Notes under the pieces: generated by a model
What the model was told of the DNA's origin: nothing
The model's input: the letters and a program-made list of their open reading frames with translations, nothing else
Databases searched by the model: none
Made by a program: the position numbers and the translations under genes
Shown: piece after piece, positions 1 through 60,729 of the stretch
Numbering within the stretch: position 1 is the first letter of the stretch
How the letters are laid out: every line of letters begins with the position of its first letter
NCBI GenBank assembly: GCA_007376205.1
Contig: VMFU01000006.1
Location: 1-60,729 of the forward strand
Source: Candidatus Peregrinibacteria bacterium Gr01-1014_25
GTDB lineage: Bacteria > Patescibacteriota > Gracilibacteria > Peribacterales > Peribacteraceae
Reading direction: 5' to 3'
DNA: 60,729 nucleotides

Positions 1-128
1 CCCCGCCGTCGCGCGGCCCGCAGGGTCCCGAAGGGACCAGCGTGCTGACCGACCGAAACGACCGGCCTCGTCTTCTTCCGTATCCCGGCCCGGCTGGAAC
101 GTCAGACGGCGGAGACTTTTCTTTGGCT

Positions 129-156
129 ACTTTCTTTGTGTGGTGACAAAGAAAGT
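129..156. repeat. ACAAAGAAAG inverted repeat, left end
   Basis: ACTTTCTTTGT (129-139) and ACAAAGAAAGT (146-156) form an 11-bp perfect stem with a 6-nt loop, extendable to 14 bp with one T.G pair. Further single copies of the core follow at about 176-185, 210-219 and 243-252, just before the ruvA promoter. The same core recurs at the far right end of the window (60664-60700). No gene is apparent in bases 1-279; a small GGTCCC/GGGACC hairpin lies at about 25-39. Confidence 0.7.
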
Positions 157-279
157 GGCGAAGCTGCTGCTTACCTAAAGAAAGGACAGAGCACACTTGC
201 ACCGGGGAGACAAAGAAAGGACGAGAAGACGCTGAAAAGGCTGACAAAGAAAGTGGTAGTACTCCTGTATACTCCCCCC

Positions 280-855
280 ATGATTTCCCACCTCCACGGC
301 ACGATTGCGCGCGGCATGCCGGGGGACGTCTCCGTGGACGTCGGGGGCGTCGGCTACCGCGTCGCCGTGCCGCTTCCCGTCTGGGAACAGCTGACGGACG
401 GTTCGACGGCGCGCCTGTGGATCACGACGTACGTCCGTGAAGACCGCTTCGACCTCTTCGGATTCCTGGATGTGAAGATGCGCGCCCTCTTCGAGCATTG
501 CATCACCATCGCGGGCATCGGCCCGAAAACAGGCCTGGAATTGTGCAGCGTGCCGCGCGCGATACTCGCCCGCGCCGCGCTGGATGGGGATGGCAAAGAG
601 CTGACGTCGGTCCGCGGCATCGGTCGCAAGACGGCCGAAAAACTCGCTCTCGAGCTCAAGTCGATTGCCGAGAAGCATCCTGAACTCTTCGTCGATGCCG
701 GCGCGGCTGTGTTGGGCCAGCGCGATCCCGACGCAGTCGCCGTCCTCGCGCAACTGGGGTACACCACCGCTGATATTCTCCGCGCGCTCGATCAACTGCC
801 CCGCGAGTTGCGCACGACCGAGGAGCGCGTCACCGCCGCCCTCAAGCAGCTCTGA
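280..855 (+). CDS. ruvA: Holliday junction DNA helicase subunit RuvA
   Basis: RuvA binds the four-way junction and loads RuvB motors for branch migration. The 191-residue protein has the usual three domains: an N-terminal OB fold (about 1-65), two helix-hairpin-helix motifs (IAGIGPKTG and VRGIGRKTA) and a C-terminal RuvB-contacting helix bundle. An upstream in-frame ATG at 136 would add 48 unrelated residues, so ATG 280 is chosen. TATACT (268-273) lies exactly 6 nt before this ATG, which predicts a leaderless message. It is followed by pgi after 23 nt. ruvB and ruvC are not in the window. Confidence 0.95.
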   Translation: MISHLHGTIARGMPGDVSVDVGGVGYRVAVPLPVWEQLTDGSTARLWITTYVREDRFDLFGFLDVKMRALFEHCITIAGIGPKTGLELCSVPRAILARAALDGDGKELTSVRGIGRKTAEKLALELKSIAEKHPELFVDAGAAVLGQRDPDAVAVLAQLGYTTADILRALDQLPRELRTTEERVTAALKQL

Positions 856-878
856 CCACTGTCCGCTCATCCTCCCCC

Positions 879-2159
879 ATGCTTCACCTCGACATCTCCG
901 GCTGCCTGGCCAAGCTGCTCACACCGACCCACGGCATTCCCGACCAGGAACTGACCGCGCTGCGGACGGCCATGCGCCGGTACGTCGCGGATTGGCTGCA
1001 GGAGCGCAGAGACGGGGGACACGGGTGGGCGATGACGCCCTACCACAAGCGCGTTGCGGCCGACGTACAGGCGGTGGCGGCCCGTGCGAAGCAGGAGAAC
1101 ATCCAGACGGTTCTGTGGATCGGTATCGGCGGATCGGGCTTGGGACCGCGCGTCCTGCAGGAAGCGCTCGAACGCCCCGATACCCCCCAGCTCATCGTGA
1201 TCGACACGATGGATCCCACCGTCCTCGGGATGTACCTGGACACCATCGACTGGCGCCATGCGCTCATCGTCGTGGTGAGCAAGTCCGGCAACACGCTCGA
1301 AACGATGAGTGCGTTCTTCCTCTTCTGGGAGAAGCTGCGCGGCGCGGTGAAGAACGGACAGGAGCGCGTCGTTGCGATCACCGATCCCAGCGATGGCCCG
1401 CTGCAGCGCATCGCCACCGACGAAGGATTCACGACGCTGTCCATCCCGCCGGACGTCGGCGGCCGCTACTCGATCTTCACGCCGGTCGGCCTCCTGCCGG
1501 TCGCCCTCCTCGGCGGCGATGTCGAAGCTTTCCTCCGCGGCGCGAAGGAGATGGACGAGCTCTGCCAGGAAACGGTCCTGGAACAGAACCCCGCCGCGCT
1601 CCTCGCCGCCGTGCAATTCCTCCTCGATACGAAGCGCGACTACCCCATCCGCGTCATCATGCCCTACACGCAGCGCCTCGCCTCGATCGCGCGCTGGAAC
1701 CAGCAGCTCATCGCGGAGAGCCTTGGCAAGAACGAGCTGCGCAATCCCGTGCCCCTGGCCGCCATCGGCACGCAGGACCAGCACTCGCTCCTGCAGCAGT
1801 GGATGGCCGGGCCGCGCACGCAGTGGCACCTCTTCATCCGCGAGCTGGAGAAACCCCGCCTCCTCGTTCCGGAGCGTCTGCCGCCGCCCTTCGCCCACCT
1901 CGCGGGGAAGAGCTTCGGCCAGCTGCTCGATGCGTGCTACGAGGGCACCAGCCGCGCGCTCCTCGGGGTCAAGCGGCCGACCGCGACCATCGCGCTGACG
2001 CGCCTGGATGAGTATCACCTGGGCCAGCTGTTCTTCTGTCTGCTCGCCGAAGTCGCGTTCCTCGGCAAGCTCTATCGCATCGATCCCTACGGCCAGCCCG
2101 CCGTCGAAATCGGCAAGACGATCACGCACGAAATTCTGTCGCGGGGGAGGATGAGTTGA
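879..2159 (+). CDS. pgi: glucose-6-phosphate isomerase
   Basis: Interconverts glucose-6-phosphate and fructose-6-phosphate in glycolysis. At 426 residues it is of the short bacterial type. Visible family motifs are the sugar-phosphate loop GIGGSGLGPR, SKSGNTLET, the PGI signature DVGGRYSIF and DQHSLLQQW with the ring-opening His. The gene follows ruvA and precedes trxA with stop and upstream TTG overlapping, so the three probably share a transcript. No clear Shine-Dalgarno is seen before ATG 879. It could feed hexose phosphate from the glucan genes at 38-43 kb. Confidence 0.95.
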   Translation: MLHLDISGCLAKLLTPTHGIPDQELTALRTAMRRYVADWLQERRDGGHGWAMTPYHKRVAADVQAVAARAKQENIQTVLWIGIGGSGLGPRVLQEALERPDTPQLIVIDTMDPTVLGMYLDTIDWRHALIVVVSKSGNTLETMSAFFLFWEKLRGAVKNGQERVVAITDPSDGPLQRIATDEGFTTLSIPPDVGGRYSIFTPVGLLPVALLGGDVEAFLRGAKEMDELCQETVLEQNPAALLAAVQFLLDTKRDYPIRVIMPYTQRLASIARWNQQLIAESLGKNELRNPVPLAAIGTQDQHSLLQQWMAGPRTQWHLFIRELEKPRLLVPERLPPPFAHLAGKSFGQLLDACYEGTSRALLGVKRPTATIALTRLDEYHLGQLFFCLLAEVAFLGKLYRIDPYGQPAVEIGKTITHEILSRGRMS

Positions 2160-2173
2160 GGTATCCTCCGGCC

Positions 2174-2491
2174 ATGTCCGCCGTCACCGACGCCACGTTC
2201 GCCGCCGATGTCCTACAGTCGCCCATGCCCGTGATCGTGGATTTCTGGGCGCCGTGGTGCGGTCCGTGCAAGGCGATGCTGCCGATTCTCGAGGAATTGG
2301 AGAAGGAGTACGCGGGGCGCGTGACGATCGCGAAGATGAATGTCGACGAGAACACCGAGACGCCCGGACAGTTCAACGTCATGAGCATTCCCACGTTCGG
2401 ATTCTTCAAGGGCGGCAAGCTCGTGAAGACGGTCGTGGGAGCGCGCTCCAAGCAGGACATGATCAAGGAGCTCGACGCGCTGCTCGTCTGA
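2174..2491 (+). CDS. trxA: thioredoxin
   Basis: Cytoplasmic protein disulfide reductase. The 105-residue protein has the WCGPC active site (Cys29, Cys32), the cis-Pro loop (SIPTF) and the usual thioredoxin length. A TTG six codons upstream (2156) is possible but would only add a short tail. ATG 2174 gives the canonical length. It follows pgi by 14 nt and precedes a small membrane gene by 3 nt, suggesting one operon. Confidence 0.95.
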   Translation: MSAVTDATFAADVLQSPMPVIVDFWAPWCGPCKAMLPILEELEKEYAGRVTIAKMNVDENTETPGQFNVMSIPTFGFFKGGKLVKTVVGARSKQDMIKELDALLV

Positions 2492-2494
2492 CGC

Positions 2495-2755
2495 ATGCGC
2501 TACATCTTGAGCATCATCGGCATGATCGGATCGTTTTACCTGATCAAGTTCCGCGAGCCGCTCGGCGACATGATCGGCGAGACGGAAGTCATGCGGAAAC
2601 TCGGCGGCGTCTACACGGTCATCGTCATCATCGCGTGCGTGATCTTCTTCTGGTCCCTCGCGGAGCTCACGAACACGACGCACCTGCTCTTCGCCCCGCT
2701 GCGGTTCCTGTTCCCGGGCGGCCTGCGCGGTGCGGGCGGGGATTTGGCAGTTTGA
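2495..2755 (+). CDS. small two-helix membrane protein
   Basis: An 86-residue protein with a hydrophobic N-terminal segment (about 2-18) and a second membrane segment (about 40-58, rich in V/I), followed by a Gly/Arg-rich tail. No family is recognised. It starts 3 nt after the thioredoxin stop and is the last gene of the ruvA-pgi-trxA run. Confidence 0.7.
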   Translation: MRYILSIIGMIGSFYLIKFREPLGDMIGETEVMRKLGGVYTVIVIIACVIFFWSLAELTNTTHLLFAPLRFLFPGGLRGAGGDLAV

Positions 2756-2760
2756 GCGAA

Positions 2761-2801
2761 CAAAAAAATCACCCCCGCATACGTCCTGTATGGGAGGGTG
2801 A
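2761..2801 (-). terminator. rho-independent terminator of the 2807-3463 gene
   Basis: A 14-position stem with two mismatches (2769-2782 with 2788-2801, 5-nt loop) is followed on the minus strand by seven Ts (2768-2762). It sits in the gap between two convergent genes. Confidence 0.8.
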
Positions 2802-2806
2802 CACTG

Positions 2807-3463
2807 TCAGCTTGCCGTTTCCTGGAGAGTCATGCCGAGGCTCTCCTCGTTCCCTTTGCGGTAACGGGGAATGTGCAGATTCTTCCGCATCGTGCGGATG
2901 ACGCCCACGGGTTGGCTGACGACGAGCGCGATCTGCGTGTCCGGCGCTTTCCCCAGGAAGGGGGTGACTTTGTCCTGCCAATCCTGGACGGGATCGTAGG
3001 GGTAGTCGCCGCCGCTCTTCTGGTAGGCGGTCCGGATGTTGCCGAAGTGGAAGATCGCCGACCGATATTCCGCCGGGTGCTGCTTGCAGAACTCATCCGA
3101 CGGCAGTGCGGCGATGTGGCGCAGCCGCGCCAAGGTCTGCGAGGCGCAGTAGAACGGCAGTTCGACGTCCGACGCGCGTCCGGTAGCGATGAGTTTCGCG
3201 GTGAAGCGCCTCTTGCACTTCGGACACTGCGTCGTGTAGTCGTCGGGATCCGCGCGGAATCCGCGCAGGATCTCGATCGGCCGGAGGTCGTGGCCGCAGG
3301 TGCAGCGTGCGCGGGGATTGAATTTCTCCCCGTGGATCGCCTGGATGAGGGCGACGCGCATCGTCATCTGCGCAGCCTGCCTCATGCCCATTTCCTGGCG
3401 CTGTTCCTGGCGTTGCTCATGCCGCTGTTCCGTGCGCATACCCATGCTCATACTCATACCCAT
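2807..3463 (-). CDS. zinc-ribbon hypothetical protein with Gln/Glu/Met-rich N-terminus
   Basis: A 218-residue protein of unknown function. Residues 1-36 are a low-complexity amphipathic stretch with repeating R-x-E-Q units and alternating Met. Then comes a four-Cys zinc ribbon (CTCGHD ... CPKCKR, about 55-84) and an alpha/beta C-terminal part. Several Met codons crowd the start; the first is used. A strong terminator follows directly. The N-terminal helix resembles, loosely, Gln-rich activator-interaction helices, but no function can be assigned. Confidence 0.75.
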   Translation of the reverse strand: MGMSMSMGMRTEQRHEQRQEQRQEMGMRQAAQMTMRVALIQAIHGEKFNPRARCTCGHDLRPIEILRGFRADPDDYTTQCPKCKRRFTAKLIATGRASDVELPFYCASQTLARLRHIAALPSDEFCKQHPAEYRSAIFHFGNIRTAYQKSGGDYPYDPVQDWQDKVTPFLGKAPDTQIALVVSQPVGVIRTMRKNLHIPRYRKGNEESLGMTLQETAS

Positions 3464-3593
3464 GTTCGTGCTCCGCGTTGGGAAGGATCAGAAGTTTTGA
3501 CAAGCCGACCGCTTTGTATTATCAAATTTTTTTACGGAAAAGCAAGTATCACCGAGGAAACGGAATGCCGGACTTTTTTCGTATCGCACTATG

Positions 3594-3757
3594 TATACTA
3601 AAAACATCGGGGCTGTAGCTCCCTCCTTCGCTTCTGCATCTTGGAGCTACGGATGGGCAAGCAGTTGGCCGACGAGCGCTTGCGCGAGTCGCCATCGGAT
3701 AAAGCCGCGATGCGGCGCTCGGTTCCGGGGCATTCTTTCTCACCATCTCACCTTCAT
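3594..3757 (+). ncRNA. structured leader or small RNA upstream of tRNA-Ala
   Basis: TATACT (3594-3599) should start transcription near 3606-3609, where the sequence begins with the same 13 bases as tRNA-Ala (GGGGCTGTAGCTC, 3609-3621). Hairpins follow: GTAGCTCC/GGAGCTAC (3615-3622 with 3643-3650), a CGAC-GCGC stem near 3671-3692 and GCCGC/GCGGC near 3703-3717. No credible coding frame is present. It may be a long tRNA leader, a separate RNA or a partial tRNA duplication left by integration; the class is unknown. Confidence 0.4.
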
Positions 3758-3833
3758 GGGGCTGTAGCTCAGCTGGTAGAGCACCTGCTTTGCAAGCAGG
3801 GGGTCAGGAGTTCGAATCTCCTCAGCTCCACCA
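3758..3833 (+). tRNA. tRNA-Ala (TGC)
   Basis: A 76-nt cloverleaf with acceptor GGGGCTG/CAGCTCC including the alanine-identity G3:U70 wobble, D arm GCTC/GAGC, anticodon loop TTTGCAA (anticodon TGC), T arm AGGAG/CTCCT with GTTCGAAT, discriminator A and encoded CCA. Its 3' end is repeated at 6075-6103 and 8295-8334, so it looks like the attachment target of the AT-rich island. Confidence 0.97.
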
Positions 3834-3900
3834 CTCGGGAAATGGAACTTCGAAAATGGCGTTTCAGTAAATAATTTTGCACTTATAGGCGATTCTAGGA

Positions 3901-3913
3901 GAGTTCCCAATCG
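3901..3913 (+). repeat. island repeat, half-site 1
   Basis: GAGTTCCCAATCG matches the 5' half of the full repeat at 8304-8316 over 13 of 13 bases. A second short copy, GAGTTCCCAA, lies at 3981-3990. The first is also the left arm of an imperfect inverted repeat with TTGGGAGAATTC just downstream (about 3926-3937). Confidence 0.55.
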
Positions 3914-4032
3914 AAATTTCTGACTTGGGAGAATTCTTAGTGCGGACTGCCTCAAGTGGCTATGTGTTGCGGTTTTCTCGGAGTTCCCAAAGTGAAAAAC
4001 TACTCTGCTTATCTTTGAACTAGAATATCAAC

Positions 4033-4842
4033 ATGACTTGGGTAATAGGGACACCTATCACATTCGGCTACTCATTATTAATCGGTGATATCCGAGTAAC
4101 CATGCCTGAGGGAAAAACTTTTGATGGAGTCAGAAAAGTTGCCGGAATTTGCAATGGTCTTCTTGGAGGCTTCGCGGGAAATATATTTCAAGGCTTAGCC
4201 ATCATGGAGCACTTTGCAGCAGTAGCAAAATTGCCAGATGGGCATGCATGGCTACCTGAGCATTTAATTGAAAAATGCCCGCCAATAATGAGAAAAATTT
4301 ATGAGGATACTGAGAGACTTGTTAAAAAGGAATATGCCGGTGTTCAGATAATGCTTGCTGGTATCCACCCAACTGCAAATGTCCCTAAAGATACTTCTTG
4401 GCCACTTCCATACTGTTATATTTTTCGTTCACCATATTTTGTACCAGAGGAAGTACCACGAGGCACAGTGCAATCGATAGGAAGTGGGTCTGCCGTTGAA
4501 GAGTATGTTTCCGAATTGGAGAACCTAAGCGATTTCAAGAGAGTTATGGGTCTGATGAAGTTTGAGGCTGGTGATCCAGGGGGTTTTGGGAAAATACTCA
4601 GTCATATAATTGGCGGTGTTGCAGGACGCCAACTCGTACCGGGCATTAGTCCACATCTTCATATTTGTATGGTTTCAAGAAATGAAATGAATGAAAGGAC
4701 TAACGATCGTGTACATTTTGGGGCGAACCAAGAAGAAATTAAATTTTCAATGCCACCAGTAGCGCATTCATGGGAAGAGTTTCAAAGTATGACAAAAGAA
4801 ATGGGCTTTGCGTCAGATGAGCTCAAAGCCTTTATTGGTTAA
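4033..4842 (+). CDS. proteasome/HslV-like Ntn hydrolase
   Basis: A 269-residue protein resembling N-terminal-nucleophile peptidases of the proteasome beta/HslV fold. Met1 is followed by Thr2, the candidate nucleophile after Met removal. Asp19 (GDIRVT) and Lys35 (VRKV) sit where HslV has its catalytic Asp17 and Lys33, followed by GGFAG and, at about 150-154, the GSGSA motif of beta-type subunits. The C-terminal third is unmatched. No HslU-like ATPase is adjacent. TAGAAT (4021-4026) lies 6 nt before the ATG, implying a leaderless transcript. AT-rich codon use marks it as island cargo. Fold assignment is fairly confident; substrate and role are unknown. Confidence 0.7.
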   Translation: MTWVIGTPITFGYSLLIGDIRVTMPEGKTFDGVRKVAGICNGLLGGFAGNIFQGLAIMEHFAAVAKLPDGHAWLPEHLIEKCPPIMRKIYEDTERLVKKEYAGVQIMLAGIHPTANVPKDTSWPLPYCYIFRSPYFVPEEVPRGTVQSIGSGSAVEEYVSELENLSDFKRVMGLMKFEAGDPGGFGKILSHIIGGVAGRQLVPGISPHLHICMVSRNEMNERTNDRVHFGANQEEIKFSMPPVAHSWEEFQSMTKEMGFASDELKAFIG

Positions 4843-4867
4843 AGCGAACCACATAAAGTGTGAGATA

Positions 4868-5581
4868 TCACTCAAAGACGTATTCTTTTCGTGCTGGATC
4901 CCACACGAGATTGTCAGCTTCACTCTCCAGTAGAAGCATAATTCTATCTGCAACGTCATCTGCAGTGCTCACAACACCCCAGTTTGCGAGTGCTTGTTTG
5001 TCATACTCTTCTTCGGAAGCGAAACCAGCCATGGTCATCGGTGTCTTTACTGCACCAGGATAAATTGCTTTCACGCGCAGATCAGGGCGATCAGCTCGTA
5101 GTGCGCCAATCATCTCATGCACCAGCCCCTTGCTGAGACTATATGGACGCACCTTCGGCGCGGACATTCGCTGCCCCGGAGGACCACCGACTGTCGAACA
5201 CATCTGAATGATCGTCGCACCCTCTACAAGTTTGTCCTGATCAAGTGCTGTTTTAAGGGTGAGCCACGAACCGAGAGCATTTACTTCCAGCATCTTACGA
5301 AACTGGTCATGCGATACATCGAATAAGCCGCCGCGTGCCAGCACACCTGCATTATTAAACAGGACATTGAGCTTTCCCGTTACGTCGCTCATACCGCGTG
5401 CCACTTGTTCAGGATCTCGGACATCAACAGAGTGAGATGTGATGCCATCGATTTCCTTCAAGGGAACTTGTGCATCGAATGAATGCACCTTGCTACCTTT
5501 CTGGACAAAGCGTTCCGCAACCGCAAGACCCATACCACTACTCGCGCCAGTGATGAGAGATTGCGTACCTTCGAGCTTCAT
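4868..5581 (-). CDS. short-chain dehydrogenase/reductase (SDR)
   Basis: A 237-residue classical SDR oxidoreductase. It shows the Rossmann dinucleotide motif TGASSGMG (11-18), an Asp at the end of strand beta-3 (DVRD), NNAG (76-79) and the catalytic Ser129, Tyr147 and Lys151. Asp-rich residues after beta-2 suggest NAD over NADP, but that is weak. The substrate cannot be predicted. The start follows the stop of the upstream 5586-5912 gene by 4 nt, so both form one minus-strand unit inside the island. Confidence 0.9.
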   Translation of the reverse strand: MKLEGTQSLITGASSGMGLAVAERFVQKGSKVHSFDAQVPLKEIDGITSHSVDVRDPEQVARGMSDVTGKLNVLFNNAGVLARGGLFDVSHDQFRKMLEVNALGSWLTLKTALDQDKLVEGATIIQMCSTVGGPPGQRMSAPKVRPYSLSKGLVHEMIGALRADRPDLRVKAIYPGAVKTPMTMAGFASEEEYDKQALANWGVVSTADDVADRIMLLLESEADNLVWDPARKEYVFE

Positions 5582-5585
5582 AGGA

Positions 5586-5912
5586 TTAATTGGACTGGAT
5601 TTGCAACTTCCTCAGAGCCTCGAGGAGAGCTTCGTGAGCGCGATAGGATGCAGCTTCATCTGGTGTGCTGCTCACATCTAGTTCTTCGAGTAATTCCTCT
5701 AGTCTAGTTCGCACACTTACAATCATGTAATCGTATCCACGTTGATTGTATTCAGCCTGCGCCGCATCGAGAGTGCTGTTCAAAACATCAGTCGGCAGTG
5801 GCCTGCTGAATTTGCCTTCATAGATTCGTGCCGTGTCCTGTAGGACGTGTGCTTTCTCGAATGCCATAGGAAACACATTTTGTACATAAAGACCTATTAC
5901 GTCAATCAACAT
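5586..5912 (-). CDS. hypothetical protein co-transcribed with SDR
   Basis: A 108-residue, mostly helical protein of unknown family with an acidic C-terminal helix. ATG at 5912 is immediately next to the island repeat at 5918-5948. An internal ATG at 5867 gives a 93-residue alternative. Its stop lies 4 nt before the SDR start, implying coupling. No domain is recognised. Confidence 0.55.
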   Translation of the reverse strand: MLIDVIGLYVQNVFPMAFEKAHVLQDTARIYEGKFSRPLPTDVLNSTLDAAQAEYNQRGYDYMIVSVRTRLEELLEELDVSSTPDEAASYRAHEALLEALRKLQIQSN

Positions 5913-5917
5913 CCGAA

Positions 5918-5948
5918 AGTTCCCAACTATTCCCGACAGCTCATTGAC
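5918..5948 (+). repeat. island repeat, full copy D (ATTGAC type)
   Basis: 31 nt starting AGTTCCCAA and ending CAGCTCATTGAC; 27 of 31 positions match the copy at 8134-8164. The core CAGCTC equals the tRNA-Ala acceptor 3' strand. From here to the next copy at 6075 no convincing gene is seen, only a 34-codon helical fragment on the minus strand near 5959-6063. Confidence 0.7.
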
Positions 5949-6074
5949 TGATTTCTAGTTACAGGATCAGATGTTCTTTTTCCTCAACTTGGCTGTTCAG
6001 CAGCAATGTGATGTTTTCGAGTGAGTAATGGAGTTCTGTGAACTTTTTGGCCAATTCAAGCATATCGAAATTTC

Positions 6075-6103
6075 GTTCCCACCAGTTCCCCTCAGCTCCA
6101 CCA
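6075..6103 (+). repeat. island repeat, full copy E (CCA type)
   Basis: 29 nt with GTTCCCA at the left and CAGCTCCACCA at the right; 25 of 29 positions match the copy at 8306-8334. The last 14 bases equal the end of tRNA-Ala. A terminator follows 35 nt later, so this may be the displaced original downstream flank of the tRNA. Confidence 0.75.
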
Positions 6104-6138
6104 TGACAACTATGCACACTTTGATCGAGTTTGCTCAC

Positions 6139-6161
6139 AAAGCGCCACTTGGCGCTTTTTT
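6139..6161 (+). terminator. rho-independent terminator
   Basis: AAGCGCC/GGCGCTT stem with a four-base loop (ACTT) and a run of six Ts. It lies 36 nt downstream of the tRNA-end copy at 6103 and could originally have terminated the tRNA-Ala transcript. Confidence 0.85.
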
Positions 6162-6264
6162 GTTGCACTTAGGTTGAGTCTGCACACTTCGTGCGACTTT
6201 GCATACTCATCGGTTTAAGTCCCTTCAGCTTCAATCGAATATACTGTTTCGCTATACTGACCAC

Positions 6265-6903
6265 ATGTTTGGACACAAAAAAGATCGGCATGTTGTTGAA
6301 TTGATAGTCCAATTTAATTTAACCGCAATTGATACGTGGCTACACGACGGTGCGAAGATTGAAAACATCGAGGTAGGTAAGAAATGGCAAACGGAAGATA
6401 TAATTAAGAGTTATTTCGTAGATATTTTACCTTCGGGAAATAACTCGTTGATATTTTTTCATCGTGAATCCAAAAAATTTGCAAATTCTCTAGCAGCTTC
6501 TGACTGGATAAATATTGAAGATTTGATGAAGGTGAAGAGTTCGTCTAAATCCCACGGGAAAAAGAATGAGATCCAGGGATTTGAATGGGAATTTTGGCAT
6601 GACTTCATTTGTACCTATGTGCATGTTAATGGAACGCGAGCTTACTTACTCGCCGCTCCTTTTGATGAAATTTACCGACTGCATACCGTAGGGGAATTAG
6701 AGACCAAAAAATTTGAAGGAGATAGCAATGTAATAGAGGTCCCTAGTCGTTGGGATGAAAAAGGTGGCTATGATTATAAGAATTCTCTCAAGATACAGCG
6801 ACGATGCAATCAACGGTCTGTTGGCTACAGCAACTCGCTAGCATGCGTATCTGCGAATGTTTCTAACTCACAGGTCTTGTATTGCGATCCACTGGCACAA
6901 TAA
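6265..6903 (+). CDS. hypothetical protein, possible 3' frameshift
   Basis: A 212-residue AT-rich island protein without a recognised family; it has an aromatic-rich central part. ATG 6265 is chosen over an upstream ATG (6199) because TATACT (6253-6258) lies exactly 6 nt upstream. After about residue 175 the sequence becomes Cys/Ser-rich and unlike the rest. The +1 frame from about 6800 reads DDAINGLLATATR and stops at 6841, which looks like a more natural end, so a single-base indel near 6795-6802 is suspected. Confidence 0.55.
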   Translation: MFGHKKDRHVVELIVQFNLTAIDTWLHDGAKIENIEVGKKWQTEDIIKSYFVDILPSGNNSLIFFHRESKKFANSLAASDWINIEDLMKVKSSSKSHGKKNEIQGFEWEFWHDFICTYVHVNGTRAYLLAAPFDEIYRLHTVGELETKKFEGDSNVIEVPSRWDEKGGYDYKNSLKIQRRCNQRSVGYSNSLACVSANVSNSQVLYCDPLAQ

Positions 6904-6979
6904 AGCGCAGCGGGTGATAAGGCACAAATTCCTGGAACCACATTGAACTTGCAATCTTTTGCCATAGGAGCGTCTTCGC

Positions 6980-7180
6980 TTGAACATACTTCTCAAACAA
7001 TTCTATGGTCTGCCCACTATGACTGCCGACTTCAGAGACAAACTGCCTGAGAAATGGAAGAACTATGATTTTACGAATGCGATTGGACTTTTGTTGCTGA
7101 TAAAAGAGATTCAGGAACAGGAACCGCTCGATGATCCGAATGTGCTGAAGGTAGATGAAGATGGGACGCGGTTGTATTAG
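6980..7180 (+). CDS. small hypothetical ORF
   Basis: 66 codons from a TTG start with an AGGAG-like sequence (6966-6970) upstream. It ends overlapping the stop of the convergent 7177-8091 gene by 4 nt. The peptide is polar with one hydrophobic helix (IGLLLLIK). It may be a remnant of a degraded gene; there is no family match. Confidence 0.3.
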   Translation: MNILLKQFYGLPTMTADFRDKLPEKWKNYDFTNAIGLLLLIKEIQEQEPLDDPNVLKVDEDGTRLY

Positions 7181-8091
7181 AGTAGTCCTTCTACTTCTCC
7201 ATCTACGGGATATGAAATGAATGTGGTTAATTTAGCTAACGGTTCTACGGAAATCTCAGTCGGATTTGCAACAAGAGTCCAGTGATCTTCAATGTCTCTG
7301 TGGGTCAGGGTTTCTGTTTTTAGTTTACTAGTGGTTATTACGTTAGTCATTTCATCTTTGAATCCTGAAACTTCTAGTAATGGCCACCATCCGAAGAATA
7401 GTCGCTTCTGTACATTAATTGTTGCTTTGACTTTGACCTTACAAAAGCGGTCTTCATATATTTTTGTTACCGGAATATCCAAAAATTCAACTTCCGAATA
7501 TTCTCCTGGCTCCATCGGCAGGGCTTTTGCATTCCACTTTTTCAATAGTAAATCCATGACTTTTCCTAAGGGTTTCTGATCTTCACCGTATAACACTACG
7601 TTCCTCATATCTGCTTCATGTGCATAAAAGCCTATTCGGTCTGTGGAGGAAAAGATAAGACCAAAGCTCTTTAGGCATAACTCTTCGCAAGTCGCCGGAA
7701 TCGCGATCTTGCTTTGCCAGTCATGATTTTCAGCATCCACCAATTGGTAAAGATTGATTCCTTTTGTTGCTGCTAGCTGTTTAGCTCCATCAGTGAATCC
7801 ATTCGCCGCCACCATTGCACCCTGGTTCGCTCTCACATCCTCAATGACAGATGCAAAAGCACCGACATCCTCAACATCTACAGGGTCTTTATGATCTTTG
7901 CAGCTTATGATAATAAGAAGGTCGTATTGTCCTGTTCGCACTTTTACACTCACATCGATTTGTCTTTCCTTGCCGGAATCCTTTCCTGCAATCTTATCGT
8001 TATGCGTAACCGTCGCTTTTGGGGCTAAATCCTGCTGAACTTTCGCAACAAGCTTCTCAAAGCGTTTCCATTTTGGATCAACATTTGTCAT
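7177..8091 (-). CDS. Mrr-like restriction endonuclease domain protein
   Basis: A 304-residue protein. The N-terminal half matches the PD-(D/E)xK fold of Mrr-type nucleases: an Asp in RQIDV, then ISCKD at the strand carrying the catalytic Lys, and the family tail pattern GAMVAANGFTDGAKQLA...INLYQL. The x-K motif is S-C-K rather than the usual E-x-K or Q-x-K. The C-terminal half (about 150-304) is beta-rich and unassigned. ATG 8091 is chosen because the frame farther upstream runs through the island repeats. The gene begins 43 nt inside the repeat at 8134. A role in DNA restriction or defence is plausible; no methylase is nearby. Confidence 0.7.
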   Translation of the reverse strand: MTNVDPKWKRFEKLVAKVQQDLAPKATVTHNDKIAGKDSGKERQIDVSVKVRTGQYDLLIIISCKDHKDPVDVEDVGAFASVIEDVRANQGAMVAANGFTDGAKQLAATKGINLYQLVDAENHDWQSKIAIPATCEELCLKSFGLIFSSTDRIGFYAHEADMRNVVLYGEDQKPLGKVMDLLLKKWNAKALPMEPGEYSEVEFLDIPVTKIYEDRFCKVKVKATINVQKRLFFGWWPLLEVSGFKDEMTNVITTSKLKTETLTHRDIEDHWTLVANPTEISVEPLAKLTTFISYPVDGEVEGLL

Positions 8092-8133
8092 GTTGGTAAA
8101 ATACCATTCATAGTTACTTTTGAGGATTCCAAA

Positions 8134-8164
8134 AGTTCCCAATCGTTCCCCACAGCTCATTGAC
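8134..8164 (+). repeat. island repeat, full copy F (ATTGAC type)
   Basis: 31 nt. Its first 25 bases are identical to 8305-8329 (copy G), while the last six (ATTGAC) match copy D. No gene is visible between copies F and G. Confidence 0.8.
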
Positions 8165-8294
8165 GACATACACGTTTTCATAGTGTAAGAGCACATTCCA
8201 CCGCTTGTGGACTCTTGAGAATATTTTTGACGAAATGCAGAGAATTCCTCAGCCCGATGAGCCTTTCTGATAGAGTAAGTGCATCCACTTTCTT

Positions 8295-8334
8295 GGGGCT
8301 GTCGAGTTCCCAATCGTTCCCCACAGCTCCACCA
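8295..8334 (+). repeat. island repeat, terminal copy G with tRNA-Ala mini-acceptor
   Basis: A 40-nt element: GGGGCTGT (8295-8302) pairs with ACAGCTCC (8323-8330) with a G.T at the third pair as in tRNA-Ala, followed by A and CCA. The interior contains the island repeat (8305-8329). It looks like a collapsed tRNA-Ala copy at the right island boundary, 4 nt before the stop codon of the GNAT-like gene. Confidence 0.75.
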
Positions 8335-8338
8335 CATT

Positions 8339-8908
8339 TCACTTTTCCGCTTTATATTCCATTCGCAGAGTTTTTCCATCGGTCCCTTCCGCCGGATTGA
8401 ATCCCAGTTCCTCCAGAATCGGCCGCAGGGGATCATTCGACGCAATATCCATCGTGATGTGATCTTTCTTGCGAATGCCCGAGAATGCAGACGGCACGAG
8501 CTGCTTGAGTTTCTGATGCAGGCGGATGGTGTCTTGGATGACCGCGCCCATCTCGTCTGCGGGTTCAGCTTCTGGCTGCGCATTGAACACGTCCGCCCAT
8601 TTCCTGCGAACCTCCTCCATGACGCCTCCTGTCATCAGTCCGATCATCATGTCGTAGGTCGCGTGTCGGAATTCGGGATGCGTGACGCATTGCCGGATGA
8701 CGGCCTTCCCCTTATCCAGCCGATAGACCATGTAGCCGACGGTGCGGTCGCCCGCCATTGCGACGAAAGCGACCGTCATCAACTTCAGCACGACTTCCGG
8801 TGTGAAGTCGGCATTCACATCGCGCTGGATTTTCGGCACATCGCTGGAAATCATTGCGCGGACCGTCACCTGCGGCTGCTTTTCAAATGATTTCTCGTGG
8901 TCGATCAT
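8339..8908 (-). CDS. GNAT-like acetyltransferase
   Basis: A 189-residue GC-rich backbone gene. A GNAT-like core is suggested by VAMAGDRTVGYMVYRL (strands 2-4), a V-x-HPEFR stretch equivalent to the acetyl-CoA strand, and a C-terminal LEELGF...MEY. About 50 extra residues are inserted before the last strand, so the assignment is moderate. The TTGACA-N16-TATAGT promoter ends 6 nt before the ATG, predicting a leaderless mRNA. Its stop lies at the right edge of the tRNA-Ala island. Confidence 0.65.
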   Translation of the reverse strand: MIDHEKSFEKQPQVTVRAMISSDVPKIQRDVNADFTPEVVLKLMTVAFVAMAGDRTVGYMVYRLDKGKAVIRQCVTHPEFRHATYDMMIGLMTGGVMEEVRRKWADVFNAQPEAEPADEMGAVIQDTIRLHQKLKQLVPSAFSGIRKKDHITMDIASNDPLRPILEELGFNPAEGTDGKTLRMEYKAEK

Positions 8909-8914
8909 ATGCAG

Positions 8915-8942
8915 ACTATAGATATAAATATATTTTTGTCAA
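8915..8942 (-). promoter_or_regulatory. sigma-70 promoter of the GNAT-like gene
   Basis: On the minus strand TTGACA (8942-8937), a 16-nt AT-rich spacer and TATAGT (8920-8915). Six bases separate the -10 box from ATG 8908, so transcription should start at or next to the start codon. Confidence 0.8.
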
Positions 8943-8958
8943 ATTTTGGTGAACATGA

Positions 8959-10107
8959 TCACGTTACAATCTCATGCAGCCGGCCATCACGGGCGGCTTC
9001 GCTGATCTCCATCGCGATGCGCTCGCCCATGGTCAGCGGTTTGCGGTGCAGGTACATGCCGTAAGGCGTCGCGGCGATGCCCGGGCACGTCGTGGGGCGG
9101 AAGCAGACGCCGAACAGAACGATCTCCTCGCGCCCACCCTCCGCGGCGATCACGCCCTGGAGCGTGAACGGACCGACCATGCCCTTGCCGGTCGGATCGA
9201 TCTCGCGCGGGAGCGACTGCGTCACGCCGAGGAAATCTTCGGCCAGGCCGAAGGCGCCGTCGACGAGCGACTCGCGGAGCGTGGATGGCGTGTGGCCGAC
9301 CTCGACCATCTGCAACGGAACGTGACCCAGCACGATCTTCTGCTGCGATGGCGTCATGCGTTGCAGCCCCTCGATGTTCGTCTGGCGGCGGACGTCGATG
9401 CCGACCAATTCCAATTCGCTGTGGAGCGGCGAGAAGAAGAAATGGAAGTTCACGAGCGCACCGACGACGTACTCCTCGATGACGGCTCTCTCCAGTTCCT
9501 TGGGTGCGATCTGCCCGAGCTTGATGCGGCGTTGAGCTTCCTCTTCGAAACTCTCCTTGTCCCATGCCAGGAAGAACGTCCGGCCGTATCCGCGCAGTTC
9601 ATCGCGGACTTTGACGATGGCAAGGCGGTCGATATCCTCGGGCGCATTGAACCTTCTGGGGATGCGGATGCCCGCCTCCGATAAGAGGTCGCGCTGCGTG
9701 TAGGGCTGATCGCGTCCCTCCAGCCGCAGGAGCGAGCGCGAGCCGAACATCGGCACGTCGAACGCCTGCTCCACGTCGCCGTACGACGGGAAGCGGCGCC
9801 AGAAGTATTTGCTCTGAATGAAGATCGCGTTGCGCGCGCGCAGGTCGGCGCGCACCTCTTTCGTGAGGACGTCGGTGAGTTCCTCGACCACGAGCACGTC
9901 GTCGACGCACCCCGCTTCCTCCTTCCCGCGCTTTCGCGTCTTGTAGTGCTTGGCGTAGAGCGGTTCGCGGCCTTGCCGCGCCACCACCAGGCTCTTCAAA
10001 CCGCACTGCTTCGCGCCGTGAGCGATATCGAGTGCGTTGCGACCGCCGAAGCAGGCGATCGTCAGGTGCTTGGCGTCGTAGCCGTCGAGCAGGAGTCCGG
10101 TGTCCAC
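8959..10107 (-). CDS. purP: PurP-like ATP-grasp ligase (FAICAR synthetase family)
   Basis: A 382-residue protein resembling archaeal PurP, which uses formate and ATP to formylate AICAR in purine synthesis. Matching landmarks in order are HLTIACFGGRNALDIAHGAK at the N-terminus, an R-IPRRF-x4-DIDRLAIVKV strand, EEYVVGALVNFHFFFSP and GIDVRRQTNIEGLQR. No ATG fits after the overlapping tRNA-Cys; GTG 10107 is preferred because the conserved region begins soon after and TAGACT lies 10 nt upstream. The family match is good; AICAR as substrate is not proven here, since related CPR proteins could have diverged. Confidence 0.75.
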   Translation of the reverse strand: MDTGLLLDGYDAKHLTIACFGGRNALDIAHGAKQCGLKSLVVARQGREPLYAKHYKTRKRGKEEAGCVDDVLVVEELTDVLTKEVRADLRARNAIFIQSKYFWRRFPSYGDVEQAFDVPMFGSRSLLRLEGRDQPYTQRDLLSEAGIRIPRRFNAPEDIDRLAIVKVRDELRGYGRTFFLAWDKESFEEEAQRRIKLGQIAPKELERAVIEEYVVGALVNFHFFFSPLHSELELVGIDVRRQTNIEGLQRMTPSQQKIVLGHVPLQMVEVGHTPSTLRESLVDGAFGLAEDFLGVTQSLPREIDPTGKGMVGPFTLQGVIAAEGGREEIVLFGVCFRPTTCPGIAATPYGMYLHRKPLTMGERIAMEISEAARDGRLHEIVT

Positions 10108-10198
10108 GGGCGCGAGCAGTCTAGGGGTTGAACGGAAAAAGAAAAGTCCACCCACCTTCCGCCGCGTAGTCCCATCGCTTATGCTCTCCAGTGTCACT

Positions 10199-10273
10199 GG
10201 TGCCGTAGCCAAGCAGTAAGGCAAGGGTCTGCAAAACCCTCATACGCGGGTGCGATTCCCGCCGGCACCTCCA
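10199..10273 (+). tRNA. tRNA-Cys (GCA)
   Basis: 75 nt: acceptor GGTGCCG/CGGCACC, anticodon stem AGGGT/ACCCT with loop CTGCAAA (GCA), T arm GCGGG/CCCGC, discriminator T73 typical of cysteine and encoded CCA. TATGCT at 10180-10185 is a plausible -10 box. Confidence 0.96.
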
Positions 10274-10280
10274 CCTCCTC

Positions 10281-10844
10281 TCACTCCGCCGCGGGCGGTT
10301 GGAACGTCATCGACGACAGAATCAGTTTCACTTCGCTCGTGACCTTGTCCGGCGTGGTCAGCGGCAGGGAGGCGGTGAAGACGTATCCCGTGTCTTCCTT
10401 CGCGGCGGCGACTTGGTAAAAGCGCTGCTTGGGCTGGGCAGCGAGCGGCTGGGCGCTGAAGACGTGGAGCGTCACGCTATCGCCGTCGACCGTGATCTCC
10501 GTCGCATCGATCTTGGCGTAATCCTTGCGCCGCGTCACCAGGTCGATGCTCGCCTTGCTGTACTCGGCGGACGACAGGGCGCGCGGCAAGCGTTCACGCG
10601 TGACGGCGACCGTGGGGTACTGGCCGGAAATCGCCGAGACGCTCTGGAAGGCGATCACGACTTCGGGGGGCATGCCCCGGGCCTGCACTTCTTCCTGCGA
10701 CAGGGCGCTCCATCCCTCCGGCATGCACGTGCCGATCGTTCCGTCCCAGTAGGTCGAGGTGCACGTCGCCTGCGTGCTGCTCCCACCGCCGCAGGCGGCA
10801 AGGAGAAGGAAGGCGAGGGTGGTTGGGAGGAGAGAGCGGCGCAT
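10281..10844 (-). CDS. secreted lipoprotein, unknown function
   Basis: 187 residues. A basic N-terminus, a hydrophobic stretch and the lipobox LLAAC (Cys at about 18) predict lipidation and export. The mature part has two further Cys residues and an alpha/beta look but no known family. TATGCT (10856-10851, minus) is 6 nt before ATG 10844. It is divergent from the M23 peptidase gene with only 47 nt between the start codons. Confidence 0.8.
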   Translation of the reverse strand: MRRSLLPTTLAFLLLAACGGGSSTQATCTSTYWDGTIGTCMPEGWSALSQEEVQARGMPPEVVIAFQSVSAISGQYPTVAVTRERLPRALSSAEYSKASIDLVTRRKDYAKIDATEITVDGDSVTLHVFSAQPLAAQPKQRFYQVAAAKEDTGYVFTASLPLTTPDKVTSEVKLILSSMTFQPPAAE

Positions 10845-10891
10845 GGGAAGAGCATAGTGCACGGGCCCCTTTTGCGCTATACTGGTAGGAA

Positions 10892-12100
10892 ATGCACACC
10901 CCTGTCCGTAGGAGCCGCCGAACGGCCGTCCATGGCGTTCTAATCGCCGTCGGCGCGCTCGCGATCGCGGCATTGCCGGCGTCCCACCTCGCGGGATCGG
11001 TCTCGCGCGGTGAGCTGCAGGAGGCGCTGGTGCGCACGCTCGATCATGCGGGGAACGGTTTTCGATCGCGGGTCGGCGTGGAGCGTCTGGTGCAGGATCG
11101 CACGGTGACCGTGGAGGAGGCGCGAAAAACGTTGCAGGAGGCGGAGGAGCGTGTCCGTGTTCTCGAAGAACGCATCGCCGACGCCGAACGGGTCCGGCGC
11201 GATCTTGGCGATGTGCATACGGACGTCGCGTTGTCCGCGGCGTCGCTGCGGCAACGTGCGCCGTCCGCCGGCGATGTTCTGCGGGCGACGGCGGCCGCGC
11301 TACTCCATGGCGAATCGCCGGTTCCCGCGTTGCATGCCCCCCTGCGTCAGCGGATGGATCACGATCGCGCGATCGCCGCACTGCGCCATGCCTCCGTTAC
11401 CAATGCGGCCGCAGCAACGCTTCGGCAACTCCGACTGGAACATGAGGCAGCGGCCAGTACGCTCGTTACCGCGCGCGCGGAGGCGGAGGAAGCTGAGCGC
11501 GATGCGCTGCATGCCGAGGAGAATGCACGCGCAATCCAGGCCATCATGCGGGATGTGCATGAACAGGTGCTGCGATTGCAGGGCGAACTCGCGCGGATCG
11601 ACGCGCGGCTGCGAGCGAAAGCCGAGCGCGAACTCATCGCCCAGGGTCTCCTCGATCCGTCGGAGCGGCGCAGGGGAGCGCTGCGGGCCAGCGCCATGGG
11701 ATTGCAGTGGCCGGCGCGCGGTCCGCTTTCGGCGGGATACCTCAACGCCGATTACCAGCGGCGCTTCGGCGTGCCGCACCGTGGATTGGATATCGTCGTC
11801 GGTGCCGGAACGGCCGTGCACGCCGCGGCGGACGGCGTCGTCTTCCTCGTCCGCGATGGCGGAGCGACCGGCTACACGTACGTGCTCCTCGGCCACCGCG
11901 GTGGATTGGCGACGCTCTATGGGCACCTCTCCGCCGTGACGGTCGCGGCCGGCCAGGAAGTCACCGCCGGGCAATTCATCGGCCTCTCCGGCGGGCAGCC
12001 CGGGACGCACGGCGCGGGCCCCATGACGACAGGCGCGCATCTGCACTTCGAAGTGATCAAGAACGGTTCGCATATTGATCCGCTGACGGCACTTCCGTAG
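10892..12100 (+). CDS. M23 (LytM) peptidase with coiled coil
   Basis: A 402-residue exported murein hydrolase or hydrolase activator of EnvC type. It has an N-terminal membrane/signal segment (about 14-33), a long coiled-coil region (about 60-260, Glu/Arg/Ala heptads) and a C-terminal LytM domain with H-x3-D (HRGLD, about 296) and HLHFE (about 385). Zinc ligands appear intact, so it may be active rather than a regulatory pseudo-peptidase. TATACT (10878-10883) lies 8 nt upstream of the ATG. The gene ends exactly where the 12101-12224 palindromic element begins. Confidence 0.9.
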   Translation: MHTPVRRSRRTAVHGVLIAVGALAIAALPASHLAGSVSRGELQEALVRTLDHAGNGFRSRVGVERLVQDRTVTVEEARKTLQEAEERVRVLEERIADAERVRRDLGDVHTDVALSAASLRQRAPSAGDVLRATAAALLHGESPVPALHAPLRQRMDHDRAIAALRHASVTNAAAATLRQLRLEHEAAASTLVTARAEAEEAERDALHAEENARAIQAIMRDVHEQVLRLQGELARIDARLRAKAERELIAQGLLDPSERRRGALRASAMGLQWPARGPLSAGYLNADYQRRFGVPHRGLDIVVGAGTAVHAAADGVVFLVRDGGATGYTYVLLGHRGGLATLYGHLSAVTVAAGQEVTAGQFIGLSGGQPGTHGAGPMTTGAHLHFEVIKNGSHIDPLTALP

Positions 12101-12224
12101 GGAACGTCTGAAAAATGCCATCTCCATTCGTCATCTGCGTGGAAAATTTGTTCAACGTGTTCACCGACACGCCTCACAAATTTTCCACTTGCTTCCTCGT
12201 ATCTGGCTATTTTTGAGACGTTCC
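12101..12224. repeat. 124-nt nested palindromic element
   Basis: Outer arms (12101-12120 and about 12204-12224) match over 18 of 20 positions with one indel. Inner arms GTGGAAAATTTG (12139-12150) and CAAATTTTCCAC (12177-12188) are perfectly complementary. The centre adds CGTGT/ACACG. It begins right after the M23 stop codon and separates it from convergent rsmI. It could be a miniature mobile element and may serve as a terminator. Confidence 0.7.
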
Positions 12225-12267
12225 TCCGAATGTCGATCATATGCCTGCGCGGCTTTGAAAGGATTTC

Positions 12268-12942
12268 CTAACCCAAAGCTCCCACGATCACCACGAACTC
12301 TCCTTTCCTCGTGATGCTCTTGGCGATGACGGGAAGCTGCGCGACAGTTGTGCGAATGACTTCCTCGTGCATCTTCGTCAATTCCCGCGCGATGACCACC
12401 TGCCGCTCGGGTTGCGATGCCAGTGCCGCGGCGAGTTCGAGCAGCGTGCGTTCGATGCGGTGGACGGACTCGTAGAAGAGGATCGTCCGCTCTTCTTGAA
12501 TAAAAGAATTGATCAGAGTTTTGCGCCCCTTCTTGAGCGGAAGGAATCCCAGATAGAGAAAATGATGAATGGGCAGGCCGCTGATGCTGGCGGCGGCGAT
12601 CACGGCGGACGGTCCCGGGACGGACTCGATGCGCAGCTCGGCTTCTGCCGCCTTTGCGACGAGAACGTATCCGGGGTCCGAGATTCCCGGCGTGCCGGCG
12701 TCGCTCACGAGGGCGAGGTGTTCGCCGTCCGCGAGGCGCGCGAGCAGTCGGTGGACGACCTGCGGATGAGAGTAGCCGTGCAGACTGATCAGTTCCTTCT
12801 TTGGGATATCGAGTTGCTTGAGCAGATTCCCCGTCACGCGCGTGTCCTCGCAGACGACCGCGTCGCATGCCTTCAGCGTCTCGATGGCACGCAGGGTGAT
12901 GTCCCCCAAATTGCCAATGGGTGTTGCGACAATGGAGAGCAT
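12268..12942 (-). CDS. rsmI: 16S rRNA (cytidine-1402 2'-O)-methyltransferase
   Basis: 224 residues of the tetrapyrrole-methylase-like fold. Diagnostic motifs are ATPIGNLGDIT at the N-terminus, CEDTRVT, LISLHGYSH, LVSDAGTPGISDPG and VPGPSA. RsmI methylates the ribose of C1402 at the decoding centre using SAM. It is slightly shorter than E. coli RsmI (286), lacking the C-terminal extension. It stands alone, convergent with the M23 gene. Confidence 0.95.
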   Translation of the reverse strand: MLSIVATPIGNLGDITLRAIETLKACDAVVCEDTRVTGNLLKQLDIPKKELISLHGYSHPQVVHRLLARLADGEHLALVSDAGTPGISDPGYVLVAKAAEAELRIESVPGPSAVIAAASISGLPIHHFLYLGFLPLKKGRKTLINSFIQEERTILFYESVHRIERTLLELAAALASQPERQVVIARELTKMHEEVIRTTVAQLPVIAKSITRKGEFVVIVGALG

Positions 12943-13018
12943 GGTATCACCGTAGCGGAAACAGGAGATTTTTCATTATGGATCGTCAGTGTCACATGTT
13001 CTGGTAGGATACAGTTCC

Positions 13019-15049
13019 ATGAAGGGTCAGCGAGTCTTGCAGATTGTTGCAGCCGGCCTGCTCATCGGAGTGTTCGCTCTCGTGTTCTGGGGTGGGCAGG
13101 GGGCCGCTCCAGGGCAGATTGTCGAAGATGACCTCTGTGGATTCCAAGGCGCCGCATGCGGTCCGCTCTTTGCCAGTTGCTGCCCGGGGATTGCCTGCAT
13201 CGATGGAGTTTGTGGCGGAGCTGCGGGAACGACATCCAGCGCCGGAGGTGTGAGCGGCGCAGGCGGGGGCGGGAGTAGCGTATTGTCCCAAGGTCTGATA
13301 GCGGGGGGCGATGGAGGAGCGGCAGGAGGCGTCAACAGCGGAGTGGATGGTGGCGGAATGACATCCAGCGTGACGACCGGCGGCACACAGTGCCCGCCGA
13401 ATACCCAGTGCATGGCCGTTGGTGCGTGCGGCCCGCAAAATTGCAACGGAGCCGCGGACGCGTGCGATGGGAATAGGGGGCTCTGCTGTTGCAAGACGAC
13501 CCCGGGCACGTCCTCCCAGCAATCGTCCGGTCCGTCGTCTCCCGCATCTTCTGCGATCTCATCACAATTTTCCTCTGCCTCTTCGACGTCCTCTACATCT
13601 TCTTCATCTTCTACCTCCTCCTCATTCTCCGTGTCATCTTCCTCCTGGAGTTCATATATTGCCTTCTGCGGCGATGGTGAGATCAGTGCATTGAGTGAGG
13701 ACTGCGAATTGAGCCAGGAGAACAAAGGAGAGAAGTTCTGCGGCGAAGGGCTCCGTTGCACGTGGTACACGGAGGAGCCCCTGGAATGCCGCTGCGTTTC
13801 GGAAGGCTGCATGTCCGAGACGACGGATGAGTGCGATGCGTGTCCCGGAGGCGCCCCCCGGTACATGGATGTCCTGGCATCCGGCCTCGAGGACAGATTC
13901 GAGGAAAACGCGTTCTGCAAAGGGGCTTGCAAGAACATGCTCACCGGCGGATTCAGACTCCGGTACAAAGGGAAATGCAAGTGGAGCACGGACGAGGAGA
14001 TGACCTCCTGCTACGAGGACTACACGCAGGGCTACACCGGCCGCATTCCGAGCTATTGGACGCTCTTCGTGAAGGGGAATTACCTCATGGACGGGATGCA
14101 CGATATTTTCATTCCGGAAGACGGATCATTCAATTGCAGCGGGCCGACGAGGTTTGTGTTCCATCCGGAGTACGGGCAACAGTACTGCACGGAGAACGGC
14201 AGTCTCGAAGTGATTGTGCAACCCGCATCATCGCTCGCATGTGCGAGCACGACCTCGTCTTCGACCTCCTCTCGCTCGTCCGTCACGACATCGTCCTCGG
14301 TGCCGCCATCATCACCCCCTCCGTCGTCACCACCACCTTCGTCACCACCGCCCTCATCGCCGCCGCCGCCATCATCACCCCCTCCGTCGTCACCGCCGAA
14401 GACGACAACCTCCATTCCTGTTGTCCCATCGACGAGAGGTCCCTCCACGAGTGCACGGGCGGCTGCCATGGAATACGTGACGCCCGCCTGCAGCGGCGAT
14501 TCATGCCTGGCGATGAGCTGTACGGGGATGGAGTGCGCTGCTGAAGGCAACGCACTCTGTGCCGCCGCCGGCAAGATCTGCCTGCAGTACTCCACGCCGC
14601 CGTGCGCGGTGTGCGGCGACGTGCCGCGCGCGGAAGAGACGCTTGCGGAGGCGATCCTCCGCCAGGCGTTCTGCGGCAACGGCCGCATCGAGGTGGGTGA
14701 AGCATGCGATGACGGCAACGCGCGAAACGGCGATGGATGCTCCGCGTTCTGCGGCAAGGATGAAGAGCGGGCTACATCTCCTCTCGTGACTATGCTCGGT
14801 ACGATGGCTCCGGTCGTTCCCACGTTGGACGGCGCTCTATCTGCCGGCACCGCGCCCAGATTGGGCATACGCGAATTCGTCTTCGGCCGCGCCGCCGCCC
14901 CCTCCGTCGCAGGATCCTCCACCCAGGAGTTCTTCATGGCCCCGCCCGTCCACGCCCCCGTCGGCGACACCGGACCTGCGGCCGTCGCCGTCATGGCCGC
15001 AGGCGCTGCGGCAGGATGGTCGTGGGTGAGAAGGAGACGGAAGGCATGA
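13019..15049 (+). CDS. large secreted Ser/Pro-rich surface protein with C-terminal anchor
   Basis: 676 residues, probable cell-surface protein. In order: signal/membrane segment (about 5-24), a Cys-rich segment (about 40-75), Gly-rich linkers, a Ser/Thr-rich stalk (about 165-215), a Cys-rich globular part, a second stalk of Pro-Pro-Ser-Ser repeats, a Myxococcus-type Cys-rich repeat (CGNGRIEVGEACDDGN, DUF4215-like) and a C-terminal hydrophobic helix ending in RRRRK. VGDTGP before that helix loosely resembles a sortase motif, but no sortase is in the window. A 30-nt exact direct repeat lies in the Pro/Ser region (14302-14331, 14365-14394). ATG 13019 is preferred to 12989 because the signal segment starts there. 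Confidence 0.8.
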   Translation: MKGQRVLQIVAAGLLIGVFALVFWGGQGAAPGQIVEDDLCGFQGAACGPLFASCCPGIACIDGVCGGAAGTTSSAGGVSGAGGGGSSVLSQGLIAGGDGGAAGGVNSGVDGGGMTSSVTTGGTQCPPNTQCMAVGACGPQNCNGAADACDGNRGLCCCKTTPGTSSQQSSGPSSPASSAISSQFSSASSTSSTSSSSSTSSSFSVSSSSWSSYIAFCGDGEISALSEDCELSQENKGEKFCGEGLRCTWYTEEPLECRCVSEGCMSETTDECDACPGGAPRYMDVLASGLEDRFEENAFCKGACKNMLTGGFRLRYKGKCKWSTDEEMTSCYEDYTQGYTGRIPSYWTLFVKGNYLMDGMHDIFIPEDGSFNCSGPTRFVFHPEYGQQYCTENGSLEVIVQPASSLACASTTSSSTSSRSSVTTSSSVPPSSPPPSSPPPSSPPPSSPPPPSSPPPSSPPKTTTSIPVVPSTRGPSTSARAAAMEYVTPACSGDSCLAMSCTGMECAAEGNALCAAAGKICLQYSTPPCAVCGDVPRAEETLAEAILRQAFCGNGRIEVGEACDDGNARNGDGCSAFCGKDEERATSPLVTMLGTMAPVVPTLDGALSAGTAPRLGIREFVFGRAAAPSVAGSSTQEFFMAPPVHAPVGDTGPAAVAVMAAGAAAGWSWVRRRRKA

Positions 15050-15108
15050 GATGTTGGATGCGAGATGCTGGATTGACTTTCTGACAGCCGGGGGCAGGAT
15101 GTCGGTGC

Positions 15109-15194
15109 CGATCGCTTTGCGATCGTGTTCTTTGAGGACATCGATTCATCGCATCCGGCGAAGCGGAGAAGTCACTTCTCTGGCTCGCCGGATG
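15109..15194. repeat. two hairpins in intergenic gap
   Basis: CGATCGC-TTT-GCGATCG (15109-15125) is followed by a bipartite hairpin, CATCCGGCGA (15152-15161) with TCGCCGGATG (15185-15194) enclosing GAGAAG/CTTCTC. Neither has a strong T tract. They occupy the gap between the surface protein and the next gene. Confidence 0.6.
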
Positions 15195-15237
15195 TGAAGC
15201 GCGCGTTTCCCCGGCCAAGACGTATCCCAAGAGGATT

Positions 15238-15615
15238 ATGGTCATGTTGCATTGGCAGTGCGGACCCCTGCAGATCGCGTTCATCAGGGGTGGAGTGAAT
15301 GTGAACTCACTCCGGTACTACACGGTGACGAACCCGGACGGCGCGACTGTGTCGCTGGCGGTTGCAGACACGCTGCAACCCAGCGCCCCACCACCCTACG
15401 AACTCGTGCCGCCGAGCGGCATCCGCCGTGAAGTGCCGCAGAGTTGCGTTCTTGTCTTCTATGCCATGCCCGAAGGCCAGGAACCGCGCATCCTGCGGCT
15501 CCGCGTGAAGAACGACTCGGTGGAGAGGATCAAGCACATGATCGCCCCTCCGCCGCCCCCGCCTCCGGCGCCCAAGCGCCGCGGTCGTTCACGGAAGACG
15601 GCCGCTACCGTCTGA
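15238..15615 (+). CDS. hypothetical protein with poly-proline and basic tail
   Basis: 125 residues with no recognised family. The N-terminal two thirds look like a beta-rich domain; the C-terminus has eight consecutive Pro-rich residues followed by a basic cluster (KRRGRSRK), possibly nucleic-acid binding. It starts at ATG 15238, with ATG 15244 as an alternative. It is terminated by a strong hairpin at 15636. Confidence 0.6.
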   Translation: MVMLHWQCGPLQIAFIRGGVNVNSLRYYTVTNPDGATVSLAVADTLQPSAPPPYELVPPSGIRREVPQSCVLVFYAMPEGQEPRILRLRVKNDSVERIKHMIAPPPPPPPAPKRRGRSRKTAATV

Positions 15616-15635
15616 TGCGATCGATGTCCTTCCAT

Positions 15636-15669
15636 GCCTGGCCCGTTTCCCACGGGCCAGGCTTTTTCT
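15636..15669 (+). terminator. rho-independent terminator
   Basis: A perfect 11-bp stem (15636-15646 with 15652-15662, loop TTCCC) followed by TTTTTCTT. It separates the small hypothetical gene from gyrA. Confidence 0.92.
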
Positions 15670-15722
15670 TGCTCTTTCCTCATATCTGAAATCCGCTATC
15701 ATCTCTCCACCGCGATTTCTCT

Positions 15723-18359
<2,637 letters not shown>

Positions 18360-18364
18360 ACAGG

Positions 18365-18409
18365 GGAGACCGATGAGACCGAAGAGCCCAAGGAGACCGA
18401 CGACAGAGA
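18365..18409. repeat. 9-nt-period repeat, locus 1
   Basis: Five consecutive 9-base units beginning GGAGACCGA, TGAGACCGA, AGAGCCCAA, GGAGACCGA, directly after the gyrA stop. Only one arm is present here. Confidence 0.7.
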
Positions 18410-18468
18410 TTTTCCGTGGGTTTCCAAGCACTTGTCTTTTTCTGTATCCGCACTACACTCACATCCTC

Positions 18469-18678
18469 ATGAAGACCGGTATCCACCCTGATCTGCACCA
18501 GAAAGCCAAAACGACCTGCATGACCTGCGGGGCGGTGTTTGTGATCCCATCGACGGTTGCGGAGCAGACGGTGGAGACCTGCCGTCTGTGCCACCCCGTG
18601 TACACGGGGAAGAAGCAGACGACGACCCGCGGTGGCCGCATCGAGCGGTTCAAGAAGCGGGCGAGTGCGAAGAAATGA
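18469..18678 (+). CDS. rpmE: 50S ribosomal protein bL31
   Basis: 69 residues, zinc-binding (C+) form with CMTC and CRLCHP, followed by the family signature YTGKK. The basic C-terminus suits rRNA contact. ATG 18469 gives the standard length; TACACT lies 9 nt upstream. The stop overlaps the next start (ATGATG), implying coupling to the membrane gene downstream. Confidence 0.95.
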   Translation: MKTGIHPDLHQKAKTTCMTCGAVFVIPSTVAEQTVETCRLCHPVYTGKKQTTTRGGRIERFKKRASAKK

Positions 18679-19313
18679 TGCTTCCCCCCCGCATTGTCAC
18701 CGCCCTTTCCCTTGCGGCGCTCGCCGCGGGCGTCTTCGGCGTCGTCAGCCTGGGGCTTGCGCGGCATGCGCGCCTGCGCGCGGAAACGGCCGCGACCATG
18801 CTGCAGGAGAACTTCCGGTCGGATCAGCGCACCGGCCGCGACCGGTTTTTGGCCCTTCCGCCCGATCTGCAGGATGTCGTCACGTCTTCCCATGACACGC
18901 TCGTCAAAGCTGGTTTGAGCGACGCATTTCTCACGGAGCATGTCGCGCTCGCCGACGTGGGCGGGCAGCCGGGAGGACGGACCGTGACGTGGCATGCGCT
19001 CCTTGGAGACATCCGCATGGTCCTGGAAGACAGGATCTGGTTCGCCGTCGGCATCGGCCGCGTGCACAGTCTCGCCGCGCAGCTCGGGCGGGCGCACGAT
19101 ATCACGCCGCTCTTCTCCTCGGCGGAGGCGGGCAGAGTACTTGAGAAATGCATAGGCGTGTTCACCGACCCCGCGTTCAGCCTGCGGGCCGCTGTGCCCG
19201 ATGGACCGGTCCGATTCCTCCTGCAGGCGCGCGCGGTGGAGGTATTGGATGAGCATGCCGTTGTAGGCACGCTCGACATGGAGACTGGCGAATGCCAGAA
19301 GCGCGTTCTCTAA
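18675..19313 (+). CDS. membrane-anchored hypothetical protein
   Basis: 212 residues; an N-terminal membrane helix (about 7-27) and a soluble extracytoplasmic domain with no recognised family. The start ATG overlaps the rpmE stop. The stop codon (19311-19313) abuts the CIRCE operator of hrcA. Confidence 0.7.
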   Translation: MMLPPRIVTALSLAALAAGVFGVVSLGLARHARLRAETAATMLQENFRSDQRTGRDRFLALPPDLQDVVTSSHDTLVKAGLSDAFLTEHVALADVGGQPGGRTVTWHALLGDIRMVLEDRIWFAVGIGRVHSLAAQLGRAHDITPLFSSAEAGRVLEKCIGVFTDPAFSLRAAVPDGPVRFLLQARAVEVLDEHAVVGTLDMETGECQKRVL

Positions 19314-19338
19314 TAGCACTCGCATGGTATGAGTGCTA
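19314..19338 (+). promoter_or_regulatory. CIRCE operator of hrcA
   Basis: TAGCACTC (19314-19321), 9-nt spacer, GAGTGCTA (19331-19338): an HrcA-binding inverted repeat. It overlaps the -10 box TATACT (19337-19342), which lies 8 nt before the hrcA ATG, so HrcA should repress its own gene. Confidence 0.93.
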
Positions 19339-19350
19339 TACTTGACAGGT

Positions 19351-20061
19351 ATGGATGAGAGACAGGCAAAACTCCTTACCGCGATTATCGACCAATTCAT
19401 TGAAACGGCCCTGCCGGTGGGCAGCAAGCGGCTTCTCGAGTCCGCGGATTTCGCCGTGTCATCGGCCACGATCCGCAGCGAGATGAGCGATCTGGAGTCC
19501 GCGGGATTCCTCCTGCAGCCCCATGTGTCCGCCGGGCGGATTCCCACGGCGAAGGGGTATCGCGTGTACGTGCAGGAATTCATGAAGCCCACCCGCCACG
19601 AGAAGGCCGTGCGCCGCAAGTTCGACGAGCTGCGCGAGCAGTATTGGCAGCGCAAGGATCAGGAGCGCGTGTACGAAGCCATCGCCCTGCTCGCGCACAT
19701 GGTTCCCAACGTGGCGTTCGCCACCGTGCCTCACAAGGAGCGTGTGTACTACCTCGGTCTCGCCAACACGCTGCGCCAGCCGGAATTCCAATCCAACCCC
19801 CTGCTCGCGAGCGGCGTGGTCGAGGTGCTGGAGCACCGTCTGCACGACGTGATCCGCGATCTGCAGCTGGACGACGAAGTCCGCTACTACATCGGCGAAG
19901 AGCACATCCTGCCGCAGTTTCAGAGCTGCAGCGTGATGCTGACGCGCTACACGATCCGCGGGAGCGAGGGGGCGATCGGCATCATGGGCCCGCTGCGCAT
20001 GGACTATGCCTACAACACCGTTGCGCTCGACCTGGTTGCCAATCTCTTGCGTTCACACTGA
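19351..20061 (+). CDS. hrcA: heat-shock repressor HrcA (short form)
   Basis: 236 residues, about 100 shorter than typical HrcA. The N-terminal winged helix is complete (SSATIRSEMSDLESAGFL, QPHVSAGRIPT-x3-YRVYV). The C-terminal signature IGIMGPLRMDY is retained, so the loss is in the middle GAF/insert region. HrcA represses chaperone genes through CIRCE; copies are found here upstream of hrcA and clpC. ATG 19351 is chosen over ATG 19333, which lies inside the operator. It is followed after 3 nt by a VirD4-like gene. Confidence 0.92.
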   Translation: MDERQAKLLTAIIDQFIETALPVGSKRLLESADFAVSSATIRSEMSDLESAGFLLQPHVSAGRIPTAKGYRVYVQEFMKPTRHEKAVRRKFDELREQYWQRKDQERVYEAIALLAHMVPNVAFATVPHKERVYYLGLANTLRQPEFQSNPLLASGVVEVLEHRLHDVIRDLQLDDEVRYYIGEEHILPQFQSCSVMLTRYTIRGSEGAIGIMGPLRMDYAYNTVALDLVANLLRSH

Positions 20062-20064
20062 TCC

Positions 20065-22782
20065 ATGCCTCCGATGTCTTCCATTCTCCTGCGTATCCGG
20101 CCATCGATGCCGGACCCCGAAGAAGCGAGTGCCAACCGCGGTCCGATCATGATGGAGGCGACCTTGAGCGCGCTGCACTCCCTGCGCGGCGGCAACGGGC
20201 GCGTGAGCCTGGAAATCGGCTCTGCGGAGGGCAAAGTCGGCCTCTTCGCGCAGATGACGCAGGGCGCGGCTCCGCTCGTCGAAAGCCAGCTCTATGCGCA
20301 GTTCCCCGAAGCGGAGATCGAACAGGCGCCGACGGATTTGTTTACTCCCAAGAACGACGAAGTCGTCGTGTCGACGGATCTGGTTCTCACGGAATCGGAG
20401 CTGTTTCCCATCAAGCGGTATCCGCAGTTTTCGGATCTGATGACGCGGCAGAGCGTCGACACCATCGCCGGCGTCACCGGCGCGCTCGTCCGCTATCCGC
20501 TGCCCGGCATGCGCGGGCACGTCACCATCGCGTTCACGCCGGTGGGCGGTTCCTTCCGTCGCCGTGCGCTGACATTCCTGCCTCTGCTCGGGAAAGGATT
20601 GCCCAAACACTGGCCGGCCTACGCGCGTCTCTTCACCCGCGTCCATATGGCCCGCGGCTGGCGCAGGCTGTTGCTCCTCCCCGTGGACATTCTCTTCGGT
20701 GGCTTCCGCACCTGGTTCTCCCGCGTGCTGCCACAGATGTCCGTGTCTATGCTGACGGGACAGGAGCAGGCGATTCCGGAGTCCGACGACCCCGAACACC
20801 ATGTCAGCATGCGGACGCACGAGCGCGAAGATGCCGTCTCCGCAGCCGTCGACAAACTCAATCGTCTTCTCTTCGCCGTAACGGTCCGCGTCAGCGTCAT
20901 CGCGCCAAAGGCCGCGTCTGCGGCCGCGCGCGCCAAAGTCGACGAGATCGCAGGCAGCTTCCGCCAGTTCACTCTGCCCCAGTGCAACGGCTTCATCGCG
21001 TTGCCGGTGACCGAAGGACCTGCGGAGCCGCCACGGCATCGCGGCGGATCGTTTGTGATGAGTTCCGAGGAGATTGCGACACTCTGGCATATTCCCAGCG
21101 TCCTCGTGAAAACCCCGAACTTCGACTGGGTGTTGAGCAAAAAGCTGGAGCCACCGGTGAATTTGCCCTGCCCGGGCGTCACGGATTCCGAGGGGCAGCT
21201 GACGGTTCTCGGCGAAGCCGTCTTTCACGGCCAACGCATGAAATTCGGCATCCGCACCGACGACCGCCGTCGCCATGTGTACATCATCGGAAAAACGGGT
21301 ATGGGAAAATCCACGCTCCTCGAGAACATGCTCTACTCCGATATCCTCGCCGGAAAGGGCGTGGGGCTCATCGATCCGCACGGCGATCTTGTCGAGGCCG
21401 TGCTGAAATTCGTTCCGAAGGAGCGCAGCAACGACGTGGTGCTGTTCGATCCCGCGGACCGCGAGTACCCGATTTCCTTCAACATGCTCGAAGCGATCCA
21501 CCCCGACCAGCGCCCGCTCATCTGCTCCGGCCTGATGAGCGTCTTCACGAAGATGTGGCCCGACGCGTTCAGCGGACGCATGGAGTACATCCTGCGCAAC
21601 ACGCTCGTCGCGCTCCTCGAGAACGAGGGCCAGTCGATGCTCGGCATTCTGCGCATCTTCGCCGACGACGCGTATCGCGCAAAAATTGTCGAAAACGTGC
21701 AGGAGCCCATGGTAAAGGCGTTCTGGCAGTCCGAGTACACCAGCTGGTCCGACAAGTACCGGACGGAAGCCGTCGCCGCGATTCAGAATAAGATCGGGCA
21801 GCTGCTGACCACGCCGGTCATTCGCAACATCGTGGGACAGGTGAAGAGTTCGCTCGACATCCGACATGCGATGGACACGGGCAAGATCGTCCTGGTCAAT
21901 TTGTCCAAGGGGAAGATCGGCGAGGACACGTCGGCGTTCATCGGTTCGATGCTCGTCACGAAGTTCCAGATCGACGCCATGAGCCGCGCGGATATCCCGG
22001 AGAATGACCGGCGCGATTTCTTCCTCTACGTCGACGAGTTCCAGAACTTCGCCACGCCGTCGTTCGCGACGATCCTGTCCGAGGCGCGCAAATACCGTCT
22101 GGCGCTGACGATGGCCAACCAGTACGTCGCACAGCTCACGAGCGGGGAGAGCAACAACACCCAGCTGCGAGACGCCGTCTTCGGCAACGTCGGCACGATG
22201 GTCAGCTTCCAGGTCGGTTCGGACGATGCCGAGGAGATGAGCATGCAGTTCGAGGAGGCGGTGACACCGAAGGACATCTTGAGCCTCCCGAAATTCCACG
22301 CGTACATGCGGCTGATGATCGACGGCATGCCGAGCAAGCCGTTCTCGGTTTCCACGCTCCCGCCCCCGCAGGGGAAGCAGGATCCCAAGCGCCTCGACAC
22401 GATCCGCGGCCTCTCCCGCGAGCGCTACGCCCGCGAGCGCGGCGAAGTCGAGGAGAAAATCCACCGCTGGGCGGCGTCGGCGATGGAGGCCAAGGCGCAG
22501 GCCAAAGACGAGGCGAAGCGGAAGGAGAAGGAAGAGGAGGAGCGCAAGAAAGCCAAGGCCAAGGGCATGACGCTCGAGGCGTACCGCGCGTGGCGCGACC
22601 GCGAGATGTGGCTCAATGCCTTCAACGCCCTCCGCAAGAAGGAATTCAACGGCGAGAAGCTCACCGTCCTCGAGCAGACGCAGATGCAGGATCTCGTGCG
22701 CAAACTCGAGGCCACGGGCGGCGTCCCTCCGCCGAGCAAGACGATGCTGGCGGGGAAGGAGAAGAAGGACGAGAAGAAGTAA
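20065..22782 (+). CDS. VirD4/TraD-like type IV secretion ATPase
   Basis: 905 residues. Resembles coupling proteins of conjugative/T4SS machines that pump DNA through the envelope. The N-terminal ~230 residues include hydrophobic segments (WRRLLLLPVDILFGGF). Walker A IIGKTGMGKST is near residue 408 and Walker B FFLYVDEFQNF near 650. The tail after about 790 is a long Lys/Glu/Ala-rich coiled coil. It starts 3 nt after hrcA. Other T4SS-like parts lie far away at 49.5-50.8 and 55 kb. Confidence 0.85.
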   Translation: MPPMSSILLRIRPSMPDPEEASANRGPIMMEATLSALHSLRGGNGRVSLEIGSAEGKVGLFAQMTQGAAPLVESQLYAQFPEAEIEQAPTDLFTPKNDEVVVSTDLVLTESELFPIKRYPQFSDLMTRQSVDTIAGVTGALVRYPLPGMRGHVTIAFTPVGGSFRRRALTFLPLLGKGLPKHWPAYARLFTRVHMARGWRRLLLLPVDILFGGFRTWFSRVLPQMSVSMLTGQEQAIPESDDPEHHVSMRTHEREDAVSAAVDKLNRLLFAVTVRVSVIAPKAASAAARAKVDEIAGSFRQFTLPQCNGFIALPVTEGPAEPPRHRGGSFVMSSEEIATLWHIPSVLVKTPNFDWVLSKKLEPPVNLPCPGVTDSEGQLTVLGEAVFHGQRMKFGIRTDDRRRHVYIIGKTGMGKSTLLENMLYSDILAGKGVGLIDPHGDLVEAVLKFVPKERSNDVVLFDPADREYPISFNMLEAIHPDQRPLICSGLMSVFTKMWPDAFSGRMEYILRNTLVALLENEGQSMLGILRIFADDAYRAKIVENVQEPMVKAFWQSEYTSWSDKYRTEAVAAIQNKIGQLLTTPVIRNIVGQVKSSLDIRHAMDTGKIVLVNLSKGKIGEDTSAFIGSMLVTKFQIDAMSRADIPENDRRDFFLYVDEFQNFATPSFATILSEARKYRLALTMANQYVAQLTSGESNNTQLRDAVFGNVGTMVSFQVGSDDAEEMSMQFEEAVTPKDILSLPKFHAYMRLMIDGMPSKPFSVSTLPPPQGKQDPKRLDTIRGLSRERYARERGEVEEKIHRWAASAMEAKAQAKDEAKRKEKEEEERKKAKAKGMTLEAYRAWRDREMWLNAFNALRKKEFNGEKLTVLEQTQMQDLVRKLEATGGVPPPSKTMLAGKEKKDEKK

Positions 22783-22785
22783 CGC

Positions 22786-23850
22786 TCATTCTTTCTCCTC
22801 CAATGCGACGATGGGATCGCCAATGCTGATGATGCGGCCCCAGGCGTTTTTCTCGGCAACGACGTTGACGCCGAAGGTCGGGCGCTTGTCCGGCTTGCCG
22901 TCGTTGAGATCAAGGCGGCGGGGGCGGGCACTTTGGAACGTCTTGAACGGCTCCCCGTCTTTGGCGTGAACCCCGTGTTCCAGATCGACTTGTGTGACCT
23001 TGCAACGCACGCAAAGGCCGCCAAAGAGCATACGCATTTGCTCGCGGCTACGATCACGCTCCGGCCGTATTGAAGCGCTTGCGAGGACGTCCTCAAGGTG
23101 CGCGGGCCAGCCGATTACGGCGATGTTGGGCCGCGTGACGTTGATGGGGATGGGACGCACACTGTTCTGCCTGCTCTTCTGGATGAAGTCCCAGCTTGGC
23201 CATGATTCGAGGAGGATTTGGCCGCCGTCGCTCAAGAGCGTTTCGGCACCATCGATGCCGCACCGATGCCGATCCTCGACGACGCGCGGAGAGCCGGCGG
23301 CCGGAAAGAGGACGTGGATGCGATCGGCGTCATCCCGGAAAGATCCGAGGTAATCGCGGATGGCCCGCGTGATCGGCCCGTCACCCTCCACCTCCGTTTC
23401 GATCATGTCGCCGGCGACGACAACGTTGGTCCGCCGCCGCTTTTCGTTCGGCATGCTCTGTTCCAGCGGCATGGGAAACGCGTCGCGGCCCGGAATGTGA
23501 TAGTGCAACGTCTCCGACGGACTCATGGATGCTTCGATGAGGGCGAGCTTCGGCTCTTCACGCTGGCTAAAACGTTTCAGCGACTCCCCCGAGTCCAGAT
23601 CGCCGTGCGCGAGCATGACCATGCGGTCGCGATACATACCCTTGATATCGGCGAATCCTTGCTGCGTCAGGCGGACACTGCCCTTGCGCAATCCTCCGAG
23701 CGCCTTGAATGGATACATCCACAATCGTTCAATTCCTCCTTCGATGCCATTCACGTCCTTTGGCAGGTTTTGCAATGACGTGGTGTATGGATCCTCGGGG
23801 TTCCCCGTATCATCGAACCGCTGCTGGATGTACCGGTCGCGGATGGGCAT
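22786..23850 (-). CDS. MOSC domain protein
   Basis: 354 residues resembling the MOSC/mARC family: an N-terminal beta barrel start (IERLWMYPFKALGGL), FS-like SDGGQILLES, then VTRPNIAVIG...LEDVL, CVRCKVTQVDLEHG and a final FGVNVV...GRIISIGDPI. MOSC proteins bind molybdenum cofactor; CVRC contains candidate ligand cysteines. A TACAAT box lies 20 nt upstream of the ATG. It is convergent with the VirD4-like gene, with a 3-nt gap. Whether this organism makes molybdenum cofactor is not visible. Confidence 0.78.
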   Translation of the reverse strand: MPIRDRYIQQRFDDTGNPEDPYTTSLQNLPKDVNGIEGGIERLWMYPFKALGGLRKGSVRLTQQGFADIKGMYRDRMVMLAHGDLDSGESLKRFSQREEPKLALIEASMSPSETLHYHIPGRDAFPMPLEQSMPNEKRRRTNVVVAGDMIETEVEGDGPITRAIRDYLGSFRDDADRIHVLFPAAGSPRVVEDRHRCGIDGAETLLSDGGQILLESWPSWDFIQKSRQNSVRPIPINVTRPNIAVIGWPAHLEDVLASASIRPERDRSREQMRMLFGGLCVRCKVTQVDLEHGVHAKDGEPFKTFQSARPRRLDLNDGKPDKRPTFGVNVVAEKNAWGRIISIGDPIVALEEKE

Positions 23851-23905
23851 AGAAAGATGAAAAGGGCGCCATTGTACGTTCTCGGGACCCGTGAGACAAG
23901 CAGGG

Positions 23906-25174
23906 TTAACAATGCCGGTCGATCCCCGGTACCGGGAATTGCTGACAGAAGGCCGTGACGTCGGAGCGGAGAGAGGCGAGCGCAGCGTCGTCCCCGCGCT
24001 GCTCGATTGCGCGCAACATGAAGTTTCCGAGGATGTCCATCTCCCCCTCCTTCATTCCCCGCGTTGTGATGGCCGGGGTGCCAAGGCGTATGCCGGACGG
24101 ATCCATGGGTTTGCGCTGGTCGTCGGGGATCATGTTCTTGTTCAGCGTGATGTTGATCCGGTCCAGCGTTCGTTCGACTTCGCCGCCCGCGATGCCCCAG
24201 GACGCCACCGCATCGATGAGCATGAGGTGGTTGTCGGTGCCGTTCGTGACGAGTTTGACGCCGTGGTCCATGAAGAATGCCGCAAGGTGCTTGCTGTTGC
24301 GGATGATCTGCATGGCGTACGTTTGGAACTCGGGTTTTAATGCCTCTCCGAACGCTACTGCCTTCGCGGCAATCATCTGCATGATGGGACCCCCCTGAAA
24401 TCCCGGAAAGACCGCCTTGTCGATCTTCTTCCCCAACTCCGCCTCGCGCGTGAGAATCATGCCGCCGCGCGGCCCGCGGAGCGTCTTGTGCGTCGTCGTG
24501 GTGATGATGTCGAAGCCGTCGTCGAAAGGATTGCGCAGCTGCCTGCCGGCGATGAGGCCCGCGATGTGCGCCATATCCGCCATCGTCACGGCTCCGACTT
24601 CGTCGGCAATGGCTTTCATTTTGGCGTAGTCCAATTCACGGGGATATGCGGAAAAACCGGCGAGCAGGATTTTCGGTTTCACCTCCAGCGCGGTCCGCCG
24701 CATCTCATCGTAGTCCATCGCACCGGTCTCAACGTCCTTCATCTTGTAACGGACGAAGCGGAAAATCTTCGTCATGTAGGTCACCGGGTGGCCGTGCGTC
24801 AGATGGCCGCCGTGCGACAGGTCCATTCCCATGACCGTGTCTCCTGGTTCCAGGAGGGCGAAATATACGGCTACGTTCGCCGGAGCGCCTGCGTGCGGTT
24901 GGACGTTGGCATGGCCGGCGCCGAAGAGCTTCTTCGCACGCTCGATCGCGAGCGTCTCAACGGCATCGGTGAATTCCTGCCCGCCGTAGTAGCGCTTGCC
25001 CGGGTATCCTTCGGCGTATTTGTTGTTGAATACCGTGCCCATAGTCTCCAGCACGGCAGGCGAAATGTAGTTCTCCGATGCGATCAATTCGACGCCATCG
25101 CGCTGCCGCCGCATCTCTCCAATGAGGGCGGCGTAGACGTCGGGATCGGCCTGCTGGAGTGCGTCGTATGTCAG
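23906..25174 (-). CDS. glyA: serine hydroxymethyltransferase
   Basis: 422 residues if started at CTG 25174. PLP enzyme converting serine and THF to glycine and methylene-THF. Motifs: ELIASENY, EGYPGKRYYGG, the PLP lysine region TTTTHKTLRGPRGG and HL-MLID. The first ATG (25114) would remove the conserved N-terminal stretch DPDVYAALIGEMRRQ, whereas the frame is open to CTG 25174, which overlaps the upstream stop as CTGA. That overlap suggests termination-reinitiation from the formyl-THF cyclo-ligase gene. Confidence 0.93.
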   Translation of the reverse strand: MTYDALQQADPDVYAALIGEMRRQRDGVELIASENYISPAVLETMGTVFNNKYAEGYPGKRYYGGQEFTDAVETLAIERAKKLFGAGHANVQPHAGAPANVAVYFALLEPGDTVMGMDLSHGGHLTHGHPVTYMTKIFRFVRYKMKDVETGAMDYDEMRRTALEVKPKILLAGFSAYPRELDYAKMKAIADEVGAVTMADMAHIAGLIAGRQLRNPFDDGFDIITTTTHKTLRGPRGGMILTREAELGKKIDKAVFPGFQGGPIMQMIAAKAVAFGEALKPEFQTYAMQIIRNSKHLAAFFMDHGVKLVTNGTDNHLMLIDAVASWGIAGGEVERTLDRINITLNKNMIPDDQRKPMDPSGIRLGTPAITTRGMKEGEMDILGNFMLRAIEQRGDDAALASLRSDVTAFCQQFPVPGIDRHC

Positions 25175-25770
25175 TGCGGCGTGAGTGTAGGAGGTGCGGC
25201 AGCTGATGTGAAGCCCCGTGCGGTGACGATCGCATCGACGCGTTCGTCATGCGCTTCCATCGGCACGTGCGACACCACCTGGCATTCGTAACACACGCCC
25301 CAGAATCGCGTCTGCGGGTTTGCCGCGCGCTGCGCGCGGATCCAGCGGTCGTACCCCCCGTTCCCGCGACCCAGGCGGTTACCGGCATTGTCGAACGCGC
25401 GTCCGGGGACGACGGCGACGTCGAGCTGCCCCGGGTCGAGGAGATCGGCCGATGCCGGCGGTTCGGGGATCCGGAATGCTCCCGGCGCCAGCAACTGCAG
25501 ATCAGCGGCCCTGCGGAAGACGAGCGTTTTCTCGAAGCAGGGGAGATAGAGCCGGATACCCCGTTCCAGTACGGCCGTCAGGAACGGACGAAGGTCGACT
25601 TCATCCTTGATGGGGATGAATGCGCAGATCGCCGCGCTCTCCGCCGGCAGCGCGTCCAGCAGTCGTCGGCAGACGGACCGGCTTTCACGCGCGCGATCGC
25701 CGACGTTCAGGCGCGCGAGGCGCTCACGCACCGCATCCTGCAGCCGCTGCTTTTCCGCGCGGGGATCCAT
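25171..25770 (-). CDS. 5-formyltetrahydrofolate cyclo-ligase
   Basis: 199 residues. ATP-dependent conversion of 5-formyl-THF to methenyl-THF, relieving inhibition of SHMT. The signature VVPGRAFDNAGNRLGRGNGGYDR and the N-terminal R-E-K-Q/R helix are clear. ATG 25770 gives the usual length. It lies between dnaX (5-nt gap) and glyA (4-nt overlap), so folate recycling and glycine synthesis are co-expressed. Confidence 0.92.
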   Translation of the reverse strand: MDPRAEKQRLQDAVRERLARLNVGDRARESRSVCRRLLDALPAESAAICAFIPIKDEVDLRPFLTAVLERGIRLYLPCFEKTLVFRRAADLQLLAPGAFRIPEPPASADLLDPGQLDVAVVPGRAFDNAGNRLGRGNGGYDRWIRAQRAANPQTRFWGVCYECQVVSHVPMEAHDERVDAIVTARGFTSAAAPPTLTPH

Positions 25771-25775
25771 TGCAC

Positions 25776-27224
25776 CTAGAAAATCTCCGCCGCGGCGTCG
25801 GCGAGATTCACCACGTCGGATTGAGTGGCGGGCGTCGCCGCTTCGGATTCGAGCAGACAAGCGATGCGAACGGGGCGCTTGAAGATCGTTTCCAGCACGG
25901 CCTCAATGCCGCGGGCGGCCTCGGTCGCCTTCACCTTGTCGCGGTGGAAGGCCGAGGTGAAGTGTAGTGTCAGGGTGTTCCCCTCCACGCCGGCGATGCG
26001 GGCGTTCTTCAGGGACATGCGCACGGCGGGCGGGGTGGTCAGTTGCAGGACGCCGGGCCATGCGTTGCGGATCGTTTCGAGGGTGAGGTCAGGGGCTTCG
26101 ACAATAGGGGAGGGGGCGGGGGGCGACGTTTGCTGCGCGGATGCGGCGGGCGCAGGGGGAGCGGACTCCGGCGCTTTCTGCGTCTTCCGTTCCCGTTCGG
26201 CCTTGGCAACGGGAGTGGCAACTTCCGTATCGCAGAGCGCCAGAAGAGCCGATTCGACAACGAGGGAGGGAAGAGGCGAGGAACGGGCGTCGCGTACCGC
26301 GTGGAGGATGGCGTCGAGCCTGCGCAAATGCGGCGCGGGGTCTTCCTTGCGACCAACGCCGGCGTGCAGTTCTTCACGGACGGATGCGAGGAGCAGGCGC
26401 AGGAACGTTTCCATGGGGACGGCCGACTGCTCCATGCGTTCGACGATCTGCAGGAGCGCCGCGCGGTCGCCCGCGGCGACGGCGACCATGGCCTCCTCGA
26501 CGTACTCGTGCCCGCTCTCACCGACGCGGAGACGAACTTCGTCGGCAGTGATCGCGGGCAGCGTGCGCAGCTGGTCGAGCAGTGCGATGGCGTCGCGCAT
26601 GCTGCCTTGAACCGCGTGCGCGATGGCCCGCAGGGCCTGGCGCTCGACCGTGATGCGCTCCTGGTCCGCGATGAACTGCAGGCGGCGGATGATCTCCTCC
26701 TCGCGGATGTGCTGGAAGAGGAAGCGCTGGCAGCGGGACTGGATGGTCGGGGGGATCTTGAAGAGTTCCGTGGTTGCCAGGATGAAGAAGGCGTATGGCG
26801 GAGGCTCTTCCAGCGTTTTGAGCAGCGCATTGAACGCCCCTTTCGAGAGCATATGCGCCTCGTCGATGATGTAGACCTTCGCCGAGGCGACGACGGGGGA
26901 GAACTGGATTTTCTCAATGAGATCGCGCATGTGATCGACTTGGGTGTTCGTTGCCGCGTCGATCTCGACGCAATCGACCAGGGAGCCGTCGTCGACACCG
27001 CGGACAATCTGACGCGCGAGCGTCTCGTCCTCGACGGCACGGGTGAGGAGGATCTTCGCGAGGATGCGGGCGACGGAGGTTTTGCCGGTGCCACGCTGGC
27101 CTGCGAAGAGATAGGCATGCGAAAGTTTGTCCTGTTTCACGGCCTGTTCAAGCGTCCCGACGATGTGGTCCTGCCCGACGACGTCGGCGAAGCTCTTTGG
27201 CCGGTAGAGACCGTAGAGGGACAT
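25776..27224 (-). CDS. dnaX: DNA polymerase III subunit gamma/tau
   Basis: 482 residues; clamp-loader ATPase. Walker A GQRGTGKTS (42-50), IIDEAHML, sensor-1 ATTE and the SRC arginine-finger region (QSRCQRF) are present. The usual four-Cys zinc module after Walker A is missing: residues 60-82 contain no Cys. A Pro/Ala linker (about 345-385) leads to a C-terminal tau-like domain. ATG 27224 starts MSLYGLYRP, the family's typical N-terminus; TATACT lies 9 nt upstream. Confidence 0.95.
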   Translation of the reverse strand: MSLYGLYRPKSFADVVGQDHIVGTLEQAVKQDKLSHAYLFAGQRGTGKTSVARILAKILLTRAVEDETLARQIVRGVDDGSLVDCVEIDAATNTQVDHMRDLIEKIQFSPVVASAKVYIIDEAHMLSKGAFNALLKTLEEPPPYAFFILATTELFKIPPTIQSRCQRFLFQHIREEEIIRRLQFIADQERITVERQALRAIAHAVQGSMRDAIALLDQLRTLPAITADEVRLRVGESGHEYVEEAMVAVAAGDRAALLQIVERMEQSAVPMETFLRLLLASVREELHAGVGRKEDPAPHLRRLDAILHAVRDARSSPLPSLVVESALLALCDTEVATPVAKAERERKTQKAPESAPPAPAASAQQTSPPAPSPIVEAPDLTLETIRNAWPGVLQLTTPPAVRMSLKNARIAGVEGNTLTLHFTSAFHRDKVKATEAARGIEAVLETIFKRPVRIACLLESEAATPATQSDVVNLADAAAEIF

Positions 27225-27245
27225 GGGGATGGGAGTATAGAAGAA

Positions 27246-27333
27246 GGAGACCAAGGAGACCAAGGAGACCGAAGAAGCAGAGGCAATGCGAAAATCCTCG
27301 GTCTCCTCGGTTTCATCGGTCACGTCGGTTTCA
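27246..27333. repeat. 9-nt-period repeat, locus 2 (two complementary arms)
   Basis: Units GGAGACCAA, GGAGACCAA, GGAGACCGA, AGAAGCAGA (27246-27281) face TCGGTCTCC, TCGGTTTCA, TCGGTCACG, TCGGTTTCA (27298-27333), each in exact 9-nt phase and complementary in sense. It lies between the dnaX promoter and the stop of the DsbA-like gene. Confidence 0.8.
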
Positions 27334-27336
27334 TCA

Positions 27337-27933
27337 TCAAAGCCGCTGCTTCATTGCCCCCAAGGCGCCGTCGATCGCCGTTTGCAGCGCTTTTAGGTCG
27401 CTCTCCACCCGCTGGCCGTTGACGAAGAACGACGGCGTGCCGCTGACGCCAAGCGTCCGCCCTTCGTCGTACTCCGCCGTCACGATGGGTTTCTTCGCAC
27501 GCGAGCGCAGGCAGCGGTCGAAGAGATCGGCGTCCAGCGCCAGGTCTTCCGCCCACGTGCGCAGCTGCTGGTCATTGAGCTTCTCCTGCTCCTCGTAGGC
27601 CAGGTCGAGGAATTCCCAGAACTTCTTCTGATCCGCGGCGCACTCGGCGGCCTGCGCCGCGGCGGACGCGTAGCGGTGGATGGAGGAGAGAGGAAAATTG
27701 CGGAATTCGTAGCGCATCTTCGACCCGTGCGACGCGAGGAGCGGCTTGACGATGCGCTCGTGAGCCGCCTTGCACGCGGGGCACTGCACATCGGCGTACT
27801 CCATGACGGTCACCGCGGCCTGCGGCGCGCTCGCGGGATGCGGTGTCTTCGTCGACACGCCGGAAATTCCGGTCATGTCGACGCAGGCGGCAAGCCCGAG
27901 GAGGGCGAGGGCGGGGAGGAGGCGGAGGCGCAT
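27337..27933 (-). CDS. DsbA-like thiol-disulfide lipoprotein
   Basis: 198 residues with a lipobox (GLAAC, Cys17) and a thioredoxin_4/DsbA fold. Active site QCPAC; a helical insert with Cys pairs follows; the cis-Pro motif is SGTPSFF. It probably oxidises or isomerises exported Cys-rich proteins, of which the 13-15 kb surface protein is a candidate. It is followed downstream by repeat locus 2 and dnaX. Confidence 0.9.
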   Translation of the reverse strand: MRLRLLPALALLGLAACVDMTGISGVSTKTPHPASAPQAAVTVMEYADVQCPACKAAHERIVKPLLASHGSKMRYEFRNFPLSSIHRYASAAAQAAECAADQKKFWEFLDLAYEEQEKLNDQQLRTWAEDLALDADLFDRCLRSRAKKPIVTAEYDEGRTLGVSGTPSFFVNGQRVESDLKALQTAIDGALGAMKQRL

Positions 27934-27950
27934 GAACAGAGGATGGCAGG

Positions 27951-28529
27951 TTACTGGTTCGAGCTCAACTGCGCGAAGCCGATGACCCGGTCCAGAGCCG
28001 TATCGAACAAGACGACAGTGTGGATCGGCTTCTCGCTTTCCGGCAGCACGTAGTCCTGCTCGGCGTAGGGGCTGACGATCAGACCCAGGTCCCGGGCGGA
28101 GTCGTCGGGGAACTCCACGTCCCGCGGGTCCACGACATTCGTGACGAACACGTGCAGGGCCGGGCTGGGGACCGTGAGGAACGCCGGGGAGAAGTAGAGG
28201 CGGCCATCCACGGCGAGCGCTTCGCCCTGGGCGAATCCCTTCGCAGGAACGAAGTTGCCCATCGAGCCTTCCTGCTGCTTCTTCGTTGCGTCCTTGGCCC
28301 GCTGCAGACCGTCGCGGCGAGCGCCTTCGACAATGGATTTCTTGCGGGCATCGTCGAGCACGGGATCATTTTGAATGTCGAGCTGAACCAGCTGTTCGAC
28401 GAGGTCGTCGAAGTAGTACTCGGCGAAGAGGGGATTGGCGAGTTTCTGCTCCAGTGAGGCGCTGGTGCGAGCGCCGCCTGCGCAGCCGGCGAGAGCAAGG
28501 AGACCGAGGAGGAGAGCGATGCGTTGCAT
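27951..28529 (-). CDS. lipoprotein, unknown function
   Basis: 192 residues with a clear signal and lipobox (LALAGC, Cys16). The mature part is mixed alpha/beta without known motifs. Its stop lies 17 nt before the DsbA-like start, so the two lipoproteins are likely co-transcribed. Confidence 0.75.
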   Translation of the reverse strand: MQRIALLLGLLALAGCAGGARTSASLEQKLANPLFAEYYFDDLVEQLVQLDIQNDPVLDDARKKSIVEGARRDGLQRAKDATKKQQEGSMGNFVPAKGFAQGEALAVDGRLYFSPAFLTVPSPALHVFVTNVVDPRDVEFPDDSARDLGLIVSPYAEQDYVLPESEKPIHTVVLFDTALDRVIGFAQLSSNQ

Positions 28530-28608
28530 GGTGCGTAGGGAAATGAGGGGCGAATTGTAGAGGAAAACAATGAGAGGACCAAGAGGGAAACATGCCGGTA
28601 GTTTCGTT

Positions 28609-30330
28609 TTACCCTGCGTACCTGTACTGCGCGTTGCGCGCTTGCAGCGATCGCAGGTCGCGAACGATACCCGGGAAGGCCATGCTCACCAGCGTCTGGT
28701 TACGCGCATGCGGAACGTTCTCCGGCACGACGACGGTCTTCACGCGGAAGTACCCGTTCTGCTGGTTGCGGTGGCACGCTTCCGCCACGACGTTCTGCGC
28801 ATGCGGACTGTCCGGCGTGTGGAGCACCTGCGCGTGCGTCGGGGAGTCGTTGATCGCGAGGATGTCCTCCGCGCGGCCGCGGATGATGTTCTTCTCCAGG
28901 GCGTACTCGTGGCCGTCGCGCATCCGCCGTTCGGTTTCCTCCCGATGCCATTCGCTCTGCGCGTCCTGTCGCTCGACGCTGTCGTTGGTGTATCCGCGCT
29001 CCTTCGCGCGTCCGCGGTTGTAGAGCAGATCCCAGTACGTCGTGATGGCGCCGTTCCCCAGCTCCGCGCAGCGGATGGCCGCCGTGCGGACGGACGTCGG
29101 CAGGTTGTCCATCTGTGCGTTGATGCTGGCGCGGATTTCCTCGTTGGAGCGCTTGTCTGCGGCGGAGTCCGGCGCTTCCTGGGCAGCGGGGTGCGCGGCG
29201 ACGACGTCGGCGAGCGCGGCGACGGAGGCATCGTTGGGGTAGGCCTTCCGCAGGGCGGCGATCTGCGCCCGGGCGCCGTCCCAGTCCTTGCGTGCCATTG
29301 CCTGGCGGATAAGGAGTTTCTCGTCATCTCTCGCTGTACCCCGCTCTTTCGTGTCCACGCCAAGTGCGCTGCGAACGCGGGCAAGCTCCGCCCGGCACGC
29401 GGCGTGGGACCATGAGAGGAAGATATTCTTCGGCGCGAGCCGCGGACGCGGCACGGCCTTGGCGACATCGGCCTCGACGCTATCGAATTCCGCCGCGGTC
29501 GCCTTCCAGCATGCGAGGAAATAGGGGAGCGTCGTGCCGACGTACTCCTCCGGCCGCGGGTGGGTCATCGCGTGCTTGAGCCATTTGCCGATCTTGTTCG
29601 GGTGGAAGTGCCCCTCCCGCGCGGCGTCTTCCAGCATGTTCTTCGTTTCGTCGTACAGCGTGTCTTTCCCCGCTTCCTTCGAAGCTAGTGCCGCTTCCAC
29701 TTCGGCGATGAGCGACTTCTGCTCGCCGAGTGTCAGCTCGATGAACGCGTCCGCGTTGAGGAATTCGGCGATGCGGCCGACCTTCTCCTCCGGCAAGGTT
29801 TTGACGCGCGGCAGGGCGGTGAGCTTCCGCCGATGGCTCATGACGCCCCGGACCTTCTCGATCCAGTTCGGCAACTCTTTCGTCAGGAGCTTCTTCTTCC
29901 CCGGCCGCGAGAGCGTGAAGAACCGCCGTTCCCACTTGGCCTTCCCCTTCGGTCCGATGATCTGCGATCCGGCCGTCGCCAGGAGAATGTTCAACGACGC
30001 GAGCATGTCCTGGGCGGCCGTCGGCGCGGTTTCCAGCAGATACCGCTCCCATTCCCGAATTTCCTGCTCGTCGAGCTTCACGTGCGCAAGGCCCTTTTCA
30101 TACGCCTGGATATCCTTGCCGGTCACCAGCATTCCCACGCGCGACTTGAACGCGTCGAACAGGGATGTTCGCAGGTGCTCGCGCCGTTGCGCAAGCCTCG
30201 TTTCCTCCGGATTGCGATCATCACCCTCCTTCTCTTTCGCCGACGATCCCCGCATGTCGGTATCGAGGACGGTTGCGTGTCCTCTCGCGGCGTAAGCGAA
30301 GAGAAGCCGGTGCTCATTCAGCATGGGCAT
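28609..30330 (-). CDS. large hypothetical cytoplasmic protein
   Basis: 573 residues from ATG 30330 (ATG 30324 is an alternative; an upstream ATG at 30357 adds nine residues). It is predominantly helical and charged, with no signal peptide or recognised domain. A short TPR-like Ala-rich stretch occurs near 370-400. CACAAT lies 9 nt before ATG 30330. Divergent from dcd. Confidence 0.65.
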   Translation of the reverse strand: MPMLNEHRLLFAYAARGHATVLDTDMRGSSAKEKEGDDRNPEETRLAQRREHLRTSLFDAFKSRVGMLVTGKDIQAYEKGLAHVKLDEQEIREWERYLLETAPTAAQDMLASLNILLATAGSQIIGPKGKAKWERRFFTLSRPGKKKLLTKELPNWIEKVRGVMSHRRKLTALPRVKTLPEEKVGRIAEFLNADAFIELTLGEQKSLIAEVEAALASKEAGKDTLYDETKNMLEDAAREGHFHPNKIGKWLKHAMTHPRPEEYVGTTLPYFLACWKATAAEFDSVEADVAKAVPRPRLAPKNIFLSWSHAACRAELARVRSALGVDTKERGTARDDEKLLIRQAMARKDWDGARAQIAALRKAYPNDASVAALADVVAAHPAAQEAPDSAADKRSNEEIRASINAQMDNLPTSVRTAAIRCAELGNGAITTYWDLLYNRGRAKERGYTNDSVERQDAQSEWHREETERRMRDGHEYALEKNIIRGRAEDILAINDSPTHAQVLHTPDSPHAQNVVAEACHRNQQNGYFRVKTVVVPENVPHARNQTLVSMAFPGIVRDLRSLQARNAQYRYAG

Positions 30331-30429
30331 GGACGTGCTATTGTGGGGACCGGTCACCCCAGGTACAAGTGTTTTGGACCGTATCTATGGTGTGATGCTC
30401 GTCGCTCATCTACTATTCCTTGTGTTTCT

Positions 30430-31065
30430 ATGATTCTCTCCGATCGAGACATCCGGAAGGCCATCACCTTGGGACATGTGAAGATCGAGTCCGACCCCGC
30501 GACCCCACTCGGGGCGGGTCAGCCCGACCTCGCCGCGAACAAGGATCCGACGATGTTCCTCCACATTCATGCGTCGAGCATGGATCTGCGACTCGGGAAC
30601 ACGTTCAAGCTCTACGAACACAGCAAGTTCGCCGTGCTCGATCCGAAGAAGCCCGAGACGTTCGCTGGGAACATGCGGACGATCACGGTGCCGGACGGCG
30701 ACTCGTTCATCGTCCAGCCGGGGGAATTCGTTCTGGGCGTCACGCGGGAGAAGATCACCGTTCCCGACGATCTCGTGGTGCGCGTCGAGGGCCGCAGCTC
30801 GCTCGGGCGCCTGGGGATCATCGTCCACTCGACGGCGGGGTTCGTCGATCCGGGTTTCTCGGGGACGATCACGCTGGAAATCAGCAACTTAAACCGCCTG
30901 CCCGTCGCCCTCTACCCGGGTATGCGCGTCTGCCAGCTCGCCTTTGAGCAGATGTCGAGTCCGGCCGAGACGCCGTACGACGCCAAGCCCGGCAGCAAGT
31001 ACCAGGGCCAGGTGCTTCCCGAGGAGAGCCGCCTGTCACTCGACCGCGAATTCGCCGGACGCTAA
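30430..31065 (+). CDS. dcd: dCTP deaminase
   Basis: 211 residues, trimeric dUTPase-like fold. It begins MILSDRDIRKAI and carries the family core EGRSSLGRLGIIVHSTAGFVDPGF...TLEISN, with the catalytic Glu in TLE. It deaminates dCTP to dUTP; some relatives also hydrolyse dUTP, which cannot be excluded. Extra residues in the N-terminal third exceed E. coli Dcd (193). tRNA-Val follows. Confidence 0.9.
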   Translation: MILSDRDIRKAITLGHVKIESDPATPLGAGQPDLAANKDPTMFLHIHASSMDLRLGNTFKLYEHSKFAVLDPKKPETFAGNMRTITVPDGDSFIVQPGEFVLGVTREKITVPDDLVVRVEGRSSLGRLGIIVHSTAGFVDPGFSGTITLEISNLNRLPVALYPGMRVCQLAFEQMSSPAETPYDAKPGSKYQGQVLPEESRLSLDREFAGR

Positions 31066-31126
31066 AAAACCGCCACGCGCGGTTGCTGCGAACGGGGTGA
31101 AAAACTACAATGGCGTCCTTGCACAG

Positions 31127-31203
31127 GGGCGATTAGCTCAGCTGGCTAGAGCGTTCGATTCACATTCGAAAGGTCACTGGTTCGAATCCAGTATCGCCCA
31201 CCA
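31127..31203 (+). tRNA. tRNA-Val (CAC)
   Basis: 77 nt: acceptor GGGCGAT/ATCGCCC, D arm GCTC/GAGC, anticodon stem TTCGA/TCGAA with loop TTCACAT (anticodon CAC), T arm ACTGG/CCAGT, discriminator A and encoded CCA. TACAAT at 31106-31111 is a good -10 box. Confidence 0.95.
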
Positions 31204-31231
31204 TTCTGGACGTTCACCCCGTTCAAGCGCC

Positions 31232-32044
31232 TCACGGAAGGGGGAACGCAAGTCGCAGCTTCCTCTGTGTTTCTTGAAGCACGGCGAGGACGCTGGGAAC
31301 ATCCGCATGCTGCTCACAGTCGGCCAGGATGCTGCTTGGTCCGGCGACAATGATCCATTCCGGATCGGTGAGCGTTCGCCATCCGCCGTGACGCGTACGC
31401 ACGATTTCCTGGATTACGGAGGGATAATGCGCGCAGGCCGCGAGAACGCCTTCCTCCGGTTCGAGTGCACGGAGGATGACATCCAGGGCGTCGGCCTGGT
31501 CTTCACCCTCGGAGTAGTGCAGCGGCCCCCGGCATTCATGTGCCACGTCGTATATGCCTTTGGGAAGCGGTGTTTTCTTCGTCAGCGGTCCGATGAACTG
31601 CTTGCCGATGTAGCGCTTGCCGCGTGCGAAGACCGGAGGGGGATCGCCGGTGGGAAGAGACGACGGTTCTCCTCTGTTCACGCCGTAGAAGAGATGGGGA
31701 ACATAGTGGGGTGCGAGTGCCGTCAGCGACACGCCATCGACGTCGTGTTCTCGCGCCGCGATTTGCCCGACGGCGATTCCCATTCCGGTTCCCAGCTCGA
31801 GCCAGCGCAAGCGGCGTCTGCGCATTGCGGCGATCTCGGCGAGCACGTTGCCGACGTTCGTCAGGCGCCCGCGGTTCGCGGCGAAAACGGGGAACTCTGC
31901 GCCCGCGCGATTGTGGGTGAAATGGGAGTCGGCATCCGCGAAACCGAACGGATCATCGGGAGGGTTGGCGACCACGATGTTCCCGGCCGTGATATCCGCA
32001 AGGATGTCGTCGATGTGCTCTTGCTCGGATCCGTCTGTCCTCAC
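31232..32044 (-). CDS. SAM-dependent methyltransferase-like protein
   Basis: 270 residues. LRWLELGTGMGIAVGQIAA is a class I SAM-binding motif at about 80-97; an NPPDDPFGF sequence lies upstream of it (about 28-36) instead of downstream, so any catalytic NPP-type role would require circular permutation. The target is unknown. It begins with GTG 32044, 6 nt after TATAAT, giving a leaderless GTG-start message. Confidence 0.55.
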   Translation of the reverse strand: MRTDGSEQEHIDDILADITAGNIVVANPPDDPFGFADADSHFTHNRAGAEFPVFAANRGRLTNVGNVLAEIAAMRRRRLRWLELGTGMGIAVGQIAAREHDVDGVSLTALAPHYVPHLFYGVNRGEPSSLPTGDPPPVFARGKRYIGKQFIGPLTKKTPLPKGIYDVAHECRGPLHYSEGEDQADALDVILRALEPEEGVLAACAHYPSVIQEIVRTRHGGWRTLTDPEWIIVAGPSSILADCEQHADVPSVLAVLQETQRKLRLAFPLP

Positions 32045-32050
32045 ATTCCA

Positions 32051-32078
32051 ATTATACGAATTTTATTGTATAATGCAA
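32051..32078 (-). promoter_or_regulatory. sigma-70 promoter of the methyltransferase-like gene
   Basis: TTGCAT (32078-32073), 16-nt spacer, TATAAT (32056-32051) on the minus strand, then six bases to the GTG start. One of the closest matches to consensus in the window. Confidence 0.85.
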
Positions 32079-32104
32079 GTTTAGGAAAAGAGGCTCAATG
32101 GAGC

Positions 32105-32137
32105 CAAAAAACAGCGGGGGCCTGCTGTCCCCCGCTG
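32105..32137 (-). terminator. rho-independent terminator of the Ala/Asp-rich protein gene
   Basis: CAGCGGGGG (32112-32120) pairs with CCCCCGCTG (32129-32137) around an 8-nt loop; on the minus strand the stem is followed by six Ts. Confidence 0.9.
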
Positions 32138-32179
32138 TCGCGATGGTGGGAATGAAGGAGTGGGTGTTCCGTAGGTTGG

Positions 32180-32674
32180 TTAGAAGTCGAGCTCGAACCA
32201 GGCATCCGTGTCGCTCTCGACGTCCGCATCCGCATCGACATTAACGTCCGCGTCGACGCTGCTCTCGAGCTCCGCGGAGAGATCCGCAGCGGCACCGGCC
32301 GCTCCATCATGCATCCAGGCATCCGCATCCGCATCGACATCGGCATCAGCGGAAACCTCCGCATCGACGTCTGCCTGCGCATCGGCGGATGCACGCGTAT
32401 CGGACGAAGTCTCCATGGCTGCACCGGCATCGTCATCAGCGCCGATGGCGCCGAAGAATCCCGCGTGCAACATGGAAGAGAACGCCGCGTCCGCATCGGC
32501 CTCTGCCGAAGCATCGACGTCGGCCTGCGCTTCAACGTTCGTGTGCTGTTCTGCCTGCGCGCGGGCGCTCGCCTGCACGTCCGCTGACGTGTCGATATCC
32601 GTACTCAACCCCGCGCCGACGGCGGTGATGGCGCTCATGGTGACGGCGGTCGTGAGCATGTGAAGGCTGGTCAT
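32180..32674 (-). CDS. secreted acidic Ala/Asp-repeat protein
   Basis: 164 residues. The N-terminus (to about 22) looks like a signal peptide. The rest is low complexity, dominated by Ala, Asp and Val in Asp-Ala dipeptide repeats with some Ser and Glu and almost no Lys or Arg. Such chains could bind Ca2+ or form a disordered surface coat; no family is recognised. It has its own strong terminator. Confidence 0.65.
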   Translation of the reverse strand: MTSLHMLTTAVTMSAITAVGAGLSTDIDTSADVQASARAQAEQHTNVEAQADVDASAEADADAAFSSMLHAGFFGAIGADDDAGAAMETSSDTRASADAQADVDAEVSADADVDADADAWMHDGAAGAAADLSAELESSVDADVNVDADADVESDTDAWFELDF

Positions 32675-32856
32675 GTGAAGGAGGGGAACGTTGCAAAAGG
32701 AAGGAGCGGTAAAGAGCGAAGTGCTGTCCGGACACTGTGTATTGACGCTCGGTCGTTCCTTTTCTTACAAAATTCTCCAGGATCGTTTTTGTGCCTTGCG
32801 CTTGCGCGGAGCTCCACCTTGCTAACATCGATTATTCTGCTGTACGTTACGTCGCT

Positions 32857-33657
32857 ATGTCGGAAACCGAGAATGCCCTTGTCGCGGAATACGATGCTTT
32901 CCTGCAATCGGTATCGGGACTGAACCGACGGATTGCTGAATCGACGCCCATGGGTACCGCCGGTCAGCCGCGTGCGATCGTCGAGATCAACGGAACGGGA
33001 CTGCGCACGTTCCCGGAGGACGTTCTGAAAATGCGCAACCTCACGCGCATCAATATCGGCAAGCAGGCACCCGGATTCAATCGCACCATTGAGGTCGAAG
33101 ACATGGAGAACGCGGACATCGCGGCTCTTCTGAAAGATATTCCCCTCGGATCGGTCATCATCGCGCATCAGGAAATGCACGTCTCGGCGGATTGGTATCG
33201 TGAAAAACTTCTCGACATCCTCTCCCGTTTCGATGACGGGAGAATCTATTGCATTGGTGTCACGGGGTGGAATGGAAAATGTGAGGGGATCCGTGATGCG
33301 TTGAAGACGGCAAAAGAGGTATTGGGCGCGCAGATTCAGATCACGCGGGACCTCATCGCCCCCGTTCTCCAAAATAGGCTCTTCCAAACGCTGTATAAGA
33401 CTTCTGTGGGGAACCAGATGCGGACCATCATGGATGCGGCCCGGGAAAAAAATGGCGATGCGCGAATCGAGATTTTCCCGGGGAAATTTTCCGCCGAACA
33501 TACATTGCGATGTTCGCCGTTCACCCCGAGAGCCGGAAGCGTTGAGTACTTGGGCGCAGGCGATGACGTGATCACCGTACGGAAGCTGACGGAAAATCAA
33601 CGCAAGGCCATGCGCCAGGCGCAGCGCAGGGAGAAGGACAAGCAGCGCAGGAAGTGA
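32857..33657 (+). CDS. hypothetical protein
   Basis: 266 residues from ATG 32857, preferred to 32791 because upstream codons lie in promoter-like DNA (TATTCT at 32833-32838). Soluble, with an alternating alpha/beta pattern and a C-terminal Arg/Lys/Gln-rich helix that may touch nucleic acid. No family recognised. The stop is 20 nt before the pseudouridine synthase gene. Confidence 0.65.
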   Translation: MSETENALVAEYDAFLQSVSGLNRRIAESTPMGTAGQPRAIVEINGTGLRTFPEDVLKMRNLTRINIGKQAPGFNRTIEVEDMENADIAALLKDIPLGSVIIAHQEMHVSADWYREKLLDILSRFDDGRIYCIGVTGWNGKCEGIRDALKTAKEVLGAQIQITRDLIAPVLQNRLFQTLYKTSVGNQMRTIMDAAREKNGDARIEIFPGKFSAEHTLRCSPFTPRAGSVEYLGAGDDVITVRKLTENQRKAMRQAQRREKDKQRRK

Positions 33658-33677
33658 CCGCGAGGTACACTGCCGCC

Positions 33678-34343
33678 ATGCCCATTGCCCCCGACCGCAT
33701 CCTCTACGAGGACCAGCACCTGCTTGTCGTGCACAAGCGCCCGGGCGAGCTCACCGTCGCCGCGGGAGGGGAGGGGAAAATGCCGCTGTTCGATTTCCTG
33801 CATAAGGACCACCCGGGACTGCGCGTGGTGCATCGCCTCGATTTCGGCACGTCCGGCGTTCTCGTCTTCGCCAAGACCGCGGCGGCCGTGGCGGCGATCC
33901 GCTCGTCGAAGTTCGCCGGATGGAAGAAGGAGTACGTCACGCTCGTGCATGGCGTGCCATCGCCGTCGTCCGGCGTCATCACCAAGCCTCTGCCTGCGAG
34001 GACGCATGAGGATCTCGTGCCGGCGCGCACGGAGTATCGCGTGACGCACGCCTTCCCGCACTGCGCTCTCGTCTCGCTGACGATCGACACCGGTCGCAAG
34101 CATCAGATCCGCCGCCACCTTGCGGGAATCGGCCATCCGCTCGTCCTCGATCCGCTCTACGGCGACGCGCGTCAGGATCGTAAATTCAAGAAGCGTTTCT
34201 CGTACCGCCGCCTGTTCCTGCATGCGGCGTCGCTGACGTTTCCGCATCCGATCACGGGGGAAAAGCTCCACGTCGCCGCCCCTCTCCCGCCGACGTTCCG
34301 GGAAGTGATGGGGAAGTTGCGTGGCGGCAGGGCAGTACCCTAG
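33678..34343 (+). CDS. RluA-family pseudouridine synthase
   Basis: 221 residues with the catalytic motif HRLDFGTSG (Asp nucleophile), LYEDQHLLVVHKRPGE at the N-terminus, YVTLVHG and GRKHQIRRHL. It converts specific uridines in rRNA or tRNA; the target is not predictable. It lacks an S4 domain. TACACT (33666-33671) is 6 nt before ATG 33678, so this start is preferred to 33654. Confidence 0.9.
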   Translation: MPIAPDRILYEDQHLLVVHKRPGELTVAAGGEGKMPLFDFLHKDHPGLRVVHRLDFGTSGVLVFAKTAAAVAAIRSSKFAGWKKEYVTLVHGVPSPSSGVITKPLPARTHEDLVPARTEYRVTHAFPHCALVSLTIDTGRKHQIRRHLAGIGHPLVLDPLYGDARQDRKFKKRFSYRRLFLHAASLTFPHPITGEKLHVAAPLPPTFREVMGKLRGGRAVP

Positions 34344-34370
34344 CCTGCGATTCTGCAGTATTCTCGTTTT

Positions 34371-35381
34371 ATGCGTCAGCCGACGACGTCAGGAAAGGCT
34401 CACCCCGTGCGTGTACTGTCTGCGATGCAACCATCTGGCCAGCTGCATCTGGGCAATTATTTCGGCTCGATGCATCCGAACATGGAGTGGATGGGCAAGG
34501 CCGAATCGAGTTTCTACTTCATCGTCGATCTGCACGCGCTGACCACCGTACAGAACCCCGACGATCTGCGGCGCTTCCGCCGCGACGCCCTCCTCGATTA
34601 CCTCGCCTGCGGTCTGGATCCCGAGAAGGCGACGGTCTTCTTCCAGTCGGACGTGCCGGAACACTGCGAACTCGCCTGGATCCTGTCGACGGTGACGCCG
34701 ATGGGATTGCTTGAGCGAGCGGTCAGTTATAAGGAGAAGGTGGAGAAGGGGATCGCCGCGACGGTCGGCCTGTTCACGTACCCCGTGCTCATGGCGGCCG
34801 ATATCCTCCTCTATGACACCACCGTCGTGCCTGTCGGCAAGGATCAGAAGCAGCACGTGGAAATGACTCGCGACATCGCGATGAAGTTCAACCATACGTT
34901 CGGCGAGACGTTCGTTATTCCGGAGCCGCAGATTCAGGAAGCGGTTGCCGTCGTGCCGGGCACGGACGGACAGAAGATGAGCAAGAGTTACGGCAACACG
35001 ATCCCGCTCTTCGGCGCGGAGAAGGCGATCGAGAAGGCGATCATGGGAATCGTGACGGACTCCAAGGGGCCCAGCGATCCCAAGGATCCGGAAACCTGCA
35101 CGATCTATCGGATTCACAAGCTTCTTCTACCGCCGAAGGAAGCGGAGACACTGGCGGAGGAGTATCGCGCCGGCATCCCGTATGGCGAGGCGAAAAAGCG
35201 GCTGGCCCAGACGTATAAGGACTTCTTTGCTCCCATGCGGGCAAAGCGCGAGACGCTCCTCGCCAAGCCCTCCCTCTTGGATGACATTGCCGCGCAGGGG
35301 GCCGCAAAGGCCCGGGCGGTCGCCTCCCGCACGATGGAGCGCGCTCGCGAAGCGACGGGATTGAGCGGAAAGGCAAAATAG
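34371..35381 (+). CDS. trpS: tryptophanyl-tRNA synthetase
   Basis: 336 residues, class I synthetase. SAMQPSGQLHLGNYFG (HIGH equivalent) and KMSKSYGN are intact. The length is normal for bacterial TrpRS. TATTCT (34359-34364) is 6 nt before the ATG. The C-terminus is Ala/Arg-rich. Confidence 0.96.
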   Translation: MRQPTTSGKAHPVRVLSAMQPSGQLHLGNYFGSMHPNMEWMGKAESSFYFIVDLHALTTVQNPDDLRRFRRDALLDYLACGLDPEKATVFFQSDVPEHCELAWILSTVTPMGLLERAVSYKEKVEKGIAATVGLFTYPVLMAADILLYDTTVVPVGKDQKQHVEMTRDIAMKFNHTFGETFVIPEPQIQEAVAVVPGTDGQKMSKSYGNTIPLFGAEKAIEKAIMGIVTDSKGPSDPKDPETCTIYRIHKLLLPPKEAETLAEEYRAGIPYGEAKKRLAQTYKDFFAPMRAKRETLLAKPSLLDDIAAQGAAKARAVASRTMERAREATGLSGKAK

Positions 35382-35414
35382 GGTATACTGGAGGAGAACA
35401 TCCACCCCAAACCT

Positions 35415-35960
35415 ATGACGAAGAAACGCGTTCAGGCCGTCTATGTCCTGTCGTTCACTGCTGCCGCCGTCGTCACGACGCAGCTCCTCCTCGGCTTGGC
35501 CGGTGGCGCGTTGGTCGGCGACAGCAACCGTCCGATTCCCGTGGTGAACGTGCGGTCGCTCGTGCCGTCCCGCGAGGAATTCGGCGCGAAGCACCGTGAG
35601 CAGCGCAGCATCACGAAGGATTGCGGCGATGTTATCGACGACACGGATGAAGTGGAGTGCCCCGATGTGAACGACCCGAAAGCCGTGCGCGCGTTCTTCG
35701 AGAAAGTCCGGCCGTCGCACGCGGCGGCTCCGGCGAAGGCGGGCCTGGCGGAAGAGGATTTGACGGACAAGCAGCGGGAGATTCTGGACCAGTACCTGGA
35801 TGAAGAGCGTTGCCCGCAGAGCCTGCGACGCGTTGCGCCCGGGTTCTACCAGCTCTGCCTGTCGTTGGTCGTGCCTGAGAAGCGTGGCGAAATTGATATT
35901 CCGCTTCGCGCCAGGGCGGTGGAGCGCCGTCGCGAACGTATTCGAGAAGAGACACGATAA
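35415..35960 (+). CDS. membrane-anchored hypothetical protein
   Basis: 181 residues; an N-terminal membrane helix (about 9-33) then a charged extracytoplasmic part with four Cys residues (TKDCGD, VECPD, ERCPQ, QLCLS) that could form two disulfides. No family recognised. GGAGGAG lies about 22 nt upstream and TATACT about 30 nt, so this gene has a normal leader. Confidence 0.65.
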   Translation: MTKKRVQAVYVLSFTAAAVVTTQLLLGLAGGALVGDSNRPIPVVNVRSLVPSREEFGAKHREQRSITKDCGDVIDDTDEVECPDVNDPKAVRAFFEKVRPSHAAAPAKAGLAEEDLTDKQREILDQYLDEERCPQSLRRVAPGFYQLCLSLVVPEKRGEIDIPLRARAVERRRERIREETR

Positions 35961-36027
35961 CGCTGAATTTTTGAAGCTTTGGAAGTCTGACTGCCGGTAG
36001 GCGGCCTTGTGCGGCTACTATTCTTTC

Positions 36028-36597
36028 GTGCAGCCTCTCATTCTCGCCTCCGCCAGTCCCCAGCGCCGGTCGCTCCTGACGGATTTGGCAATAGCATTTG
36101 AAGTACTGCCGAGTACGGTCGACGAGCGCGCGTGCGCCGTCGCTGATCCCGCCGAACGTGCCGTCCATCTTGCACGCCTCAAGGCCCGCGACATCGCGGG
36201 TCTGCGGCCGGACCGTTTCGTCCTGGGGTGCGATACGCTCGTTGTCTCGCAGCGCGGGATATTGCTGGAGAAGCCCGTGGATGCCGACGATGCCCTCCGG
36301 ATGCTCCACGAGCAATCGGGCGGTGTGTCCGTTATCCATTCCGCGCTCTGTCTCGTGCGTCCCGATGGCGAAGAGCGGACGGCGTTGTCCTCGTCGCGTG
36401 TGCGCTTTGCCGCGCTGACCGAAGAGGACATGCGCTGGTGGATCGGCACGCGCCTGTGGGAAGGCCGGTCCGGCGCGTTCCAGATTGACGGCCCCGGGCA
36501 AATGCTCATTGAACACCTTGATGGAGACTGGACGGGAGTCGTAGGACTGCCGGTGTTTCTCCTCGGGAAAATGTTGAGGGAGGAGGAACTCTTATAG
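36028..36597 (+). CDS. maf: Maf-family nucleoside triphosphate pyrophosphatase
   Basis: 189 residues. LILASASPQRRSLL at the N-terminus, the central acidic residues (VLGCDTLV), LEKPVDADDA and GAFQIDGPG mark the Maf family, which hydrolyses non-canonical or modified NTPs. GTG 36028 is chosen: TACTAT (36016-36021) ends 6 nt before it and the conserved sequence begins immediately. Confidence 0.93.
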   Translation: MQPLILASASPQRRSLLTDLAIAFEVLPSTVDERACAVADPAERAVHLARLKARDIAGLRPDRFVLGCDTLVVSQRGILLEKPVDADDALRMLHEQSGGVSVIHSALCLVRPDGEERTALSSSRVRFAALTEEDMRWWIGTRLWEGRSGAFQIDGPGQMLIEHLDGDWTGVVGLPVFLLGKMLREEELL

Positions 36598-36606
36598 CTT
36601 CAGAAG

Positions 36607-37302
36607 TCACAGACTAGGAAGCCGGTACTGCTGCAGCGCGTGGTACGCACGTTTGTAGCTCGGCAACGCGCGCTCCACGACCGCCCAGTACGCATCGGAG
36701 TGGTCGGTGACACGGCGGTGAGCGAGTTCATGGACGATGACGTACGTGAGCAGGGATGGGGGTACGAAGAGCAGAGCTGCGTTCAGCATGATCGTGCCGT
36801 GCGGAGAGCAACTGCCCCACTGGCTGCTGGCGAACTGTAGGCGCACGTCGCGGACCGGAACCCGCAGGACCTTGCGGTTGATCGCCCGGACGAGCTGCTC
36901 GACGCGGGCGCGCTCTTCCACGGCGACGATGCGCCAGAGCAAACGATGGAGCGCGCGCCGGCGAAGCTGTGGACCGACGCCGACCGTCCACTGATTCGTT
37001 CCCGTCCGCCGCGCGGAGGACCGGGCCCTTGGTTGGAGCTGGATGGCGATGCGGCGGCCGCAGGCGAGACGGACGGTGAGGGACTGGCCGCCGTCGAGCA
37101 GATGGCGGAACGGCGCGATCAATGTTTTGCGCTGCTCGAGTAGCACAAGCTGCGTCATCCGCCGCAGCAGGCTGGTGATGTGCTCGCGCTCTTCGCTGCG
37201 GCTCAAATTCCGCGCCAGGCGGATCACGATCGTGTCCCCACGGTAGACCGCGCGGGAGTGTTTGTTCCGGGTGCGCACGATGCGGTGTCGGATGCGTTCC
37301 AT
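36607..37302 (-). CDS. YgjP-like metallopeptidase domain protein
   Basis: 231 residues from ATG 37302. The C-terminal half matches the YgjP/DUF45 zinc metallopeptidase family: SQWGSCSPHGTIMLN, VIVHELAHRRVTDHS (HExxH type) and a third ligand region. The N-terminal part is basic. Convergent with maf, 9 nt apart. TACAGT lies 10 nt upstream of the start. Confidence 0.82.
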   Translation of the reverse strand: MERIRHRIVRTRNKHSRAVYRGDTIVIRLARNLSRSEEREHITSLLRRMTQLVLLEQRKTLIAPFRHLLDGGQSLTVRLACGRRIAIQLQPRARSSARRTGTNQWTVGVGPQLRRRALHRLLWRIVAVEERARVEQLVRAINRKVLRVPVRDVRLQFASSQWGSCSPHGTIMLNAALLFVPPSLLTYVIVHELAHRRVTDHSDAYWAVVERALPSYKRAYHALQQYRLPSL

Positions 37303-37401
37303 GAAGCTGCACACTGTAGCAGGCTGTGCGGCGAAAACAGCTCCCTGTTGCGAGAAAATGCATCTATGGTCTCGCCAATGCCTTCCCTCAAAATCCGTGC
37401 C

Positions 37402-38247
37402 TTATGAGCGGCTTTCCGACGCCTCGATGATCAGGTCTTTGAGCAGGGTCTTGAGCGGGGCGAGGCAGGAGGCGAGTGAACGTTCGTACACGGAGAGCGC
37501 CTGGGCGGCCTCGGGGAGAGTCTCCTGGGTGGACGTTCGCGAGGATGCCAGCAGCGGTTCAGCGGCTTCGATGCATGCCAAGGCAGCGTCGCTCTCGCGC
37601 TGCACGCGCAGCCGATCCGCCGTGGAGTGTGCCGTAAGCACCTGGAGATGCCGCGCGATCCGCAGCAGCCATCGCCGGTGACGGTCGGCTCGGAGCAGCA
37701 GTTCCGTGTGTAGAGCCGGAAGTTGGTACTGCCTGAACAGGCGATGCTTGGCGTCGAGCAGGAGCTCCTCGCGGTCGTACACCCCGGCATCGATGGCGCT
37801 GACGATGGTCTGCACCGCTCGCAGCAGGGCCGCGGTTGTTCCCGTTGCCCGCTTCGCCGCTTCTCCGCTGTCGGCGGCCTGCCATCGTTCCAGCGCCTGC
37901 AGGCGCAGCGCGTCACTCGCCAGCAGACTGCGCGTGCAACGGAGCAGGACGCCAAAGCGCTCATCGCGTCCGGCCTCGCGCAGTGTCCGCGCGCAGTCGG
38001 CGAGTATGCCCTCGCGGCGTTCGTCATCGTTGCGGTCCTGCGTTGCGAGAGCGGGGACAGTGACGACCGCTCCCGACACGGCATTCATGCGCTGCAAGAG
38101 ACCGTCGAGGCGCTCCTGCACGGTCAGGCCGCTGCCCGCCTGCGCGCCGCTGCCCGTTTGCTGGGCCGCCGCGGGGAGGGGGGCGAGTAGCAGTGCCAGC
38201 AGGACGACGAAACGCCATCGCGCCATCGGTGACATGCTAGCACGCAT
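37402..38247 (-). CDS. secreted helical hypothetical protein
   Basis: 281 residues with a signal peptide (cleavage near AAAQQ). The mature part is mostly helical with three or four Cys; no family. ATG 38247 lies one base after the TAG of the GH15 gene, implying translational coupling, so it belongs to the glucan operon. Internal ATGs at 38235 and 38226 are alternatives. Confidence 0.65.
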   Translation of the reverse strand: MRASMSPMARWRFVVLLALLLAPLPAAAQQTGSGAQAGSGLTVQERLDGLLQRMNAVSGAVVTVPALATQDRNDDERREGILADCARTLREAGRDERFGVLLRCTRSLLASDALRLQALERWQAADSGEAAKRATGTTAALLRAVQTIVSAIDAGVYDREELLLDAKHRLFRQYQLPALHTELLLRADRHRRWLLRIARHLQVLTAHSTADRLRVQRESDAALACIEAAEPLLASSRTSTQETLPEAAQALSVYERSLASCLAPLKTLLKDLIIEASESRS

Positions 38248-38248
38248 G

Positions 38249-40300
38249 CTACTTGCTGCTTGTCTTCATCTCCTCCTCCTTCGCGACAAACCGCAGCACC
38301 GTGTCGGCAAACACCGCGTGGCTCCACGTGAGAGGGGAGACGGACAGGTGCGCGCCGGACACAGGATGCAACTGCTCCGGCAGCATGCCCGCGGGATTCG
38401 CGAACTTCGCCGCCCACGAGAGCGCCTCTCGCGGACGCTCCAGATCCGCCGGCGTTTTCGCCAGCGCGATGTCCCATTGAGCGTCCCAGAGCGTCGTGAT
38501 GACCCAGGGATTTCCGGGGACATCGGCGCTCGGTTCAACAGCCGCGTGGTAGTGGTCGCCCGTGTAACGCGCCATGCCGCCGACGGGGGCGTGCACGGCG
38601 AGGAGTTGCCGAAGCTGCGTCATCGTCGACACGACCCGCGGGTCGTCCGGAGGGAGGACGCCCAGGGTCCAGAGGACGGCGATGCTCGCATCGGGCCGGT
38701 CGTCGCGCTCGACCGTCGACCCGCCGCGCCGGATGATTTTCTTGAGGAAGCGCCCCTTTTGCTCGTCGTAGAGATGCTTCACGAGGGCATCTCGCATCTC
38801 GTCGCTGCTCTTGCGGTAGCGTCTCGCATGACGTTCATGCCCCAGGGCTTGCGCGATGTTGGACGCGGCGACGAGCCCGGCGATCGTGCAACAGACGGTG
38901 TACGTGAATACGCCGCGTTCCTCCTCCCACGGATCGTAGGAGGGAAGCGGCAGGGCGGTGTCCTTCTCGCGGAAATTGCAGAGGAATTCCGCGGCGCGCT
39001 GTACGAAGCGTTCGAAGATGTTCTGCAGGAATTCGAAATCCTGATCGTACGTGAAATGCCGCCAGATCGCGGCGATGACGAGGGCGGTCTCGTCCTCCTG
39101 GATCGGCAGCTGCGCCTCGCCGTCGCGGTACCACGGGTGCCAGGACGATCCGAGCGAACCGTCGGGGTTGTACTTGTGGAGGAGGTAGCCGTCCGGCGTC
39201 AGGGCCGTCGCGCAGAATTCGAAGAAGCGGTGGCTCACCTCGCTGTATCCCGCATCATCGAGCACCATCGACACGAAGGAGCCGTCGCGCGGCCATACGT
39301 ACGTGTACGTGTCGCGGTTGAAGAGCATGATGTCCGCATCGGCAGCGGCGAGGATGCCCCCGCCGTGATCGACGTGCGCGCGGATGGTGAGGAGACTGCG
39401 CTTGTAGAGGTTCACGATCTCCGGCGAGAGGCTGCCGAAGGACCGGTGCGTCTTGTTCACCCAGCTCTTCCAGTAGTTGTGCGCGTTGCGCAGAAGGCGT
39501 TGCGGCGTCTGCTCCAAGACGATTTGCTGGAGCTGCACGACCTCGTCGAGAGAGCGGGCCAGACAGAGCCAGAGGGTGACATCCGTTTCGTTTCCGTCCG
39601 CGATGCAGTGAATGCCGACGGTGGAATCGACCGATCCCTGTTCGATGGGGTTCTCGGAGAGGTTGCCGTCTTCGGCGTCGCGCCATGTTCCCTCCAGACC
39701 GCGGTACTGGGCCTTGCCCGTGGTGAACGACGCCAGGCCGCAGCTGTGCAGTCTATGCGCGCTCTTCAGGACGGAGGCGTACTGTCCCGCGATCGCGTTC
39801 GTCCGGCAGGACTCGGGCCAGCTGGTATCGCCGCCGACGAGGAAGTAGCGCGATTGCCGGTAGTGGATGACGCTGTTTGTGTATGGCTCGTAGAACGCGG
39901 TGTCTTTCTGCTTGTCGCCGTAGATGTGGAAGTTGTGGTTGAAGAAGAAGCGGATGCGTCGCTGCTGGCCATCGGTGGTGCGCACCGCGAACTGGCGCAG
40001 CAGGATGTTGTGCACGGGATGAACGCAGTCTTCGGCCGTGATGTCGACGGCGAGTCCTTCGTGGCGCAAGGTCGAACGGCCGACGAGCGTTTCAGGAACG
40101 TAGCCGGAGGCGATCTGCCACGCCGGGTCGTCCAGCCAGGCAAATCCCTTCCCGTCGACCCAGACGCCGACGCGATGCATGTTGCCGAACGCCGTGTGGT
40201 CCTCCGATCCCACGTGCGGGAAGTAGAGGTCGCGCATCTGCGCCCGCGCATCGAACGTGGCGAGGACGGAGCCGTTGCCGAGAATGTAGGAGCGGGGCAT
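38249..40300 (-). CDS. GH15 glucoamylase-type glycoside hydrolase
   Basis: 683 residues without a signal peptide, so cytoplasmic. An N-terminal beta-sandwich (about 1-270) is followed by the (alpha/alpha)6 barrel. GH15 landmarks: TYVWPRDGSF, LPIQEDET (general acid/base region) and, near the end, SPLTWSHAVF. It removes glucose from non-reducing ends of alpha-glucans. ATG 40300 is used because MPRSYILGNGS opens the conserved domain. It sits 4 nt after the GH57 stop. Confidence 0.9.
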   Translation of the reverse strand: MPRSYILGNGSVLATFDARAQMRDLYFPHVGSEDHTAFGNMHRVGVWVDGKGFAWLDDPAWQIASGYVPETLVGRSTLRHEGLAVDITAEDCVHPVHNILLRQFAVRTTDGQQRRIRFFFNHNFHIYGDKQKDTAFYEPYTNSVIHYRQSRYFLVGGDTSWPESCRTNAIAGQYASVLKSAHRLHSCGLASFTTGKAQYRGLEGTWRDAEDGNLSENPIEQGSVDSTVGIHCIADGNETDVTLWLCLARSLDEVVQLQQIVLEQTPQRLLRNAHNYWKSWVNKTHRSFGSLSPEIVNLYKRSLLTIRAHVDHGGGILAAADADIMLFNRDTYTYVWPRDGSFVSMVLDDAGYSEVSHRFFEFCATALTPDGYLLHKYNPDGSLGSSWHPWYRDGEAQLPIQEDETALVIAAIWRHFTYDQDFEFLQNIFERFVQRAAEFLCNFREKDTALPLPSYDPWEEERGVFTYTVCCTIAGLVAASNIAQALGHERHARRYRKSSDEMRDALVKHLYDEQKGRFLKKIIRRGGSTVERDDRPDASIAVLWTLGVLPPDDPRVVSTMTQLRQLLAVHAPVGGMARYTGDHYHAAVEPSADVPGNPWVITTLWDAQWDIALAKTPADLERPREALSWAAKFANPAGMLPEQLHPVSGAHLSVSPLTWSHAVFADTVLRFVAKEEEMKTSSK

Positions 40301-40304
40301 GGTG

Positions 40305-41648
40305 TTACGAGGGATTCGGGAAGAGGGACTCGGACATCGGAGCGGACGTGCGTGACCGATGTTTGTATTGTGATTTCCTTCCCCTCCGTCCTGCTCCCGA
40401 TTCCCGATTTCCCAGACGCAACCGCAGATCCTCCAAGGCATGACTGAACCGCCGGTACGCTTCGTAGGGGGATTCGTAGGGACTGAAGTACTTGTGCACG
40501 TCGCCGTCGTTCCAGTACTTCGTGCACATGTAGTACAGGTGATCGGAAGTCTGCAGACGCCGCCATGCCTCTATCAAATCGGGGTCGCCGGACGCCCGCA
40601 CGGCACCCTCCAACGCGTACACCGCGGTGAAGGCTGCGTGCTGGATGTCATTGCCGAGCCACGCTGACAGATCGCGTTCCATGTCCGCCCACGATATGCA
40701 GGCATGCGCGTCGAACGTGCCCGTCTTGTTGCGGTGCGGTCTCCAGTCGTCGATCACCTGCGACGGCGTGCGCGTCGCGATGCCGCGCGATCGGAATGCG
40801 GCGGGGAGCGAGCGGAGGAAATCGAATATGCCGGTGTCCGCCCATTGGTGCTCGCCGAATGTTTCGTAGTCCATGAACAAGTTGACGCTGTGGCCTTCGC
40901 TCTGGGCGACCCAATCGGCGAACGTATCCGCGTACAGCGGGAAGCCGGCCCACGAGCGGTTGGAGAAGCGGAACGCGATGTCGTCCGACAGGCGGTAGTT
41001 CTTCAACAGGATCGTGATGTCCGTGCTCGGGCGCACGTGGGGGCGGTGCGTGCGGATGACGCGTTCGCGCTGCGCCGGCAGGCGGAACCGCGGCGGCGCG
41101 TAGGGGACGTTGGGGGTCTTGCCGTCGAGGATCGCATCGGCCCCCTCCGCGAGAATGCCCCGGAATCCCAGGAGGCGCGCCACGTGCGCCAGGTCGTTGC
41201 AGTAGACGAGCTCCGTGTTGCGGAACACCGTCGGTGTGCAGCCGAAGAGGCGTTGTATTTTTTCGACGTGTGACCGCACTTGGAGGCAGAATTCCTCCAG
41301 TGAGCCGAGGTAGGAGAGCGAGTGCGCGTCGGTTTCCGCGAGGAATTCGACGCGGCCGGTCGCGGCCAGCGCGCGGAAGGAATCGAGAACGTCCTCCCCG
41401 TACTCCTTGCACTGATCCAGAAACACGCCCGAGAGCGAGAAGGAGACCGCAAAATCCGGATCGGCCGCGAGCATGTCCAGCAGCAGGCGATTCGTCGGCA
41501 GGTAACACTTCTCCGCGACTTTCCGGAACACCGCGCGATTCTTCTCGTCGTCGAAGTACTCCGTGTCCTCGCGCCCGATGTCCGTGATCCGCAGGTCGCG
41601 GAGACGGTAGGGTTGATGCACCTGGAAGTAGAAGCAAACGTTCGGCAT
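40305..41648 (-). CDS. GH57 alpha-amylase family protein
   Basis: 447 residues. GH57 conserved regions: YFQVHQPYRL (region 1), the nucleophile Glu in FRNTELVY and the acid/base Asp in FMDYETFGEHQ. It acts on internal alpha-1,4 bonds or transfers glucan segments. The C-terminal 35 residues are a basic Ser-rich tail. Middle gene of the GT4-GH57-GH15 operon, with 4-nt gaps on both sides. Confidence 0.92.
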   Translation of the reverse strand: MPNVCFYFQVHQPYRLRDLRITDIGREDTEYFDDEKNRAVFRKVAEKCYLPTNRLLLDMLAADPDFAVSFSLSGVFLDQCKEYGEDVLDSFRALAATGRVEFLAETDAHSLSYLGSLEEFCLQVRSHVEKIQRLFGCTPTVFRNTELVYCNDLAHVARLLGFRGILAEGADAILDGKTPNVPYAPPRFRLPAQRERVIRTHRPHVRPSTDITILLKNYRLSDDIAFRFSNRSWAGFPLYADTFADWVAQSEGHSVNLFMDYETFGEHQWADTGIFDFLRSLPAAFRSRGIATRTPSQVIDDWRPHRNKTGTFDAHACISWADMERDLSAWLGNDIQHAAFTAVYALEGAVRASGDPDLIEAWRRLQTSDHLYYMCTKYWNDGDVHKYFSPYESPYEAYRRFSHALEDLRLRLGNRESGAGRRGRKSQYKHRSRTSAPMSESLFPNPS

Positions 41649-41652
41649 GGGT

Positions 41653-42846
41653 TTAGATTCGGAGGAGATGTTCGTAGAGGGAGCGGACGGCGCCTGCCTG
41701 GCGCTGCCAAGAGAGGCGCTGCAGGATGCGCGGTGCCTCGGAACGCAACTGCCGTGCGAGGGGTTGCTCCCGCAGGATCGTCAGGATGCAGTCGGCCATC
41801 TTGTCGGCGTCCCAGAAGTCGACCTTGAACGCGTGTTCGATCACTTCGCTTGCGCCCGATTGTTTGGAGAGAATCACCGGGACGCCATGGCCGATCGCCT
41901 CGAGGGCGACCAGTCCGAACGGCTCGGAGAGCGACGGCATCACGAAGCAATCCGCTTGTCGGAACAGGGCCTCCGCCTCTTCTTTGCTCACGCGACCCGT
42001 GAACGTGACTGCGTTATCCAGGCCGAGCGCGCATGCACGCCGCATGAGTTCGCCGAGCATCGGTCCCTCGCCCGCCATCACGAAGCGGACATCGGGACGC
42101 ATAGCGCGCACGAGGCGGGCCACATCGAGGAATTGCGAGGGATTCTTCTGCACGGTGAGACGGCCGAGGAAGAGGATCAACGGTCCGCGCTTTTTTCCAT
42201 GCTGCGCGACCAAGGGAGCCACCTTCGGATCGTGGCCGTTGTGAACGACGGTGATCTTCCGGTCGGGGATGCCGTAGTGCTCGACGAGCAGGCTCTTCGT
42301 GTAGTTGCTCACGGCGATCACGCTGTTGGCGGCGAGGAGTCCGGCCCGCTCGCGCGCGGCGATCCAGGGGTGCGGATGAAAGTCGGTCCTGTCGAGTTCG
42401 GTCGCGTGGATGTGCGCCACGAGGGGCGCGTCATGGTGCTTCGCCGCGCACACACCGGCCGCGTACGTCATCCAGTCGTGGCAGTGGACGACGTCGGGAC
42501 GGACATCGCGTGTCAGTGTAACGCTCTGCGCGGTGTATCGCTCGACAGCAGCGCCCAAATCGGGACCGTAGAGATTGATGTCACCGGGGATGCCCGCGCT
42601 CAATCGCACGTCGAAACTGTCGTGGTCGTCGTACGCCTGCAGCATGCTCTCGACCGCGACGACATCCATGCCGTCGGGCACGCGCACATCCACACCGTCC
42701 GCCGTCGTGCGGTGGGGGAGGACGAGCGTAACATTCACGCCGTTCTTGCGCAGTCCGCGCACCAGGCCCTCGCAGGCAACGCCCAGGCCGCCGGTGTGCA
42801 GCGGCGGGAATTCCCAGCCGAACATGAGGCAGCGCAGAGGGTGCAC
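41653..42846 (-). CDS. GT4 glycosyltransferase (glycogen synthase-like)
   Basis: 397 residues, GT-B fold. The N-terminal FGWEFPPLHTGGLG is typical of starch/glycogen synthase-type GT4 enzymes; LFLGRLTVQKNP and the C-terminal EPFGLVALEAIGHG (E-x7-E) complete the family. It likely extends alpha-glucan from a nucleotide sugar. ATG 42846 is used; 42825 is an alternative. It leads an operon with GH57 and GH15, a storage-glucan module. The message starts about 40 nt upstream with a GC hairpin. Confidence 0.9.
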   Translation of the reverse strand: MHPLRCLMFGWEFPPLHTGGLGVACEGLVRGLRKNGVNVTLVLPHRTTADGVDVRVPDGMDVVAVESMLQAYDDHDSFDVRLSAGIPGDINLYGPDLGAAVERYTAQSVTLTRDVRPDVVHCHDWMTYAAGVCAAKHHDAPLVAHIHATELDRTDFHPHPWIAARERAGLLAANSVIAVSNYTKSLLVEHYGIPDRKITVVHNGHDPKVAPLVAQHGKKRGPLILFLGRLTVQKNPSQFLDVARLVRAMRPDVRFVMAGEGPMLGELMRRACALGLDNAVTFTGRVSKEEAEALFRQADCFVMPSLSEPFGLVALEAIGHGVPVILSKQSGASEVIEHAFKVDFWDADKMADCILTILREQPLARQLRSEAPRILQRLSWQRQAGAVRSLYEHLLRI

Positions 42847-42864
42847 GGAGTGGGTGTGGGTGTC

Positions 42865-42897
42865 TCGCGCGCACGCGCGCGAAATCTCTGAATTATA
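42865..42897 (-). promoter_or_regulatory. TATAAT promoter and 5' GC hairpin of glucan operon
   Basis: On the minus strand TATAAT (42897-42892) is followed within a few bases of the expected +1 by TCGCGCG/CGCGCGA (stem 42882-42876 with 42871-42865, 4-nt loop). The transcript therefore should begin with a very stable hairpin, possibly protecting the 5' end. Confidence 0.65.
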
Positions 42898-42933
42898 GCA
42901 GATTTTGGTCGTTTTTCCTAGGTTCTTTTGGTG

Positions 42934-43001
42934 TTGTCGACGCTCTCCGCAACCTCCGAAAAGAGGCTCTAGAGAGCGTCGACAAACGATGTTTGTCGAC
43001 G
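42934..43001. repeat. three-copy TTGTCGAC element with alternative hairpins
   Basis: TTGTCGACGCTCTC (42934-42947) pairs perfectly with GAGAGCGTCGACAA (42972-42985), enclosing CCTC/GAGG. The second arm can instead pair with a third copy: GTCGACAAA (42979-42987) with TTTGTCGAC (42993-43001), 5-nt loop. The two hairpins are mutually exclusive. The element lies between the glucan operon promoter and the 43092 gene. Confidence 0.7.
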
Positions 43002-43091
43002 TGCCTGATGGTCAGCGATTTTCCGTCCGGAGACGAATGGCCCGCCTCTGCCTTTTGCGTGGGTCATCGAAGCCTACCCCACGGGACGTCG

Positions 43092-43472
43092 TTAGCCGCT
43101 GGCTTTCCTCTTCCGCTCTCTCATCCTTTCCACAGGATCGATGTTCGTCGATCCCTCGTGGATGGATGAGTGCACAAAGAGTTTTGCCTGCGGGTCCCAC
43201 TCTTCGAGCGCCTGCCGGTTCTTGCCGGAAGCATCGAAGATGCCGAATTCTCCGCGCCACGATATGTGCCAGATGAATTCGTCCGCGTCCGTGCGGTGGG
43301 TGAGCACGTAGGCTCCCTGCATGTCGTACCATCCCTCACCCCGGTGGATGAAGATGGTGACACGCGGGATCTCGTGTCTCTCGCAGAGCTCAAGCAGCTC
43401 TGCGGTGTGCATGATGAATGCACACTCGGCGTCCTCTCGGTCCTTCCACAGCTTCTGAATGGTCTCGTTCAT
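43092..43472 (-). CDS. hypothetical protein
   Basis: 126 residues, soluble, rich in Trp, Glu and His; no family recognised. ATG 43472 has AGGAG 7 nt upstream, one of the few clear Shine-Dalgarno sites in the window. A TTGACA-N16-TATTTT promoter lies about 110 nt upstream with two small hairpins in the leader. Confidence 0.65.
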   Translation of the reverse strand: MNETIQKLWKDREDAECAFIMHTAELLELCERHEIPRVTIFIHRGEGWYDMQGAYVLTHRTDADEFIWHISWRGEFGIFDASGKNRQALEEWDPQAKLFVHSSIHEGSTNIDPVERMRERKRKASG

Positions 43473-43584
43473 GGTCTTGCTCCTGTTTGGGGTACGGTTT
43501 CCGAACACAAAACGTGAGAAGCGCGAATGCGTTTCTCGTGGTGTGACAGAAAGCTGTCAGGAAGCTGTGAAAGACCTATTGGAT

Positions 43585-43612
43585 AAAATACGTATATACA
43601 AATAATTGTCAA
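43585..43612 (-). promoter_or_regulatory. promoter of the 43092-43472 gene
   Basis: TTGACA (43612-43607), 16-nt spacer, TATTTT (43590-43585) on the minus strand. The predicted ~105-nt leader contains TGACAG/CTGTCA (43544-43559) and GAGAA/TTCTC hairpins before the Shine-Dalgarno. Confidence 0.6.
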
Positions 43613-43639
43613 TTTTTTCTCTTTCGCCTCCATATCTGA

Positions 43640-44641
43640 TCATGCCTCGGGTTCCCTTGGGAGATCATGACGGACGATCGCCGCGGTCAGATCGCGGCTG
43701 CCGGTGAGGGCGTTGAAATTATCAGCGATGAACGTGGCTCCGACATCCGCGAAGGGACGGCTGGGCGGATCCATTGGCGCCTTCAGTGCAATGTGGTGGC
43801 GATAACCGATGATGCGAATCAATTCGCGCGCAAAGACATCGCGCAGATTGAGCTCCGTGAAGCAATTCAGGCGGAGATTCTCCGTGAAAGGCGGATGTGG
43901 AAGCCCCGTCATGATGAAGCGGCCCTGGCCATCCGCCAACTGCCGTGCTTGGATCAGCGTCAACGCCATCTCACGCGCCTGCTCCCGCACACGCTCATCC
44001 AGAGCTCTCTTCGCTTCAGTATCCCCCGCTTTTGCTTTCTCGAGCAGGGCATTGAACACAATTTCCCAGGTGAAATCATGGACTCGCGCTCGATCCGCCA
44101 TCCGGTCGCGCTGCGAAGGGATGTCGGCGTACGTATCCGTGAAAGCGCGCGGACTGAAGTCAATGGCGCCGTCCGTCGCGCCAAGCACACGCGACGTATA
44201 GCATTTGACCAATTGCCCGACTGTTTCCATGTGTCGCTTTGATACCTTTTCACGCTCGATCATGGTCATGGGGCTCATAGGCGCAGCCTTGCGCTCGCGT
44301 TTTTCTTTCTTCGACACCCTCGGTGGGGGCGGAAGAATATCGCCGAAGCGTTCGCGGATGTTGGCCACAAGCGCGCCCGACGTGAATTCCGCCGGCCATC
44401 CGAAAACCACGGGCAGGGGAACACGATCGGTCTCCAATCGCTGCTTCACAAAAACTTGTCCGATGCGTTGCAAATACAATGAAAGCACGGCATGAACGCT
44501 GTCGGCGGATTTCGGCTGTATCGGTTCGGTCCATGTTTCTTGGGTACGAATTTCCTCCTTGCTGTTGCCGGCAACGACACTCGTGGACATGCGCAGCGGC
44601 GTGCCGTGAATAGCTGCATTGATGGCGTACAATTTCGTCAC
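43640..44641 (-). CDS. hypothetical protein
   Basis: 333 residues, soluble, charged, no recognised family; a Pro/Lys-rich linker at about 100-125 separates two domains. The GTG start at 44641 lies 6 nt after TAAAAT, a leaderless arrangement. It is transcribed divergently from tRNA-Gly. Confidence 0.6.
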   Translation of the reverse strand: MTKLYAINAAIHGTPLRMSTSVVAGNSKEEIRTQETWTEPIQPKSADSVHAVLSLYLQRIGQVFVKQRLETDRVPLPVVFGWPAEFTSGALVANIRERFGDILPPPPRVSKKEKRERKAAPMSPMTMIEREKVSKRHMETVGQLVKCYTSRVLGATDGAIDFSPRAFTDTYADIPSQRDRMADRARVHDFTWEIVFNALLEKAKAGDTEAKRALDERVREQAREMALTLIQARQLADGQGRFIMTGLPHPPFTENLRLNCFTELNLRDVFARELIRIIGYRHHIALKAPMDPPSRPFADVGATFIADNFNALTGSRDLTAAIVRHDLPREPEA

Positions 44642-44717
44642 TGTTGTATTTTACTGACTAATTCAAATTGGTCAAACGCCGCTCCCCGTAGACATTCTTG
44701 CTATACTGCGCATCGTC

Positions 44718-44791
44718 GCGGGTATCGTACAATGGTAGTACGCCAGCCTTCCAAGCTGGAGACGCGGGTTCGATTCCCGCTACCCGCTCCA
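44718..44791 (+). tRNA. tRNA-Gly (TCC)
   Basis: 74 nt: acceptor GCGGGTA/TACCCGC, anticodon stem CCAGC/GCTGG with loop CTTCCAA (TCC), T arm GCGGG/CCCGC, discriminator T and encoded CCA. TATACT (44702-44707) is the -10 box. Part of its 3' end is repeated at 45224-45236. Confidence 0.96.
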
Positions 44792-44943
44792 TCCGGCTTC
44801 GTCTGCGGACTACGCCGGGATTTCGCGTTCTATGAGCTAGTGGAACGTCAAGCACACTTTCCTGAAGCCCAAAATCGGTAAACGAAGCCGGATGCCCCGG
44901 CGTAGCCGATCCAAAGAGAGACGGAGCCGGGCAAACTATCCGT

Positions 44944-45183
44944 ATGTATTTCGTCTATCTTTTGCAAAGTATCTCCTGTCCCACGAGAAAGTACGTTGGT
45001 ATTAGCGATGATCCACAGCGGAGACTTATGGAACACAACAGCGGCCAGAGTATTCATACAAACAGATTCAAACCGTGGAAACTCATGACATATGTAACGT
45101 TTGATAATCGGCAGAAGGCTGAATCTTTTGAACGCTACCTCAAATCCCACTCCGGCCGCGCATTTGCCAAGAAGCATTTATAA
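44944..45183 (+). CDS. GIY-YIG nuclease domain protein
   Basis: 79 residues, a minimal GIY-YIG endonuclease of the UvrC N-terminal-like/UPF0213 type. The motif pair is YFVYLL...KYVGIS, followed by the catalytic Arg (RRLMEHNSG) and the Glu of the last helix (ESFERYLK). AT-rich codon use contrasts with its flanks. It sits between two copies of the tRNA-Gly 3' end, so it may be a mobile or homing-type gene. Confidence 0.85.
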   Translation: MYFVYLLQSISCPTRKYVGISDDPQRRLMEHNSGQSIHTNRFKPWKLMTYVTFDNRQKAESFERYLKSHSGRAFAKKHL

Positions 45184-45223
45184 GAGTGATTTGGCTTGGA
45201 GGGGCGGTCTAGCCAAAGGCAGG

Positions 45224-45236
45224 GCTACCCGCTCTA
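45224..45236 (+). repeat. tRNA-Gly 3'-end copy
   Basis: GCTACCCGCTCTA; 12 of 13 bases match the end of tRNA-Gly (44779-44791), 11 of them consecutive. Candidate attachment-site duplicate. Confidence 0.6.
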
Positions 45237-45306
45237 CCTAATTCATGGCTTATCCAAGCTATCAGCTTTTTTACTGGTAGCTGAAATACAACTATGCTCC
45301 TCACAT

Positions 45307-45621
45307 ATGCATCCTGAAAATGTCGAGGCCTACGAGGCGAATCTCAGCTCCGAAGTACAAAGATTATCAAATGGCATTGCTGGACAAGTTGGCATGGGAA
45401 AATCCGAAGCAGAAGCCATAGACGCTGTTATTGATTTTGGAACTCTGTCGCACACTGCAACCGATCAATTAAAAATTGCTGCCTTGATGAAGGCAGATGC
45501 AAAATTATTCTGGCAGTTATTAGAGGGGCAATTAGCAAATATAGAGAATTCAAAGGTAAGGGAATGTGTCCGAGCAATGTTTACCAGTCGATACGAACGA
45601 TTAATGAGCCACCAGAAATGA
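45307..45621 (+). CDS. hypothetical protein (island)
   Basis: 104 residues, helical and acidic, without a recognised family. ATG 45307 is chosen because TATGCT (45293-45298) lies 8 nt upstream; the open frame upstream contains the tRNA-end repeat. AT-rich like the GIY-YIG gene. Confidence 0.55.
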   Translation: MHPENVEAYEANLSSEVQRLSNGIAGQVGMGKSEAEAIDAVIDFGTLSHTATDQLKIAALMKADAKLFWQLLEGQLANIENSKVRECVRAMFTSRYERLMSHQK

Positions 45622-45724
45622 TGGGGATATATCATGGACACAAACTCCTAGAACCACTCATGACGGTTGCAATAATTTCCAGTAACTCACTCCACACTTC
45701 TTCGACTTTCGCCAAAGTGGCATG

Positions 45725-45736
45725 AGGAGTTCGAAT
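45725..45736 (+). repeat. tRNA T-arm-like remnant
   Basis: AGGAGTTCGAAT is identical to the T arm of tRNA-Ala in this window (3806-3817). It marks the right boundary of the second AT-rich island. The 100 bases before it (45622-45724) show no gene. Confidence 0.45.
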
Positions 45737-45738
45737 AT

Positions 45739-46029
45739 TCACCGCTCGGAGAGCTTCAGTATTTTCTCCTCACTCACGCTCGCCCACGGGTGGCACGTCA
45801 GTAATCGGCGGATGGTCAGCAGGCTGCCGGTGAGCGCTCCGCGCGTTGCGATGACCTGCCGCGCGTACAACGAACACGTGGGCTCGTGGCGGCAGAAACC
45901 ATACGGGTGCAACGCCTTGAGCGGCCCATGATCGGGCGAGAGCGTGCATTGGTAGCCGATGATCATCGCACCGAGGATGCGGCGGGGGAGCAAGGCAATC
46001 GCGCGCGCGATGTTGTGGATCGTATGCAT
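45739..46029 (-). CDS. yidD: membrane protein insertion efficiency factor YidD
   Basis: 96 residues. The family core is clear: IGYQCTLSPDHG, RHEPTCSLYA and RLLTCHPW, with an amphipathic N-terminal helix. YidD assists YidC-dependent membrane insertion. Divergent from the 46054 gene; its stop is 2 nt from the island edge. Confidence 0.93.
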   Translation of the reverse strand: MHTIHNIARAIALLPRRILGAMIIGYQCTLSPDHGPLKALHPYGFCRHEPTCSLYARQVIATRGALTGSLLTIRRLLTCHPWASVSEEKILKLSER

Positions 46030-46053
46030 GGGGCGTACGCTATGCTATACTGT

Positions 46054-46317
46054 ATGGAAGTGCCGGACACCCTGACCGTCGCTGGCGTGCAAGCGGGAAT
46101 GTGGATCGCCGTATCGGTCCTCCTGCTGGTCGTCCTGTACCACGTTCTCTTCATCGTGGTCGACGTGCGAAAAATCGTCCGACGCTTCAATCGGCTGACG
46201 GAGGATGTGGAGTCCGTGCTCGAAAAGCCGCTCGCGATGACCGACCGCCTGCTGCGCTGGGGCATCGCCGCGATCGAGGAGAAGACGGAGAAGCATCAAC
46301 ATAAGAAGCACCATTAA
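46054..46317 (+). CDS. small membrane protein with cytoplasmic helix
   Basis: 87 residues: one membrane helix (about 14-36), a charged amphipathic helix and a His/Lys-rich C-terminus. Unknown function. TATGCT (46041-46046) lies 7 nt before the ATG. Confidence 0.7.
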   Translation: MEVPDTLTVAGVQAGMWIAVSVLLLVVLYHVLFIVVDVRKIVRRFNRLTEDVESVLEKPLAMTDRLLRWGIAAIEEKTEKHQHKKHH

Positions 46318-46340
46318 AAAAACCATGCGCGAAGCGATGG
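46314..46340 (-). terminator. weak rho-independent terminator
   Basis: A CCAT/ATGG plus CGC/GCG hairpin (46323-46340, one bulge) followed on the minus strand by seven Ts. It probably ends the 46422-46919 transcript. Confidence 0.5.
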
Positions 46341-46421
46341 GTCTTGTGGGTCCCGGCGCTGAGCGCTCCTTGTGAGGAAGGGTGGGTTCGCGGGAGGGAC
46401 ACCAGGGGTGGCCATCCCACG

Positions 46422-46919
46422 CTACAACACCGGCTGTTTATCAATGAAAATGCGGATGAACATGCGCTTCACCACGTCGGTCGACGCTTCCCAGATCTGC
46501 GCGAGGAGGCCGTTGAGTTTGCGGATGCGAGCGTAAAGCTGCGCGAGCTGAAACGCCTGACCCGGGCGCCCGATGCGCGTGATGGTCTTCGCCTGTCGCC
46601 GGAGCGTGCGCACTTCCTTCGTAATATGTTTGGCGATGTCCCGTTGCATGACCTGGGTGGCCGGGAGATTCTGGATCGCCTGATCCCGTGGCGAAACGAC
46701 TGGAGTGTCCCCCTGTGTTTGCGTCATCGCACCGCCACTGCCCGCGCCCATGTCTCCCGAGCGATCTTCACCGGTTTTCTCGCTGATCTGCATGCTGTCG
46801 ATCTGATCCAGGATTGCTTCGATGCCCGGCGTCTTCGCTGGCTGCAGAACGCGCTGTTCCGGCGAAAGCGTCGGAACGGTTGGAGCCTTTTCTGGCGTGT
46901 GTGGAGTTTGCGCTGCCAT
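46422..46919 (-). CDS. hypothetical protein
   Basis: 165 residues. The first ~90 are Pro/Gln/Ser-rich and probably disordered; the rest is a basic helical region (VMQRDIAKHITKEVRTLRRQAK) and a hydrophobic C-terminus. Unknown function. ATG 46919 is preferred over upstream starts that run into the HIT gene. GGAGG lies about 19 nt upstream of the ATG and GGAAGG immediately before it. Confidence 0.6.
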   Translation of the reverse strand: MAAQTPHTPEKAPTVPTLSPEQRVLQPAKTPGIEAILDQIDSMQISEKTGEDRSGDMGAGSGGAMTQTQGDTPVVSPRDQAIQNLPATQVMQRDIAKHITKEVRTLRRQAKTITRIGRPGQAFQLAQLYARIRKLNGLLAQIWEASTDVVKRMFIRIFIDKQPVL

Positions 46920-46986
46920 CCTTCCTATTCTCCTCCTTTTTCGTGTTTTAGGCAAGTTTTTCCTCCCTCTGCTATTCTGTATGCCC

Positions 46987-47316
46987 ATGGAAGAGCGCAC
47001 GGTGTTCCACAAGATCCGAGACGGGGAATTGCCCGCGGAAATCGTCCAAAGCGACGAGGACGTGATGGTGTTCAAAGACATTCACCCCAAAGCGCCGACG
47101 CACCTGCTCTTCATTCCCAAGCACTTCGTCGCGTCGATCGCCGACGTAACGCCGGAGACGGCGCACTTGCCCGGGCTGCTGATTCTGAAGGCGCAACAGT
47201 TTGCAAAAGAGCAGGGGATCAGCGGCTACAAGCTCACGTTCCATGTCGGCGAAGGTGGGGGGCAGGAAGTGCCGTATCTGCACCTGCACTTCATGAGCGA
47301 GGAGCAAATCGCGTGA
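46987..47316 (+). CDS. HIT family nucleotide-binding protein
   Basis: 109 residues with the histidine triad YLHLHF and the N-terminal FHKIRDGELPAEIV typical of the HINT branch, which hydrolyses AMP-lysine-type adenylates. ATG 46987 is chosen over 46981 because TATTCT (46973-46978) then lies 8 nt upstream. Its 3' end overlaps the convergent HAD gene by 26 nt. Confidence 0.93.
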   Translation: MEERTVFHKIRDGELPAEIVQSDEDVMVFKDIHPKAPTHLLFIPKHFVASIADVTPETAHLPGLLILKAQQFAKEQGISGYKLTFHVGEGGGQEVPYLHLHFMSEEQIA

Positions 47317-47950
47317 GGATGTCGGGCACTGCGTCCAGTTGGGTGACGAGCGTATCCGCCTGCGACAGATCCTGTTCGCCGTTCACATCGGTTCGCAGGG
47401 CAATGCACGTCATGCCAGCGGCCTTCGCCGCGGCGACGCCGTTCGTCGAATCCTCGATGACGACGCATGTCGCGGGCTCGGCGCCAAGGTCCCCGGCTGC
47501 CAGGAGGTAGACGTCGGGATGCGGTTTCGTCCGGTCGCCGACATCATCGCCGCTGCGGATCGTGCGGAAATGATGTCGCAGGCCGAGACGCTCAAGGGCC
47601 TTCTCGATCCACCGGCGTTTCGACGATGAGGCGATGCCGATGGGGATGTTGTTCCGTGCGAGATACGCGAGGAGAACGTCGAGGCCCGGGAGCGGCTTGG
47701 CGCGCTCGCCGTAGACGACGTCGACGCACTCCTCCAGCCGCCGCGAAAATTCGGAAAATGGCATACGCAAGCCGTATTCTCGTGTCAAAAATTCGTGGCT
47801 GCTCTCGACGCCCAGTCCCATCATCCGCGCTCCGTCCGCGCGGGTCCATCCGGGGACGATGCTCGGGAAGAACACGTCATCGCCCAGCGTGATCCAGTGT
47901 CGCTCGCTGTCGACAATGACGCCGTCGAAGTCGAAGATGAAAGCTTTCAT
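47291..47950 (-). CDS. HAD-superfamily hydrolase (beta-phosphoglucomutase-like)
   Basis: 219 residues. FDFDGVIVDSE (motif I with the nucleophilic Asp), GIASSSKRRWIE (motif II), TKPHPDVY (motif III Lys) and VVIEDSTNGVAAA (motif IV) are all present, as in beta-phosphoglucomutase and 2-deoxyglucose-6-phosphatase relatives. A role in sugar-phosphate metabolism is plausible. The stop lies inside the 3' end of the HIT gene. Confidence 0.9.
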   Translation of the reverse strand: MKAFIFDFDGVIVDSERHWITLGDDVFFPSIVPGWTRADGARMMGLGVESSHEFLTREYGLRMPFSEFSRRLEECVDVVYGERAKPLPGLDVLLAYLARNNIPIGIASSSKRRWIEKALERLGLRHHFRTIRSGDDVGDRTKPHPDVYLLAAGDLGAEPATCVVIEDSTNGVAAAKAAGMTCIALRTDVNGEQDLSQADTLVTQLDAVPDILTRFAPRS

Positions 47951-47965
47951 GAGAAGATGCCAACG

Positions 47966-48031
47966 ATACCAAGGAAACCAAAGAAACCAAGGATGCTTGA
48001 TCCCATTGGTCTCTTCGGCTTTGTTGGAATC
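47966..48031. repeat. 9-nt-period repeat, locus 3 (two arms)
   Basis: GATACCAAG, GAAACCAAA, GAAACCAAG (47966-47992) face CATTGGTCT, CTTCGGCTT, TGTTGGAAT (48005-48031) in 9-nt phase. It fills the gap between the HAD start and the rpsA stop. Confidence 0.75.
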
Positions 48032-49396
48032 TTAAGCAGAATATCCAGCCGCTTCGGCCTCTTCCTTTGTGGCGAATGCGACGCGCTTCTCGGGTTTGAT
48101 CTTCTTGCCCTGGGCGCTGTCCACCGCGTAGTACTTCTTGCCGTCCTTCGAAGCGACCCACGCACCAGAGCCTGCGGCTCGGTGCGGGGCAGGCTCTTCG
48201 GTCTCCTCGGTTTCCTTGGACCCCTTGGTCTCTTCGGTCTCCTTGGCTTTTGCCGCTTCCTCCTCCCGTTCCTTCTTCAGCCGCTCCAGCGTTGCCTTGT
48301 CGATGGGCAGGAGCGCCTTGATCGAGAGGCCGATGCGCCGCTCGTCGACGTCGATGTTGATGACCTGCGCCTCGACCTTCTGGCCGATCGTCAGCACCTC
48401 CGCGGGATCGGTGACTTTGTGGTGGGCCAGTTCGGACAGGTGTACGAGGCCGTTGATGTCGCGCTCGAGCTTGAGGAACGCTCCGTACTCGGTGAAGCGT
48501 ACGACGGTGCCCGCGACTTTTTCGCCGACGGGGTAGCGCTTGGCGACCTCCTCCCACGGGTCCTTGGTCAGCTGCTTCATGGAGAGCGAGAGCTTGTCGC
48601 CGTCGACGCCGATGACCTTCACCGTGACGCGGTCGCCGAGTTCGGCGCACTCGGCAGGATTGCGGACGTGGCCCCAGGCGATTTCGGAGATGTGGACCAG
48701 GCCCTCGAGGCCGTCGAAGGTCACGAAGAGGCCGAATTTCACGACGCCGCTGACGATGCCTTCCTTCACCTCGCCCGCCTTCAGGCCTTCCAGCGCCTTG
48801 GCGCGCTGTTCCGCCATGGCTTCGCGCTCGCTCACGACGATCTTGCCGGCTTCCTCGTCCATGGTGACGATCTTCACCACGAACGTGTGGCCGACGAATT
48901 TCTGCAGGCGCGACATGATTTCGGAGCTGTCGGCGTTGTTCACCCGCGGGTAGTTGGCGGGGGAGAGCTGGCTGACCGGCAGGAACGCGCGGATGCCGTC
49001 GATGTTCGCGATGAGTCCGCCCTTGTTCGCCTCCTGCGCCGTGAAGTTCATCGTGCCGTCCTCCTCGAGCAACTTGTGGAAACGGTCCCACGCCTTCTTC
49101 TGGCTGGCCATGCGCAGGCTCAAAACGACGAGTCCTTCATCGTTTTCCTCCTCCAGGACGAGTGCGGATACCGAAACTCCGGTCTGCAGTTCGCGGAACG
49201 TGTTGAACGAATCGCGCAATTCGCGGCCCGAGATGATGCCGGTCGCCGTGCCATACAGGTCGATGAGCAGCTTGTTCTTGCCCTTGAACACGACATCGCC
49301 CTCGACGAGCTCGCCGGGTTTGGCACGGAATAAAGGAGGGGACGCCTTGAGGAGGTCGTCCATGATGTGCGGAGCTTTGGCCTTGGCTGCGGGCAT
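48032..49396 (-). CDS. rpsA: 30S ribosomal protein S1 with C-terminal extension
   Basis: 454 residues. Four S1/OB repeats (roughly 18-85, 100-170, 185-255 and 270-340) of the type that grips mRNA on the 30S subunit. A repetitive KETEET linker follows, encoded by the 9-nt repeat, and then a ~45-residue module ending in EEAEAAGYSA. That module resembles Ada-type metal-binding tails, but the usual Cys/His ligands are absent. ATG 49396 is preferred. No Shine-Dalgarno is seen. Confidence 0.9.
   Translation of the reverse strand: MPAAKAKAPHIMDDLLKASPPLFRAKPGELVEGDVVFKGKNKLLIDLYGTATGIISGRELRDSFNTFRELQTGVSVSALVLEEENDEGLVVLSLRMASQKKAWDRFHKLLEEDGTMNFTAQEANKGGLIANIDGIRAFLPVSQLSPANYPRVNNADSSEIMSRLQKFVGHTFVVKIVTMDEEAGKIVVSEREAMAEQRAKALEGLKAGEVKEGIVSGVVKFGLFVTFDGLEGLVHISEIAWGHVRNPAECAELGDRVTVKVIGVDGDKLSLSMKQLTKDPWEEVAKRYPVGEKVAGTVVRFTEYGAFLKLERDINGLVHLSELAHHKVTDPAEVLTIGQKVEAQVINIDVDERRIGLSIKALLPIDKATLERLKKEREEEAAKAKETEETKGSKETEETEEPAPHRAAGSGAWVASKDGKKYYAVDSAQGKKIKPEKRVAFATKEEAEAAGYSA
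48196..48249. repeat. 9-nt-period repeat, locus 4 (inside rpsA)
   Basis: Six units CTTCGGTCT, CCTCGGTTT, CCTTGGACC, CCTTGGTCT, CTTCGGTCT, CCTTGGCTT in exact 9-nt phase. On the coding strand they give Lys/Glu-Glu-Thr repeats in the S1 linker. Confidence 0.8.
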
Positions 49397-49505
49397 ACAA
49401 AGAGGAGGTGCAAGAGGAAGAAGTAAAGGCACCGATCCTTGCACGAGCGATCGGATGCGGGGGGATTGTGCGGATGAAGAGCAGAGAAGTCAAGGAAAGG
49501 CAACG

Positions 49506-50216
49506 TCACAGCGTCGCCTCGACCAGCTTCAGCGGCTCGATGTCGCCGGGGATCTTCTCCTGCTGGCTCGTCTTGGGGTTCAGGATGTTGTAGTACAACT
49601 CCAAGAGGTCGCGCGTCGAGAGGCGGCGCACGTGCAGGCCGATGTTCGTCAGGCCAGCCTGGACCAGATCCACGCGCTCGCCGAGCGCTCGCAGCGACGG
49701 ACCGAGATCCTTCATGCGCTGCTGCGCCTTGGCCGACGAGTCCTCGGGGTGGATCCAGTCGAAGAACTTCTCAACCAGTGTCTTCTTGCGCGTGCCGCGG
49801 TCGAGCGGGACGATGACGTAGAAGCGCTTCTGCATGATGTCGGCGACTTCGAGCAGCCGTTGGATGAACGTGACGTAGGCGGTCGTCTGCTGCTTGAGCA
49901 GGTCGTTGGTTTGCTTCTCCGCCAGCACCGTCAGCTGCCGCAGGTACTCGTCGACGTTCGTCCGCGACGACCGAATGACGATCTGCAGAGGGAAGGACAG
50001 CGTGTTCACGAACGAACCGTAGCCGGCGATGATGCCCTGTTGCTCGGTCTCGCTCTTGAGGTTGAAGTTGAGCGCTTCCACGGCGATCACGGCGCGCATG
50101 CCGCCGTTTTTCAGGAACACCGTGTCCTGGCGGATTTCCCCGATGGGGAGGAACCGCTGGGTTGCGGCCTTGGGGTTCTTCTTGCGCCCGCGGACGGTGT
50201 CTTTGGGTTCAGGCAT
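49506..50216 (-). CDS. TraC-like N-terminal domain protein (T4SS)
   Basis: 236 residues resembling the N-terminal, non-ATPase domain of VirB4/TraC proteins (RFLPIGEIRQDTVFLKNGGMRAVIAV, then a long helical arm). No Walker motif is present, and the next gene is rpsA, so the ATPase half is encoded elsewhere or is missing. It overlaps the PrgI gene by 8 nt, implying coupled translation. Confidence 0.75.
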   Translation of the reverse strand: MPEPKDTVRGRKKNPKAATQRFLPIGEIRQDTVFLKNGGMRAVIAVEALNFNLKSETEQQGIIAGYGSFVNTLSFPLQIVIRSSRTNVDEYLRQLTVLAEKQTNDLLKQQTTAYVTFIQRLLEVADIMQKRFYVIVPLDRGTRKKTLVEKFFDWIHPEDSSAKAQQRMKDLGPSLRALGERVDLVQAGLTNIGLHVRRLSTRDLLELYYNILNPKTSQQEKIPGDIEPLKLVEATL

Positions 50217-50769
50217 GGGCGGTGCGGCCGGAAGGGGATGCGGCGTTCTTCATGATTGTGTCCACGGCGTTCTCCGGCTCCAGAGGATCTACGGCGACGC
50301 GGCTGCGGTTCACCGCGGCGGGCATCTCGATCTCGTCCATCTCCTTCCGGGAATCCAGCAGCGTGCTCACGCGGGAGATTTCCTCGTCCTTCGTGACATG
50401 CGGCGCGATCGTCGCGCGCTGCGGGGTTTCGGGTTCGGCGGTGCGGATGTTGATGGTGAGGCCGCGCCGCGGGGACCACATCCTGCGCGGCGGCTTGTTG
50501 AACCGCTCGAGCATCAGGAAGCAGATGCGCATCATCGAAATGTCGTTGATCCGGACGAAGGCGAAGACGGCCGAGAGCGCTCCCGGAATCCATACCATCA
50601 CCGTGAGAGGGATGCTCAAACCGCCGTACGTTTTCGCCAGCATCGACCACAGAACGTAGCTGAAGCCGCCGCCGACCGCGACGATGATGATCTGGCGCAG
50701 CGTGAGGAATCCGACGATGCGGTCCTCGATGTAGACGTTCTGCGGGATTTTGACGGGCTGGATAGGCAT
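50209..50769 (-). CDS. PrgI family T4SS membrane protein
   Basis: 186 residues. IPQNVYIEDRIVGFLTLRQIIIVAVGGG is the PrgI family start; two membrane helices (about 23-42 and 50-72) follow, then a ~100-residue cytoplasmic tail. PrgI is usually the VirB3-like partner of VirB4 in Gram-positive and CPR systems. TACAAT lies 12 nt before the ATG. Confidence 0.85.
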   Translation of the reverse strand: MPIQPVKIPQNVYIEDRIVGFLTLRQIIIVAVGGGFSYVLWSMLAKTYGGLSIPLTVMVWIPGALSAVFAFVRINDISMMRICFLMLERFNKPPRRMWSPRRGLTINIRTAEPETPQRATIAPHVTKDEEISRVSTLLDSRKEMDEIEMPAAVNRSRVAVDPLEPENAVDTIMKNAASPSGRTAHA

Positions 50770-50836
50770 AGAAATCTCATCATTGTAGCAGAAAACGGCT
50801 CTGCGGAGAAGCGCCTTTCCACGAGCGCGATGACGG

Positions 50837-53446
50837 TCAGGACGACATGTTCGCCGTCTCGGGCTTCTCGACCTCCGCTTTGACCTTCTCCTTCGCGCCC
50901 GGGACGAAGTCCAGCGTGTCGTTGCTCTTGCGGATGACGCGGATGACGTCGCCGGCGCGGAAGACGCCCTTGAGGATGAGCTCCGCGATTTCGTCCTCCA
51001 CCATCGTCTGGATAGTGCGGCGGACGGGACGGGCGCCGTACTCGGGGTCGAAGCCGTTCTTCGCCAGTACGCCGAGCGCCTTGGGATCGATGGCGAGCGT
51101 GAAACCCTTGTCCTTCAGGCGACGCTCGAAGTCCTCCAGGTGAATGCGAACGATCTTGCGGATGTGATCCTGCGTCAGGGCGTTGAAGACGATGATGTGG
51201 TCGATGCGGTTCAGGAATTCCGGTCGCATATTGTCCTTGAGTTCCTTGAGGACTTCCTGACGCTTGCGGTCGTATTCCTCCTCCTCGGTGTGCGCGTCGC
51301 TTTCCAGCTTGAAGCCGATCTTGCCGGCCTGCTGCGTGAGTTTGGCTGCGCCGATGTTGCTCGTCATGACGATGATCGTGTTGCGGAAGTCGACGACGTT
51401 GCCCTGTCCGTCCGTGAGCTGGCCGTCCTCCATGATCTGCAGGAGCAAGTTGAAGACCTCGGGGTGGGCTTTCTCGATTTCGTCGAAGAGCACGACGGAG
51501 TACGGCTTGCGGCGGACCGCTTCGGTCAGCTGGCCGCCCTCCTCGTAGCCTACGTAGCCCGCTGTCGTTCCGACGAGGCGCGAGACGTTGTGGCGCTCCA
51601 TGAATTCCGACATGTCGATCTTGATGAGCGCGTCCTCGCGGTTGAAGACTTCCTTTGCGAGCGTGCGGACCAGCTCGGTCTTGCCGACGCCCGTGGGGCC
51701 GAGGAACAGGAAGGAGCCGATCGGTCGGCGCTGATCGCCGATGCCGACGCGGCTGCGGCGCACGGCGCGCGCGACCTTGGTCAGCGCGTCGTCCTGTCCG
51801 ATGATGTGCTGACGGAGGATCTGCTCGAGGCCGGCGAGGCGCTTGGCCTCGGGCTTGAGCAGCTTGGTGACGGGAACGCCCGTCATGCGGCCGACGACCG
51901 CGGCGATGTCGTCCGCGGAGATGGTGATCGGCGTCCGCTTGTCGCCGTCGATGCCCGCGACAATGCTGTCGCGGCGCTCCTTGAGTTCTTGCTGTTCCTG
52001 CTTCAGGCGCAGCGCCTGGTGGTATTTCTGGTCCTTGACGGCCTGCTGCTGCTTCGCGGCGACCTTCTCCAGTTTCTCCTCGAGCTCGCGGACCTCCGGC
52101 GGCTGCGACTGGCGTTGCAGGCTCTTGCCCGCGGCGGACTCGTCGAGCACGTCGATGGCTTTGTCCGGCAGGTAGCGCTCGGTGATGTAACGCTTGCTCA
52201 ACTGCACCGACGCCTCAAGCGCCTCATCCTCGATGTGGACGTGGTGGAATTGTTCGAACGATCCCTTGAGCCCCTTGAGGATGGCGAGGGCGTCCTCGGC
52301 GGACGGCTCCTCGACGATGATGGGCTGGAAGCGACGTTCGAGGGCGCGGTCTTTCTCGACGGTTCGATATTCGTCCATCGTCGTCGCGCCGACGACCTGG
52401 ATGGCACTGCGGCTCAATGCCGGTTTCAGGATGTTCGCGGCGTCCAGCGATCCCTCGGCCGATCCCGCGCCGACGACCGTATGGATTTCGTCGATGAAGA
52501 GGATGATCTGCTTCTCCGATTGCGTGGCCTCTTTGATGATGTCCTCGAAGCGCTGCTCGAACTCGCCGCGGTACTTCGTGCCGGCGACGACGGCGCCCAG
52601 GTTCAGAATCAGCACGCGCTTGTTGCGCAGCGCGTCGGGGACGTTGCCCTGTGCGATGCGATGCGCCAGACCTTCGACGACGGCGGTCTTGCCGACGCCC
52701 GGTTCACCGATCAGCACAGGGTTATTCTTCGTCTTGCGATTCAGGATGTGGATGAGCCGCTCGATCTCGGTGTCGCGCCCGACGATCGGGTCGATCTTGC
52801 CCTGCTTCGCCTTGGCGATCAGGTCATCCGTGAAGTAGTCGAGCGCAGGCGTTTTGCTCGTGCTGTCCGACCGCTTGCGGCGAAGGCCTTCCGGCTCGGC
52901 GCCGGCTGCCCCCTGCGACTGCAGGCCCGCGATGGCGCCCTGCAGACCGTGGAAGAACGCCTCGAGCGATTGCTCGACGTTGCGGTTCTGCTGGCGGAAC
53001 TGGCTGATCTGCCCGAACATCTCCTCGATGTGCGTCTTGAGGTCCTGCGGCTCCACTTGCATCGCCTCGAGCAGGCTCGTGGCGGCGTTCTTGCCGGTGG
53101 CGACGAGAGCGTAGAGAAGGTGTTCCGTGCCGACATTCGCGTGACGGAATTTGTGGGCTGTCACGACCGCCTGCTCGATGACGTTGTGCAGGGAGACCGA
53201 CAGACCGTGCTTCACGTGCTTGCCCTCCGCGTCCTGATGGTCGCTGGTCTTGAGCAGGATGCGGACGTTCTCGAGTGTCACGCCCGCGCCGGTGAAGATG
53301 GAGAAGGCGAGGGACTTGGGAATGCTCAAGAGGCCCAGGAGCAGGTGCTCCGTACCGATGTAGGGGCTCTGCATCGTCTTCGCTTCCTGTTCGGCGATCT
53401 GGAGCGAGAGCTTGGCGTTCGGCGTGAAACGATCGAAAGGGTGCAT
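50837..53446 (-). CDS. clpC: ATP-dependent Clp protease ATPase subunit ClpC
   Basis: 869 residues: two Clp_N repeats (about 3-145), AAA1 with GEPGVGKTA (about 245), a middle region including a UVR-like stretch (KDQKYHQALRLKQEQQELKERR), AAA2 with GPTGVGKTE (about 580) and a C-terminal D2-small domain. ClpC unfolds substrates for ClpP. ATG 53446 begins the conserved MHPFDRFTP. A perfect CIRCE lies 53 nt upstream, so control by HrcA rather than CtsR is expected. Confidence 0.95.
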   Translation of the reverse strand: MHPFDRFTPNAKLSLQIAEQEAKTMQSPYIGTEHLLLGLLSIPKSLAFSIFTGAGVTLENVRILLKTSDHQDAEGKHVKHGLSVSLHNVIEQAVVTAHKFRHANVGTEHLLYALVATGKNAATSLLEAMQVEPQDLKTHIEEMFGQISQFRQQNRNVEQSLEAFFHGLQGAIAGLQSQGAAGAEPEGLRRKRSDSTSKTPALDYFTDDLIAKAKQGKIDPIVGRDTEIERLIHILNRKTKNNPVLIGEPGVGKTAVVEGLAHRIAQGNVPDALRNKRVLILNLGAVVAGTKYRGEFEQRFEDIIKEATQSEKQIILFIDEIHTVVGAGSAEGSLDAANILKPALSRSAIQVVGATTMDEYRTVEKDRALERRFQPIIVEEPSAEDALAILKGLKGSFEQFHHVHIEDEALEASVQLSKRYITERYLPDKAIDVLDESAAGKSLQRQSQPPEVRELEEKLEKVAAKQQQAVKDQKYHQALRLKQEQQELKERRDSIVAGIDGDKRTPITISADDIAAVVGRMTGVPVTKLLKPEAKRLAGLEQILRQHIIGQDDALTKVARAVRRSRVGIGDQRRPIGSFLFLGPTGVGKTELVRTLAKEVFNREDALIKIDMSEFMERHNVSRLVGTTAGYVGYEEGGQLTEAVRRKPYSVVLFDEIEKAHPEVFNLLLQIMEDGQLTDGQGNVVDFRNTIIVMTSNIGAAKLTQQAGKIGFKLESDAHTEEEEYDRKRQEVLKELKDNMRPEFLNRIDHIIVFNALTQDHIRKIVRIHLEDFERRLKDKGFTLAIDPKALGVLAKNGFDPEYGARPVRRTIQTMVEDEIAELILKGVFRAGDVIRVIRKSNDTLDFVPGAKEKVKAEVEKPETANMSS

Positions 53447-53499
53447 GGGGAGGAGGTTAGGTAAGGTGCGTAAAGGTACGTAGGGGGGAGGGGGGTGAT

Positions 53500-53526
53500 T
53501 TAGCACTCTATGTTACCGAGTGCTAA
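53500..53526 (-). promoter_or_regulatory. CIRCE operator of clpC
   Basis: TTAGCACTC, 9-nt spacer, GAGTGCTAA: an exact match to the HrcA operator consensus. It lies 53 nt upstream of the clpC start codon and probably overlaps its promoter. Confidence 0.96.
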
Positions 53527-53725
53527 CGCGGCAAGAATTTCGTCGGGAAAGTGCTAGCGAAATCCGGACACATTACCACGTTGCGCGCGGGGAGGCGAGT
53601 GACAGCAGTGCCCGAACCATGGTGTGATCATCGTATGATGAACACGATATTTGTTCAACGTTTTGGCCTTGCCGGAGGCAGGCAAAAGGCGACGGCATAT
53701 CTTCAGGCTGCGATCGTATTTCCTT

Positions 53726-54961
53726 TTACCGCTGCCGCAGATCCTCCAGGAACAGCGCGACAATCGTCGTGAAAGGAATGGCGAGGAGGATGCCCAGGAT
53801 GGGATGCACGACGCCCGGGAAGCTGATGCCGACGAGCATGGCGACCATGATGGCGATGGGGGAGAGGCCGACCGCGCGCTTCATGATGAGCGGGACGAGC
53901 AGGTTATTCTCGCACCATTGGATGACGTAGTAGATGCCCATGACGACGAGCGCCCACAGGAAGCCGCCCTCCGTCAGGGCGATGAGCACCGCGGGGACGG
54001 CGGCGATGAAGGGGCCGATGTACGGGATGAATTCCGTAAAGCCCGCGAGGACCGCGAGCGTCAGAGCGTAGGGGATGCCCAGGATGGCGAGCGCGACGAA
54101 GACGAGCAGGCCGACGACGAGGCCCAGGATCAGCTGGCCGCGCGCCCACTGGCCAATCTTGCCGAGGGCGGCCTCGATCTTGGCGTCGAAGTAGCCGCGC
54201 CGGTCCTCCGGCAGAAATCCGCGCAGCCAGACTCGCACCCGTTCCTTCTCAATCTGGATGAAGAAGGCCAGGACGAGAACCACGATCGTCTGGACGATGA
54301 AGCCGACGACGGAACCCGCGACGCGCGTTGCGAAGACGAACGATCCCTGCGCGACGCTGGACAGGTTCTGGCCCCACTGCGCGAGGACGTCGGCGAAGTG
54401 TTCGATGGACAAGTTCTGCAGCGTGCCGCGCGCGAGCTCGGTGAAGCGCATGTTGAGATCGGGCGGCAGCAGCGGGATGGCAATTTGGGGATTCACCAAG
54501 AAGCGGTCGAGCCGCTCCGAGACCATCTGGGCGATACCGGTGATCTGCTGCGCGAGGATCGGCGTGAGCGAGAGGAGCAGGAAGAGGATAAGCACGAGAG
54601 CGACGGCGTACTGTACGAGGATGGCGAGACCCCGCGGGACGCCGCGGCGCTCCAGGCTGCGCACGCCGGGGTCGATGATAGCGGCGAGAAAGAAGCCGAG
54701 CAGCAGCAGCATGATCGTGTCGCGGACCATGTACGCGAGCCACACGGCGACCGCGACGCCGAGAATCGTGAGCGTCGACCGCAGAACGGTGGCGGACGGC
54801 AGGCGGATCGTGACGACGGGCTCGGCCGCGCGCGCCGGACGGCGTCCGGACGGCGTCCTTGGCTCCCCCTGGCGCGCGCGTTGGAGAATGTCCTGCGCGC
54901 GCTTGCCGATGATGCGGAAGGAGGTGAAGGCCGATGCTGGAGGGCGTTGCTTCGGGGTCAT
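53726..54961 (-). CDS. AI-2E family transporter (PerM/UPF0118)
   Basis: 411 residues with about eight membrane helices: a pair near 65-105, a long soluble loop, then a cluster from about 210 to the end containing the family signature GFTEFIPYIGPFI. The N-terminal 50 residues are basic and cytoplasmic. The substrate is uncertain (autoinducer-2 efflux, ions). The start overlaps the stop of the pilin gene by 4 nt. Confidence 0.9.
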   Translation of the reverse strand: MTPKQRPPASAFTSFRIIGKRAQDILQRARQGEPRTPSGRRPARAAEPVVTIRLPSATVLRSTLTILGVAVAVWLAYMVRDTIMLLLLGFFLAAIIDPGVRSLERRGVPRGLAILVQYAVALVLILFLLLSLTPILAQQITGIAQMVSERLDRFLVNPQIAIPLLPPDLNMRFTELARGTLQNLSIEHFADVLAQWGQNLSSVAQGSFVFATRVAGSVVGFIVQTIVVLVLAFFIQIEKERVRVWLRGFLPEDRRGYFDAKIEAALGKIGQWARGQLILGLVVGLLVFVALAILGIPYALTLAVLAGFTEFIPYIGPFIAAVPAVLIALTEGGFLWALVVMGIYYVIQWCENNLLVPLIMKRAVGLSPIAIMVAMLVGISFPGVVHPILGILLAIPFTTIVALFLEDLRQR

Positions 54962-55317
54962 CCGACGAGAACGGTAGCGGCGAGGTCAATGATGAGGAAG
55001 GCGCAGACGCTGACGACAAAGCCGATGATCGCCCATTGCAGGCGGCGCATGCCGCTCTCCCGCCCGCTGCCCGTCGCCGCGCCGATGGCGATCTCATAGC
55101 CGGCGTACATGACGTTCACGAGGAAGAAGAGTCCCAAGAGGCTGAACAGCAGCTCCACGAGGTGCGCGATGAACATAGGGACGCACTCTGCCGTGTGCAT
55201 GCCCGTCTTGAAGTCGCAACCCGGAATGCCTCCCGTGATCAACGCGAACTGCGCCGCCGCGGGGAGGGGGACGAGGAGGAAGGGGAGGGCGTTGAGAATA
55301 GCTGTGGATCGCTTCAC
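54958..55317 (-). CDS. VirB2-like T4SS pilin
   Basis: 119 residues: signal peptide (cleavage near PAAAQ), a Cys-containing loop (GCDFKTG...AECVP) and two membrane helices (about 50-78 and 92-116) with the intervening GxGRE-MRRLQWAIIG pattern of the CPR T4SS_pilin family. It is a likely subunit of a conjugation or DNA-uptake pilus. Overlaps the AI-2E gene. Confidence 0.78.
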   Translation of the reverse strand: MKRSTAILNALPFLLVPLPAAAQFALITGGIPGCDFKTGMHTAECVPMFIAHLVELLFSLLGLFFLVNVMYAGYEIAIGAATGSGRESGMRRLQWAIIGFVVSVCAFLIIDLAATVLVG

Positions 55318-55394
55318 GGAGAGCTATTGTCGTCGAAAGCCCCCGTATGCGCGACGTGCTTTCGGTTGAGAAAAGGCTATATTGTGATGTGGTT

Positions 55395-56417
55395 ATGGCG
55401 TCATTCTCCTGGTCATCGGCTCCCAAGCCCGTCGTCGCCCTCGCGCCGATGGCGGGGGTGACCGATGCGTCGTACCGGCGGTTCATCAAGCGGCTCGCGC
55501 CGGAGACGATCGTGTACTCCGAGTTCTTGAGCACCGATGCGATCCACTTCGGCGCGCGCAAGACGCTGTCGATGCTCGCGTTCGATCCGGCCGTCGAGCG
55601 GCCGTTCATCGTGCAAATTTTCGGCGACGACCCCGGGCATTTCCTCTCGGCGGCCAAGGTGATCGAGCAGCTCGGCGCGGACGGCATCGACATCAACATG
55701 GGTTGCCCCGCGGCCAAGGTCGTCTCGTCCTGCCACGGCGCGGCGCTCCTGAAGGACGCCGATCTCGCCGCCGAGCTCGTGCACGCGACGAAGAAAGCGG
55801 TGTCGATCCCCGTGAGTGTGAAGACGCGCCTGGGGTGGAACACGAAGGACGGGCTGATCGCGTTCTGCACGAAGCTCGTCGAGGCCGGGGCCGACGCGCT
55901 GGCGGTCCACGGACGGCGGTACTGCGACAAATTCACGGGGGCCGCCGACTGGGAGCCGATCTACGAACTCAAACGCGCGCTGCCCAACATTCCCGTGATC
56001 GGCAACGGCGACATCGCCACGGCAGCGGACGCGGTGGCGAAGATCGGCAACCTCGACGGAGTGATGGTGGGGCGGGGGACATGGGGGAATCCGTGGCTCA
56101 TGGCGGATATCACGGAGGCACTGCGATGTCATGCGAGCGGACAGCGAGCAGCCCCACTTCGCCAAGGCTTCGAGGGGCAAGCGGACAGCGAGCAGCGAAA
56201 CACGGTTGCCACCATGACGTTCACCGACAAAATCCCCTTCATTCTCGAGCACTGCACATTGGCCGTGGATGTGAAGGGGGAGAAGCGCGGCATGCTGGAG
56301 ATGCGGCGGCACCTCTCGAGTTACGTCAAAGGTTTTCCCGGCGCGGCGGACTTGCGCATGAAGCTGATGCAGGTAGAGCGGCTCGATGACGTGCGGGCGC
56401 TGCTCGTTGCCGTCTGA
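55395..56417 (+). CDS. dus: tRNA-dihydrouridine synthase
   Basis: 340 residues, FMN TIM barrel: LAPMAGVTDASYR, MGCPAAKVV with the catalytic Cys, VKTRLGW, AVHGRRYCDKFTGAADW and GNGDIATAADA. It reduces uridines in tRNA D-loops. Residues about 247-267 are an unusual insert encoded by a repeat with 17-nt direct copies (56136-56152, 56180-56196), in frame, between barrel and helical domain. ATG 55395 starts just before the conserved region. Confidence 0.93.
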   Translation: MASFSWSSAPKPVVALAPMAGVTDASYRRFIKRLAPETIVYSEFLSTDAIHFGARKTLSMLAFDPAVERPFIVQIFGDDPGHFLSAAKVIEQLGADGIDINMGCPAAKVVSSCHGAALLKDADLAAELVHATKKAVSIPVSVKTRLGWNTKDGLIAFCTKLVEAGADALAVHGRRYCDKFTGAADWEPIYELKRALPNIPVIGNGDIATAADAVAKIGNLDGVMVGRGTWGNPWLMADITEALRCHASGQRAAPLRQGFEGQADSEQRNTVATMTFTDKIPFILEHCTLAVDVKGEKRGMLEMRRHLSSYVKGFPGAADLRMKLMQVERLDDVRALLVAV

Positions 56418-56441
56418 TGTCTGTAGGCGTGTTTTCCCCTG

Positions 56442-56477
56442 CCCCTTACCCCTACCACCTTAAGCGGGGGAGAGGGG
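56442..56477. repeat. GC-rich hairpin downstream of dus
   Basis: A 12-position stem (56442-56453 with 56466-56477, one mismatch, two G.T pairs) and a 12-nt loop. No T tract follows, so it is a weak terminator candidate or a repeat element. It sits just upstream of the -10 box of the next gene. Confidence 0.55.
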
Positions 56478-56500
56478 TCATGTTGTGCTATCATCGGAAC

Positions 56501-56824
56501 ATGGAGACGCGTCAGGATATGCCGGCGCAGGAGGGGGAAGAGCCGCGCATTCTGCTCCTGCCGCGCGCCGTCGGGGCGTTCTATCAGTACTACCGCGATT
56601 TTGAGACGGCGCACGGTGCGTGGACGAAGAAGCCGTCCGAAGAGATGACGCTCGAACAATTTGCGTTCTGGTGGACGAATCTCCCCGCGGACGACCAGCG
56701 ATCGGCCTATGAAAAATGGCGCTGCACGCCGCAGGAATGGATGGCGCGGCATTTGGAAACCGAAGGCGCTCCGGAACTCGGCGCACTCATCCGTGCAGAG
56801 TATGCGCGGGTGATGACGGGCTAG
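56501..56824 (+). CDS. hypothetical protein
   Basis: 107 residues, soluble, rich in Trp, Glu and Arg; no recognised family. ATG 56501 is chosen because TATCAT (56489-56494) lies exactly 6 nt upstream. The 3' end overlaps the convergent gene by 4 nt. Confidence 0.65.
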   Translation: METRQDMPAQEGEEPRILLLPRAVGAFYQYYRDFETAHGAWTKKPSEEMTLEQFAFWWTNLPADDQRSAYEKWRCTPQEWMARHLETEGAPELGALIRAEYARVMTG

Positions 56825-57222
56825 GGGTGTCCCGCCTGCGGCGGCGTAGGCGGAACAATGTGCACGTTGGCCGGGTTCACATGCCCGCCGAAGAGTTGCC
56901 GCAGGGCGAACTCCTGATCTTCGAGCGTTCCAAGAATCGGAACCAGGCGTTCCATGCCGTCGAGCACTTGGAGCTCCTGAAACCCGCGTCCGCAGAACCA
57001 GTTGAGGGGATCGTTGCGCTCAAGCGATGCGCGCATGAACGTGAGCAGTTTGGGATGCTTTTTTGCGAAACACCGGTCCTCGTCATCGTGACGATCCTCC
57101 GGCGTGAGCGCCGCATGAAGCAGAACGCCGATGACGGAATGCGGTGGCCGTCCGTCCGCGTTGTATGCCTCCTCGTACTCGTCGGTGAATTCTTCGAAGC
57201 GCGTGTCCAGGTCCGGGTGCAT
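56821..57222 (-). CDS. hypothetical protein
   Basis: 133 residues, acidic, with no family. ATG 57222 is preferred to 57231 because CATAAT lies 7 nt upstream of it. Overlaps the stop of the convergent 56501 gene. Confidence 0.6.
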   Translation of the reverse strand: MHPDLDTRFEEFTDEYEEAYNADGRPPHSVIGVLLHAALTPEDRHDDEDRCFAKKHPKLLTFMRASLERNDPLNWFCGRGFQELQVLDGMERLVPILGTLEDQEFALRQLFGGHVNPANVHIVPPTPPQAGHP

Positions 57223-57377
57223 AACGGGCATTATGCCTATTTGCTAAAATTTGTCAAATATGGTGGCCCGTGCTTCTCTGGCTGACACGGCCTACTGGCT
57301 ACCGCCTCGCTTCCGTGGTTGAATGGTCGCATATTCGGCAGGCGGTCTGCCGATGATCCTTCAGAAGGGAGGCCATT

Positions 57378-57746
57378 GTGGTTCGCACGTCCCGCTATCT
57401 CAAATGGCCCCGTCGTTTGGGGCTCCCCGAGAATCAGGTTGCCGAGATCGAAGCATGGCACACCGTGCTCGTGGAAGAACGCCGAGCGTGGCGAATATTT
57501 TTGGCATCGTTCATTCTCATGCTCGGATCCTTACAGGTTGCTTTTTTTGGCATTCTTGTATGGACGGGATCAACTCCATGGGCTGCGGTTGCCATGTTCG
57601 CTGTGGGATTCCCGCTTGCGTACGTGAGCGGCCAGCTGCTGAAGAAAAGCCTCCGGCTTCTTCTGGCCAGGGAAGAACGCAAGAAGAGCATGGATGCGCA
57701 ATTGCTCCGTATCTATGAATCCGGCTTGAAGATCTACGGGCGATAG
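57378..57746 (+). CDS. two-helix membrane protein
   Basis: 122 residues with two membrane helices (about 40-62 and 68-86) and basic cytoplasmic ends. GTG 57378 has GGGAGG 5 nt upstream, a real Shine-Dalgarno. A strong terminator follows. Function unknown. Confidence 0.65.
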   Translation: MVRTSRYLKWPRRLGLPENQVAEIEAWHTVLVEERRAWRIFLASFILMLGSLQVAFFGILVWTGSTPWAAVAMFAVGFPLAYVSGQLLKKSLRLLLAREERKKSMDAQLLRIYESGLKIYGR

Positions 57747-57766
57747 CCGGGAGACATTCTGAAGGA

Positions 57767-57799
57767 GGGGGAAGTCATTGGATGACTTCCCCCTTTTTT
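57767..57799 (+). terminator. rho-independent terminator
   Basis: A perfect 12-bp stem (57767-57778 with 57782-57793, 3-nt loop) followed by six Ts, just before the rplA stop on the other strand. Confidence 0.95.
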
Positions 57800-57800
57800 A

Positions 57801-58532
57801 TCAGATTTGCACTTTCACCCCCGGACCCATCGTCGGCGTGACCGTGACGGAGAGAATGTAGATGCCCTTGATGCCGCTTGGCTGGGCTTCCTTGATCGCC
57901 TGCAGGAGCGCCTCCAGGTTCTGCTGGAGCTTCTCCGCTCCGAAGGAAATCTTGCCGAACGGGACGTGGATGATGCCCTGCTTGTCCATCTTGCATTCGA
58001 CGCGCCCCTTCTTGAGCGCTTCGATAGTCTTCACGATGTTGTCGCTGACGGTGCCCGCCTTGGGACTGGGCATCAGGCCGCGCTGGCCCAGTGTCTTCGC
58101 CACCTTGCCGAAGCTCTTCATCATCGAGGGAACGGCGACGGCGATGTCGAAGTCGATGGTGCCGCCGTCGATCTGGGCGATGAGATCGTCATTGCCCGCC
58201 AGGTGTGCTCCCGCCTTCTTCGCGTCGTTGATGAGATCGTCCGGGACAAACGCCGCGATGCGAACGCTCTTGCCTGTGCCGTGGGGCAGGTCGACGGTCG
58301 TGCGGACGAGTTGGTCCGCCTGCGTCGTGTCGGCGTTGATGCGGATGTGCGTCTCTGCGGTCGCGTCGAATGTAGCGGTGCTCACCTGCGTGAGCAGCGC
58401 CGCGGCTTCCGCGATGGGGTAGGCGCGCTTCTCGATCAGAGCAGCCTTCTCGCGGTACTTCTTCCCATGGCCGCCTTTCGGGCGCGGCGGGGTATAGGTC
58501 TTCGTCTTCTTGTCTGCTGCGGCTTTCGCCAT
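57801..58532 (-). CDS. rplA: 50S ribosomal protein uL1
   Basis: 243 residues. The family signature is seen in MKSFGKVAKTLGQRGLMPSPKAGTV and in GKISFG near the end. The N-terminus has a basic extension of about 25 residues. L1 forms the mobile stalk and in many bacteria represses its own operon by binding a leader hairpin. Here a structured 150-nt leader lies between the upstream membrane gene and rplA. Confidence 0.96.
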   Translation of the reverse strand: MAKAAADKKTKTYTPPRPKGGHGKKYREKAALIEKRAYPIAEAAALLTQVSTATFDATAETHIRINADTTQADQLVRTTVDLPHGTGKSVRIAAFVPDDLINDAKKAGAHLAGNDDLIAQIDGGTIDFDIAVAVPSMMKSFGKVAKTLGQRGLMPSPKAGTVSDNIVKTIEALKKGRVECKMDKQGIIHVPFGKISFGAEKLQQNLEALLQAIKEAQPSGIKGIYILSVTVTPTMGPGVKVQI

Positions 58533-58554
58533 AGAAAGAGGGGGAACGTGGTTT

Positions 58555-58588
58555 ACCCTGATGGCGGCTCAAAGCCGCATCGAAGGGT
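58555..58588 (-). promoter_or_regulatory. hairpin in rplA leader
   Basis: A composite stem: ACCCT/AGGGT, GAT/ATC and GCGGCT/AGCCGC with small bulges and a 3-nt loop, 23 nt upstream of the rplA start. With the next hairpin it could form an L1-responsive leader; this is an inference from position. Confidence 0.55.
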
Positions 58589-58618
58589 GCAAGCATCCGT
58601 GACTTGCTTAGGAGAATT

Positions 58619-58655
58619 CTGCGGACTCCCACGAAGCGGGCGGAGTCTGCCGCAG
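58619..58655 (-). promoter_or_regulatory. second hairpin in rplA leader
   Basis: CTGCGG/CCGCAG and ACTCC/GGAGT with a 3-nt bulge. The minus-strand loop contains GTGGGAG, reminiscent of the G-rich strand in known L1 sites. It could equally be an attenuator for the upstream gene. Confidence 0.45.
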
Positions 58656-58688
58656 GACATGGCGAAAAGCAAGAACAGAAAGCCTCAC

Positions 58689-59264
58689 CTATTTCCTCCG
58701 TTTCTTCACGTGCACCATCCGCCAGAGAGCGGTATGCGCCGGCTCGGCGGGGGAACGGGCGAGCCAGAGGAGCAGCGTGCCATAGAGCATCGCCGTGACA
58801 TGCATCGCCCAGCTGGACAGTTCGGGGGCGACGCCCAAGAGGAGTTGCAATGTGAGCGACAGGAAACCGAGGAGCACGGCGGCCAAGCCGACCACGCGCC
58901 AGAGCAGCTGCGAAAGGGCGACGGGGACGGCGGTCGCCGCGGGTGGCAGAGAACGCAGGACGATCTCGTAGCGCAGGAGCAGAACGCCGCCCGTGCAGAA
59001 GAGGAAGAGGAGCGCGAACGATGCGCCGAGGGAGAGAGGAGCCTGCGAGAGCATCGCCGCAACTGCGGGCAGGCCGCCCAGAGTCAGGAACACGCCGCCG
59101 ACCGTGTGGGCGATCATCGCAAAGAGCGCGCGTCCGACGTCATCGGCCTTCGCTCCATGTTGCAGTCCGGCGATGAAGAGGAGCGACCCTCCGACGAATA
59201 CGGCGCAGAGCAGCATCACTGCCCACGAGAACATGCCACCGCCGCTGATCAGGACGTCCAGCAT
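58689..59264 (-). CDS. polytopic membrane protein between rplK and rplA
   Basis: 191 residues with five or six membrane helices and a short basic C-terminus (KKRRK). No family recognised. It interrupts the usual rplK-rplA pair in the same orientation. Confidence 0.65.
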   Translation of the reverse strand: MLDVLISGGGMFSWAVMLLCAVFVGGSLLFIAGLQHGAKADDVGRALFAMIAHTVGGVFLTLGGLPAVAAMLSQAPLSLGASFALLFLFCTGGVLLLRYEIVLRSLPPAATAVPVALSQLLWRVVGLAAVLLGFLSLTLQLLLGVAPELSSWAMHVTAMLYGTLLLWLARSPAEPAHTALWRMVHVKKRRK

Positions 59265-59344
59265 AGTCGCTGGAGGCCCAGCCTACCGTCCCCGGGGTTT
59301 CCCGCACGCGAAACCCGTTGCATTGCCGTATTTTTGGTTTTTAC

Positions 59345-59767
59345 TCACTCAACGGTGATACCCATGCTCCGGGCGCTTCCCGCGATCGTCCGCATCGCCG
59401 CGTCCAGGTTGGTCGTATTCAAATCGGGCATCTTGATGGTGGCGATCTCCTTGAGCTGCGCCTTACTGATCGATCCGACTTTGGTGCGGTTCGCCTCGCC
59501 CGATCCTTTCTCGATCTTGGCCCGTTCCATAATCAACGCCGTCGCGGACGGTTGCTTCACCACGAAGGAGAACGACCGGTCGTCGTACACGGTGATCTGC
59601 ACCGGCAGTTCCTTGCCCATACGGTCCTTGGTCTTCGCGTTGAATTGCGTGCAGAAGCCCTGGATGTCCACGCCGGCCTGGCCGAGAGCGGGTCCCAGCG
59701 GAGGCGCGGGATTGGCTTGCCCGCCGCGTGCGCGCACTTTGATGACTTTCTTGACTTGCTTGGCCAT
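59345..59767 (-). CDS. rplK: 50S ribosomal protein uL11
   Basis: 140 residues: N-terminal [31 protein letters not shown] and a C-terminal rRNA-binding domain ending [12 protein letters not shown]11 binds the GTPase centre of 23S rRNA. Canonical length and start. Confidence 0.97.
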
Positions 59768-59830
59768 AGGTAGCGGAGAGGGTAGAGGCGGACCGTGTGG
59801 ATGTAAAGGGGATGAACATGAGGAAATTGG

Positions 59831-59884
59831 GCAACCGAAGCAACCAAGGATCCCAAGGATTTTCGGCGTCTTTGGTTCCCTGGC
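59831..59884. repeat. 9-nt-period repeat, locus 5
   Basis: GCAACCGAA, GCAACCAAG, GATCCCAAG, GATTTTCGG, CGTCTTTGG, TTCCCTGGC in 9-nt phase; the last three are partly complementary to the first three. It lies between rplK and the stop of the upstream gene. Confidence 0.7.
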
Positions 59885-60496
59885 TTATTGCGACAGCGCC
59901 TCGATTGCCTTCTCCATCTTCTCCTCATGGCCGGCAGCCACGTGGATTTCGAGCAGACGGTTGCGGACGCGGAGGAGGACGACTGCGTCCACGCTCAACG
60001 CGGGATCGCTGAAACGCACGATGTTGCGGACCGGGCCGCCGTCGCCGCCGTCGGTGATGTCCTGCAGTCCGGAAACCTGCGGTGAGAAAGCGGGGAGGAG
60101 TGCGTCTTTCACTGCAGACAGCGTGGCCTTTGCGTCTGCGGTTTCCATCCACGTGACCGAGCCGGCGTAGTCGCCGCCATCGGCGACGAGCATGGTGTGC
60201 AGTGAGGCGTTGGGCAGCAGCTGGGCCAGCAGCGATTCCGTATTTCCCTCGCGCACGGCGATACCGGCAATGCCCTGCAGGCTCGCTGCGACATCCGGGC
60301 CATTGGCGGGAGAAACGCCGGTAACCGCATCCGGAGCCGCATCGCCCGCGGGCATGGCGACATCCGCCGCCGCATCATCGTTCGTGATCAGCGATGCCAG
60401 GCGCTTCTGCGTGAGCGCGTCGGCAACTCCCAATCCCGTGAGGACTAGGAGGAAGGCAACGGTGACAGTGGTGGCGGTCGATCGGCTGACGATCAT
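59885..60496 (-). CDS. exported hypothetical protein
   Basis: 203 residues with an N-terminal signal/anchor helix (about 7-27), an Ala/Asp-rich linker and a compact domain of unknown family. TACACT (60509-60504) lies 7 nt before ATG 60496; a second upstream promoter-like TTGACA...TAAATT lies in the AT-rich DNA at about 60540-60565. Confidence 0.7.
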   Translation of the reverse strand: MIVSRSTATTVTVAFLLVLTGLGVADALTQKRLASLITNDDAAADVAMPAGDAAPDAVTGVSPANGPDVAASLQGIAGIAVREGNTESLLAQLLPNASLHTMLVADGGDYAGSVTWMETADAKATLSAVKDALLPAFSPQVSGLQDITDGGDGGPVRNIVRFSDPALSVDAVVLLRVRNRLLEIHVAAGHEEKMEKAIEALSQ

Positions 60497-60663
60497 GGGG
60501 CGTAGTGTAGCGCTGGGGCAAAGCGAAGGTTAGTAGTGTAATTTATCATTTTATTATTTTTTGTCAAATACTCTTCACCTCACTCATTTTTGCCTTTCCT
60601 TCAATATCTTCGTACGAGGCAGTGGCCCCGCCACGTTCTGCCTTGGCAGTTTCAACATCTTCC

Positions 60664-60700
60664 CGTCCTTTCTTTGTCTCCCCGCAACAAAGAAAGGACG
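60664..60700. repeat. ACAAAGAAAG inverted repeat, right end
   Basis: CGTCCTTTCTTTGT (60664-60677) and ACAAAGAAAGGACG (60687-60700) form a perfect 14-bp stem with a 9-nt loop; another ACAAAGAAAG follows at 60701-60710. Same core as the left end of the window. No gene is seen from 60510 to the end. Confidence 0.8.
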
Positions 60701-60729
60701 ACAAAGAAAGTGCACCGCCGCCAATTCCT

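Follow-up and report, generated by a model that had tools for sequence, protein, structure and literature searches.

Integrase-less cassettes stacked at a tRNA-Ala gene of a Peribacteria genome, with probable origins in self-splitting serine integrases

Results

The tRNA-Ala locus and its repeats

The window (the whole stretch of 60,729 nucleotides analysed here) carries a tRNA-Ala(TGC) gene, identified with ARAGORN at 3758..3833 on the plus strand, which is the integration target for two elements stacked in tandem on its 3' side, E1 (3834-6103) and E2 (6104-8334). The GC content of the array region is 41-50% vs about 62% in the surroundings, and there are no recombinase genes within the array, as the first-pass annotation of this DNA had stated. 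That annotation also described four full copies of a repeat near the tRNA gene. These are real, as the pattern GTTCCCANNNNTTCCC matches perfectly at exactly four places of the 1.12-Mb genome, each of them in the window array (at 5919, 6075, 8135 and 8306), and the extended pattern including CAGCTC gives four matches at the array and none in the reversed control; a dispersed genome-wide motif is thus not what was found, exact repeats being confined to the tRNA locus. All four copies are present but they are not equivalent. They form pairs of direct repeats in which site A (…CAGCTCATTGA) is followed after 156 or 171 nt by site B (…CAGCTCCACCA), and the whole tRNA end CAGCTCCACCA is found only in B, the core 3' of A being ATTGA rather than CACCA. 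Since identity with the tRNA is limited to the last 8-11 nt of the repeat, the idea that the entire repeat is tRNA-derived is not supported. One element is closed by each A/B pair, the unit starting immediately behind one ...CTCCACCA core and extending to the following one, and the order within a cassette is left module (alpha or beta), variable cargo, A, a 120-150-bp minus-strand tail segment and B.

E1 (3834..6103, plus strand; 2270 bp, 46% GC) has an alpha left end and a 156-type right end. Its alpha left module (3834..3995, plus strand) is non-coding and is conserved in 11 elements; a coding role for alpha left ends was rejected because omega is about 0.5-1 and stops are present. The module contains two GTTC sites, L1 (3903-3910) and L2 (3983-3990), and the half-copies noticed in the first annotation (GTTCCCAA, at 3903 and at 3983) are borne out, lying at conserved positions of the E1 left end. 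The cargo consists of an open reading frame of 269 aa without a family match (4033..4842, plus strand), an SDR oxidoreductase (PF00106; 4868..5581, minus strand) and a second open reading frame without a family match (108 aa; 5586..5912, minus strand). Site A (GTTCCCAACTATTCCCGACAGCTC) lies at 5919..5942 (plus strand), the tail coding segment, which encodes GGAEGNWWERNFDMLELAKKFTELHYSLENITLLLNSQVEEKEHLIL followed by a stop and lacks a start codon, at 5959..6102 (minus strand), and site B, with a putative attP-type half-site and the core CAGCTCCACCA, at 6075..6103 (plus strand), its GTTC being 29 nt from the end.

E2 (6104..8334, plus strand; 2231 bp, 42% GC) has a beta left end and a 171-type right end. 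The beta left module (6104..6236, plus strand) includes a terminator hairpin at about 6140-6161 and, at 6212-6230 (plus strand), the sequence GGTTTAAGTCCCTTCAGCT, which resembles the 3' end of tRNA-Ala(CGC). It was considered whether the beta left end is simply the native trailer of the tRNA gene, and this was rejected because it is absent from empty sites. Following an open reading frame of 212 aa without a family match (6265..6903, plus strand) there is a 53-aa open reading frame (7019..7180, plus strand) that is a hallmark gene, conserved in all type-171 cassettes and in several other types; that its product is a directionality factor is possible, but a guess. An Mrr-type restriction endonuclease (PF04471; 7177..8091, minus strand) completes the cargo. 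Of the earlier cargo calls the SDR and Mrr_cat assignments hold by Pfam, but nothing in Pfam or NCBIfam matches the proposed ‘Ntn hydrolase’. Site A (GTTCCCAATCGTTCCCCACAGCTC) is at 8135..8158 (plus strand), the tail coding segment (GGAVGNDWELDSPKKVDALTLSERLIGLRNSLHFVKNILKSPQAVECALTL, then a stop) at 8178..8333 (minus strand), and site B, again a putative attP-type half-site with core, at 8306..8334 (plus strand), forming the right boundary of the array.

Geometry of the attachment sites

In the phage large serine recombinases (LSRs) the distance of the zinc-domain motif from the site centre is 5 bp greater for attP than for attB (PMC3783163). The tRNA-Ala gene holds an attB-like half-site, GTTCGAATCTCCTCAGCTCCACCA (3810-3833, plus strand), whose GTTC is 24 nt from the end, and in 26 of 27 right ends of the elements GTT[CT] is exactly 29 nt from the end vs 24 in the tRNA. 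The same shift of +5 is seen in three of the four right ends at tRNA-Glu LSR islands (the fourth carries GCTT there) and with LSRs at tmRNA; at the LSR loci beside tRNA-Val (L203) and tRNA-Asn (L191) no convincing GTTC-bearing right end was found. As read from the sequence, then, the T-arm/acceptor end of the tRNA has attB half-site geometry and B has LSR attP geometry, and B looks like the attP half-site of an LSR. The part of the repeat beyond the tRNA match fits such a half-site, and a need for an undescribed class of recombinase is not supported. The variable GTTCnn positions covary within one element, between A and B in 20 of 23 cases (5.1 expected) and between L1 and A in 10 of 10. By inspection, TTCCC in the alpha attP is symmetric at positions 9-13, the outer motif being off by 4 nt. 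The standard LSR model leaves A, L1 and L2 without a role, because known LSR attP sites are only about 50 bp.

The A-B segment encodes a C-terminal tail

The conserved coding module of the cassettes is the DNA between A and B, which is read antisense as a C-terminal tail of 47 or 51 residues without a conserved start codon; for this reason a stand-alone small protein was rejected as the default reading of the 171/156 module. The tail is under purifying selection, with omega about 0.35 (0.35 and 0.36 for the cassette tails, 0.32 for the tails of tRNA-Glu islands); cassette tail frames are open in 17/17 cases and the other frames give about 0.7-1.7. LSR islands in relatives sit at tRNA-Ala, tRNA-Glu and tmRNA with the LSR gene at the tRNA-side end, and in each of the five for which both ends could be mapped the LSR gene carries on across attP into a tail of this kind. 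Once the two ends of an element are connected, as they would be in the excised circle, the LSR frame continues through the core into a 33-43-residue tail supplied by the other end. Because the reading frame spans attP, integration severs the tail. The cassettes retain tail and half-site without the LSR body, and the cassette tail looks like the severed C-terminal end of a serine integrase. At tRNA-Glu in L192 a second element, with tail and without an LSR, follows an LSR island.

Equivalent elements, empty sites and the search for a helper

Elements of the same kind (0.75-5 kb, with unrelated cargo) were found in about 18 genomes of the family, inserted at tRNA-Ala and once at tmRNA. A/B pairs at the fixed spacing of 156 or 171 nt adjoin tRNA-Ala in other genera too, conservation being limited to the DNA between the two sites, and tandem arrays also occur in L044, L045 and L108. 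Between tRNA-Ala and a gene for a 421-aa protein there are 468 nt in G016 and 387 nt in G006 (both empty); G012 has 1266 nt and a 1257-nt cassette at this place, and the window has about 5.1 kb. The named relatives are metagenome assemblies. These syntenic empty sites support the earlier proposal that recombinase-free, repeat-bounded units with varied cargo are gained and lost at tRNA-Ala and stacked in tandem. Cassettes in different genera share cargo, such as an MTase and the open reading frame next to it, with 95-97% identity, and a gene that is 82% identical between two Ala isoacceptor sites, and the cargo includes restriction, CBASS-type cyclase and OLD/Gabija-like defence genes. A scan of IMG/VR viral contigs with three junction patterns gave no matches; the tails vary too much for their profile to serve in such a scan.

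None of the cassettes has an LSR gene, and no full-length LSR with the tail frame of the cassettes was found in 288 genomes of the class. Two LSRs were found at tRNA-Ala (L045 and G003). The L045 LSR (PF00239, PF07508 and PF13408) was rejected as the cassettes' own integrase as it reads the core in a frame other than that of the cassette tails, and the G003 LSR was rejected as cognate since its gene stops at the core, while the right end presumed for it is without the -29 GTTC. In L045 the LSR element is followed by a beta cassette, so accretion beside an integrase-bearing element is seen outside the window. The single PF07508 LSR of the window genome is 7 kb away from a tRNA-Gln, within a prophage-like region.

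Discussion

With a probability of roughly 0.7, we read the window as a tandem of two LSR-dependent, trans-mobilised, integrase-less cassettes that derive from self-splitting serine integrases and are inserted at the 3' end of tRNA-Ala. Such cassettes would have arisen from self-splitting integrases that lost the LSR body. B and the left end together would form the attP, which a helper LSR, either housed at a different tRNA or tmRNA or arriving with an incoming element, would join to the 3' end of the tRNA; repeated integration by a helper would give rise to arrays. The tail may be selected in that an LSR gene placed against the right end of a cassette, or co-excised with it, would be completed by the cassette tail. 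To our knowledge integrase-less cassettes with an LSR half-site and an apparently severed integrase tail are undescribed in bacteria. A broader proposal, which we put forward tentatively and at less than even odds, is that the tRNA-targeting serine integrases of Peribacteria divide their own gene when they integrate, and that the integrase-less cassettes are a portable attP half-site plus tail exon able to mobilise any DNA by completing (maybe re-specifying or licensing) a neighbouring or co-excised integrase, giving tail-swapping capture at alanine tRNAs with defence genes among the cargo.

Integrase-less tandem elements at tRNA/tmRNA are already known as cis-mobilizable elements (CIMEs) (PMC3146451), and the window elements share their trait of att-site flanks without a recombinase of their own. 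They could be ordinary examples, that is, decayed LSR islands of which only attL and attR are kept, the tail being a functionless relic whose purifying signal comes from recent LSR-bearing ancestors. CIMEs beside tmRNA LSR islands in Dehalococcoides (PMC3146451) and the second element of L192 are in keeping with this, but the tails are intact in all 17 analysed, across very diverse elements, the tails still fall into two defined types and A and the left modules remain although the LSR body is missing everywhere, and no recent LSR-bearing parent was found in the 288 class genomes, and so we regard simple decay as unlikely. The Dehalococcoides ssrA islands and CIMEs are similar in being tandem islands at the 3' end of an alanine-accepting RNA, with the serine recombinase DsiB adjoining attL on the reverse strand, low-GC cargo and many islands without an integrase (PMC3146451). 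They have a six-gene integration module of their own, whereas an att-spanning tail, a tail module in integrase-less islands and the A, L1 and L2 sites are not described in the part of that report drawn on here.

An integron-like platform, in which cargo is swapped between the tRNA mimic of the left module and A, inside an outer tRNA/B pair, would account for the sharp limits of cargo variability, which are A on one side and the inner end of the left module on the other, for the cargo stop codons that adjoin A in several elements (e.g. L047) and for the tRNA-Ala(CGC)-like 3' end at the beta boundary. However, the core after A is ATTGA rather than CACCA, the inner mimic is clear in some beta members only and weak in alpha, and no empty platform turned up by chance, which makes this reading improbable. 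Integron cassettes are likewise small and promiscuous, stacked at one site and equipped with a recombination module at the cassette end, but here the A/B repeats are direct, not inverted as in attC, the target is a tRNA, and there is no integron integrase beside the array.

Tyrosine integrases typically target tRNA 3' ends and use direct-repeat arm sites, and the core identity here is 8-11 nt, so that a tyrosine integrase or Xer recombinase might be the driver; L1, L2, A and B would then be arm-type sites. We consider this very improbable, as the only tyrosine recombinase of the genome is one Xer-like protein encoded away from the array and the +5 shift of GTTC is an LSR signature common to the LSR-bearing islands. 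The individual repeats are short, but a non-mobile duplicated motif near the tRNA, without a role in recombination, can be dismissed, since many genera have the fixed architecture around cargo that is unrelated, some cargo is shared, and syntenic sites are both empty and occupied.

The LSR-dependent cassettes that we favour can be set beside other known systems. In the archaeal suicidal SSV-type integrases attP also lies inside the integrase gene, which is partitioned on integration, and the partitioned elements rely on an intact integrase in trans (PMC8371274). Those enzymes are tyrosine recombinases (PMC8371274), whereas here serine recombinases of Patescibacteria lose a tail of 33-43 residues, and the L045 LSR has serine-type domains and not the Phage_integr_3 tyrosine domain. 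The phage integrases of Listeria (A118/LI) have the same Resolvase, Recombinase and zinc-ribbon domains and a half-site of about 25 bp, the outer motif of attP being displaced outwards by 5 bp relative to that of attB (PMC3783163); what differs here is that the 3' ends of tRNA/tmRNA are targeted, the integrase gene extends across attP and the cassettes hold extra half-site copies. Genomic islands at tRNA/tmRNA genes, as catalogued by Islander, also have a right end marked by a displaced tRNA 3' fragment, but they are typically one element with a tyrosine integrase, unlike the window array (PMC4383910).

Self-splitting serine integrases in bacteria would, if real, mean that the trick of the archaeal suicidal integrases evolved twice. 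The cassettes offer a natural experiment on the function of the C-terminal end in large serine integrases, which also matters for the use of these enzymes as genome-writing tools, and they provide a compact route by which genes, defence genes included, enter the reduced genomes (~1 Mb) of Patescibacteria.

Organization of the tRNA-Ala array

Behind the tRNA-Ala(TGC) gene (3758–3833) lies a 4.5-kb AT-rich stretch reaching to 8334. The first-pass annotation had tied the repeats within it to the tRNA, and they are not a dispersed motif: the four full copies are exact, no further copy occurs in the 1.12-Mb genome and exact copies are confined to this locus. The full copies are not equivalent but of two kinds, A (5919 and 8135), which run on into CAGCTCATTGA, and B (6075 and 8306), which run on into CAGCTCCACCA, the tRNA 3' end. 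The A–B distance is 156 nt in the first pair and 171 nt in the second, and every A/B pair is the closing (right) end of one element, here E1 (3834–6103) and E2 (6104–8334).

The left modules fall into several families. That of E1 (alpha) has approximately 160–180 conserved, non-coding nucleotides and contains two GTTC sites (L1 and L2); these are the supposed half-copies of the repeat, and conservation ends right behind the second. That of E2 (beta) has a terminator hairpin, its stem altered on both sides in the tandem array L045, as well as, at 6212–6230, a sequence resembling the 3' end of tRNA-Ala(CGC). Zeta left ends are found on cassettes (elements of this kind, in relatives as in the window) at both tRNA-Ala and tmRNA. 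A hallmark ORF of 53 aa (7019–7180) is kept, at about 45–90% identity, in 7/7 type-171 cassettes and several others, together with a conserved upstream region, and was not found in 156-type elements or in those carrying a large serine recombinase (LSR). Its product has no family match, Pfam included, and is a candidate directionality factor.

Cassettes in relatives

The composite repeat is present in eight of the 144 genomes searched (the window's own counted), mostly adjoining tRNA-Ala genes with anticodons TGC, GGC or CGC, and the spacing of the pair was 156 or 171 nt wherever it was read, except at L109 (155). Alignment showed conservation limited to the A-to-B stretch, with unrelated DNA outside it on either side. 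A peptide profile of the A–B module detected it in 15 genomes within the family and gave a single weak match outside it; additional cassettes were read in three more genomes, G043, G022 and G040. Named records with cassettes are Candidatus Peribacteria/Peregrinibacteria; one cassette is sited at tmRNA (L116), a groundwater genome (L250) holds a cassette of 1.3 kb, and tandem arrays occur at L044 (three elements), L045 and L108. Further cores (matches to the tRNA 3' end) were absent at most other tRNA-Ala sites examined. Cargo is diverse (SDR, Mrr nuclease, CBASS-type cyclase, C5 methyltransferase with Vsr and OLD/Gabija-like ATPase, and proteins of no known function); cargo proteins are 95–97% identical between two genera, and another cargo gene shows 82% identity between two different Ala isoacceptor sites.

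The array's neighbour, a 421-aa gene (8959–10224), also lies beside tRNA-Ala at cassette-free sites, 468 nt from the tRNA in G016 and 387 nt in G006. The same gap is 1266 nt in G012, where the cassette accounts for 1257 nt, and about 5.1 kb in the window. Many relatives (L161, L169, L170, L174, L183, L113) have an inverted repeat, CACTTCGCTCG...GCGAGCTTCGCGTGG, immediately behind tRNA-Ala, which has the look of a native trailer or a further small element. In several (L169:995–2468; L184; L188) tRNA-Ala genes or their 3' ends are duplicated in tandem, 80–1400 bp apart.

A probable severed integrase tail

On the minus strand of the A–B module an open frame runs through B and the core to a conserved stop just before A. 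This tail, 47 codons long in 156-type modules and 51 in 171-type ones, is intact in 17/17, and its substitutions are biased to third positions, omega (a simple count, without a model) being 0.35/0.36 vs approximately 0.7–1.7 in other frames. No conserved start codon was found for it.

When the ends of LSR islands were joined (the five with both ends found: tRNA-Ala, L045; tmRNA, L212; tRNA-Glu, L190, L192 and L202), the LSR frame crossed the core into a far-end tail of 33–43 residues. The motif ITNSxIExMIDWYKVL is common to the four tRNA-Glu tails, one of which belongs to a second element lacking an LSR; their omega in the LSR frame is 0.32. In integrated LSRs the protein terminates in antisense tRNA codons instead of the tail. 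As the frame enters the tail only when the ends are joined, the sequence shows that integration alters the C-terminus of the integrase, and we infer that this affects its activity.

LSRs of the class lie antisense at many tRNA 3' ends (Glu, Gln, Lys, Asn, Val, Leu, Ser, Pro, Arg, Met) and at tmRNA (L081–L107). At the tRNA-Glu gene of G022 (L192:202–11053) an LSR island comes first in a tandem, and behind it lies an element that has no LSR but a tail of its own; the cassette design thus extends beyond tRNA-Ala. A second LSR type at tRNA-Ala of G003 (L243:17178–17253) ends at the core, its presumed right end being weak, and the L045 LSR element carries two adjacent collagen-like repeat proteins (L045:11200–13000).

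Half-site geometry

The T-loop GTTC lies 24 nt from the tRNA end; for GTT[CT] in the right ends the distance is exactly 29 nt in 26/27 (GTTG in the remaining one); the LSR zinc-domain motif is known to lie 5 bp further from the centre in attP than in attB (PMC3783163). In tRNA-Glu LSR islands (G030, G022, G038) GTTC or GTTT is at 29 in three of four right ends (GCTT in the fourth), and the motif is likewise shifted in the G038 tmRNA island and the L045 tRNA-Ala LSR element. The letters after GTT (entered by hand from site listings) vary between elements and match inside one element, A agreeing with B in 20/23 cases against 5.1 expected and L1 with A in 10/10, so that one protein per element probably reads all of these sites. 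A, L1 and L2 fall outside any standard LSR attP.

Proposed mobilization and relation to known systems

The cassettes appear to have lost the LSR body but retained the tail together with the right attP half, and judged from sequence they are best seen as LSR-dependent cassettes that would be mobilizable in cis or trans. A single PF07508 LSR is encoded in the window's genome, within a prophage-like region (G000:C8; L048, L049) where an HTH regulator and a terminase-like ORF are also present, and there is one Xer-like protein, so the helper must be missing, lie far away or have diverged. A search of 288 genomes of the class yielded no LSR that shares the tail frame of the cassettes. Related LSRs at tmRNA in three cassette genomes are candidate helpers; the tmRNA 3' end is similar to that of tRNA-Ala, and zeta cassettes occur at both targets.

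Islands that, like the cassettes, lack an integrase and are stacked beside LSR islands are already known at tmRNA in Dehalococcoides (PMC3146451). Self-splitting integrases have been described as exclusively archaeal tyrosine enzymes (PMC8371274), whereas those of these relatives are serine enzymes and bacterial; we found no bacterial or serine example in the open-access literature. The combination of att-split serine integrases with cassettes carrying the severed tail is new as a variant and may be more than that.
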